DNA from: Geobacteraceae bacterium
GTDB taxonomy: Bacteria; Desulfobacterota; Desulfuromonadia; Desulfuromonadales; BM103
Assembly (NCBI GenBank): GCA_024641085.1
Contig: JAHEDT010000028.1
Coordinates: forward strand, 1 to 39,871
DNA: 39,871 bases
Reading direction: 5' to 3'
Part shown: positions 1 through 39,871 of the stretch, piece by piece
Numbering within the stretch: position 1 is the stretch's first letter
Layout: every line of letters begins with the position of its first letter
Notes under the pieces: model-generated
What the model was told of the DNA's origin: nothing
Database searches by the model: none
What the model saw: the letters and a program-made list of their open reading frames with translations, nothing else
Program-made: the position numbers and the translations under genes

Positions 1-859
1 TGCGCATCTCGAAATCGATCTCCTGGAGCGTCTCGATGTGGTCGGACACGAAGGAGACCGGCACGATCAGCGCACCGGGCGCATGCTCTGCGCCGAGCTG
101 GTCGATCACCTCAAGGGTATCGGGCTCCATCCACTGCACCGGGCCGGAGCGGCTCTGGAAACCGAGCCGCCAGGGGCGATCTCCGAACCGTGCCATCACC
201 CCCCGGACAGTGCAGAGGACATGATCCAGGTAGGGGTCTCCTTCATCGATAAACTTCTGCGGCAGGGCATGCGCTGAGAAAAGGATGGGAATCTCATCGC
301 GCACCAGTTCGTGGAATTTTTCCAGCCCTTCACGCACCCGGTTGGCCAGGGCGTCGAGGTAGGCAGGCCAATCATACCAATCGCGTATGACCGTGTACTT
401 GAGTTCAGGGTAGACCCGTGCGGCAGTCGCCTCGAAATCCTTGAGACTGCTGCCGGTGGTCGCGTTGGTGTAGTGCGGGTACAGAGAGAGCACCACCGCC
501 TGCTCGACCCCCTCCTGCTTCATCCGCCTCAGGCACTCCTCGGCGCGGGGCCGCCAGTAGCGCATCGCCACGAAGGGTTTGACCTGCTCGCCCAATTCGC
601 GGGCCGTGCCTGCAGCCTGCTTGACGGTCCATTCGAGCAGCGGCGACTTGCCGCCGATCGAGGCATAGTTCAACTTGACTTTCGGCGCCCGCAACCGGCT
701 GATCAGGAACGCGAACGGCTTCTGCAACAGGGCACCGGCCGGCAACTGGATCAGGTCGCGATCGGCGAAGAGATTATAGAGAAACGGGCGGACCGCTCGT
801 AACGAGTCGGGTCCGCCCATATTCAGAAACACCAGTCCGGTTGGCTTGTCGAGGTTCAT
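1..859 (-). CDS. hemH: Ferrochelatase HemH (3' end beyond window)
   Basis: Inserts Fe2+ into a porphyrin, protoporphyrin IX in the classical route or coproporphyrin III in the coproporphyrin route. Read on the minus strand from the ATG at 857-859, the frame stays open to the window edge (about 286 codons), so the C-terminus is missing. It begins MNLDKPTGLVFLNMGGPDS, the usual HemH opening. Near the edge it has the family signatures FQSRSGPVQWMEP and PVSFVSDHIETLQEID, the latter with the active-site His and Glu region. A GAGGAAACC stretch lies about 11 nt upstream of the start. It follows hemE by 29 bp in the same direction, so the two are probably co-transcribed. Family assignment is secure; which porphyrin it uses cannot be read from the sequence. 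Confidence 0.95.
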   Translation of the reverse strand, partial: MNLDKPTGLVFLNMGGPDSLRAVRPFLYNLFADRDLIQLPAGALLQKPFAFLISRLRAPKVKLNYASIGGKSPLLEWTVKQAAGTARELGEQVKPFVAMRYWRPRAEECLRRMKQEGVEQAVVLSLYPHYTNATTGSSLKDFEATAARVYPELKYTVIRDWYDWPAYLDALANRVREGLEKFHELVRDEIPILFSAHALPQKFIDEGDPYLDHVLCTVRGVMARFGDRPWRLGFQSRSGPVQWMEPDTLEVIDQLGAEHAPGALIVPVSFVSDHIETLQEIDFEMR

Positions 860-888
860 GATTGACAGGTTTCCTCGTTCCGCGCTCC

Positions 889-1914
889 CTATTTGCCGCT
901 GTGCTTGTGCACACACTCGACCATGAACCGGGCATGCTCCGGATCGACGGTCGGCAGGATGCCGTGACCGAGGTTGAAGATGTGCCCCGGGCGACCGGCG
1001 TTCTCGTCGAGGATCCGTTTGACCTCGCGTTCGATGTGCGCCTTGGGCGCATACAGCACGGTCGGATCGAGGTTGCCCTGCACGGCAATCCTGGGGCCGA
1101 TGATGTCCCGGGCCTTGCCGAGGTTGACGTGCCAGTCGAGACCCATGACATCCGAGCCGGCCTTGGCGACGATGTCGAGCATGGTGCCGGCACCCTTGAC
1201 GAAATGGATGATCGGAACCGAGCGGTCGAGGCCGTTGATCAGCTTCTGGGTGTAGGGGAGAATGTACTTCTCGTAGTCAAGCGGCGAAACAATACCACCC
1301 CAGGTATCGAAGATCTGGATCGCCTGGGCACCGGCCTTGATCTGGGCGTTGAGATACTGGCGGTCCATCTCGGTGATCTTGTCCATCAACTTGGCGAACA
1401 GGTCCGGAGCACCGTACATCATGCGCTTGATCTGGGCGAAATCCTTGCTCCCCTTCCCCTCGACCATGTAGCAGGCCAGGGTGAAGGGCGCTCCGCCAAA
1501 GCCGATCAACGGCACCCGGCCCTCGAACTCACGACGCAGGATTCTGATCGTTTCGAGGACGTAAGGGACGTCCTCTTCCATGACCGGGATGCGCAGTGCA
1601 TCAATATCGGCCTCGGTGCGAACCGGGTTTTCAAAAACCGGGCCCGGTACGAAGTCGAGCTTCAGCCCCATCGGTTCTACCGGGGTCAGAATATCGGAGA
1701 AGAGAATCGCCGCATCAGCGTTCAGGTAATCGATCGGCTGGATGGTCACCTCGGCGGCCAGTTCCGGCGTCTTGCACAGTTCGAGAAACGTGACCTTCTT
1801 GCGGACCGCCATGTACTGGGGCAGGTAACGGCCGGCCTGACGCATCAGCCAGACGGGGGTATAGTCGGTGGCCTCACCGCGACAAGCTTTTAAAAACGTG
1901 TAGTCTGTAGACAT
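889..1914 (-). CDS. hemE: Uroporphyrinogen decarboxylase HemE
   Basis: Decarboxylates the four acetate side chains of uroporphyrinogen III to give coproporphyrinogen III in the cytoplasm. The 341-residue product has the normal family length. It shows the N-terminal signature PVWLMRQAGRYLPQY (from residue 20), the conserved Asp in FSDILTP (D74) and the second signature GFGGAPFTLACYMVEG. I chose the ATG at 1912-1914 (MSTDYTFL) because AGGAGG lies just upstream; the frame stays open ten codons further, but without a ribosome site. It lies between the radical SAM gene (98 bp upstream) and hemH (29 bp downstream), all on the minus strand, forming a heme operon. Confidence 0.97.
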   Translation of the reverse strand: MSTDYTFLKACRGEATDYTPVWLMRQAGRYLPQYMAVRKKVTFLELCKTPELAAEVTIQPIDYLNADAAILFSDILTPVEPMGLKLDFVPGPVFENPVRTEADIDALRIPVMEEDVPYVLETIRILRREFEGRVPLIGFGGAPFTLACYMVEGKGSKDFAQIKRMMYGAPDLFAKLMDKITEMDRQYLNAQIKAGAQAIQIFDTWGGIVSPLDYEKYILPYTQKLINGLDRSVPIIHFVKGAGTMLDIVAKAGSDVMGLDWHVNLGKARDIIGPRIAVQGNLDPTVLYAPKAHIEREVKRILDENAGRPGHIFNLGHGILPTVDPEHARFMVECVHKHSGK

Positions 1915-2012
1915 CGTGTTGTTGCCTCCTGTAATGATGCACATTCGATACTAGGGGCTGGGTGCTGGAGACTGGTATTGTCAGCCCCGAGGCCCGCTCC
2001 ACCAGCAACCAA

Positions 2013-3119
2013 TCATTTGGGTGCGTTTTGGGCCGCTTCCTGTTCCATGCGCTTGCGGGTGCGATGGGGGATATAGTTGCAGAACGGCTCTTCTTCCATG
2101 TAGTCGCCATAAACAGCATCGGCGCGGGCCCGGCAACCACCGCAGACGTTGATGAACTCGCACTCGCCGCACTTGCCCTTGTATTTTTTGAAGTCGCGCA
2201 GGTCGTTGAAGGTCTTGCTGTTGAACCAGAGGTCCTTGAACGGTACCTGCTTGACGTTGCCGACCGAGGAATGGAAGTACGAGCAGGGCTTGAGATTGCC
2301 GAAACAGTCAATCAGGCAGATGGTCTGGGCGGCGATGCAGCCCTTGCCGCCGCCGGTGGAGAAGGTCAGGCTGCGGCGCTTGAAATCGACGCCTTCCGCC
2401 TTGGCCATCTGCGGCACGACACGATAGTAGTGCGGCGCACAGGTCGGCCGCATGAGAATCTCGTCTTCGCCCTTCTCCTGTTCATAGTGCCAGGTGAGAA
2501 TCTCCTCGTAGTCCTCCTTGGAGATCAGTTCGTTCATGATCTCCTCGCCGCGGCCGGTCGGCACGATCATGAACATGTACCAGGCGGTGGCACCAAGGGC
2601 CTTTGAGACTTTGAAGGTAGCGCCGATATCATGCTGGTTGCGCTTGGTGAAGGAGGAGTTGATCAGGAACTTGATGCCGTTGCGCTTGAGGGTTTCGGCA
2701 CCGCGCACCACCCCCTCGAACGCCCCCGGGCAGGAGCGGAAGTCGTCGTGGATCTCGGCGGTCGAGCCATCAAGGGAGAGTGAGACCATCTTGATGTCGG
2801 CGGCCATCATCTGCGCGCAGACTTCATCGGTGATCAGGGTGCCGTTGGTCGCCATGCACATGCGCAGCCCCTTGCCGGTGCCGTAGCGGGCGATCTCGAA
2901 AATGTCCTTGCGCAGCAGCGGCTCGCCACCGGACAGGACCATGACCGGTTGACTGACCTCGCAGATATCGTCGATCAGCTTGAAGGCTTCCTGGGTATTG
3001 AAATCACCGATGGCCGCGTCCATGTCCGATGAGCAGCGACAGTGGACACAGTTCAGATTACAGCGCTGGGTCGACTCCCAGGCAATCCATTTCGGAATAA
3101 ATTCTGCTTTTGGCACCAT
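2013..3119 (-). CDS. Radical SAM/SPASM protein, AhbC/AhbD/NirJ type, heme-biosynthesis associated
   Basis: A 368-residue radical SAM enzyme. The N-terminal cluster motif is C20-NLN-C24-VH-C27, and the glycine-rich SAM motif is [10 protein letters not shown] cysteine-rich C-terminal SPASM region follows, including [17 protein letters not shown], a pattern typical of the NirJ/AhbC/AhbD heme-modifying enzymes. Those proteins act on siroheme-derived intermediates or, for AhbD, decarboxylate coproheme to heme b. The start at 3117-3119 is preceded by AAGGAGGT. It is the first gene of the run leading into hemE and hemH, which supports a tetrapyrrole role. Motifs alone do not separate AhbC, AhbD and NirJ1/2. 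My preference for an AhbD-like activity is inferred from the neighbours. Confidence 0.8.
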
Positions 3120-3161
3120 TCCGGTACCTCCTTGGGAAACATAATCTCGACAAAAGAATGA

Positions 3162-3183
3162 GGTTCGGGGTTACCCCCGAACC
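3162..3183 (-). promoter_or_regulatory. 5' leader hairpin with GNRA-type loop before the radical SAM gene
   Basis: On the minus strand the leader of the radical SAM/heme operon contains a perfect 9-bp stem (GGTTCGGGG with CCCCGAACC) closed by GTAA, a GNRA tetraloop. It ends 42 nt before the start codon. A candidate promoter, TTGTCA and then TGTACA about 16 nt later, lies upstream on the same strand at about 3193-3220. No long T-run follows, so I read it as a transcript-stabilising or regulatory leader element, not a terminator. Confidence 0.5.
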
Positions 3184-3376
3184 ACTGAGAGCAGTGTACA
3201 ACAGAACTCGCTGGTCTGACAAGTTTTAAGGGTCTGCCGTCTCACGGGATTGCCTGCGGTCAGGCAGGGAAAGGCGCTTGTTGTTCAGCATCCAGCGGGG
3301 CCTTTTAACCGCGGACAGTGAAACAAAAACCATTTCCCCTGTCAATAAGTTAGGCCATCCAAAGATCATTTTAGCA

Positions 3377-3403
3377 ATAAAAAAAGGCAGCCTTCGGGCT
3401 GCC
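3377..3403 (-). terminator. Rho-independent terminator of the nitronate monooxygenase-like gene
   Basis: The perfect 7-bp stem GGCAGCC/GGCTGCC with a 4-nt loop is followed, in the minus-strand direction, by a run of T residues (complement of aataaaaaaa at 3376-3385). It lies 28 bp past the stop codon of the 3432-4505 gene. The rest of the 312-bp gap 3120-3431 holds the leader of the radical SAM gene and no convincing reading frame. Confidence 0.85.
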
Positions 3404-3431
3404 CTGGTCAGAAAATGAAACATGGGGATGG

Positions 3432-4505
3432 TCAACCGCACTGGGCAAGCGGCACTTCATCATGGAAAAGCTCCTCGAAAATCTCCGCGACCGTCTCGAT
3501 GCGCGTCGCCTTCCATGCATTGGAACCACAGAAAACCAAGCCGGTCTCCGTATCGCCGCGCTGGGCTCGATCAAGAGCGTGGACAATACAGAACCGTTCC
3601 CCTTCCGACTTGTAAGTACACTTGCGCAAACAACCGGTCGGACAGGTGGGCGTCATTTCCAGGTCGCGTTCCCGAATTTCCTCCACGTTGGCGATCAGGG
3701 CCCTGCCCGGCAGGCCGGCCGGACTCATGAGCAGGCCGATGTCCTCCTTTTTACAGTCAAGGTAAGCCTGTTTGAAAGCATCATCGGCATCGCACTCCTC
3801 GGTACAGACGAAACGCGTGCCCATCTGCACACCGTCGGCGCCTTGCTCAAGGGCGTGCATGAGGTCATTGCGATCCCAGATGCCACCGGCGGCGATAACC
3901 GGTATGTCGAGGTTCCAGGTCTCGCGGAAATAAGCCTTGACGCCACGAACCGTCGCGTATTGATCATACTGGCCGGTCCCGATATTCTCGAACTTGTCAC
4001 CCAGGTGGCCACCTGCGGTATCAGGATCCTCGACCACGATGGCATCAGGGAAGCGATTGTAGGCTTTGTGCCACTTGCGGGCGATCAACTCGGCCGCCTT
4101 GACCGAGGAGACGATCGGCACCAAGGCCACGTCCGGCCAGTCGGCGGTCAGTTCAGGGAGGTTCATCGGCAGCCCGGCACCACTGACAATCAACTTGGCG
4201 CCACCTTCGCAGGAGGCCTTGACCAGCTCGGCATAATCGGTGACCGCCACCATGCAGTTGGTGCCGATGACCCCGTCCGGAGCAATCGCGTATGCCTTGG
4301 CCAACTCGTCCTTGAGCGCCAGAGGCTCAGCGGCAAAATAGTTGTCACCCTTGAAGCGCGGCGAATTCAGGCCGATCCCCGCCGTAGCCACCAGGCCGAT
4401 ACCACCGCAACGCGCCACGTTGCCGGCCAGCCGGTGACCGGAGATGCGAACGGCCATGCCGCCTTGAATCAGGGGAAAGCGAACTTCGTGTTTGCCAATA
4501 CGCAT
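3432..4505 (-). CDS. Nitronate monooxygenase-like FMN protein with Cys-rich C-terminus
   Basis: A 357-residue TIM-barrel flavoprotein of the 2-nitropropane dioxygenase / nitronate monooxygenase / FabK superfamily. The opening PLIQGGMAVRIS and the AGGHLGD stretch (catalytic-type His167) are family hallmarks, and AAGGIWDRNDL and GVQMGTRF form the FMN phosphate-binding region. The C-terminal tail is unusual: it carries C288, C292 and C296 in a CX3CX3C spacing plus C306 and C326, which could bind a metal or Fe-S cluster. The start at 4503-4505 follows AGAGGAGAA. It is a single gene, divergent from the histidine kinase. The substrate could be a nitronate, or an enoyl-ACP if it acts like FabK; neither can be settled here. 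Confidence 0.8.
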   Translation of the reverse strand: MRIGKHEVRFPLIQGGMAVRISGHRLAGNVARCGGIGLVATAGIGLNSPRFKGDNYFAAEPLALKDELAKAYAIAPDGVIGTNCMVAVTDYAELVKASCEGGAKLIVSGAGLPMNLPELTADWPDVALVPIVSSVKAAELIARKWHKAYNRFPDAIVVEDPDTAGGHLGDKFENIGTGQYDQYATVRGVKAYFRETWNLDIPVIAAGGIWDRNDLMHALEQGADGVQMGTRFVCTEECDADDAFKQAYLDCKKEDIGLLMSPAGLPGRALIANVEEIRERDLEMTPTCPTGCLRKCTYKSEGERFCIVHALDRAQRGDTETGLVFCGSNAWKATRIETVAEIFEELFHDEVPLAQCG

Positions 4506-4637
4506 AGATTCTCCTCTGGATATACCAAGATCAATTATAATTTAGCAAATTGGCCGCCATCATTTTGTAATACTTCTGTAAAAGCGTGATCTTCTCCCCC
4601 TTGCCGCCTGCCGCCGGTAATGGTAAAGATGGGTCTT

Positions 4638-5600
4638 ATGAACTGGCTGAAACGCATTTTCAATCCGCTCATGGCTTTTATCGGCATCCAGCTGGCCTGG
4701 GTGCTGGTGGTGATCGTCTGGCTGAACTGGTTCCTAGGCAACCATCGCAAGTTGAGGGAACTGGCAGAGAAGTACAGTCCGGAACTGCTGGTCGGCGGAC
4801 CGGACTGGCTGATTCTGACCGAAGGGCTGCTGCTGCTGATCTCGATACTGGTCGGGGTCTATGTGATCTTTCTCTACTGGAAGAGGCAGTCGGCGTTGGT
4901 CCGCGAACAGCGCCAGTTTATCGCCCAGGTCACGCATGAGCTGAAATCCCCCCTGGCCTCGCTGCAGCTCCACCTGGAAACACTGCGTCGCCATCAGCCC
5001 TCTCCCGAGCGCCAGGCGGCCTTCGTCGAGACCATGATGAGCGACACCGGCCGTCTCAACAGCCTGATTGACAATCTGCTCTCGGCCAACCGGGTCGGTC
5101 AGAAGCATTGGGGTCTCAATCTGCAGACAACCGACTTCAGTGCCTTCGTTGAAAAATATTTCCGTGCCCGCCAGTTCGCCCTGCCCAAGGCCGGCAAGTT
5201 GGCTCTCGACATCACGCCCGGTATTTATGTCGCCATGGACCATGATGCAATGGAGACGGTTTTGCGCAACCTGCTGGAAAATGCCGTGCTCTATTCCGAC
5301 GCTCCCCCTGACATCAGCGTGACCCTGGACAGGGACCATGACAAGTGCTGCCTGGCTTTCGCCGACCGCGGCCGCGGCATAGACCGCAACGAGCAGAAAA
5401 AAATCTTCAACATGTTCTACCGGATTCGCCGCAGCAATGAAAACATCCGTGGCACCGGGCTTGGGCTCTTCATCGTACATGCGACGATTCGCCGCCACCG
5501 CGGCCAGGTTACGGTGGAGAGCAAGGGGAAAGGGCAGGGGACGACGTTCCGCATCATCCTCCCGGTCACGCAAGTGGCCGCTGGGGAGTCGACGTCATGA
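4638..5600 (+). CDS. Sensor histidine kinase, membrane-bound
   Basis: A 320-residue two-component kinase. Two hydrophobic segments (about residues 10-33 and 59-80) flank only about 25 residues, so there is hardly any extracytoplasmic sensor domain. The HisKA motif THELKSP places the phosphorylated His at residue 100. The HATPase domain shows LLENAVLYS (N box), ADRGRGID (G1) and GTGLGLFIVH (G2). Possible starts are ATGs at 4620, 4629 and 4638, none with a strong ribosome site; I chose 4638 because it leaves a short cytoplasmic N-terminus. The stop overlaps the response regulator start (ATGA), indicating translational coupling. The signal is not known. Confidence 0.9.
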   Translation: MNWLKRIFNPLMAFIGIQLAWVLVVIVWLNWFLGNHRKLRELAEKYSPELLVGGPDWLILTEGLLLLISILVGVYVIFLYWKRQSALVREQRQFIAQVTHELKSPLASLQLHLETLRRHQPSPERQAAFVETMMSDTGRLNSLIDNLLSANRVGQKHWGLNLQTTDFSAFVEKYFRARQFALPKAGKLALDITPGIYVAMDHDAMETVLRNLLENAVLYSDAPPDISVTLDRDHDKCCLAFADRGRGIDRNEQKKIFNMFYRIRRSNENIRGTGLGLFIVHATIRRHRGQVTVESKGKGQGTTFRIILPVTQVAAGESTS

Positions 5601-6301
5601 AGCGACCGCACATCCTGCTCATCGAAGACGAAACACACATCGCCCAGGGGCTGATCTTCAACCTGGAGCTCGAAGGCTTCCGGGTCACCCACGTCGAGAC
5701 CGGAGCGGCGGCGAGGCAAGCCTTCCGCAGCCAAACGTTTGATCTCGTCGTACTCGACCTGATGCTGCCCGACAGCCATGGGATTGACCTGTGCAGCGAG
5801 ATGCGGCAGTTGGCGCCCAAACTGCCGATCCTCATACTGACCGCTTTGGGTAAAGAGCTGGACCGCATCAGCGGACTGAAGGCAGGCGCCGACGACTATC
5901 TCACCAAACCTTTCAGCCTCGATGAATTCCTCTTGCGTCTGCACGGCATGCTGCGCCGTTCCGCCTGGTATCAACCGGCGTACAACAAGGAAGAGGTCTA
6001 CAACTTCGGCAGCAACCGCGTCGACCTGAAGAACCTGCAGGCCACCACCGCACACGGCAACATCCGCCTCACCGAGCTGGAGGGGCGCATGCTGGCAATT
6101 TTCTTCGCCAAAGAGGGCGAAACCCTCACCCGGGCCGAACTGCTCGAGTCGGCCTGGGGGATGGCCGCAGACACTGAAACCCGCACCCTCGACAATTTCA
6201 TCGTCCGGTTGCGCAGGTACTTCGAGGACAACCCGGCCCACCCTCAACATTTCCTGACCGTGCGTGGTCGGGGCTACCGCTTTATCAAGGAATCGGGATA
6301 A
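5597..6301 (+). CDS. Response regulator, OmpR/PhoB family
   Basis: A 234-residue DNA-binding response regulator. The receiver domain has the acidic pair E10/D11, phospho-acceptor D54 in VVLDLMLPD, Thr82 in LTALGK and Lys104 in YLTKPF. The C-terminal winged helix has LTELEGRMLAIF and ends in VRGRGYRFIKE, typical of the OmpR class. It overlaps the kinase gene by 4 bp and is its likely partner. No target operon is evident. The next gene begins 186 bp later, and no terminator is visible in between. Confidence 0.95.
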   Translation: MKRPHILLIEDETHIAQGLIFNLELEGFRVTHVETGAAARQAFRSQTFDLVVLDLMLPDSHGIDLCSEMRQLAPKLPILILTALGKELDRISGLKAGADDYLTKPFSLDEFLLRLHGMLRRSAWYQPAYNKEEVYNFGSNRVDLKNLQATTAHGNIRLTELEGRMLAIFFAKEGETLTRAELLESAWGMAADTETRTLDNFIVRLRRYFEDNPAHPQHFLTVRGRGYRFIKESG

Positions 6302-6389
6302 TTAGATTCTCAAGCAAAAGCATCCAGAAAAACCTTGTTGAGATTGGTGAGGCATTTAAGAACGCCCAAAGCGTTGCGCCTTGCTTGAA

Positions 6390-6412
6390 CCCTTTGCGTC
6401 TTTGCGTTAGAG
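6390..6412. repeat. Dispersed 'GCAAAGACGCAAAG' type intergenic repeat
   Basis: Read on the minus strand, this short stretch is CTCTAACGCAAAGACGCAAA followed by GGG. It resembles the left arm of the element near 39641-39657 in this window (TAACGCAGAGGCGCAAAG). Both lie between genes. I regard them as copies of one degenerate dispersed repeat; only two or three copies can be compared here. Confidence 0.5.
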
Positions 6413-6486
6413 TCTGGTCTCAATCTTTACCAAACCAGAGACAACAATGACTGATAACAACGTTCAACCCCTTGAGGAGGACAGAC

Positions 6487-7473
6487 ATGAAAGCTGTCTT
6501 GATGGAAGGCTTCGGCGGCCTCGACGTTCTGAAGGTCGGTGAAATCGATAAACCCGCACCGCAGGAAGGGCAGGTTCTGGTCATGGTGGCGGCCACCTCT
6601 GTCAACCGCCCCGACCTGGTGCAGCGTGCAGGCAAGTACCCGCCCCCCCCAGGCGATTCGGAGATTCTCGGACTCGAAGTATCCGGAACCATCGCAGAAC
6701 TCGGTCCGGGCGTTAAAGGCTGGGCCGTCGGCGATCGGGTCATTTCCCTGGTCGGTGGCGGCGGTTACGCCGAGTACGCAGTAGCCTACGCCAACCACTT
6801 GATGCGCATTCCAGACAGCATGAGCTTCGAAGAAGCTGCCTGCATCTGCGAGTCCTACATCACAGCGTTTCTCAATGTCTTTATGATCGGCGGCTTCCAG
6901 GACGGCCAGACGGCCATCCTGCATGGCGGGGGGGGTGGCGTCAATACGGCAGCCCTCCAGCTTTGCAAGGCGCTCACCCCGAACAGCAGGTTGATCGTTA
7001 CCGCCCACCCCTCGAAGATGGAACGGGTCAGCGACCTGGGCGCTGACCTGGTGATCAACTATCTCGAGAACCCGGACTTTACGGACATTGTCAAGGAGTA
7101 CACCGGGAAAAAAGGGGTCGACCTGATCCTCGACCATGTCGGCGCCAAGTACCTCGCCCCGAACATGAACTCGCTCGGCTACAAGGGTACGCTGGTCATC
7201 ATCGGTGTCATCTCGGGCATCAAGGCCGAACTCAATCTCGCCCTGATGATGGTCAAACGCCAGCAGATCATCGGTTCGGTGCTGCGCTCGCGACCGGTTT
7301 CCGAAAAAGCCGAGATCGTCGCCGAATTCACCCGGCGCGCCCTGCCGAAATTTGCCGATCAAACCATCGTGCCGATCATCGAAAAGGCCTTCGCCATAGA
7401 AGATGTTGTCGACGCTCACCGGATGATGGAAGAAGACCAGCACTTCGGCAAGATCGTCCTCAAAATCAGCTGA
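6487..7473 (+). CDS. NAD(P)H:quinone oxidoreductase-like MDR protein (PIG3/QorA type)
   Basis: A 328-residue medium-chain dehydrogenase/reductase of the zinc-independent quinone-oxidoreductase group. The start MKAVLMEGFGG, the SVNRPDLVQRAGKYPPPPG region and GLEVSGTI match the PIG3-like branch. The nucleotide-binding turn is GGGGGVNTAALQL. The zinc-ligand cysteines of alcohol dehydrogenases are absent. I chose the ATG at 6487 because AGGAGG ends 6 nt upstream; an in-frame ATG at 6472 has no ribosome site. It is the first of three genes (quinone oxidoreductase, shikimate-kinase-like, PilZ) separated by only 27 and 10 bp. It probably reduces quinones or reactive carbonyls with NAD(P)H; the natural substrate is unknown. 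Confidence 0.85.
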   Translation: MKAVLMEGFGGLDVLKVGEIDKPAPQEGQVLVMVAATSVNRPDLVQRAGKYPPPPGDSEILGLEVSGTIAELGPGVKGWAVGDRVISLVGGGGYAEYAVAYANHLMRIPDSMSFEEAACICESYITAFLNVFMIGGFQDGQTAILHGGGGGVNTAALQLCKALTPNSRLIVTAHPSKMERVSDLGADLVINYLENPDFTDIVKEYTGKKGVDLILDHVGAKYLAPNMNSLGYKGTLVIIGVISGIKAELNLALMMVKRQQIIGSVLRSRPVSEKAEIVAEFTRRALPKFADQTIVPIIEKAFAIEDVVDAHRMMEEDQHFGKIVLKIS

Positions 7474-7500
7474 TCTGATACGACCAGCCGAGCACCTGTC

Positions 7501-8031
7501 ATGAGAGAAGACTGCGCCCTCAACATCATCCTGATCGGCATGCCTGGCGCCGGGAAAAGCACGGTCGGCGTACTGCTGGCCAAACGTCTCGGCTACCAGT
7601 TTGTCGATACCGACCTGCTGCTCCAGACCCGTCATCATTGCCGTCTGCAGCAGATCATTGCCCGGGAAGGACTGGCGGCCTTCAAACGGATCGAGGAGGA
7701 CGTCCTGTGCAGTCTCGCCATATCGCACAGCGTGGTTGCCACCGGCGGCTCGGCCGTGTACAGTGAGCGGGCCATGGCCCACTTGAGACAACTCGGGCAG
7801 CTGGTCTTTATCGATATCCCTCTGGAGGAACTGCTCACCAGGGTCAACGATATGGACAGCCGTGGACTGGTGATCGGTCCGGATGAAACCTATCAGCACC
7901 TCTATGACGAACGCCTGCCGCTCTACAGAAAGTACGCCGAGGTGACGATTGCCGGTGGCGGGCTGACGGTCGAGGCTGTCGCCGCGGCTGTTGAGCAGCA
8001 GGTCTGTGAGCAATCCCACGACTTGGATTAA
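7501..8031 (+). CDS. Shikimate-kinase-like P-loop kinase
   Basis: A 176-residue kinase related to AroK/AroL. The P-loop is GMPGAGKST (residues 13-21), and VDTD supplies the shikimate-binding type Asp38. Two residues expected in true shikimate kinases differ: the Arg of the FRxxE motif is Lys62 (FKRIE), and the GGG substrate-binding turn reads GGS (Ser84). The lid also has RGLVIG where RPLL is usual. The Arg of ERLPLYRKYA near the C-terminus is kept. It may still phosphorylate shikimate or may have moved to another hydroxylated substrate. It sits between a quinone oxidoreductase and a PilZ gene, not in an aromatic operon. Confidence 0.75.
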   Translation: MREDCALNIILIGMPGAGKSTVGVLLAKRLGYQFVDTDLLLQTRHHCRLQQIIAREGLAAFKRIEEDVLCSLAISHSVVATGGSAVYSERAMAHLRQLGQLVFIDIPLEELLTRVNDMDSRGLVIGPDETYQHLYDERLPLYRKYAEVTIAGGGLTVEAVAAAVEQQVCEQSHDLD

Positions 8032-8041
8032 TTGAACCGCC

Positions 8042-8767
8042 ATGTCCTACAGTAAATATTTCAACAAAGGCCAGAAAGTTTTCATCAAACGGATCTTCAC
8101 CGATGAGGAAAGAACCGCCCTGGACAGCATCACCGGCTATGCCATGCGCAGCCAGTCGATGCAGCTCGACCTGGCCCTCCCCTACGGTTGCGATGCTGCA
8201 GATTCCTACCCTTTTGAATCGGGAATGAAGTTTGAGATTTCGACCGACCACAAAGGAATGGGCCTGCGCCTGGTGGCCTCATTCAGCGATCGTATCAGCA
8301 GCCAGGATATCCGCCTGCAGTTCGAGGGGAACCTGGAGTTTATTTCGCGCCGGCTCTATAAACGGGTGGATGTCAACGCCTGGGTGGGGATTCAACGTGG
8401 CCAGGGCAACCTGGCGGAGATGCGCCGTCTCTGGGAGGAACATCTGCAGAAGATTAAATCAGGAGTCTCTGCCGCCGAGCTGACCGAATTCAAGAAACAC
8501 CTGGTCAACCTTGCCGGGGGCGGTTTGCGCCTGACGTTGCCGGCTCCGGTCGAGATGGCAGAGCGGGTCCTGGTCTACCTCTCGATCGGTGACAAGCAGG
8601 GGATCATCTGTGCACTGGCTGAAACGATCTGGGTCGACCAGGCCAAGGACGACGGCACACAGATGATCGGCCTGCGGTTCCTGAATATTCTCGAACAAGA
8701 CCAGGCCCGGATCGATGGGGTGGTCAAAATGCTGATTGATCGTCTGGGAGGCACCGGCGAAGCATGA
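8042..8767 (+). CDS. PilZ-domain protein (YcgR-like c-di-GMP receptor)
   Basis: A 241-residue protein with a C-terminal PilZ domain. The c-di-GMP-binding RxxxR motif is R104-LYK-R108. The second motif (D/N)x(S/A)xxG is N156-LAGG-G161, with Ala in the usual Ser position. The first 100 residues form a separate domain resembling the YcgR N-terminal fold, rich in beta strand and without membrane segments. It is the third gene of the set starting at 6487, 10 bp after the kinase-like gene. It most likely senses c-di-GMP to adjust motility or surface behaviour, but no flagellar or pilus gene lies nearby. Confidence 0.8.
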   Translation: MSYSKYFNKGQKVFIKRIFTDEERTALDSITGYAMRSQSMQLDLALPYGCDAADSYPFESGMKFEISTDHKGMGLRLVASFSDRISSQDIRLQFEGNLEFISRRLYKRVDVNAWVGIQRGQGNLAEMRRLWEEHLQKIKSGVSAAELTEFKKHLVNLAGGGLRLTLPAPVEMAERVLVYLSIGDKQGIICALAETIWVDQAKDDGTQMIGLRFLNILEQDQARIDGVVKMLIDRLGGTGEA

Positions 8768-8770
8768 CAC

Positions 8771-9367
8771 TCATGGCTGCTCTGGGAGCATTTTATGCAA
8801 ATGCTCCCAGAGCAGTACTCCGTCGCCGGTAAACACGCTCTGTTCATCCGCAGGCAAGACCCGCCAGTCGCCGCGCCGGATTTCCAGTTCCAATTGTCCT
8901 GGAGCCCAACCGGTATAGCCGGCAAAGATCCGGGAGACCAACACGCCTTCGGCAAAATCAGACCATTCTTCAAGCACGCCAACCCCGGTCAGATAAAGGC
9001 CGCCGAGGACTTCATCGGCCGGCTCCGGCGGATCGTTGCGGACTTTGACCAGGGCCAGCAGGGTCTGCGGTTCAACCGGGCCGCCATACGAGAGGCGGGC
9101 GCCCTGCCCGACGAGCTTCGACCCCTCCGGGAGAACTTGCGACAGCGCCAGGCGGCTGGTCCGATTGACGACCAGGCCGGCCGAGCCCTGTGCATCATGC
9201 TGGATCAAGAGGATCACCCCTTGGTGGAATCGCGGATCAACGAGCCTCTCCGCCGCGACCAGAAACACCCCCTTGTCCGGGGCAAAGGCTTGCGCGGTCT
9301 GCGTCCAGGCCAGACAGATCAGCAACAGCGGAAGGAATAAACAAAACCGTCGCCAGCTCGAAATCAT
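8771..9367 (-). CDS. YqgE/AlgH-family (DUF179) protein with signal peptide
   Basis: A 198-residue protein of the YqgE/AlgH family, whose biochemical role is not firmly known. From residue 28 on it matches the family: GVFLVAAERLVDPRFHQGVILLIQH, then GSAGLVVNRT and LSYGGPVE, and GYTGWAPGQLELEI. In contrast to the usual cytoplasmic form, it starts with a clear signal peptide: WRR, a Leu-rich core and a likely cleavage after AQA (A27). Its ATG overlaps the mltA stop (ATGA), so the two are translationally coupled and probably act together in the envelope. Its 3' end contains the 17-bp inverted repeat. Confidence 0.85.
   Translation of the reverse strand: MISSWRRFCLFLPLLLICLAWTQTAQAFAPDKGVFLVAAERLVDPRFHQGVILLIQHDAQGSAGLVVNRTSRLALSQVLPEGSKLVGQGARLSYGGPVEPQTLLALVKVRNDPPEPADEVLGGLYLTGVGVLEEWSDFAEGVLVSRIFAGYTGWAPGQLELEIRRGDWRVLPADEQSVFTGDGVLLWEHLHKMLPEQP
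8777..8815. repeat. 17-bp perfect inverted repeat at the junction of convergent genes
   Basis: Arms at 8777-8793 and 8799-8815 are exactly complementary over 17 bp, with a 5-nt loop (tatgc). The hairpin starts 9 bp after the PilZ stop codon and lies wholly inside the last codons of the yqgE-like gene on the other strand. There is no T-run after either arm, so it is not a classical intrinsic terminator, but it could stop or stabilise both transcripts. Confidence 0.8.
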
Positions 9368-10542
9368 TGTGTTTTTTCCTCCCGCGGCAAAAGCACCCAG
9401 AACTTGGCGGCCTGTTTCATGCGCCCGGCCAGGGCGCCTGCCTGGTCACCCATTCCCCAGAAAAAATCGCCCCGCACCTTGCCCTTGATCGCACCGCCGG
9501 TATCCTGCGCCATCATCAGGCGCTGCAATGGCCGATCGCTGTTCGGCCAGGTGGTCTCGATAAACACCGGAGCGCCGAGCGGGATATAACGCCGGTCGAC
9601 AGCCATGCTGCGGCCTGGCGTCAGGGGCACGCCCAGGGCCCCGGGTGGGCTCTGGACATCGCCGCCCAGCTCTCTGAAGAAGACGTAACTCGGGTTCTGG
9701 TTCAGCAGTTTGTCAACCTCTTGAGGATTTTTCCTGGCCCACTCCCGGATGTTCTGCATCGACATCTGGTCGCGGGTCATGGCACCGCGATCGATCAGGA
9801 ACTTGCCGATCGACTTGTAAGGATGGCCATTCTGATCGGCGTAGTTGACCATGGCCCGCTCACCGTTATCAAGCAGGATGCGCCCCGACCCTTGGACATG
9901 CAGGAAAAACAGCTCGACAGGGTCAGCGACCCAGAAGAGTTCCTTGCCGGCCAGCGGCTGTCCCTGGCCGTCAATTTTGCTCCGGTCCCAGTAGGCAATC
10001 ACCCGTTGGCCTTCGACCCTGCCCCGCAACCGGTAGTTACCAAGCTCCGGATAGACTTCACTCAGGTCGACCACCAGCAGGTCATCCGGGCGGCTATAGA
10101 TCGGATACCGGTAGGTGCCCGAAGGAGTCCGGCTGCCGTGCAGGTCGGGGACGTAGTAGCCGGTCAGCAGACCTTCGCTGGAACCGTTCGCCTGTCGGAC
10201 CTGGTGCGGCACGAAGTTGCGTTCAAAGAAAGCGCGCACCTCCGCTCCGGGAGCATTGTCCATGGCAAGGGCCTCCTGGCAGGCAGCCTGCCATTGCGGA
10301 CGCCAGCGCAGTGCCGAGCAGCTCTGAAGAAAAGCGCCAAAAGCCAGGCTCGGGTCATCTTCCAGCCAACCGGGAACCTCTTGCCAGGTCACCGCCTGCA
10401 GCGTCGGGACCTCCTCCACGGCCGGCACCTCTACGACCGGCTCTTCAAGGACCGGTCCTTCGACGACCGGAACTTTCGGCGGCCGTGCGCAGGCGGCGAG
10501 GACCACCAGACTGACAATCATCAACCAGCATCGTTTCTTCAT
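9364..10542 (-). CDS. mltA: Membrane-bound lytic murein transglycosylase A (lipoprotein)
   Basis: Cleaves the glycan strands of peptidoglycan, forming 1,6-anhydro-muramyl ends, in the periplasm. The 392-residue product starts with a lipoprotein signal whose lipobox is LAAC (about residues 16-19). A proline- and valine-rich linker follows, then the MltA barrel region (LLTGYYVPDL, YPIYSRPDDL). The C-terminal 3D domain is marked by MAQDTGGAIKG, which contains the catalytic Asp. It overlaps the downstream yqgE-like gene by 4 bp. Upstream lies the heptad repeat array, with no clear promoter. Confidence 0.93.
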   Translation of the reverse strand: MKKRCWLMIVSLVVLAACARPPKVPVVEGPVLEEPVVEVPAVEEVPTLQAVTWQEVPGWLEDDPSLAFGAFLQSCSALRWRPQWQAACQEALAMDNAPGAEVRAFFERNFVPHQVRQANGSSEGLLTGYYVPDLHGSRTPSGTYRYPIYSRPDDLLVVDLSEVYPELGNYRLRGRVEGQRVIAYWDRSKIDGQGQPLAGKELFWVADPVELFFLHVQGSGRILLDNGERAMVNYADQNGHPYKSIGKFLIDRGAMTRDQMSMQNIREWARKNPQEVDKLLNQNPSYVFFRELGGDVQSPPGALGVPLTPGRSMAVDRRYIPLGAPVFIETTWPNSDRPLQRLMMAQDTGGAIKGKVRGDFFWGMGDQAGALAGRMKQAAKFWVLLPREEKTQ

Positions 10543-10582
10543 AATCCCTTTATTTCCAGTTCAGGTTCGATCAGAATTATCC

Positions 10583-10596
10583 GCTAAGCGCTTAGC
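10583..10596. repeat. 14-bp perfect palindrome next to the heptad array
   Basis: GCTAAGCGCTTAGC is a perfect palindrome ending 1 bp before the first 7-bp repeat unit, upstream of mltA. Related letters (GCTCTAAGC) close the far end of the array at about 10714-10722. It may mark the boundary of the repeat insertion. Confidence 0.6.
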
Positions 10597-10597
10597 C

Positions 10598-10716
10598 TAC
10601 AGCTTACAGCCTACAGCCTACAGCCTACAGCTTACAGCTTACAGCTTACAGCTAACAGCTAACAGCTAACAGCTAACAGCTAACAGCTAACAGCTAACAG
10701 CTAACAGCTAACAGCT
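10598..10716. repeat. Heptanucleotide tandem repeat, 17 copies
   Basis: Seventeen uninterrupted 7-bp units fill 119 bp between priA and mltA. The first eight units are TACAGCT or TACAGCC and the last nine are all AACAGCT. A 7-bp unit does not keep reading frame, and no gene covers the array. The change of unit type along the array suggests growth by slippage from one end. There are no unique spacers, so it is not a CRISPR. Confidence 0.95.
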
Positions 10717-10763
10717 CTAAGCATTCAGCCTGACAGTCTCCAAGTCAATGGCTGATTTCACGT

Positions 10764-12974
10764 TCAGAACATATCGACCGGGTCGACATCAACCGTGAGA
10801 ACGACCCCGGCCGGTATATGCATCCGCAAGGGGGTCAATTGCGCGAGCCGGCGGCGCAGTGGTTCACGCTGCCGCCCTTTGAGCAGAATCTGCATCCGGT
10901 GCTTGTTGCGCAGGCGTGCCAGCAGGCAGGGCGCCGGGCCAAGGACTTCCACGTCCGGGGGCCCGGCCATCAGCCCGGCCGAGAGCCGGTTAGCGGCATT
11001 GCAGACCTTGGTTTCGTCATTGCCGCTCAACACCAGGTTGACCAGGTGACCGAAGGGAGGATAATCCAGGGCCTGGCGCTGGGCAAGCTCCAGAGCAGCG
11101 AAGCCCTGGTAATCGTGGCGGGCAACAAAAGCGAGCGCATAGTTGTCAACCGCGTAGGTCTGGATCAGGACCCGGCCGGATCGGTCACCACGCCCGGCCC
11201 GTCCAGCAACCTGGCTGAGCAGTGAGAAGACCCGTTCGGCGCTGCGAAAATCCGGCAGGTTCAGCGCCGTATCGGCGTTGAGCACCCCGACCAGGGTCAC
11301 GGCAGGAAAATCATGCCCCTTGGCAATCATCTGGGTGCCGATCAATACATCGATCTCTCGGGCCGCCATCTGCGTCACCAAACGATGATGAGAGCCCTTG
11401 CGGCTGGTGGTATCGCGGTCCATGCGCGCCACCCGCGCCCCGGGAAACTTGTGTCGAATCTCTTCTTCGAGGCGCTCGGTGCCCATCCCTTCGGGGAGCA
11501 TGCGGGCCCCGCTGCAGCGAGCACAGCTCTCCGGCGGCCGCTGGCGGAAATCACAGTAATGACAGCGCAGCGAGCGCTGCACCTGGGAATAAGTCAGCGT
11601 GATGTCACAGTTCGGACAGCGCAGCGTTGCGCCGCAATCGTGGCAGAGCAGAAACGGTGCATAGCCCCTGCGGTTGAGTAGCAGCAGGGCCTGCTCGCCG
11701 GCCTGCAGGGTTGCGCCGAGCGCAACCTGCAGCGGCTCACTCAGAAGCCCTTCCCCATCATGTTGGGCCAGGTCGACCAGTTCGACCCCGGGCAGCGGCC
11801 GCTCTGCAGTCCGCTCCGGCAGCGGCAGATATGCCAGTTGGCCGTCCATGGCGCGCTGATAGGTCGTCAGTACCGGAGTTGCGCTACCCAGCAGGACCAC
11901 GGCCTCATCCATCTGCCCCCGCATCAGCGCCAGGTCGCGGGCGTTATAGCGGAAACCTTCCGACTGCTTATAGCTGCCGTCATGCTCTTCATCGACGACA
12001 ATCAGGCCGAGCCCGGCAAGGGGCGCAAACACTGCAGAACGGGCGCCGATCACCACGTCGATGTCGCCTTTCGCTACCTGCCGCCAGGCATCGTAGCGCT
12101 CGCCGTCGGACAATCCGGAATGCAGCACGGCCAGGTGCACGCCGTGGTCCCGGAACCAGCTGCGAAAACGGCCGACCAGTTGCGGTGTCAGGGCGATTTC
12201 CGGAACCAGAACCAGTGCTTTTCGCCCCTGTTCGAGGGCTGCGGCGATCGCCCGCAGGTAGACCTCGGTTTTGCCGCTGCCGGTAACCCCGTGCAACAGG
12301 CAGGGATGAAAGGCCGGTGGCGCATTCAGCAGCCTGGTCACATGGTTGACGGCCTGCTGCTGGGCAGGGTTGAGTTCAAGCGCATGGTGGACGTCCACAG
12401 CCATCTCGGCAAAAGGGTCGCGGCAGCGCTCAACCTCAACGAACTCCAGGAATCCCAGTTCAACCAGCCGCTGCAAGGCGGCGTACGGCACCGCAAACTG
12501 CTGGCGCAGCTGGCTCAGACCGACCTGGCCGGCGGCCCGAATGAACTGCAGGAGTTCACGCTGGCGAACCCCGCGCGGGTCTCCTGCGCTGGTGGTTGCC
12601 CGGTAGAGCCTGTCATGCAGGACTGCCGGTTTGCTGTCCAGGGCCGACAGCCCGGCTGGCAACGCCGTGCGGACCGCTTCTCCGGGAGGATAGAGGTAGT
12701 AGCGTGCTGCGCGCAGGTAGAAGTCGGCGTGCCGGGCGTGAAACAGCGGGTGGGGATCGATAACTTCGAGGATCTCCTTGAGGGGGGTGTCACCAGGCTC
12801 AGCCCAGTTCATGATGTAGCCGACAACCTGGCGGCGACCCAGAGGAACCCGCACACGGCTGCCGACCTGGACCTGCGTCGCCAGGGCGGCCGGGATTGCG
12901 TAACTCAGGATCTTGTCGAGAGGCGCAACAACTGCGATCTCTGCGGCCTGCTTCTTTTCTGGTGATGACGTCAC
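10764..12974 (-). CDS. priA: Primosomal replication restart helicase PriA
   Basis: A 3'-to-5' DNA helicase that reloads the replisome at stalled forks. The 736-residue product has the full family layout. The N-terminal DNA-binding part is followed by Walker A GVTGSGKTEVYLR and the DEEH box. The paired-cysteine zinc module runs from CHDCGATLRCPNC to the CHYC and CARC pairs, and helicase motifs such as IGTQMIAKGHDFP and QVAGRAGRGDRSG follow. The start is probably the GTG at 12972-12974; no good ribosome site is visible. It is a single gene; the interval to mltA is filled mainly by the repeat array. Confidence 0.96.
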   Translation of the reverse strand: MTSSPEKKQAAEIAVVAPLDKILSYAIPAALATQVQVGSRVRVPLGRRQVVGYIMNWAEPGDTPLKEILEVIDPHPLFHARHADFYLRAARYYLYPPGEAVRTALPAGLSALDSKPAVLHDRLYRATTSAGDPRGVRQRELLQFIRAAGQVGLSQLRQQFAVPYAALQRLVELGFLEFVEVERCRDPFAEMAVDVHHALELNPAQQQAVNHVTRLLNAPPAFHPCLLHGVTGSGKTEVYLRAIAAALEQGRKALVLVPEIALTPQLVGRFRSWFRDHGVHLAVLHSGLSDGERYDAWRQVAKGDIDVVIGARSAVFAPLAGLGLIVVDEEHDGSYKQSEGFRYNARDLALMRGQMDEAVVLLGSATPVLTTYQRAMDGQLAYLPLPERTAERPLPGVELVDLAQHDGEGLLSEPLQVALGATLQAGEQALLLLNRRGYAPFLLCHDCGATLRCPNCDITLTYSQVQRSLRCHYCDFRQRPPESCARCSGARMLPEGMGTERLEEEIRHKFPGARVARMDRDTTSRKGSHHRLVTQMAAREIDVLIGTQMIAKGHDFPAVTLVGVLNADTALNLPDFRSAERVFSLLSQVAGRAGRGDRSGRVLIQTYAVDNYALAFVARHDYQGFAALELAQRQALDYPPFGHLVNLVLSGNDETKVCNAANRLSAGLMAGPPDVEVLGPAPCLLARLRNKHRMQILLKGRQREPLRRRLAQLTPLRMHIPAGVVLTVDVDPVDMF

Positions 12975-13328
12975 TTCAGGGGTGCACCAAGTTCAACAAG
13001 AGGGGGACGCAAACAAACGACGCAAACTGCGGCCATGAACTCGTGAATCAAAGCTCAAACCGAGGTTTGTCCATACATTCGACCTGTATTCAACCGCGCC
13101 AGGCAGGCGGCCCGCGAAAACACTTCGCTGCTCACTAGAGAGCTTTTCCGATCTTTGCACGACCCTGTCGATATCCGGGGTTCACGGCCTGGCAATCGAA
13201 CACCAAAAACGCAAAGGGGAACTGTCAACCGGGATGGTCAGCTGCGGCCCTGCTTGCCTGACTTGGAGCCTTTCCGCCAGTTTTTCCTGAAATGCTCGTC
13301 CAGCAAGCGCCACACCCTGGCTGCTGTT
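12975..13328. other. 354-bp intergenic region, no supported gene
   Basis: This lies between priA and the flavodiiron gene, both on the minus strand. It should hold the priA promoter. One small dyad is visible at 13056-13069 (CAAACC-GA-GGTTTG), about 80-95 bp upstream of the priA start, which could be an operator. Short stretches such as aacgcaaagggg near 13207 recall the dispersed repeat seen elsewhere in the window but are too degenerate to call. I see no terminator with a T-run after the flavodiiron gene. Confidence 0.5.
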
Positions 13329-14531
13329 CTAAAAGGCCTCCGGGCCGAGGATCTGTGCCGCCAGCTGGCGGGCAAACTCCCTGCATTCACGGTTATTGTC
13401 CTCGGTCGGCGTGAAGCGCAGCGTCAACCCCGGGACCGGCAGTTTGAAACGCAGCCCTTTCAGGCGTTCTTCGACCAGTTTGATCGCTTCACCGCTCCAG
13501 CCAAAGGACCCAAACGCAGCGGCAACCTTCGCCTTGGGTGTCACCAGGGAGAAGAGGGACAATGCGTGCCAGACCTGTGGTGGGGCATCCCGATTGATCG
13601 TCGAGGTCCCGACCAGAATCAGATCAGCCAATTCCAGTTCATCGCGCAGATCGTTATCACGCATCTCGCACATGCGCATGACGACAACGTTGAAGTTTTG
13701 CGCTTCCAGCTCCTGCTTGATGTTGTCCGCCATGCTGTGGGTGTTGCCATGGGAGGACAAAGTCAACATCAGGGCACGGGGGTTCGGCTGCTTCGGCGGC
13801 AACGCCGACCAGCGCCGGTAGGAATCGATGACCGCACGGGGATCGATGCGCCGGATCGGACCGTGCGAGGGGCAGATCATCTTCACCTCCAAGGCGTCCA
13901 CCTTGGCAACGGCATCACGCACCTTGTCCTTGAAAGGGCGCATGATGCAATCGAAATAGAAATGGAAATCCTTTGAGAAGTCAGGAATTTCGTCATCGAA
14001 GAGCTTACTGGCACAGTAATGGGCACCAAAGGCGTCACAGGGGAAAAGCACGGCATCTTCGACCAGGTAGGTGAACATGGTATCAGGCCAGTGCAGGTAA
14101 GGGGCAAGGACAAACCGCAGGGTCCGGCCGCCCAGGTCGACCTCTTCGCCGTCGCTGACCACATGGGGGTTGAACGGCCCATTCAGCAGTTGGCCCAGAA
14201 AATTCTGGGCGGGCCGGGTACAGTAGACCGGCAGGTCCGGGCGTTTTTCGAGCAGACGACCCAACGCCCCGGAATGGTCCGGCTCGGTGTGGTTGATCAC
14301 CACCAGGTCGATCTTGTCGAGACCGATGACCTCTTCGATCTTGGCAAAGAATTCATCGGTAAAGGGCGCCTTGACCGTATCGATCAGGGCGGTTTTCTGT
14401 TCCCCACGGACAATGTACGCATTATAGGTGGTGCCGTTATGCGTCGGAAAAAGCTCATCGAAAATTTTCAGGTCGGGGTGCCTGACACCGACCCAGAAAA
14501 CATTGCCAGCAACCTCCTGGGATTGATCCAT
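13329..14531 (-). CDS. Flavodiiron protein (A-type flavoprotein, FprA/ROO type)
   Basis: Reduces O2 to water or NO to N2O using electrons from rubredoxin or a related donor, protecting anaerobes. The 400-residue product has the standard two-domain layout. The N-terminal metallo-beta-lactamase-like domain carries the diiron ligands H81, E83, D85 and H86 (NHTEPDHSG), with further ligands in APYLHWPD, FPCDAFGAH and CPSHGPI. The C-terminal flavodoxin domain binds FMN (LTLSSHGNTHSMADNI). It is a single gene, with the exported metallophosphoesterase divergent from it across 122 bp. Which gas it prefers cannot be told. Confidence 0.93.
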   Translation of the reverse strand: MDQSQEVAGNVFWVGVRHPDLKIFDELFPTHNGTTYNAYIVRGEQKTALIDTVKAPFTDEFFAKIEEVIGLDKIDLVVINHTEPDHSGALGRLLEKRPDLPVYCTRPAQNFLGQLLNGPFNPHVVSDGEEVDLGGRTLRFVLAPYLHWPDTMFTYLVEDAVLFPCDAFGAHYCASKLFDDEIPDFSKDFHFYFDCIMRPFKDKVRDAVAKVDALEVKMICPSHGPIRRIDPRAVIDSYRRWSALPPKQPNPRALMLTLSSHGNTHSMADNIKQELEAQNFNVVVMRMCEMRDNDLRDELELADLILVGTSTINRDAPPQVWHALSLFSLVTPKAKVAAAFGSFGWSGEAIKLVEERLKGLRFKLPVPGLTLRFTPTEDNNRECREFARQLAAQILGPEAF

Positions 14532-14653
14532 AATGTGTATCGCCTTTCCTTTTCGGTATGGTTTCCTCTATAATTGCCTATCATGCAAGGCCTAAAGATA
14601 ATACAACCCGCCGCTCCTGACAACCACCGCCCGCATTCCCATGGCAGGTTCCC

Positions 14654-15487
14654 ATGAGCTTTTCTTCCCGTCGGCGACCCGGGGTGAGCAGGCGGCGCTT
14701 CCTGTCACTCGGCATGTTCGGCATCGCCGGCGCGCTGGCAGCGGACACCGCCTGGTATGAGCCGCAGGCCCTGCAGGTAGAGAGCACTATTCTACCGACC
14801 CATTCCCCCGGAGGGAAGGTTCGTCTGGTGCAGATCAGCGACCTCCACCTGAGCAGTTTCAACAGCTATTTTGGCAAGGTCGCCAGCGAAGTTGCCAGTC
14901 TGCAGCCGGACCTGATCGTTCTTACCGGAGACTATCTCGAAGAAGAACGCAACATCCGGGGGGTCCTGAATTTTCTCAAGCAGCTGCGCGCCAATCACGG
15001 CATTTATGCGGTGCAGGGCAACTGGGAATACTGGTCGCGGCTCGAGGGCGAAAACCTGCGCCGGCATTTTTCCGGGGTCGGGGTGAAGCTGTTGATCAAC
15101 GAACGTGCTGACCTGGAAATCAACGGCCGCGCCCTGTCGATCTTCGGCCTGGATTACCCGTCATCGACGGACCATCTCCAACAACTGCAGCAGGACATCG
15201 ATCCCCAGCGTTTCAACCTGCTCCTGTCCCATGTCCCGGCTTTTGCCCACGAACAGCTTCACGAACAGATCGACCTGGTCCTGAGCGGGCACACCCACGG
15301 CGGCCAGATCCGCCTGCCTTACCTGCCCCCCTTATACCTGCCGCGCTATTCCGGCCGATTCGTGGCCGGGTTCTACCAGGTCAGCCCTCATCGCATACCG
15401 CTCTACGTCAGCCGTGGGGTGGGCACCAGCGTCCTCCCCCTGAGATTTCTCTGCCGTCCTGAAATTGGCCTCTTTGAATTGGTGTAG
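14654..15487 (+). CDS. Tat-exported metallophosphoesterase (YaeI/YkuE-like)
   Basis: A 277-residue calcineurin-like phosphoesterase. The N-terminus has a twin-arginine signal (SRRRFL at residues 12-17) followed by a hydrophobic stretch, so it is likely exported or membrane-anchored after folding. Metal-binding motifs appear in order: ISDLHLS, LTGDYLE, QGNWEYW and the C-terminal GHTHGGQIRLP. This group includes E. coli YaeI and Bacillus YkuE, and the distant relative LpxG acts on UDP-diacylglucosamine; the substrate here is not known. The start has GGCAGG about 6 nt upstream. It is divergent from the flavodiiron gene and convergent with lpd. Confidence 0.85.
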   Translation: MSFSSRRRPGVSRRRFLSLGMFGIAGALAADTAWYEPQALQVESTILPTHSPGGKVRLVQISDLHLSSFNSYFGKVASEVASLQPDLIVLTGDYLEEERNIRGVLNFLKQLRANHGIYAVQGNWEYWSRLEGENLRRHFSGVGVKLLINERADLEINGRALSIFGLDYPSSTDHLQQLQQDIDPQRFNLLLSHVPAFAHEQLHEQIDLVLSGHTHGGQIRLPYLPPLYLPRYSGRFVAGFYQVSPHRIPLYVSRGVGTSVLPLRFLCRPEIGLFELV

Positions 15488-15584
15488 GCGACTGGAGGCA
15501 GTGCTTCCAGCAGCTCACCTTCGTGTTCAAAACTCAAATGGTCCCAGGCTCGTGCGCAAGGCTGATGAACAGCCCGGTTCCTGC

Positions 15585-16982
15585 TCAGGTGTGCAGGGCC
15601 TGGCCGAGCGCTTTGAGTGCGGCCTCCTGAAACGCTTCACCCAAAGTGGGATGAACATGCACCGTACCGGCGATATCTTCAAGGCGCGCGCCCATCTCCA
15701 GGGCCAACGCGAAACAGCTGGAGAGTTCGGCGACGCCACGGCCGACAGCCTGGATGCCGAGCAGCAAGTGATTGTCGGCCCGAGCCACCACCCGCACGAA
15801 ACCCTCCCCTGCTTCCATGGTCATGGCCCTGCCGCTGGCGGCAAAGGGAAACTGGCCTAGCTTGACCTGGAAACCGGCCGCCCTGGCCTGCTCGGGAAGC
15901 AGACCAGCGACCACCACCTCGGGATCGGTGAAGCACACGGCGGGGATGCAGATCTTGTCGAAGGAGCGCGGCGTGCCGGCAATGATCTGGGCAACCATCT
16001 CCCCTTGTGCCAGTGCGCGGTGGGCGAGCAGGGCGCCACCAGTGACATCGCCGACAGCCCAGACGTTTTTCATCGAAGTCTGGCAGCGATCGTCGATACG
16101 GATGAATGAGCCATCCATATCCAGGACCAGGTTGTCGATCCCCCAGCCGGCAGTACGCGGCCGCCGGCCCACGGTGACCAGCACCTTGTCGGCCTTGATC
16201 TCGATCTCGGCACCGCCATCAGCTGTCACCCGCAGGGCATTGCCCTTCTCCGTAAGCCCCTGGGCCCTGGCCCCGGTCAGAACCTGCACATCCATCATCT
16301 TCAGGCGCTCGGCAATCGGCCGGGTCAGGTCGGCATCGTAATGGGGGAGGATGCGCTCCTCGGCTTCGACCACGGTGACCAGGGAGCCGATTTTGGCGAA
16401 AGCCATCCCGAGTTCCAGGCCGATGTAGCCCCCGCCCACGACGCACAGACGTTTGGGCAGGGTGGTCAGCGAGAGCGCCGTGCTCGAGGAGATAACCGCT
16501 CCTCCGAAGGGCAAAAACGGCAGTTCCACCGGTTCGGAGCCGGTCGCCAGGACAACGTGCTCGGCAACGATGCGCTGCACGCCCCGCGCCGTTTCCACCT
16601 CACAGGTGCGGCCGTCCTGAAGGACACCCCAGCCCTTGATCACCGTGACCCTGGCTTTCTTCAGCAGGCCGGCAACCCCGCTGTTGAGTCGGCTGACGAT
16701 GCCGTCCTTCCAGGCAATCGTGCGCTTCAGGTCAATCGAGGGCCGCCCCAGCGAGATGCCGATTGGGCTCTCGCCCGAAGCATGGTGCAGGACCGCCTGG
16801 AACTCGTCAGCGGCGTGGATCAGGGCCTTGGAGGGGATACAGCCGACATTGAGACAGGTGCCTCCGAGCTGGTCACTCTCCACCAGCACGGTCTCCATGC
16901 CAAGTTGCCCGGCCTTGATGGCGGCCACGTAGCCGCCGGGGCCGCCGCCCAGCACCAGTACTTTGGTCGTGATCGGTTTCAT
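15585..16982 (-). CDS. lpdA: Dihydrolipoyl dehydrogenase (E3)
   Basis: Re-oxidises the dihydrolipoyl arm of E2 and passes electrons to NAD+. The 465-residue flavoprotein has the FAD turn GGGPGGYVA and the redox disulfide C43-LNVG-C48 ([13 protein letters not shown]). It also has the NAD-binding turn [12 protein letters not shown], the second FAD motif [10 protein letters not shown], and the C-terminal [13 protein letters not shown] with the catalytic His-Glu pair. Its ATG directly abuts the E2 stop with no gap, so it is the last gene of the four-gene 2-oxoacid dehydrogenase operon. The symbol lpdV would also be apt. Confidence 0.95.
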
Positions 16983-18260
16983 TTACAAATCCATGTTCAG
17001 CAGGGCCGGGTGCTCGAGCAGGGCCTTGAGCCGCTGCACGAACTCGGCAGCGTGCGCCCCGTCGATCACACGGTGGTCGAAGGACGAAGAGAGGTTCATG
17101 ATCTTGCGCGGCAACCAGGCGCCATGGTCATAGACCGGACGCACCGCGATCTTGTTGACGCCGATAATGGCAACCTCGGGAGCATTGATAACCGGGGTAC
17201 TGACAATGCCGCCAAGCGGACCGAGACTGGAGATCGAAATGGTTGATCCCTTGAGCTCCTCCGCCTTGGCCCGACCGGCCCGGGCGGCCTCGGCCAGGCG
17301 CTGGATCTCCAAGGCACAGTTCCACAGGTCAATGGACTCGGCATGCCGCAGCACCGGCACCATCAGACCGTGCGGTGTCTGAGCGGCAATGCCGACGTGG
17401 ACGCCGCCGTAGCGATAGATGATCTCGGCGTCGTCATCATAGCGGGCGTTCATCATCGGGTAGTCGCGTAGCGCCTTGACCAGGGCGCGCACCAGGAAGG
17501 GGAGCAGGGTCAGGCGTGGTTGGTCCTCACGCCGCAGGCCATTGAGCTGGGCCCGCAACGTCTCCAATTCACTGACGTCTACTTCCTCGACGTAACTGAA
17601 ATGCGGAATGCGCCGTTTGGCGTCCTGCATCTTCTTGGCGATGCGGCGGCGCAGACCGATGACCCGGATCTCTTCCACCGAATGATCGGTGTACAGGCCA
17701 TGCGGCGCCGGTCCGCCGCCGCGGGCGGCGAAATCGTCCAGGTCTTCGTGGGTGATGCGTCCCGCCGGACCGCTGCCATGCACGTAGCGCAGGTCCACTC
17801 CCAAGGTGCGGGCCCGACCGCGCACCGAGGGCGCAGCAATCGGTTTCCCCCCCTGCAGGCTCGACGGGGCCGCTGCGGAAGAACGGGACCGAGGCACCGA
17901 CTTCGGCGGCGCAGCCTTTTCCGGCTCGGTTCCGGGCTCAGACTCGTCAGCCGGCGAGAACTCTTCTGGCCCGACCGGTGATTCGACGGCCGGTGCCACG
18001 CTGGTGACGTTGCCCTCCCCCTCGATCTCGAGGCGGACCAGGTCGGAACCGATGGCCAACACATCACCGACCGTGGCCCCCAGCCAAAGCACCTTGCCGG
18101 CCACCGGCGACGGCAGCTCCACAGTCGCCTTGTCGGTCATGACCGAGACCAGCGGGTCGTCCTCGTTGACCAGGTCGCCGACCTTGACATTCCATTCTAC
18201 GATCTCGGCCTCGGCAATGCCTTCGCCCACATCAGGCAGCTTGATGACAAACTCACCCAT
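16983..18260 (-). CDS. bkdB: 2-Oxoacid dehydrogenase E2 (dihydrolipoyl acyltransferase), branched-chain type
   Basis: Transfers the acyl group from E1 to CoA. The 425-residue product has one N-terminal lipoyl domain with the lipoylated K44 (MTDKATVELPSP), a Pro/Ala/Ser-rich linker and a peripheral-subunit-binding domain (VRGRARTLGVDLRYVHGSGP, then AGRITHEDL). The C-terminal catalytic domain has the active-site SSFDHRVIDGAHAAEF. It lies 1 bp after the E1-beta stop. The E1-alpha type in the same operon argues for a branched-chain rather than pyruvate complex. The symbol follows the Pseudomonas/Bacillus bkd naming and is the least certain part. Confidence 0.9.
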   Translation of the reverse strand: MGEFVIKLPDVGEGIAEAEIVEWNVKVGDLVNEDDPLVSVMTDKATVELPSPVAGKVLWLGATVGDVLAIGSDLVRLEIEGEGNVTSVAPAVESPVGPEEFSPADESEPGTEPEKAAPPKSVPRSRSSAAAPSSLQGGKPIAAPSVRGRARTLGVDLRYVHGSGPAGRITHEDLDDFAARGGGPAPHGLYTDHSVEEIRVIGLRRRIAKKMQDAKRRIPHFSYVEEVDVSELETLRAQLNGLRREDQPRLTLLPFLVRALVKALRDYPMMNARYDDDAEIIYRYGGVHVGIAAQTPHGLMVPVLRHAESIDLWNCALEIQRLAEAARAGRAKAEELKGSTISISSLGPLGGIVSTPVINAPEVAIIGVNKIAVRPVYDHGAWLPRKIMNLSSSFDHRVIDGAHAAEFVQRLKALLEHPALLNMDL

Positions 18261-18261
18261 C

Positions 18262-19275
18262 TCAGGCCTCCATCATGCGTTTCAGGGCACTGCCGACCCG
18301 CGCAGGGCCGGGGAAGTACTCCCATTCCAGGGCATGCGGATAGGGAGTGTCCCACCCGGTCACCCGTTCGATCGGTGCCTCGAGGTGATAGAAGCAACTC
18401 TCCTGCACCAGGGCGCAGAGTTCCGCGCCGAAGCCCGAAGTCAGCGTCGCTTCGTGGATCACCATGCAGCGGCCGGTCTTCTTGACCGATGTTTCGATGG
18501 TTGCCATGTCCAGCGGCAACAGAGTCCGCAGATCGATGATTTCGGCGTCGATGCCGGTCTCGGCCACTGCGGCTTCGGCCACGTAGACCATGGTGCCGTA
18601 GGCCAGGATGGTGACCGCCGAGCCCTGGCGACGAACCGCGGCTTCGCCGAGCGGGACGTGGTAATGATGCTCCGGGACCTCACCCAACGGGTGCTTGGAC
18701 CAGGGGATCGAAGGCCGCTCGTGGTGGCCATCGAATGGCCCGTTGTAGAGGCGCTTCGGCTCGAGAAAGATCACCGGGTCGTCGTCCTCGATGGACGAAA
18801 TCAACAGACCCTTGGCATCGTAGGGATTGGAAGGCACTACCGTTTTCAGTCCGGAGACGTGGGTAAAAAGAGCCTCGGGACTCTGCGAATGGGTCTGGCC
18901 GCCGAAAATGCCGCCGCCGGTGGGCATGCGGATGACCAGCGGCGCGTAGAACTGGCCATTGGAACGGTGGCGCAGACGGGCGGCCTCGGAGGCAATCTGG
19001 TCATAGGCAGGATAGACGTAGTCGGCGAACTGGATCTCCACGCAGGGGCGCAGCCCGTAGGCTCCCATGCCGATGGCCACACCAACGATGCCGCTCTCGT
19101 TGATCGGCGTATCGAACACCCGGTGCTTGCCATGCTTGGCCTGCAGGCCGGCCGTGCAGCGGAAGACTCCGCCGAAATAACCGACATCCTCTCCGAAGAC
19201 CACCACATTGTTGTCCTGCGCCAGCATGATGTCCATTGCATCGCGAATCGCTTCGATCATGTTCATGCGTGCCAT
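18262..19275 (-). CDS. bkdA2: 2-Oxoacid dehydrogenase E1 component, beta subunit
   Basis: With the alpha subunit, decarboxylates a 2-oxoacid using thiamine diphosphate and loads the acyl group onto lipoate. The 337-residue subunit begins MARMNMIEAIRDAMDIML and has the family stretches FGEDVGYFGGVFRCT, EIQFADYVYPAYDQ and FLEPKRLYN, and DLRTLLPLD before the C-terminal domain. I chose the ATG at 19273-19275, 2 bp after the E1-alpha stop. The frame is open further upstream only because it runs over the alpha gene. It forms an alpha2beta2 E1 with its neighbour. Confidence 0.95.
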   Translation of the reverse strand: MARMNMIEAIRDAMDIMLAQDNNVVVFGEDVGYFGGVFRCTAGLQAKHGKHRVFDTPINESGIVGVAIGMGAYGLRPCVEIQFADYVYPAYDQIASEAARLRHRSNGQFYAPLVIRMPTGGGIFGGQTHSQSPEALFTHVSGLKTVVPSNPYDAKGLLISSIEDDDPVIFLEPKRLYNGPFDGHHERPSIPWSKHPLGEVPEHHYHVPLGEAAVRRQGSAVTILAYGTMVYVAEAAVAETGIDAEIIDLRTLLPLDMATIETSVKKTGRCMVIHEATLTSGFGAELCALVQESCFYHLEAPIERVTGWDTPYPHALEWEYFPGPARVGSALKRMMEA

Positions 19276-19277
19276 GC

Positions 19278-21816
<2,539 letters not shown>

Positions 21817-22003
21817 AATTAGGGGACTCCTTTAGAAGAGCAGGGTGCTATTGGTGCCCGTTGCAACGCCGTTTGGCACAATTGGATCAGATTACTTGGG
21901 CAAAGGGATGATTTCAAGCTCTTTCCCGGTTTCCCGGCTTGGCGTGGAAGATAATTTTCGCTATGCTGTCCGGGTATCCTGGAAGCGCTGTCAAGGAGAA
22001 CCC

Positions 22004-22330
22004 ATGGCCCGCACATTGCTGACTGTCGGCATCACATCCCTGCTCGGCCTGGCGGTCCTTAACACCAGCAGCGTCGCCATGGACGATGCCGAAGCCCGCA
22101 AGCTGATGAACTCCCAAGGCTGCAAGGCCTGTCATTCACTGGAAGGCGACGGCGGAAAGTCAGCTCCCAGCTTCGAGGAGGTTCGCGCCAAGCGCTCCCG
22201 CACGGAGGTCCGCTGGCAGCTGGTCAACCAGGAACATCGACACGGTAACGGTAAAATCCCGGACTTCAGTCACCTGTCCGATGAAGAGATCGATGCCCTG
22301 GTCAATTTCATCCAGCCGGAACCTGAATAA
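22004..22330 (+). CDS. Small exported monoheme cytochrome c
   Basis: A 108-residue protein with an N-terminal signal peptide (cleavage probably after SSVA, residue 25) and one heme-attachment motif, C40-KA-C43-H44. The fold resembles a class I cytochrome c, ending LSDEEIDALVNFI. The usual axial Met before that helix (MPxF) is replaced: the sequence reads KIPDF with Ile85. The other possible ligands are H78, H80 and H90. The start at 22004 has AAGGAG 6 nt upstream; the open frame before it has no such site. It is 111 bp upstream of trmB. It presumably carries electrons in the periplasm. Confidence 0.85.
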   Translation: MARTLLTVGITSLLGLAVLNTSSVAMDDAEARKLMNSQGCKACHSLEGDGGKSAPSFEEVRAKRSRTEVRWQLVNQEHRHGNGKIPDFSHLSDEEIDALVNFIQPEPE

Positions 22331-22441
22331 TTCGCAATCACGCACAAAGAGACCCGCATGAATTGACCCTGAAACCTGTGCTTCGGCCATGCGTCCGTTG
22401 CCGTGAACAGCAGAATGGACCACCCACAACTGGAAAAACCG

Positions 22442-23143
22442 ATGACCCAACGCATCATCCCGATTACTTCAGCCAACTTCATCGCCGACAGGGACCTGGA
22501 CACCCCCCTGGACTGGACGGCCATCTTCGGCAACACCCACCCCCTGGCCCTTGAGATCGGCTGCGGCACCGGCCACTTCATCCTCGAACAGGCCCTCAAG
22601 CATCCGGAGATCAATTTCGTGGCCATCGATATCTACAACAAGGGCTGTCTCAAGACCTGCGCCAAAATCGACGACGCCGGGATACAGAACGTTCGCGTCA
22701 TGCGCGTTGAAGCCCGCTGGTTGATGGAACGGGGGCTGCAAACAGAGAGTCTCGCCGCCGTTTACATCAACTGCCCGGACCCCTGGCCGAAGAAGCGCCA
22801 CCGGCGCCGGCGCCTGGTCAACAGGGACTTCATGACCTCTCTGGCCCATTACCTGGTGCCGGGCGGCGATTTCTTCTTCAGCACCGACTTCGATGATTAT
22901 GCGGAAGATGTCGCCGAACAGATCCGAAACCTGATCGGTTACCGCAACATGCTGCAGTCTGACTGGGAGCATGCCCTGACCGGATACCCGATCTCGAAGT
23001 ACATGCAGCGGTTCCTCGACAGGGGCCAGCCGATTTATTTCATTCATCATCAGCGCGACCAGGTGGTTTCCCGTCAGGAGCTGCCCGCGCTCACAGTACA
23101 TCGCGGCTTCCGCATCGACTGGCAAAAGGCGGAAAATGACTGA
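22442..23143 (+). CDS. trmB: tRNA (guanine-N7-)-methyltransferase TrmB
   Basis: Methylates G46 in the variable loop of tRNAs using SAM. The 233-residue product shows the SAM motif [11 protein letters not shown], the acidic end of the next strand VAIDIYNKG, and the family signature [18 protein letters not shown]. Starts are possible at ATG 22442, ATG 22415 and GTG 22403, none with a good ribosome site; I chose 22442 because the protein then begins close to the conserved fold. The stop overlaps the truD start by 8 bp, so the two tRNA-modification genes are coupled. Confidence 0.93.
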
Positions 23144-24338
23144 GTTCCTTACCGCGCAGCTCCCGGGGACGGGAGGCGTCATCCGTCAGCACCCAGAAGA
23201 TTTCCAGGTTGACGAGATCCCACTTTACGAGCCCTGCGGCGAAGGTGACCACCTTTACCTGAGGGTCGAGAAGTGCGGCTTGACGACCTATGACCTGCTG
23301 AGGGAGTTGGCCAGCGCCCTTGAATGCAACGAACGGGACCTCGGGTATGCCGGTCTCAAGGACGCACGGGCAATCACTCGCCAGTCGATCTCCGTGCCAT
23401 TACGCCAACCCGAAGACGTTAAAAGACTGCATATCCCGGGGGTCACCATTCTCTCGGCAGTGCTGCATCGCAACAAATTGCGCCCCGGACATCTGGCGGG
23501 CAACCACTTCAGGATTCGCATCCATCAACCGGTTGAAGAAGCTCTCCAGCGTGCCGAGGCCGTCCTCGGCGTACTGGAGGACCTCGGAGTCCCAAACCGC
23601 TTCGGCGAGCAACGCTACGGCGCACTGGGCAATTCCCACCGGGTTGGCCGGGCGATCCTGCGCGAGGACTTCAGCGGCGCCGTAGACGAAATTATCGGTG
23701 ACCCGGCAGAGATAAACCATTCCGGCTGGCAACTGGCAGCAGGCGCCTATCACAAAGGCGACCTCACAACCGCAATCGAGAAACTGCCGCGCCACTGCAG
23801 GCCGGAGCGCGGTCTGCTCGAAATGATCAGGGATGGCAGGAACCCGCAGCGGGCGGTCCTGGGTATGCCCCGCAAACTGCTGAGACTCTACCTTTCGGCA
23901 TACCAGTCGAGCCTCTTTGACCGCCTGCTCGACATGCGCCTGGCCAGCCTTGAGAGCATCTGGGCCGGTGACCTGGCTTACAAGCACAGCAACGGCGCCT
24001 GCTTCCTGGTTGCCAATGCCGCGGCCGAGCAACTGCGCGCCGATATTTTCGAGATCAGCGCGACGGCACCACTGTACGGATACAAGGCCAGGCTTGCCGA
24101 AGGGCCTGCGGGCCTGCTCGAACAGAGCCTGCTCGACAAGGAGGGTCTCACCCTGGAGTCGTTTCGGCTCCCGGGCGGCCTGGCCATGGAAGGCGAGCGA
24201 CGGCCCCTGCGGGTGCCGATCCAGAGACCGGAATGTGTCATGGCAGAGGGGGACCTGATGCTCAGTTTTTCCCTGCCTAAAGGCAGTTTTGCAACGACCG
24301 TGCTTGCTGAAGTCATGAAAACAGGGATAATGCCCTGA
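23136..24338 (+). CDS. truD: tRNA pseudouridine(13) synthase TruD
   Basis: Isomerises U13 in tRNA-Glu to pseudouridine. The 400-residue protein has the catalytic Asp76 in [22 protein letters not shown] near the N-terminus, and NRFGEQRYG before the TRUD insertion domain. The return to the core is [15 protein letters not shown]. The ATG at 23136 lies inside the end of trmB (8-bp overlap), which supports translational coupling. A sigma-54-like promoter for the next gene begins 2 bp after its stop codon. Confidence 0.95.
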
Positions 24339-24340
24339 CA

Positions 24341-24357
24341 TTGGCAAAACCCTTGCA
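24341..24357 (+). promoter_or_regulatory. Sigma-54 promoter for the symporter genes
   Basis: TTGGCA and TTGCA are placed so that GG (-24) and GC (-12) are 10 nt apart, an almost perfect RpoN promoter. It lies about 150 bp before the small-subunit gene and immediately after truD. Sigma-54 promoters need an enhancer-binding activator; no such regulator gene is in this window. Confidence 0.75.
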
Positions 24358-24504
24358 CCGAATTGTTTTGGAAACTGTCGATCATGCGTGGTCCGACAGG
24401 TGTCCAGGCTGGCTGGTGAAGCGCAACAAGATGCGACGCCAGCAGGTGCAGTGACATTATCTTTGCCGTTGGACCTTGATCGCTCACGACAGGAGAAGAA
24501 GGCC

Positions 24505-24834
24505 ATGCCGCAACCCGATGGACAGGCTCAACCCAGCAGAGAAGAACTGCGCATCAACTTCTTCCGCCCACGCGCCGGGTTCATGCGCAAGGAAGTCAGA
24601 ATCATCTGGTTCACACTGGCCGCCTGGGCGATCATGACCTTCGGCATGCCGATCCATATGGCATTGACCCACAGCGATCCAGTCCGCACCATGACCGAAG
24701 TGCCCTATGTCTTCGGTATCCCAGCCTACTTCTGGTTCAGCGGCCAATTCTTGATTCTCTGGTTCATCTTTCTCTGCTTTGTCTTCAATGTCCTGATCGA
24801 CTGGCTGACCTCCAGTTACCGCAGACGTCGCTAG
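24505..24834 (+). CDS. Na+/solute symporter small subunit (DUF4212, VC_2705 type)
   Basis: A 109-residue membrane protein with two hydrophobic segments (about residues 35-55 and 72-96), charged ends and an Arg-rich tail (SSYRRRR). It matches the DUF4212 small subunit that accompanies large SSS-family symporters of the VC_2705 group. The start is chosen for AGGAGAAGAAGG just upstream. It is followed 12 bp later by the large subunit. It probably aids assembly or function of the transporter. The open frame extends upstream without features of protein. Confidence 0.88.
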   Translation: MPQPDGQAQPSREELRINFFRPRAGFMRKEVRIIWFTLAAWAIMTFGMPIHMALTHSDPVRTMTEVPYVFGIPAYFWFSGQFLILWFIFLCFVFNVLIDWLTSSYRRRR

Positions 24835-24846
24835 GAGGCGAGCATC

Positions 24847-26367
24847 ATGGAGCACTCACTCAAGTTAACACCGTTTTTCCTGCTTGGCTGTGTCCTGATC
24901 ATCTCACTGCTGGTCGGCCTGCTGACCCGGCGCCATGACCAGGGCGGCTACGGCGTCCAGGTCCATTCGATCGGCCATGCCAAGATCGGTGCAGCCATCG
25001 CTTCCAACTGGATGAGTGCCGCATCTTTTCTCGGCATCGCCGGAGTATTCTTTCTGAACGGCTACTTCGCCTTCGCCTACATCCTCGGTTGGACCGGCGG
25101 CTATGTTTTGCTGCTGGTCCTGATGGGCAGCCAGATCCGCCGGTTCGGCAAATATACGGCCCCCGACTTCGTCGAGGCTCGCTACAATTCCTCGGTCGCC
25201 AGGGTTTGCTCCGCCGTCATCGCGATCATCATCTCGCTGATCTACTGCGTCGCACAGTACAAGGGAATCGGGCTGGTCTTCGCCTGGATGTTCGGTATCG
25301 ACTACACCCAGGCCCTCTTTTTAGGCACCGTGGTGACGCTGCTCTTCCTGATGACAGCAGGTGCTTTGAAGGTCTCGCGCAACCAGCAGATGCACTACCT
25401 GATACTGATCCTCTCTTTTGTGATTCCGCTGATGGTAATTGCAAAAAAACTCGGTTACAACTGGCTCTTCCCACAATTCAGCTACGGTAGTGCACTGCGC
25501 GACCTGCCAGCCGACATATCCAGCACCTACCTGTTCCCCTGGACCTTCGGAACGCCTTACGAATGGATCGCGCTCTGCTTCACCCTGATGGTCGGCACTG
25601 CCGGGTTACCCCATGTCCTGTCACGTTTTTACACCGTACCGAACAATCGCGACGCCCGCTGGGGTGTGGTCTGGGGTCTGTTCTTCATCGGCCTGCTCTA
25701 CTGGAGCGCGCCGGCATTCGGTGCCTTTGCCCGCTCCTGGCTGGCGACTTCGGGGACCGAACTGGATCCGGCAACGGCTCAGGCTCTGGCCGACATAATC
25801 GTCATCAAGACCGCCGAGTGGGTTGGGCTCAACGAGATCCTGGTCAGCGTCCTTGCCATCGGCGGTATCCTCGCGGCCATCAGCACCATCACCGGTCTCC
25901 TGGTCACCGGCGCCGGGGCAATTTCCTATGACATCTACTACCGCCTGATCAACCCCAGGGCCAATGAACGCCACCTTTTGCTGGTTGCCAAGGGCGCACT
26001 GCTGGTCCTGGCGCTGCTGGTCCTGGTGATCGCCGTCAACCCACCCGGCATGATCGCCCAGATCACCGCCGTCGCTTTTGCCCTGGCCGGAAATACTCTC
26101 TTTCCAGTCTTCCTGCTCGGCATCTGGTGGGATCGGACCAATAAATACGGGGCGATCGCCGGCATGCTGGTTGGTACCGTCATCACCTTTGCGCCGATCT
26201 TGTTCGGGCACCTGCTGCCGACCCTGCGTGCCATTTTGCCGCCGACGTCATCGGCCCTGATCGGCGCGCCGGTCGTGATCCTGACGATGATTGTCGTGTC
26301 GCGCCTGACACCACCGCCACCGGAATCGTTGAGGCGCTTCCTGGTTGAAAAAGTTCACAGCCCCTGA
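24847..26367 (+). CDS. Na+/solute symporter large subunit (SSS family, VC_2705 type)
   Basis: A 506-residue polytopic membrane protein with about 12-13 hydrophobic segments. SSS-family landmarks include GAAIASNWMSAASFLGIAG near residue 50, APDFVEARYNS, GTAGLPHVLSRFYTVPN and LAAISTITGLLVTGAGA. It moves a solute with Na+; relatives include acetate and other carboxylate permeases, and acetate is a plausible substrate given the inferred lifestyle, but this is inference. It pairs with the 109-residue subunit upstream, and a weak hairpin overlaps its stop codon. Confidence 0.92.
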   Translation: MEHSLKLTPFFLLGCVLIISLLVGLLTRRHDQGGYGVQVHSIGHAKIGAAIASNWMSAASFLGIAGVFFLNGYFAFAYILGWTGGYVLLLVLMGSQIRRFGKYTAPDFVEARYNSSVARVCSAVIAIIISLIYCVAQYKGIGLVFAWMFGIDYTQALFLGTVVTLLFLMTAGALKVSRNQQMHYLILILSFVIPLMVIAKKLGYNWLFPQFSYGSALRDLPADISSTYLFPWTFGTPYEWIALCFTLMVGTAGLPHVLSRFYTVPNNRDARWGVVWGLFFIGLLYWSAPAFGAFARSWLATSGTELDPATAQALADIIVIKTAEWVGLNEILVSVLAIGGILAAISTITGLLVTGAGAISYDIYYRLINPRANERHLLLVAKGALLVLALLVLVIAVNPPGMIAQITAVAFALAGNTLFPVFLLGIWWDRTNKYGAIAGMLVGTVITFAPILFGHLLPTLRAILPPTSSALIGAPVVILTMIVVSRLTPPPPESLRRFLVEKVHSP

Positions 26368-26468
26368 CCCGGGGCTTGCATGGGCAACGACATTGACCGT
26401 CTCGGCCGCCTGGCTGTAAGGTGCCGGGGATTAAAATATCGTTTTATAATTCGCCTACGATTTCATAA

Positions 26469-27272
26469 ATGAAGTTGATCTTATCTGCAGGAAGTCTTTT
26501 CACTTTACCGTCGCCCCTGGTTTTCGAAATGGCCAGGGATGTCGGTTTTGACGGCATGGAAGTCATCATCAACCATGACTTCGCCGGCTCGCATTCCCTT
26601 GAACATCTGCAGAGCCTGCAAGGCATTCTCCCGGTCCTCTCGATTCATGCGCCCTTCTTTGAAATCGATGGCTGGGGCAATAAGGTCGACCAGTTGAAAC
26701 GTTGCGCTCAACTGGCCCTCGATGCAGGAGTCCCCCTGATCAACTTCCACCCGCCCAACTGGCTCTCCTGTGAATTCAAATTCTGGCGCTGGCTGAAAAA
26801 CATCAAGGACTTCCAGTCAGAGATTGGTCAGAACAGCGTCCTGATCACCATAGAGAACATGCCCTGCCTGCCGCAGTTCAAGATGAATCCGTACATGCTG
26901 TCGAAAATCGACAACCTGGTCCGCTTCATGGATGAGCGCAATCTTTACCTGACCTTTGACACAGCTCACTGCGGCTCGATGCATACCGATTTCCTCGGTG
27001 ATTTTCACCAGTTCTATGACTCCGGACGTATGCGCAATATCCATTTTTCCGACTACGGCAACGGCCGGGAGCATCTTCTGCCCGGTCACGGTGGCCTCCC
27101 ATTGACCCGATTCCTCAACCATCTGCGGGAAACCGACTATGACCATACCCTGGTCCTGGAACTCTCCCCTTATGAATTCCCCAAGGAGCCGGAGTTGATC
27201 AAGGAGTCCCTGGGCGAAATCCTCGCTTATTTGTGCAAGGAGACCAGAGCCCCTGCAACCGAGACAGGCTAA
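26469..27272 (+). CDS. Sugar-phosphate isomerase/epimerase-like TIM-barrel protein
   Basis: A 267-residue protein of the xylose-isomerase-like / AP-endonuclease-2 superfamily. The likely metal-binding acidic and His residues lie at strand ends: FDGMEVIINHDF, VLITIENMP, LTFDTAHCGSMH, NIHFSDYG and LVLELSPYEF. Such proteins are usually divalent-metal isomerases or hydrolases with unknown substrates. The start at 26469 lacks a clear ribosome site. It is a single gene after the symporter and convergent with the universal stress gene. In the 204-bp interval downstream I see only short hairpins (for example 27401-27420, GGATTC/GAATCC). Confidence 0.75.
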   Translation: MKLILSAGSLFTLPSPLVFEMARDVGFDGMEVIINHDFAGSHSLEHLQSLQGILPVLSIHAPFFEIDGWGNKVDQLKRCAQLALDAGVPLINFHPPNWLSCEFKFWRWLKNIKDFQSEIGQNSVLITIENMPCLPQFKMNPYMLSKIDNLVRFMDERNLYLTFDTAHCGSMHTDFLGDFHQFYDSGRMRNIHFSDYGNGREHLLPGHGGLPLTRFLNHLRETDYDHTLVLELSPYEFPKEPELIKESLGEILAYLCKETRAPATETG

Positions 27273-27476
27273 AGCCCAGGGACACATCAATTATTTCAGG
27301 CAGGTAACGTGCGAAGTCAAGCCAACGGGAACCCGGCTACGCGTGCCGGACACCGATAAAGGCGCAATAAACCAGCCGGGAGGAGGAGGTTGTCGATCCT
27401 GGATTCTGAAGGCTGAATCCTGCTTGTAACATCAAGTCGCAGGAGGCTGTGCGAGGTGGGACAGATGGCAATATCT

Positions 27477-27929
27477 TTAACGCACGATATAAACCGAACA
27501 GTGGGCGTGTAGAGAGATTTTGGTAGAAACGCTGCCGAGCAGAGTACGCTTCATGCGCCCTTTTCCAGAAGAGCCGACCACGATCACGTCACAATTCTTC
27601 TCCTCGGCCATGAGCATCAACTCCTCGGCGGGGTCGCCATACACGACCAGAGACTCCAGTTGCACGTCGGCTTCAGTCGCGGCTTTTTCGACCACATAAA
27701 AGAGCCGGTCGCGCTTTTCCTGCCAACCGGGCATTTCAGTGGCAGGCTTGTCGGGGAAGAAATCGGTATAGGAAGGGGTCTTCATGCTGGGAAGAACCAT
27801 GACAGCATAGAGTTGACTTTTGAACTTGCTTCCGGATATCGAGGCCAGCCGGACCGCCTCCTCGGCAGCCTTGTCTGATTGGGGCGAACCATCGATGGCA
27901 ACGATAATTTTTTTTCTGAGCGTCAGCAT
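27477..27929 (-). CDS. Universal stress protein (UspA family)
   Basis: A 150-residue single-domain Usp. It opens KKIIVAIDGSPQSDKAAEEA and carries the ATP-binding pattern GSSGKGRMKRTLLGSVS (GxxG-x9-GS), with ALISLHAHCSVYIVR-like final strand. It is likely an ATP-binding, dimeric stress protein. I chose the ATG at 27927-27929, which has GGGAGAG upstream; a TTG five codons earlier is less likely. It lies alone on the minus strand, with the IclR gene facing away from it. Confidence 0.93.
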   Translation of the reverse strand: MLTLRKKIIVAIDGSPQSDKAAEEAVRLASISGSKFKSQLYAVMVLPSMKTPSYTDFFPDKPATEMPGWQEKRDRLFYVVEKAATEADVQLESLVVYGDPAEELMLMAEEKNCDVIVVGSSGKGRMKRTLLGSVSTKISLHAHCSVYIVR

Positions 27930-28078
27930 GCCGGGCTCTCCCAAAGTTCATGAGTTTCCATCTGGAAACGGCGTCGCGTCCACATTGAATTTTCGAATGG
28001 ACACTCATTAGCCTGAATTTACCTGCCGGCCACCAACGTGTCAACTGCCAGAGATATTTAAAAAAGAAACTAATCTGT

Positions 28079-28107
28079 TTGACATCTGTAAAACACTATT
28101 TTAAAAT
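28079..28107 (+). promoter_or_regulatory. Sigma-70-type promoter P1 upstream of the IclR gene
   Basis: TTGACA, a 17-nt spacer and TAAAAT form a near-consensus housekeeping promoter in an AT-rich stretch. Transcription would begin near 28114 and leave a leader of about 155 nt. The rest of the 339-bp gap between the stress protein and IclR genes holds P2 and no reading frame of note. Confidence 0.6.
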
Positions 28108-28178
28108 TCACCTGAGAAGCCACAAGTGAAAAGCCCTCGTCGCTTACGGACCCGGACTATTTATCACTAAAATTTCCA

Positions 28179-28214
28179 TTCTAACTTGACAGGTTATGCC
28201 CGTTTGGTTAGAAA
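28179..28214 (+). promoter_or_regulatory. Promoter P2 overlapped by an inverted repeat (candidate IclR operator)
   Basis: A second TTGACA (28186-28191) is followed after 17 nt by TAGAAA (28209-28214). The perfect inverted repeat TTCTAAC (28179-28185) and GTTAGAA (28207-28213) brackets this promoter, with the right arm over the -10. IclR regulators often control their own genes through nearby palindromes, so this is a reasonable operator candidate. Confidence 0.5.
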
Positions 28215-28268
28215 TTATCCTTTGAATAATTTTTATCTTATTAATTTTTAATTAAGGATTTTCAGACA

Positions 28269-29051
28269 ATGGCCAGGAAAGAAAAGTCCGAATATATCAT
28301 TCAGGCGGTTTCACACGCTCTGGACCTGCTCGAGCAGTTCCATGACGAAGTTGACGAACTCGGTGTGACCGAACTCAGCAAACGCCTTAAGCTGCACAAA
28401 AACAACGTATTTCGCCTCTTGGCCACCCTCGAGTCGCGCGGCTATATCGAGCAGAACAAGGCCACGGAAAACTACCGCCTCGGCCTCAAGGCACTGGAAC
28501 TTGGGCAGACCTTCATCAAGCAGATGGGCCTCTTGCGCCAGGCCAAACCGATTCTCGAGAAGATGGTCGCCGACTGCAACGAGACCTGCTATGTCGCAAT
28601 CTTCAAAGAAGGCCACGTGGTTTACCTCGACACGGTGGAAACCGACATGACCGTGCGCGTGGTCTCCAGGGTCGGATCCCGGCTGCCATCCTACTGCACG
28701 GCGGCCGGAAAAGTTTACCTGGCCCATATGTCTGAAGACGAGATCAGCGAAATCCTGCCGAACGAAGAGTTCCGGACCTACACAGCCACGACGATCAAAA
28801 ACCGCAAGCAGCTTAAAGAGGAGTTACTGAAGATCGCCGAGCAGGGTTACTCTATCGACAAAGAGGAACTTGACCTGGGCGTCCACTGCGTTGCGGCACC
28901 GATTCGCGATTACACGCGCCGGATCGTCGGCTCGATCAGCATCTCCGGACCGACCATGCGTCTCAGTGAAGAACGCATTGCCAATGAGCTGGTGCCGTTG
29001 GTTCAGAAGGCTTCCGAAGAACTCTCGACCCGGCTTGGTTATCACAAGTAA
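28269..29051 (+). CDS. IclR-family transcriptional regulator
   Basis: A 260-residue regulator. The N-terminal winged helix-turn-helix is GVTELSKRLKLHKNNVFRLL with ESRGYIEQN. The effector domain shows IFKEGHVVYLDTVE, LPSYCTAAGKVYLAH, YSIDKEELDLGVHCVAAPI and GSISISGPTMRLSEE, as in the IclR family, whose members bind small acids such as aromatic or short-chain carboxylates. It is a single gene with its own promoters and terminator, and the target genes are not evident. AAGGA lies about 11 nt before the ATG. Confidence 0.94.
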   Translation: MARKEKSEYIIQAVSHALDLLEQFHDEVDELGVTELSKRLKLHKNNVFRLLATLESRGYIEQNKATENYRLGLKALELGQTFIKQMGLLRQAKPILEKMVADCNETCYVAIFKEGHVVYLDTVETDMTVRVVSRVGSRLPSYCTAAGKVYLAHMSEDEISEILPNEEFRTYTATTIKNRKQLKEELLKIAEQGYSIDKEELDLGVHCVAAPIRDYTRRIVGSISISGPTMRLSEERIANELVPLVQKASEELSTRLGYHK

Positions 29052-29072
29052 CCCTGCGGCCTGATGCAACGT

Positions 29073-29104
29073 AAAAAGCCCCTGCCTTACGGTAGGGGCT
29101 TTTT
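29073..29104 (+). terminator. Rho-independent terminator of the IclR gene
   Basis: AAAAAGCCCCT-GCC, loop TTAC and GGT-AGGGGCTTTTT give a 14-bp stem with one G-U pair, ending in a T-run, 21 bp after the stop codon. The matching A-run lets it work on the other strand as well. Confidence 0.92.
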
Positions 29105-29405
29105 GCTTAGAGTCCAGACCCGGAAAAGAAGGTTTGTTAAAAGACCTTTTTAAAGCAAAGATTTGATTTTTAAAAAATGGGTTTTTTTGCATGTTTTGCA
29201 CATTAGCGGTTCACTTGTGTTCGGTGGATAGGCCAATGAACTGGCCCGCGGCAAGCCACGGGGCATCCAGAATTCAGTTTCCAGTAGTCAGAAGAAACTC
29301 GCGGTCCCACCCGGCTGTCGAGACTTATTCCGGGTGCTGGATCCCCTCAATAAGGCGTGAACCAAGCGGCAAGCAATGCACGGCGCAGTAATCTGCGGGG
29401 AATGA

Positions 29406-29520
29406 ACCCTCATGTCGATTAAATTATGAGGGTCCGATACAGCGCACCTGTGACGGTCTCACGACGGCTGTATCCACCCGGGTAATGGGAAAACTATGCG
29501 GTAGCACTTCAAGCTTACCG
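29406..29520. other. Structured intergenic region (three stem-loops), function unknown
   Basis: In the 550-bp gap 29052-29601 the sequence can form three hairpins. Stem 1 is 8 bp (29406-29413 with 29426-29433). Stem 2 is 8 bp (29436-29443 with 29467-29474) and contains a small GTGA/TCAC hairpin. Stem 3 is 7 bp with one bulge (29499-29505 with 29513-29520). GGGT at 29430-29433 can pair either in stem 1 or with ACCC at 29476-29479. It matches no riboswitch class I can recognise. It could be a small RNA, a leader or a relic of a mobile element. Confidence 0.4.
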
Positions 29521-29526
29521 GAAAGA

Positions 29527-29554
29527 TTGACACCCAGGCTTGAAATGGTATGCT
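29527..29554 (+). promoter_or_regulatory. Candidate sigma-70 promoter for the esterase gene
   Basis: TTGACA, 16 nt and TATGCT lie about 48 bp before the esterase start. The hairpin region at 29406-29520 is upstream of this promoter, so it would not be part of this transcript. Confidence 0.5.
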
Positions 29555-29601
29555 ACTATTAATCTTTTCCCCAATAAATCAAAGCACTTAAGAGGTTATT
29601 A

Positions 29602-30450
29602 ATGGCGCAGAACAACAGTCGCATCGACTGCTCTAAAATCCACCCCGGCGCCCTGGAACTGCGCCGCACCTCAAGCCGTCAAGGCGTTGGCGAACCGGAT
29701 AATCTGCCATTCATGCTCTGTCCGCCAGGGGCCAAGACCGCGGCCTTGCTGGTTCATGGTTTCACCGGCACGCCCTGGGAGATGCGCCTGCTTGGGGAAC
29801 ACCTGGCGAAATCCGGGATCGCCAGCCTGGCTGTGCGTCTGCCCGGACACGGGACCTCGCCTGAAGACCTTGCCGGGCGTCGTTGGGAGGAGTGGTACGA
29901 TGCAGCATTTGAAGGCTACCAGGTTTTGGCCGGGGAGTTCCCGTCAATCTATGGCATGGGCATGAGCACCGGCTGCCTGGTATTGCTGGCCATGGCGAGA
30001 GCCAACCCGCTGAGCGGCCTGGCTCTCTTTTCCCCTTACCTGCGCACTCAGCACTGGCTCGCGCCTTATGCCGGTGTGCTGCGGTGGGTTCGCTCCTACC
30101 AGGTCAAAGCAGAAGGAGACAGGCGGGACAAGCACTACTACAACCGCAGACCGATTGCCGGCATCCACCAGATCAACCGGTTGCTGCGCGTTGTGCGAGG
30201 TCAACTGTCCCAGGTCAACTGCCCGGTGCTGGCTTTCAATGGCGAAGGAGATGAAACCGTTGACATTGCCAGTGGACGCCACCTGGTTGATTCGCTGGGC
30301 AGCGCGGTCAGAATTCACCTGAAGTACGGACCTGACGTACCACACGTTCTGACCAGGGAAGAAAACCCCTATCACCAGGCAATGTTCGCCCAGGCGACCA
30401 GGTTCGTTCAGGAGCTGGAGAACCCGGGGGCCATTGTCCGGGTGAGGTAA
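29602..30450 (+). CDS. Alpha/beta-hydrolase (carboxylesterase / lysophospholipase-like)
   Basis: A 282-residue serine hydrolase. The oxyanion motif is LLVHGFTGTPWEMR, the nucleophile elbow GMSTGC puts Ser at residue 122, and likely Asp and His partners lie in GEGDETVD and VPHVLTRE. It resembles carboxylesterases of the Est30 and monoacylglycerol-lipase-like groups. There is no signal peptide. AAGAGG precedes the ATG. Its 3' end overlaps the end of coaE on the other strand by 43 bp. It could release fatty acids for the acyl-CoA synthetase encoded 0.6 kb downstream, but the link is only positional. Confidence 0.85.
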   Translation: MAQNNSRIDCSKIHPGALELRRTSSRQGVGEPDNLPFMLCPPGAKTAALLVHGFTGTPWEMRLLGEHLAKSGIASLAVRLPGHGTSPEDLAGRRWEEWYDAAFEGYQVLAGEFPSIYGMGMSTGCLVLLAMARANPLSGLALFSPYLRTQHWLAPYAGVLRWVRSYQVKAEGDRRDKHYYNRRPIAGIHQINRLLRVVRGQLSQVNCPVLAFNGEGDETVDIASGRHLVDSLGSAVRIHLKYGPDVPHVLTREENPYHQAMFAQATRFVQELENPGAIVRVR

Positions 30451-31025
30451 TCATAAAGCGCATCAACCATGACGCGGGTCTGCACCAGCGGCCCGGAATT
30501 GTCGATCACGAAATCGGCCTTCTGCACCTTATCCGCCTGCGGCCATTGAGAGTTGATGCGTTGCCCCGCCTCTTCCGCGCTGAGGCGATCGCGCTGCTGC
30601 AATCGAGCCAACTGGGTGGCCGGGTCAACCACAATCACCAACACCAGATCGACCCGGCTCTCTGCCCCGGCCTCGAAAAGCAGAGGGGCTTCATAAACGA
30701 TCAGGTCATGGGGAGCCGCTTTCAATGAGGCCAGGCGGCAATCGGCCAGGTGGGCAATCGCCGGATGCGTGATCGACTCGAGACGTCGCCGGGCCGCGGG
30801 GTCAGCAAAAACCCTTTGCGCCAGGGCCTCACGATCGAGGCAGCCGCCAGGTGTCAGGATATCGTCACCAAAAACCTCGGCCAGCTTCATCAGCGTCGGA
30901 CTGCCTGGATTGACGACCTCCCGTGCGAGGAGGTCTGCGCTGACCAACAGGGCACCACACTCGACAAAAAAGTCGGCAACGGAACTTTTACCTGAGGCAA
31001 TGCCTCCAGTAAGGCCAAGAATCAT
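30408..31025 (-). CDS. coaE: Dephospho-CoA kinase CoaE
   Basis: Phosphorylates the 3'-OH of dephospho-CoA, the final step of CoA synthesis. The 205-residue product begins MILGLTGGIASGKSSVADFF with the P-loop at residues 7-14. It has LLVSADLLAREVV (substrate-binding Asp), HPAIAHL and VYEAPLLFEAG, followed by the lid region RLQQRDRLS. The start at 31023-31025 has AGGAGAAG upstream. The 3' end overlaps the esterase gene (convergent), and the 5' end abuts the acyl-CoA synthetase gene (divergent). Confidence 0.95.
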   Translation of the reverse strand: MILGLTGGIASGKSSVADFFVECGALLVSADLLAREVVNPGSPTLMKLAEVFGDDILTPGGCLDREALAQRVFADPAARRRLESITHPAIAHLADCRLASLKAAPHDLIVYEAPLLFEAGAESRVDLVLVIVVDPATQLARLQQRDRLSAEEAGQRINSQWPQADKVQKADFVIDNSGPLVQTRVMVDALYDYLTRTMAPGFSSS

Positions 31026-32901
31026 GGCAAAGACTTCTCCTGCAACCGATCGCGCTGCGCCCTGCTTGCCTGACACGATCCCACGCATGGTCCTCTCCGG
31101 AAAAGAGAGGTACGGTGGACATCCCATCTGCCGAACCAAATCCAGCGGCAAGTATCATGATATCACCTGGCCGGACTTTGCAAAAGGGCTCCATGACCAC
31201 GCCAGAGGTCTGCTGGCCGCTGGCTTCAGCCCTGGCGACCGGGCCGCCATCATGGCACCCAACGGACCGAACTGGGTCTGGGCGGATATCGCCATCCAGG
31301 CCTGTGGTGGCATCAGTGTGCCAGTCTACCATACGGAAAGTCTGACCAACACTCTCTATATCCTCAAAAATTCGACCTGCCGCACCCTGTTTATCTGGTC
31401 TCCCCTGATTGCCACCGAGCTATTGCAGCACCTTGAGGACCTGCCACAACTTGAGACCTTCATCTTGCTGCGAGGGGAATTGGACCACCGGCAGGTGGTT
31501 ATGTTAAAGGATTTTCTGATTGATGAAAATCCTGACCTGGACCGAGAGTTGATGCGGCGGCTTGACAGTGCCGGAGAAGAAGACCTGGCGTCAATCGTCT
31601 ATACCTCGGGGACCACCGGCCCCCCCAAGGGAGCCATGCTGACCCACCGCAACTTCCTCTCCAATGTCCGGGCATGTGCGCAGCTTTTCCAGCTTGGCCC
31701 GCAGGATTCCTGCTTGTCGTTCCTCCCTCTGTCCCACGTCTTCGAACGCATGGCTGGATATTACCTGATGATTCACCAGGGTGTGACCATCGCTTACGCC
31801 GAAAGCATCGATTCCCTACCGGTCAACCTGCTCGAGGTACAACCGACCGTGGTAATCAGCGTACCGCGGCTTTACGAAAAGGTGTATGCCCGGGTCATGG
31901 ACAAGGTGGTGTCAGGCCCGTGGCTCAAACGCAAAATCTTCTTTAGAATCCTGGACCTGTGTACAGTGCGCATTACCCGTGAACTGGCCCACCAGCCAGT
32001 CGCCCCGCTGCACAGGAAATTGACCGACATCCTGCGGAGCAGAATATTCGGCCGTCTGCGGACCTCCCTGGGCGGGCGCCTAAGGTTTTTCGTTTCCGGA
32101 GGCGCACCCCTGGCGCGTGACATCGCCGAGTTTTTCCTTGCAGTCGGGATACCGATCTACGAAGGCTACGGCCTGACCGAAACCTCGCCGGTCATCGCCG
32201 TCAATACACCCCGGGCTCAGCGTCCGGGGACTGTCGGGCAGGTCTTGCCAGGCACACAGGTTAAAATCGCTGCCGACGGAGAGATTCTGGTATCGGGGCC
32301 AGGGGTTTTCCAGGGTTACTGGGAGAGCCCGGAACAGACCCGCGAAGCCCTTCAGGGGGGCTGGTTTCACACCGGCGACATCGGCGAACTGGACGCCGAG
32401 GATTTTTTGGCGATCACCGATCGCAAGAAAGACCTGATCGTCACCGCCGGGGGTGAAAATGTTGCCCCGCAGATCCTGGAAAAGCTCTTGAAAACAGACA
32501 AGTTCATCGCCAACGCCCTGGTCTATGGCGATCGCCGGCCATTCCTGACCGCCCTGTTGGTTCCCAACTTTGACAACTTGAGCCGGTACGCCCATATTAA
32601 GAAGATCGATTTTCTGACTCATTGCGACCTGATCAACCATCCGCAGATTCTGGCATTGATGCGTCGCCGGGTGGAAGCTCTGCAGCACGGCCAGCCCGGG
32701 TTCATGCAGATCAAGCGCTTCACCTTGCTCTCGCGGGACTTCCTGGCAGAAAGCGGTGAGTTGACACAGACCATGAAAATCAAGCGTAAAGCGATCGCAA
32801 AAAAATTTCACCAGATCGTCGAGAGCATGTACATGCAACAGGATCACGGCATCCACGACCACGGTTTCTGCATTGTCGACGAACCGGATCATGGCAAGTG
32901 A
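31024..32901 (+). CDS. Long-chain acyl-CoA synthetase (AMP-forming)
   Basis: Activates a fatty acid with ATP and CoA. The 625-residue product (if started at 31024) has the AMP-binding motif SIVYTSGTTGPPKGAMLTH, FLPLSHVFERMAG, the A5 motif YEGYGLTETSPVIAVNTP, and GWFHTGDIGELD with ITDRKKDLIVTAGGENVAPQ. The catalytic C-terminal Lys is in QTMKIKRKAIAKKF. The usual N-terminal pattern begins at TIPRM, so the start must be at or before the TTG at 31066. The ATG at 31024 is the nearest ATG upstream and shares CATG with the coaE start. The ATG at 31087 would cut the family N-terminus. Confidence 0.9.
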   Translation: MAKTSPATDRAAPCLPDTIPRMVLSGKERYGGHPICRTKSSGKYHDITWPDFAKGLHDHARGLLAAGFSPGDRAAIMAPNGPNWVWADIAIQACGGISVPVYHTESLTNTLYILKNSTCRTLFIWSPLIATELLQHLEDLPQLETFILLRGELDHRQVVMLKDFLIDENPDLDRELMRRLDSAGEEDLASIVYTSGTTGPPKGAMLTHRNFLSNVRACAQLFQLGPQDSCLSFLPLSHVFERMAGYYLMIHQGVTIAYAESIDSLPVNLLEVQPTVVISVPRLYEKVYARVMDKVVSGPWLKRKIFFRILDLCTVRITRELAHQPVAPLHRKLTDILRSRIFGRLRTSLGGRLRFFVSGGAPLARDIAEFFLAVGIPIYEGYGLTETSPVIAVNTPRAQRPGTVGQVLPGTQVKIAADGEILVSGPGVFQGYWESPEQTREALQGGWFHTGDIGELDAEDFLAITDRKKDLIVTAGGENVAPQILEKLLKTDKFIANALVYGDRRPFLTALLVPNFDNLSRYAHIKKIDFLTHCDLINHPQILALMRRRVEALQHGQPGFMQIKRFTLLSRDFLAESGELTQTMKIKRKAIAKKFHQIVESMYMQQDHGIHDHGFCIVDEPDHGK

Positions 32902-32956
32902 GCAAGCGGCGCAAAAAGGCCCCTGTCGAAACGACCTCAGCTCTGGTCAAAATGTT

Positions 32957-32962
32957 TATAAT
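32957..32962 (+). promoter_or_regulatory. Possible -10 box (TATAAT) upstream of the HEAT/HD-GYP genes
   Basis: A perfect TATAAT sits 44 bp before the HEAT-repeat gene in the 104-bp gap after the acyl-CoA synthetase. No good -35 is seen at the right distance. A 7-bp inverted repeat (GTCAAAA 32946-32952 with TTTTGAC 32982-32988) encloses it and might be an operator. Confidence 0.35.
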
Positions 32963-33005
32963 CATTTAGAATGCTCTGAAGTTTTGACTCCAGATCAGAG
33001 CCGTG

Positions 33006-34604
33006 ATGCAAAGTGCAGGCACCGGGAACCAGGACATGCAGAATTCCAGCGTACGCCATAATCAGATTGCAGCCGCCCTCATCGGGGTCGTCAAGCAGAT
33101 CAAGGCCATCAAATACTATCCCCTTGATCACCCGGCGCTCAAGGCCGCGGCCGCGGAAAGCCTGCGTGGCTTTGCGCCGGTCCTCGCCGATGAATCTCAG
33201 CTGGCCCTGACTGTGCGTAAAGAAGGCTTCCTGCTTGACAACGGCCCGGTTGCCAAGAGCAATCAGGTCCTCGTACAGCTTGCCAACTTCTGTTTCGCCC
33301 GGCGAATCCAGCACCTGACATTTCTGGCCGACCTCAACAGCGCTGACCTGCACCACTTTGTTCACTTTCTGCTGCTCGATCCACAAATTATCCAGAAACA
33401 GGGAGGCTTCCAGGTGATCCTGGAGAAAGCCCGGATAACCACGATCTGGACCAACATTCGCGACCTTGACGAGATTCTGCAGCGCAAGCATACGATTGAA
33501 AACCTGCCCGAGGAGCCGAACTTCGATCCTGCCAAGATCCTGAACGAAGTCAAAGAAGACACACAGGGCGATCAGGCTGAGGCCCTGGATTTGGCGGCCC
33601 TGGTTGCCAAGCTTGAAAAGGAGGAGGACGATACCCGCTTCCACCATTTATTGCAGGAACTGATCCCTCTGCTGCGTCTGCAACTCATAGAGGACCGCCG
33701 TGCATTGGTGCTGCGCGCCTTGCTGCTGCTTTGTCGCTGTGCCACCGGCAAGCAGTATTCTCTGGAACGCAGGCGAAACGCCCAGCTGGCCATTGACCAG
33801 TTGGCCACCGATGAAATGGCCAACTACCTGGTCGCCTACCTGTTCGCAACAGCCTCGGAGCAGGGGATCCGCGACATCCTGGGCAAGATTCTCGCTTTTA
33901 TGGGAGACAGGATTGGCCGTCGTTTGATGGAAATGCTGGCCGATGAGCGCATGAGCGGCAAGCGCAAGGTCCTGGGCAATATTCTGGTGCGCAGCGGCGC
34001 CACGGCCCTGCCGATCCTCTATGAATACCTCGCCGATGAGCGCTGGTACGTGGTGCGCAACGCGGTCGCGATTCTGGGTGACATCCGTAATCAGGAGGCC
34101 CTGAGCCACTTGACGCCACTGCTGCAACACGATGAAATCCGCGTTCGCCGAGAAGCGATTCGCGCCCTGACCAAAATCAGCGGCCAGCGGGCGGTCAACA
34201 TTTTGCTGCAGGTTGCTGTCAACCATGATCATGATACACAACGCCAGGCAATCCTTTCGCTGGGAGCCGTGCGTGCGACCATTGCCGTACCGACCCTGCT
34301 GGCGCTCCTCAAGAAATCGGATTGGAGTCAGCGCGCTATCGACCTGAAAAAAGACGCTATCCGAGCCCTCGGCGAAATTCGTGACCCTGCTGCGACTGCC
34401 GAGTTAGTCAGAATTGTCGGCAATAAGCGCTGGCTGCGCCGCAAGCTCAATGACGAATTGCGCATCGCCGCCGCCACCGCCCTTGGCGACATGGGTGAGC
34501 AGAGCACGCTCAAGGTGCTTGAGAAAGTCACCCACGACCGCACTGCAGCGGTCGCCCGGGCTGCAGCCCAGGCCATCAAACAGCTGGACAAGGCGAAACC
34601 ATGA
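33006..34604 (+). CDS. HEAT-repeat protein with novel N-terminal domain shared with the HD-GYP neighbour
   Basis: A 532-residue protein with no catalytic motif. Residues about 20-130 form a domain with IKYYPLDHPALK, RKEGFLLDNGPV and a helical stretch FLADLNSADLHHFVHFLL, which resembles the N-terminus of the next protein. A charged linker follows, then HEAT-type helical repeats from about residue 220 to the end (e.g. RWYVVRNAVAILGDI and DEIRVRREAIRALTKI). It is probably a cytoplasmic protein-binding scaffold. The start may be ATG 33006 or ATG 33036; neither ribosome site is strong. The stop overlaps the HD-GYP start by 4 bp (ATGA), so the two are coupled. Confidence 0.8.
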   Translation: MQSAGTGNQDMQNSSVRHNQIAAALIGVVKQIKAIKYYPLDHPALKAAAAESLRGFAPVLADESQLALTVRKEGFLLDNGPVAKSNQVLVQLANFCFARRIQHLTFLADLNSADLHHFVHFLLLDPQIIQKQGGFQVILEKARITTIWTNIRDLDEILQRKHTIENLPEEPNFDPAKILNEVKEDTQGDQAEALDLAALVAKLEKEEDDTRFHHLLQELIPLLRLQLIEDRRALVLRALLLLCRCATGKQYSLERRRNAQLAIDQLATDEMANYLVAYLFATASEQGIRDILGKILAFMGDRIGRRLMEMLADERMSGKRKVLGNILVRSGATALPILYEYLADERWYVVRNAVAILGDIRNQEALSHLTPLLQHDEIRVRREAIRALTKISGQRAVNILLQVAVNHDHDTQRQAILSLGAVRATIAVPTLLALLKKSDWSQRAIDLKKDAIRALGEIRDPAATAELVRIVGNKRWLRRKLNDELRIAAATALGDMGEQSTLKVLEKVTHDRTAAVARAAAQAIKQLDKAKP

Positions 34605-35941
34605 ACGTTGACGAGATCAAACAGGTCGTTCAGGTCCTGGCGGCTGCCATCAAGGGACTGCGGCTATACGCTGTTGAACACCCGGCGACGACCAAGCAGG
34701 TTGAAGCCCTGCAGAATGGCCTGTTTAGCCTGCTGCATCACAAGAAGAAAATCAAAATGGGGATTCTCGAGGGGACGCTATTCGTTGAAGACCATCTCTT
34801 CATGCAGGAGTTCCCGGCCGCCACTGAACTTGCCAAGCTGCTTGAGTCCCGCGAACTGCTCGGCATCGAATTCACGGCAGGGCTCTCCGCCGGGGAGATT
34901 CATACGCTTCTGTACCTGATCCACTCCAGTGACACGAAAGGACAGGACTTCGCCGACTCACTGGTGTCACAAGGGGTGAAAAGGATTCGCGCCGTAGCCG
35001 CTGAAGATGATGATGACAACGACCAGAAGCCACGTAAGGTGTATCGCAAGGCTCTTAAGGTTGTTGACCAGATCTTCCACGATGTGCGCATGGGCGAGAT
35101 CCCCTCGTCGGCCGAAGCGATCAAGGTCGTCAAAAGCATGGCCCAGTTGACCATCAACGAGCCGCACGCCATGCTGGCCCTGTCGATGCTCAAGGATTAT
35201 GACAACTACACCTTCACTCACTCAGTGAATGTTTCGGTAATTTCCCTCGCCGTCGGCCGTGCCTGCAATGTCACCGATGAGCAGTTGAAAACCCTCGGTC
35301 TGGGCGGCCTGCTGCACGATCTCGGCAAGCTGCGCGTCGATGTCAACATCATCACCAAGCCGGGGCGTTTGACCGAAGAAGAATTCGAAGCGATCAAGGA
35401 ACATCCCGGTTTCGGCGCCAACATCATTCAAGAGATGGAAGATGTCACCCCCGAAATCATGCAGATCGTTCTTGGCCATCACCTGCGTTACGATCGCAGC
35501 GGCTACCCGGCCGACCGTGCCGGCGAAATCGTCTCGCCACTGGTTGAGATGGCCGCCATTGCCGATGCCTATGATGCCATGACCACCCTGCGCTCCTACC
35601 AGCGTCCCTTCACACCACGCAAGGCGATCAACCGGCTCAGGGAAATCGCCGGGTCTTTTCTGCATCCTGGATATGTCGGGCTCTTCATCGACTCGCTGGG
35701 GGCCTACCCGGTGGGCAGTCTGGTTCGCCTCGACAACAATACCATCGCGCTGGTCACCAAGGTCGACACCCGGGACACCAGCATGGTCGACCTCAAGGTA
35801 CTCTTCAATCCCGCCGGAAAACTCCTCGAAGAGCCGTACATGCTTGAGCTGCGCCCCAACCAGCCTCGCCGCATTGTTGCCGAGGTTGACCCGCAAACCA
35901 AGGGGCTTGACGTCACCGACTTTTTCGACCTGGGACCTTGA
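34601..35941 (+). CDS. HD-GYP domain protein, probable c-di-GMP phosphodiesterase
   Basis: A 446-residue protein. Residues 1-110 are the domain shared with the HEAT neighbour (GLRLYAVEHPAT, GILEGTLFVEDHLF, FTAGLSAGEIHTLLYL). An acidic linker (EDDDDND) follows. The HD-GYP domain, about 195-385, retains H207, H239-D240 (LLHDLGK), HH at 293-294 and GYP at 301-303 (HHLRYDRSGYP), so it should hydrolyse c-di-GMP. There is no membrane segment or receiver domain, so its input is probably the N-terminal domain or the HEAT protein. A C-terminal region (Leu/Val-rich, residues 360-446) is typical of this family. Confidence 0.9.
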   Translation: MNVDEIKQVVQVLAAAIKGLRLYAVEHPATTKQVEALQNGLFSLLHHKKKIKMGILEGTLFVEDHLFMQEFPAATELAKLLESRELLGIEFTAGLSAGEIHTLLYLIHSSDTKGQDFADSLVSQGVKRIRAVAAEDDDDNDQKPRKVYRKALKVVDQIFHDVRMGEIPSSAEAIKVVKSMAQLTINEPHAMLALSMLKDYDNYTFTHSVNVSVISLAVGRACNVTDEQLKTLGLGGLLHDLGKLRVDVNIITKPGRLTEEEFEAIKEHPGFGANIIQEMEDVTPEIMQIVLGHHLRYDRSGYPADRAGEIVSPLVEMAAIADAYDAMTTLRSYQRPFTPRKAINRLREIAGSFLHPGYVGLFIDSLGAYPVGSLVRLDNNTIALVTKVDTRDTSMVDLKVLFNPAGKLLEEPYMLELRPNQPRRIVAEVDPQTKGLDVTDFFDLGP

Positions 35942-35962
35942 TGACAACCCCGTGAAAAAGCA

Positions 35963-35988
35963 AAAGGCCGGAAATTATTCCGGCCTTT
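35963..35988. terminator. Bidirectional terminator between the HD-GYP and HEAT genes
   Basis: A perfect 11-bp stem (AAAGGCCGGAA with TTCCGGCCTTT) and a 4-nt loop lie 21 bp after the HD-GYP stop. T-rich stretches follow on both strands (TTTCG on plus; TTTTGCTTTTTC on minus), so it can end both convergent transcripts. Confidence 0.85.
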
Positions 35989-36060
35989 CGTCATATTGTC
36001 CGGTCTTTACGCCAGAACCTTGGCGGCGGACTTCCCAAAAGCAGCCCTGGACAAATCGGC

Positions 36061-36636
36061 CTAGCCCTTGAGGGGCAACTTGCTGAAGGCCTCTACGGCA
36101 GCAACCCGAACCGTTGTCCGGCGATCCCTGGTCAGTTTCGCCAGAGGGGCGACGCTGTCGGGAGCGCCGAGCAAGCCGAGCGAACGTGCGGCACTGACCA
36201 CCAGCTGTTCATCAGCGTCTTCCAGAAGAGAGATCAGGTAAGGGGCCAGGCGCACATCACTGAAATGACCGAGCGCCTCGGCGGTGTGCACGCGTACCGC
36301 AGGCGATGGATCCTTGAGATGCTTGACCAGGCTGTTGAGGGACTTCGGGTGGGCCTTGGCGCCCAGGACCTGGATCGCAGCCCCTCGGATATCGGCATCG
36401 GGATCCTTGAGCAGGTTGATCAGGTGAGGGAAGACTTCCGCGGACTGGATGTTCTCCATGGCGTAGATCGCCTTGACCCGCTGGCCGCGTTTTTCGGACT
36501 TGAGATCGCTGATGACCTGTTCCAGGTCCTGGAGCGACTCGAGGCGTTCGAGAGCCGCCGCGGCGGCAGCGCAAACCGACTCCTCGGAATCGCTCAGCAA
36601 TTCAATGAGCAGGCTGCGTCTTTGCTCGAGAGTCAT
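36061..36636 (-). CDS. Small HEAT-repeat protein (PBS-lyase-like repeats)
   Basis: A 191-residue all-helical protein of about six HEAT-type repeats, each with a D-x-x-x-x-R-x-x-A-x-x-A-L pattern: DPDADIRGAAIQVLGA, DPSPAVRVHTAEALGHF, DADEQLVVSAARSLGLL and DRRTTVRVAAVEAFSKL. There is no signal peptide or enzyme motif. I prefer the ATG at 36634-36636 (MTLEQRRS) because GGGGA lies just before it; a GTG at 36651 and an ATG at 36648 are also possible. It is convergent with the HD-GYP gene and sits after ssb on the same strand, from which it is separated by a terminator. Confidence 0.85.
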   Translation of the reverse strand: MTLEQRRSLLIELLSDSEESVCAAAAAALERLESLQDLEQVISDLKSEKRGQRVKAIYAMENIQSAEVFPHLINLLKDPDADIRGAAIQVLGAKAHPKSLNSLVKHLKDPSPAVRVHTAEALGHFSDVRLAPYLISLLEDADEQLVVSAARSLGLLGAPDSVAPLAKLTRDRRTTVRVAAVEAFSKLPLKG

Positions 36637-36714
36637 GAGATTCCCCATCACGTTAAATCAACAGCACCAAAGTTATCAGAAACAAGGGGTCTGCGCAAAC
36701 AGGAAAAGACAGGG

Positions 36715-36753
36715 AAAAACTTAAAGCGGGCAAGGCCGATCAGCCTTGCCCGC
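36715..36753 (-). terminator. Rho-independent terminator of ssb
   Basis: The perfect 11-bp stem GCGGGCAAGGC/GCCTTGCCCGC (36726-36736 with 36743-36753, 6-nt loop) is followed on the minus strand by TTTAAGTTTTT. It lies 24 bp past the ssb stop. Confidence 0.92.
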
Positions 36754-36777
36754 CAACCGTTTGACAGGGTTTATCGC

Positions 36778-37218
36778 TCAGAACGGGATATCGTCATCAG
36801 GATTGAAAGGCGGCTCCTGCGAGTCCCCGGCAGGCTCATAGCCCTGGGAGGCCGGCCGGCCGCCACCGCCACTGCCGCCACCCTGGTCGCCGGCGCGCCC
36901 GAGCATCTGCATTTCGTTGGCGACGACTTCAGAAATGTAGCGTTTGTTGCCGTCCTTGTCGTCGTAGCTGCGGTTCTGGATGCGGCCCTCGATGTAAATC
37001 TGTTTCCCCTTGGTCAGGTACTTGCCACAGATCTCGGCGAGCCCTGACCAGACCACGATATTGTGCCACTCGGTCCGCTCCTGCTGCTCACCCTGCTTGT
37101 TCTTGAAGCGTTCGCTGGTCGCCAGGGAAAATGTACAGACCGCCGTGCCCGAGGGCGTATAGCGCAGTTCAGGGTCTTTCCCTACGTTGCCAACCAAAAT
37201 CGCTTTGTTGACTGACAT
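36778..37218 (-). CDS. ssb: Single-stranded DNA-binding protein Ssb
   Basis: Coats single-stranded DNA during replication, repair and recombination. The 146-residue product has the OB fold (MSVNKAILVGNVGKDPELRY, TEWHNIVVWSGLAEICGKYL and KGKQIYIEGRIQNRSYDDKDG). A Gly-rich linker follows, then the acidic C-terminal tip DDDIPF that binds partner proteins such as PriA, which is encoded elsewhere in this window. The ribosome site is unusually long: the complement of 37221-37230 reads GGAGGTGATC, pairing over 10 nt with the 16S rRNA tail, which suggests strong translation. Confidence 0.97.
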   Translation of the reverse strand: MSVNKAILVGNVGKDPELRYTPSGTAVCTFSLATSERFKNKQGEQQERTEWHNIVVWSGLAEICGKYLTKGKQIYIEGRIQNRSYDDKDGNKRYISEVVANEMQMLGRAGDQGGGSGGGGRPASQGYEPAGDSQEPPFNPDDDIPF

Positions 37219-37378
37219 GTGATCACCTCCATTGCATTGGATTGAAGTGGCAGTCTAGCCGAATAGGCCGAGGGTGTAAAGGGCTTTACCCGACACGGGC
37301 TGTCCGTTCAGAGGGCCGATGGCAATTCCAACATAGAGGATGTCGCAGGGGCGTGTCAGAATACGCGCGGCGGCTTCA

Positions 37379-37428
37379 GGGGCACTCAAAAAAGCCACTC
37401 AATATTAAGTGGCTTTTTTGAGTGCCCC
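37379..37428. terminator. Extended bidirectional terminator, 21-bp perfect stem
   Basis: Arms at 37379-37399 and 37408-37428 are exactly complementary over 21 bp with an 8-nt loop. The core is A6-GCCACT ... AGTGGC-T6, a typical two-way intrinsic terminator. It is flanked by an extra complementary GGGGCACTC/GAGTGCCCC, so the T-run lies inside the long stem. It serves the aldehyde oxidoreductase gene, about 50 bp past its stop. Confidence 0.8.
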
Positions 37429-37480
37429 TTTGGTCAAAAGCTATCCAGGAAACGGTAGCCGGGGAGTTGAGAACATCGTG

Positions 37481-39325
37481 TCACGTTGACTCCAGCAGCC
37501 CGTTAAGCTCAGGCTCGAAGACTGCCCAGACCCGCTGTGCCAGCGGACCGGTAAACTCCGGGCTGGCCAGGTTGGGCAGCTTGATGTGCGGATTCGGGTC
37601 ATCGGACGCCTCTGCGGGCAGGCAGTATTCCGCCTTCGTGTAACCCTGCCGAAACTCCAGTGCCATACCGCGCAGGAAGGCCCGGCGCACCGCCGCACGG
37701 AGTTCGTCGATGCTCACGTCGAGATTGAACTCGCTCTTCAGGCAGTCGACCACCATCTGGGTACCGATCCCCTTGGCAATGTCGAAGAACTTGCACAGGC
37801 CGATCATATCAAAGCCAACGATCTGCAGCTTGTCCACGGTAATCCCGGTCACCCAGGATTCGAGGTCCGACTTCCCTTCCCGGGTCAGCAGCCCGTAGGT
37901 CCCCATCGACATGTGACCGCCGGCGATTGCCCAGGCATAGCCAGGATTGGTCTCCGGCTGATAAGCGGGAATCTCGAGGCCCTTGACATGGTAGGCGTAG
38001 CCGGGTTCGCCGAGGCTGTGCGACAAGCGCATGGAGCCCTTGCCGATCTCCGGAAGACGCCCCTCACCGGCCTCACTGACCAGATCCCGGATTTTTTCGT
38101 AATCACCGAACGTCGCCCCGTTGAGAATCGGCTGCTCCGGGTGTCTGGCGTTGTACGACAGGGCGTAGGCAATGGTGACGCCCAGGGAAATGGCATCCAT
38201 CCCGTAGTTGTCCCCGAGCTGGATCAGGCGGGCGGCCTGGCCGGCGTCGTGGACGCCGAGATTGGTGCCGAGCAGATTGAGCGGTTCGTAATCGAACTTG
38301 GCCAGGAACTCTCCCCGGTTGCCGTCGGCGTTCTTCTCCGCGACGTTGTTGTGGCAGGTGATGCCGCAGCGATAGCAGGCCTCCGACTTGATGTCATAGT
38401 TCTTCTCGACGTTGGAGCGAAACAACCGCTCCGGCAGGTCGTTGCCCTGTGGGCGGAAATTGTTGAGCGGCACGGCGTTGAACTCCTGCAGCACGTCGTA
38501 GGCGGCCCAGGTACCCCCGCCTCCACCACGGCTCAAGGGTTGGATGCGGGCCGACCCGCCCCCCTTGACGACATTGATGTTGACCTTTTTGACCGCTTCG
38601 GAGACGGCCTTGAGCTTGTCGCTGCTCTGCGCTACCAGGGCCAGGATATTCTTATAGCCCATCAGGCTGCCCATGCCGCCGCGGCCGGCGAAACGGCACT
38701 TGTCATCACCTGACTTGAGCTGGTTCTCGGTGGACAGGGCCACAGCCCCCATGAAGTTCTCGCGCCAGTTCTCCCCGGCTGGACCGATAGCCGCAAAATG
38801 GGCGTTGTCGTAGTCCTTCTGGAGAGCCATGATCTTTGCGTGAGTCGAGAGGCCCAGCAGATGTGCGGCAGGCTTCAAGGTGACCTGCGGCCCGGAGTCG
38901 CTCTCGCTGATCACCACGTAGACCGGTTGCGACGAACGGCCTTCGAATACCAGTTCGTCCAGTCCGGTCCACTTGAACTTGGCGCCGAACTTGCCGCTGC
39001 CCGTCGACCACATGGCCGCCGGCAGGCCGGCCAGCGACCCCTTGATCGGACTGTAGCCGGAAAAATAGGTACGCAGCCCGGTCATGGCGGTACTGCCGGT
39101 GAGCAGCCCGGTGTTGACGATCAGCGGGTTCTCGTCGCAGTAGGCCTCTATGATCCGGCGAGCGGCCAGGTCCTGGAAGGAACGGCCGAACCCGCCGAGG
39201 ACATCCTCGAGATTGCGGCAGGGGACGTCGGCGAAGGTTATCGCGCCGCTCGTAAGATCGACGGTAGAGCGCTTGTAGAAAACTTTTGATGGATTTGCTG
39301 CCGGATCAGTCGTTTGGAATTTCAT
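37481..39325 (-). CDS. aor: Aldehyde:ferredoxin oxidoreductase (tungsten-pterin enzyme)
   Basis: Oxidises aldehydes to carboxylic acids, or acids to aldehydes in reverse, passing electrons to ferredoxin through a bis-pterin tungsten (or Mo) centre. The 614-residue protein has the AOR N-terminal domain with VNTGLLTGSTAMTG. The [4Fe-4S] ligands are C317, C320 and C324 (ACYRCGITC), with the fourth Cys in DMIGLCKFF. The cofactor-binding region around LLGTNLGVHD is present. The ATG at 39323-39325 has GAGGAAA upstream; an ATG 7 codons earlier has no ribosome site. It lies 37 bp after the MoaD-like gene, and the pair forms an operon. Confidence 0.92.
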   Translation of the reverse strand: MKFQTTDPAANPSKVFYKRSTVDLTSGAITFADVPCRNLEDVLGGFGRSFQDLAARRIIEAYCDENPLIVNTGLLTGSTAMTGLRTYFSGYSPIKGSLAGLPAAMWSTGSGKFGAKFKWTGLDELVFEGRSSQPVYVVISESDSGPQVTLKPAAHLLGLSTHAKIMALQKDYDNAHFAAIGPAGENWRENFMGAVALSTENQLKSGDDKCRFAGRGGMGSLMGYKNILALVAQSSDKLKAVSEAVKKVNINVVKGGGSARIQPLSRGGGGGTWAAYDVLQEFNAVPLNNFRPQGNDLPERLFRSNVEKNYDIKSEACYRCGITCHNNVAEKNADGNRGEFLAKFDYEPLNLLGTNLGVHDAGQAARLIQLGDNYGMDAISLGVTIAYALSYNARHPEQPILNGATFGDYEKIRDLVSEAGEGRLPEIGKGSMRLSHSLGEPGYAYHVKGLEIPAYQPETNPGYAWAIAGGHMSMGTYGLLTREGKSDLESWVTGITVDKLQIVGFDMIGLCKFFDIAKGIGTQMVVDCLKSEFNLDVSIDELRAAVRRAFLRGMALEFRQGYTKAEYCLPAEASDDPNPHIKLPNLASPEFTGPLAQRVWAVFEPELNGLLEST

Positions 39326-39362
39326 GGTTTCCTCACCATCGTTCATACGTGTAAAGCACTCG

Positions 39363-39587
39363 CTAGCCGCCGTCCACTATCGGCATCAGGACCAGTTGGT
39401 CCCCTTCGTTGAGAACCGCCTCTCTGTCGGCATGCACACCGTTGATCAGGACAATGCCGAAGTGCTGCCGTGGCAACTGCAGATCCTCAACCACCTCATG
39501 GACCCTGGTGTCCTGAGGATAATCACAATCTGCCTGCTTGAAGCGTCCCGTCTGAAAGAGGCCGACCAGTTTGACGTTGATTTTCAT
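39363..39587 (-). CDS. MoaD/ThiS-family sulfur carrier protein, AOR-linked
   Basis: A 74-residue beta-grasp protein ending VDGG, so the C-terminal Gly-Gly can be adenylated and thiocarboxylated. It likely donates sulfur for the pterin dithiolene of the neighbouring tungsten enzyme. The opening MKINVKLVGLF and QLVLMPIVDGG match the MoaD fold. The start is probably the ATG at 39585-39587; an upstream ATG at 39606-39608 lacks a ribosome site. It is the first gene of the operon and lies 37 bp before the oxidoreductase. Confidence 0.85.
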   Translation of the reverse strand: MKINVKLVGLFQTGRFKQADCDYPQDTRVHEVVEDLQLPRQHFGIVLINGVHADREAVLNEGDQLVLMPIVDGG

Positions 39588-39640
39588 GGTCACCGACTCA
39601 AGGCTCATTGCAGAGCGGTTCTATAACCTGCGAAAATGTA

Positions 39641-39728
39641 ACGCAGAGGCGCAAAGATCGCGAAGGGAAAACTCATAAATCTCAAGTTGCTATTTCGACA
39701 CTGGCATTGTTCTCTGCGTCTCTGCAGT
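39641..39728. repeat. Small inverted-repeat element (MITE-like) near window end
   Basis: The left arm ACGCAGAGGCGCAAAGA (39641-39657) and the complement of the right arm, ACTGCAGAGACGCAGAGA (39711-39728), match at about 15 of 17 positions with one indel, separated by about 53 nt. The interval contains no gene. The 260-bp stretch 39609-39871 otherwise shows nothing coding. The arms resemble the repeat at 6390-6412. Confidence 0.55.
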
Positions 39729-39871
39729 GCAGAAGGCTTAAGCTTTTCGGTGCCTTGGGGTTGTCGATACGACCGCTCCAGAACTATCGTTCTGGGTAAG
39801 GCACACGCTCAATGGTTACCACCAGCTGCCGCCGAAATCAACCTGAAAGCGGCCTGCCAGCCGATGTCATC

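Follow-up and report, generated by a model that had tools for sequence, protein, structure and literature searches.

Organization of the locus

The window, a 39,871-nucleotide stretch of DNA from a Geobacteraceae bacterium, carries two overlapping genes on its plus strand. The first (33036..34604) encodes a HEAT-repeat protein of 522 residues, composed of an N-terminal domain that is shared with its neighbor, a linker and a HEAT solenoid. The second (34601..35941) encodes an HD-GYP protein of 446 residues whose start codon lies in an ATGA overlap with the HEAT stop codon. Both reading frames are open at the coordinates given in the original prediction, which had described two overlapping genes, HEAT then HD-GYP, and this description stands, with the overlap at 34601. 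Three candidate starts are present for the HEAT protein, GTG 33003, ATG 33006 (chosen in the prediction) and ATG 33036; the last, from which we count, corresponds to the first ORF start in 5/6 relatives.

A small HEAT-repeat protein of 196 residues, often the third gene of the block, is encoded convergently on the minus strand (36061..36651). Between the convergent genes a terminator scan returned a 13-pair hairpin (35961..35990, strand undefined and listed by the scan on the minus strand); it is a possible transcription terminator, comparable matches being no commoner here than in shuffled sequence. In the genomes tested, loss of HD-GYP went together with loss of the small HEAT gene; in the cases read the small gene was within about 5 kb of the pair, and one deletion could therefore remove both.

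The HEAT repeats extend approximately over 33954..34604 (plus strand; Pfam HEAT_2, five stretches, the best at residues 326-398). The HEAT_2 score of 129.6 bits, against a cut-off of 27.7, bears out the predicted HEAT scaffold behind the N-terminal domain, and a structure search also returned solenoid matches. The C-terminal half of this protein and the small convergent protein resemble HEAT proteins of the HEAT_2/PBS-lyase type, from which the window protein differs by the domain ahead of its solenoid and by its usual HD-GYP neighbor.

The HD-GYP catalytic domain (35186..35656, plus strand) scores 74.4 bits with HD_5 (cut-off 27.2), and the best PDB sequence match of the protein is PmGH (E 3.1e-22). 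PmGH has eight metal ligands, of which the protein keeps seven (H207, H239, D240, H268, H293, H294 and D322), and Y203 replaces PmGH E185; the GYP residues are at 301-303. Among 72 HD-GYP proteins, the seven ligands (H, HD, H, HH, D) are invariant, and the E185 position is occupied by Tyr in 71 and by Leu in one. The Y and P of GYP are found in 72/72 and the G in 71/72, while Lys243, Asp201 and Asp325, the equivalents of PmGH K225, D183 and D308, are kept in 72, 71 and 70 proteins, respectively. The prediction of an intact HD-GYP domain thus holds for seven of the eight PmGH ligands and fails for the strict signature HHExxDGxGYP: the Glu after HH is absent in 72/72 (L, M, I, V, T, A or Q instead) and DG is DR in the window protein. 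At this glycine position R or L is commonest in the long type of protein, and roughly half of the short-type proteins have G.

The genome to which the window belongs possesses a cyclic-dinucleotide network, with 11 GGDEF, 5 HD_5 and 18 PilZ matches; the c-di-GMP-I riboswitch family also belongs to it, with 9 matches, and some members of this class sense cGAMP in Geobacter. Several known systems can be compared with the pair. RpfG of Xanthomonas, whose input is a receiver domain, is likewise an HD-GYP enzyme with a regulatory protein-protein interaction. According to the excerpts of PMC4159591, however, its partner is a GGDEF protein and complex formation requires GYP. PmGH (PDB 4MCW/4MDZ/4ME4; HD_5 PF13487) is like the window protein in its catalytic domain, ligands and GYP, but its input domain is GAF and it has E185 (same excerpts), whereas in the window protein the input domain is unannotated, Tyr stands for E185, Glu is missing after HH, and the gene is paired with a HEAT gene. 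The same source describes a Y/F subgroup of HD-GYP proteins with seven ligands, in which Tyr or Phe replaces E185 within motifs such as Y-T-Y or F-T-F; the proteins studied here mostly have Y-T-F, and those excerpts mention neither a HEAT partner nor the shared N-terminal domain for the subgroup. DvhD of Desulfovibrio vulgaris, also of HD-GYP type and also acting in c-di-GMP signalling in a sulfate reducer, is a non-catalytic receptor with a transmembrane part, dCache and PAS domains, in which HD and HH have been lost (PMC13090378, in part); the window protein has no transmembrane, dCache or PAS part and keeps its metal ligands. We take it to be a soluble, probably active phosphodiesterase of the Y/F subgroup.

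The shared N-terminal domain

The two proteins have an N-terminal domain of about 130 residues in common. It covers 33036..33470 (plus strand, residues 1-145) in the HEAT protein, with the segment YYPLDHPA at residues 27-34, and 34601..35014 (plus strand, residues 1-138) in the HD-GYP protein, with LYAVEHPA at residues 22-29. A single-pair BLASTP of the two N-termini did not detect the similarity (E 31). In a search of its own genome each N-terminus found that of its partner in register, weakly (E 0.066 and 0.02), and profiles of close relatives (7 versus 6 sequences) gave E 5.1e-5 with a probability of only 67. When diverse profiles were compared with hhalign (35 versus 34 sequences), the match reached E 5.9e-16 and a probability of 98.6 over 131 columns. 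The HEAT-side profile alone also matched HD-GYP frames in other genomes (best E 2.9e-8). The profile comparison that the original prediction had proposed as a check thus found significant similarity, and the shared domain is confirmed. As for the matching landmarks that had been listed, the YxxxHPA segment and the helix (LNSADLHHFVHFL and LSAGEIHTLLYLI) are in exact register in the hhalign alignment of diverse profiles, whereas the EG turns are offset by one residue. All 55 copies in one alignment (A5) keep the Tyr and the His of the YPxxHP motif; the His is absent in at least one copy outside it, at locus L146 (LYPPTSP).

The domain is apparently undescribed, as had been predicted, and neither Pfam nor the PDB sequences gave a credible match to it. 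The two window copies matched no Pfam family at E up to 1, and among the N-terminal domains of relatives no family matched more than 1/35 on the HEAT side or 2/34 on the HD side, the latter being PSD5 (best E 0.096). We rejected DUF3783 (E 0.0031) and DprA_WH (E 0.0033) as the identity of the domain, each being a scattered match in one member. The PDB sequence matches were short and different for the HEAT and HD sides, and were therefore judged to be due to chance: 4zv6_B, the designed protein Octarellin V.1, matched 53 residues on the HD side (E 2.3e-4), 9l08_A matched 29 on the HEAT side (E 0.025), and two others were weaker. The pair and the domain were not found described in the parts covered of the open-access literature on HD-GYP, HEAT repeats and Geobacter, nor in the excerpts of PMC6456294, PMC8835794, PMC12607878, PMC4159591 and PMC13090378.

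AlphaFold2 gave a confident model of the HD-side domain (pLDDT 86). No fold matched it convincingly, either in the PDB (best Foldseek E 0.58, best VIA-align Z 3.8) or in a viral structure library (best E 0.23), which does not by itself establish a new fold. The Tyr/His motif is at a helix-helix turn of this model and may be structural in role. For the full HEAT protein (6 near-identical sequences) the solenoid was well modelled and the N-terminal domain poorly (mean pLDDT 69). The order of helices and first strands in the HEAT-side model agrees with the HD-side model; since two strands are missing, it was not counted as structural confirmation.

In another class the same domain stands at the head of histidine kinases that contain PAS and GAF (E 2.1e-14 against the HEAT-side profile and 1.2e-20 against the HD-side profile). 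It is thus not exclusive to the pair but a transferable module for input or assembly. The kinase stretch between this domain and PAS resembled the middle of the long HEAT proteins at an hhalign probability of 36 (E 4e-4), a homology that we did not accept. Plasmid records searched with the domain returned one weak match.

Conservation and evolution of the pair

The HEAT-side profile matches 101/118 genomes of the order, and a combined N-terminal profile 157/395 genomes of the phylum. We read 79 distinct loci, 73 of them with a domain-bearing HEAT ORF of more than 300 residues. An HD-GYP ORF is directly downstream on the same strand in 66 of these 73; one has a decayed HD-GYP remnant and six have no HD-GYP neighbor. 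The predicted pair is thus conserved well beyond the genome in which it was noticed, as the neighborhood survey called for in the prediction has shown. The subset with the least selection consists of 36 order-level loci chosen by HEAT match; 33 of them have the HD-GYP gene, one stops at the end of its contig, one carries the remnant and one has no HD-GYP gene. The N-terminal domain is recognisable in 63/66 HD-GYP partners (the exceptions are L143, L144 and L147), and L136 and L155 have domain-bearing HD-GYP genes with no HEAT gene in the stretch read. By first-start calling, 52/67 ORF pairs overlap, 21 of them by exactly 4 bases.

The pair exists as two diverged types found in different contexts. 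A second, diverged HEAT/HD-GYP pair is present in the same genome on another contig (C18), also with a 4-base overlap, and a tandem HEAT-HD-HEAT-HD duplication occurs in 3 genomes. Within the order, an acyl-CoA ligase gene and SSB are often nearby; at the phylum loci L117-L155 neither is matched any longer, and the pair is retained.

In one tree of the N-terminal domain, poorly resolved with 72/141 inner branches open, HEAT-borne and HD-borne copies mostly separate, with 4 label changes among 144. Another tree put 2 HD copies on the HEAT side and 11 HEAT copies on the HD side. Both pair types are present on each side of this second tree. The two N-terminal domains probably go back to a single ancestral domain that predates the divergence of the pair types. 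The distance correlation between the two N-terminal domains, 0.69, was the lowest of ten part-by-part values (the others ranged from 0.71 to 0.87; 35 loci), and with SSB as a control it was again the lowest (0.54, compared with 0.58-0.80; 18 loci). It was therefore taken as no evidence for direct contact.

Interpretation of the pair

The shared domain and the co-conservation of the gene pair point to a two-part switch. Gene order, overlap, the second pair and the tandem duplication lend good support to a two-part module, as had been proposed; the histidine kinases run counter to a shared domain specific to the pair. The domain may mediate pairing or sensing, as was also suggested, and the distance correlation gave pairing no specific support. 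Our joint reading, to which we assign about an even chance, is that of a translationally coupled HEAT adaptor and HD-GYP cyclic-dinucleotide phosphodiesterase held together by their N-terminal domains. The two proteins would form a translationally coupled regulator of cyclic dinucleotide turnover, presumably with c-di-GMP as substrate. In such a regulator the HEAT protein would be a dedicated adaptor binding the enzyme, its HEAT surface would link the enzyme to a target or switch it, and the homologous N-terminal domains would be the assembly modules, most simply of a heterodimer.

Gene pairing, codon overlap and tandem co-duplication favor such a stoichiometric complex over a soluble sensory input, in which the domain would bind a ligand or metabolite and both proteins would read the same signal, so that contact would be unnecessary and pairing would reflect the common signal and co-expression. 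The position of the domain ahead of PAS/GAF kinases suits a sensory or targeting role equally well, and the invariant Tyr and His in the 55 copies are in line with ligand binding; the model gave no convincing match to a known ligand-binding fold at the scores given above, and the motif may be structural at its helix-helix turn and is without its His at L146. We regard the sensory account as possible, if on the doubtful side. That the two are ordinary co-transcribed neighbors, with the domain an ancestral relic without common function, we consider improbable. The partners' N-terminal domains indeed correlate no more strongly than other linked parts, and the ligase gene and SSB are also often adjacent within the order, but these are lost at the phylum loci where the pair stays, and the pair has two diverged types whose contexts differ, and is duplicated as a whole.

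The activity in the cell could also be another one: the HD-GYP protein may hydrolyse a different nucleotide, e.g., 3',3'-cGAMP, or act as a dinucleotide receptor with the HEAT protein as output. The Glu missing after HH throughout and the nearly constant Tyr at the E185 position speak for this, as do the riboswitch matches, whose class has cGAMP sensors, and the precedent of the receptor DvhD. Against it, a seven-ligand Y/F subgroup has already been described (PMC4159591, in part), and the seven ligands and Lys243 are kept in all 72 proteins and Asp201 and Asp325 in nearly all, whereas DvhD lost HD and HH (excerpts of PMC13090378). We hold this alternative to be unlikely.

Returning to the adaptor-enzyme pair, a broader and quite tentative proposal, which we would not expect to hold in full, is that a new signalling domain, perhaps with a new fold, serves as a heteromeric hub joining HEAT scaffolds to HD-GYP phosphodiesterases in the phylum. 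The small HEAT protein would be an additional subunit, and in another class the domain would have moved onto histidine kinases. If true, this would amount to a local c-di-GMP module not described before. A domain outside Pfam that is found on three outputs (scaffold, phosphodiesterase and histidine kinase) merits a family entry and a structure. These results bear on how single phosphodiesterases act locally in bacteria with many cyclic-dinucleotide enzymes, and a fixed adaptor-enzyme pair whose partners both begin with homologous domains would make the question tractable in bacteria that reduce metals and sulfate.

The N-terminal domain of the HEAT and HD-GYP proteins

The HEAT-repeat protein (522 residues from the ATG at 33036; 33036-34604, + strand) and the HD-GYP protein (446 residues; 34601-35941, +) are encoded by two ORFs whose stop and start overlap as ATGA. 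An acyl-CoA ligase-like ORF (30769-32901, +; named by eye) lies upstream, and a relative of it precedes the pair in 20 of 36 loci of the order, where about 1 kb was read. Downstream are a convergent gene for a small HEAT protein of 196 residues (36061-36651, −) and, beyond it, an SSB-like gene, also named by eye. A PilZ-domain protein (8471-8716, +; frame of 243 residues) is also encoded within the window. Six named relatives were found in genomes of Geobacteraceae, Desulfuromonadales or deltaproteobacterial metagenomes, the best being 85% identical across the entire HEAT protein.

The original prediction held that both proteins begin with the same domain. BLASTP of one N-terminus against the other found no similarity (E 31); the eye had thus outdone pairwise alignment. 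When searched against its own genome, each N-terminus retrieved in register that of its partner (E 0.066 and 0.02), together with two further copies on contig C18. Profiles of close relatives (7 versus 6 sequences) matched with E 5.1e-5 and probability 67, and diverse profiles (35 versus 34 sequences) with E 5.9e-16 and probability 98.6 over 131 columns, which bears out the proposed homology. As for the landmarks said to match, the YxxxHPA segment and the C-terminal helix are exactly in register and the EG turns are one position apart. The HEAT-side profile alone also picks up frames of about 395-530 residues in other genomes (E 2.9e-8 up to the cut-off of 0.01), many of them immediately behind a HEAT gene; those within the loci read are HD-GYP genes. 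On these sequence comparisons, we consider the common domain to be real. Across 55 aligned copies of both kinds, the sole invariant residues are the Tyr and the His of YPxxHP, both prolines of this motif being nearly invariant; the motif His is absent from at least one copy outside this alignment (locus L146).

An AlphaFold2 model of the HD-side domain, built from 13 sequences, was confident (pLDDT 86.4, pTM 0.79) and predicted two helices that meet at the motif, then three strands, a helix, a strand, two helices and a strand. The best hit of this model was E 0.58 with Foldseek against the PDB and E 0.23 against a viral structure library, and VIA-align never exceeded Z 3.8 over 966 aligned chains. 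Neither window copy matched a Pfam family at E up to 1; for the relatives' domains the Pfam matches were scattered, any one family occurring in at most 2 of 34 members.

Conservation of the gene pair and its small neighbour

The HEAT-side profile matched in 101 of the 118 genomes of the order (E up to 0.01). Among the 17 others, the HD-side profile was tried on five and found the domain in all five, four of which (G038, G068, G072, G105) carry it on neighbouring frames that form a pair of the long type. With the combined profile, the domain was found in at least 157 of 395 genomes of the phylum (E up to 1e-3, with no more than ten candidates per genome scored). We read 79 distinct loci (L156 re-reads L077), 74 of which contain a domain-bearing non-HD ORF of more than 300 residues; one is a histidine kinase (L135), leaving 73 HEAT genes. 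An HD-GYP ORF lies immediately downstream on the same strand in 66 of these 73, a fraction inflated in the phylum set because some of its loci were selected with both matches already listed, and the domain is recognisable in 63 of the 66 HD-GYP proteins. The remaining loci comprise one decayed HD-GYP remnant (L077/L156, genome G049) and six without HD-GYP. The remnant is a C-terminal part (L156:7547-7876) behind an intact HEAT gene. Among the 36 order loci picked by HEAT match alone, 33 have the HD-GYP gene, one reaches a contig end, one holds the remnant and one has none. The pair is therefore conserved beyond this genome, as predicted. Elsewhere, L062 runs into a contig end, HD-GYP genes were read without a HEAT gene in L136 and L155, and in L137 the HEAT gene is cut by the stretch read. 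In L058 an HD-GYP gene follows a split HEAT gene; the latter (L058:4350-6013, single-contig genome G013) consists of two ORFs of 219 and 326 residues, reflecting either interruption of the gene or an error in the sequence.

There are roughly two pair types, one with HEAT proteins of about 515-690 and HD-GYP proteins of about 430-500 residues, the other with about 690-875 and 360-480 residues. The window's genome has one pair of each, the second on C18 with frames overlapping by 4 bases. In G063, G080 and G088, the first two of one genus, the second-type pair is tandemly duplicated (HEAT-HD-HEAT-HD); the two genes very probably behave as a unit. Second-type pairs of family f8 (L083, L154, L167-L169) precede an ABC ATPase-like gene, identified by eye, whose first residues resemble one another across the five loci.

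The small convergent HEAT gene has a relative beside the pair in 31 of 36 loci of the order, all of them among the 33 with HD-GYP. Its orthologue was found in 10 of 11 genomes with a first-type HD-GYP gene (G109 being the exception) and in none of five without (Fisher p 0.0014, kinship ignored; 14 of the 16 genomes belong to f8 and three of the five HD-less ones to one genus). G049 and G063 kept the HEAT gene and lost the small gene and the HD-GYP gene, the latter surviving as a remnant in G049. In G057, G080, G099 and G113 the small gene does not adjoin the pair, other DNA lying between them, yet it is within about 5 kb; a single deletion could thus account for the joint loss.

Phylogeny and spread of the domain

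We built a domain tree from 144 of the 201 copies, leaving out fragments and repeats. It requires four HEAT/HD label changes, and a four-group labelling requires 9, where shuffled labels average 71.4 and none of 200 shuffles came as low; 72 of its 141 inner branches lack resolution. FastTree on all 201 copies divided a group of 92 HEAT and 2 HD copies from one of 81 HD and 11 HEAT copies and left 15 unassigned; each side holds both pair types. The simplest reading of these sequences would be one old duplication, predating the split of pair types, that gave a HEAT-borne and an HD-borne copy. The exceptions to this separation may be real.

The domain also occurs in 8 of 145 genomes of the class of G313 (loci L135, L186-L194). 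Eight of these ORFs (L135 and L186-L192) were scanned: seven encode histidine kinases in which PAS or GAF precedes HisKA and HATPase_c, such as L135:2787-5156 (−), and one has PAS only. The kinase-borne profile matches the HEAT-side profile with E 2.1e-14 and the HD-side profile with E 1.2e-20. In L189 the domain kinase gene stands immediately behind a GAF-HisKA-HATPase gene, and the spacing to the preceding gene is the same in L135, L188 and L193. Two further domain proteins, of 739 (L199:2186-4402, −) and 742 residues (L200:1829-4054, +), have no Pfam match in their remaining parts at E 0.001, so that more architectures may exist.

Catalytic residues and the proposed role of the pair

We compared 72 HD-GYP proteins: 70 came from the loci read, the other two from the window and C18. 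All 72 keep the Lys of HDxGK and the seven metal ligands that the two HD-GYP subgroups share; the equivalents of D183 and E185 of the phosphodiesterase PmGH are Asp and Tyr, respectively, in 71 each, and the Glu of HHExxDGxGYP is missing from all. PMC4159591 describes a subgroup with Tyr or Phe replacing E185 and the seven ligands in common, as well as an E185A mutant whose activity is lowered but kept. Given the kept ligands, Lys and Asp, this subgroup and the mutant's residual activity, we expect the paired HD-GYP proteins to be active. They may instead be receptors like DvhD of Desulfovibrio vulgaris; however, DvhD has lost HD and HH (PMC13090378), whereas the paired proteins retain both. 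The 3.5-Mb genome of the window has 11 GGDEF, 5 HD_5 and 18 PilZ matches, and at least nine c-di-GMP-I riboswitch matches above the gathering score, 150 of 287 candidates having been scored. These include C141:14026-14113 and C141:16365-16504.

We propose that the HEAT protein would act as adaptor and the HD-GYP protein as enzyme, held together as a pair by their homologous N-terminal domains. We give this whole chain an even chance, the common domain by itself and the gene pair as a unit being far better assured. The strongest rival, in which the N-terminal domain is a common sensory domain, seems to us rather unlikely. Over 35 loci the distance correlation was 0.69 for the N-terminal domains and 0.71-0.87 for other parts of the block, values that do not decide between a coupled adaptor and a sensory domain. 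HD-GYP enzymes and HEAT repeats are known kinds of protein; the literature searched, of which we had a partial view, yielded no description of the pair or the domain, and the common domain, its usual pairing and its kinase context appear to be undescribed. The domain is not confined to the HEAT and HD-GYP pair; it is an N-terminal module that different signalling proteins can carry.
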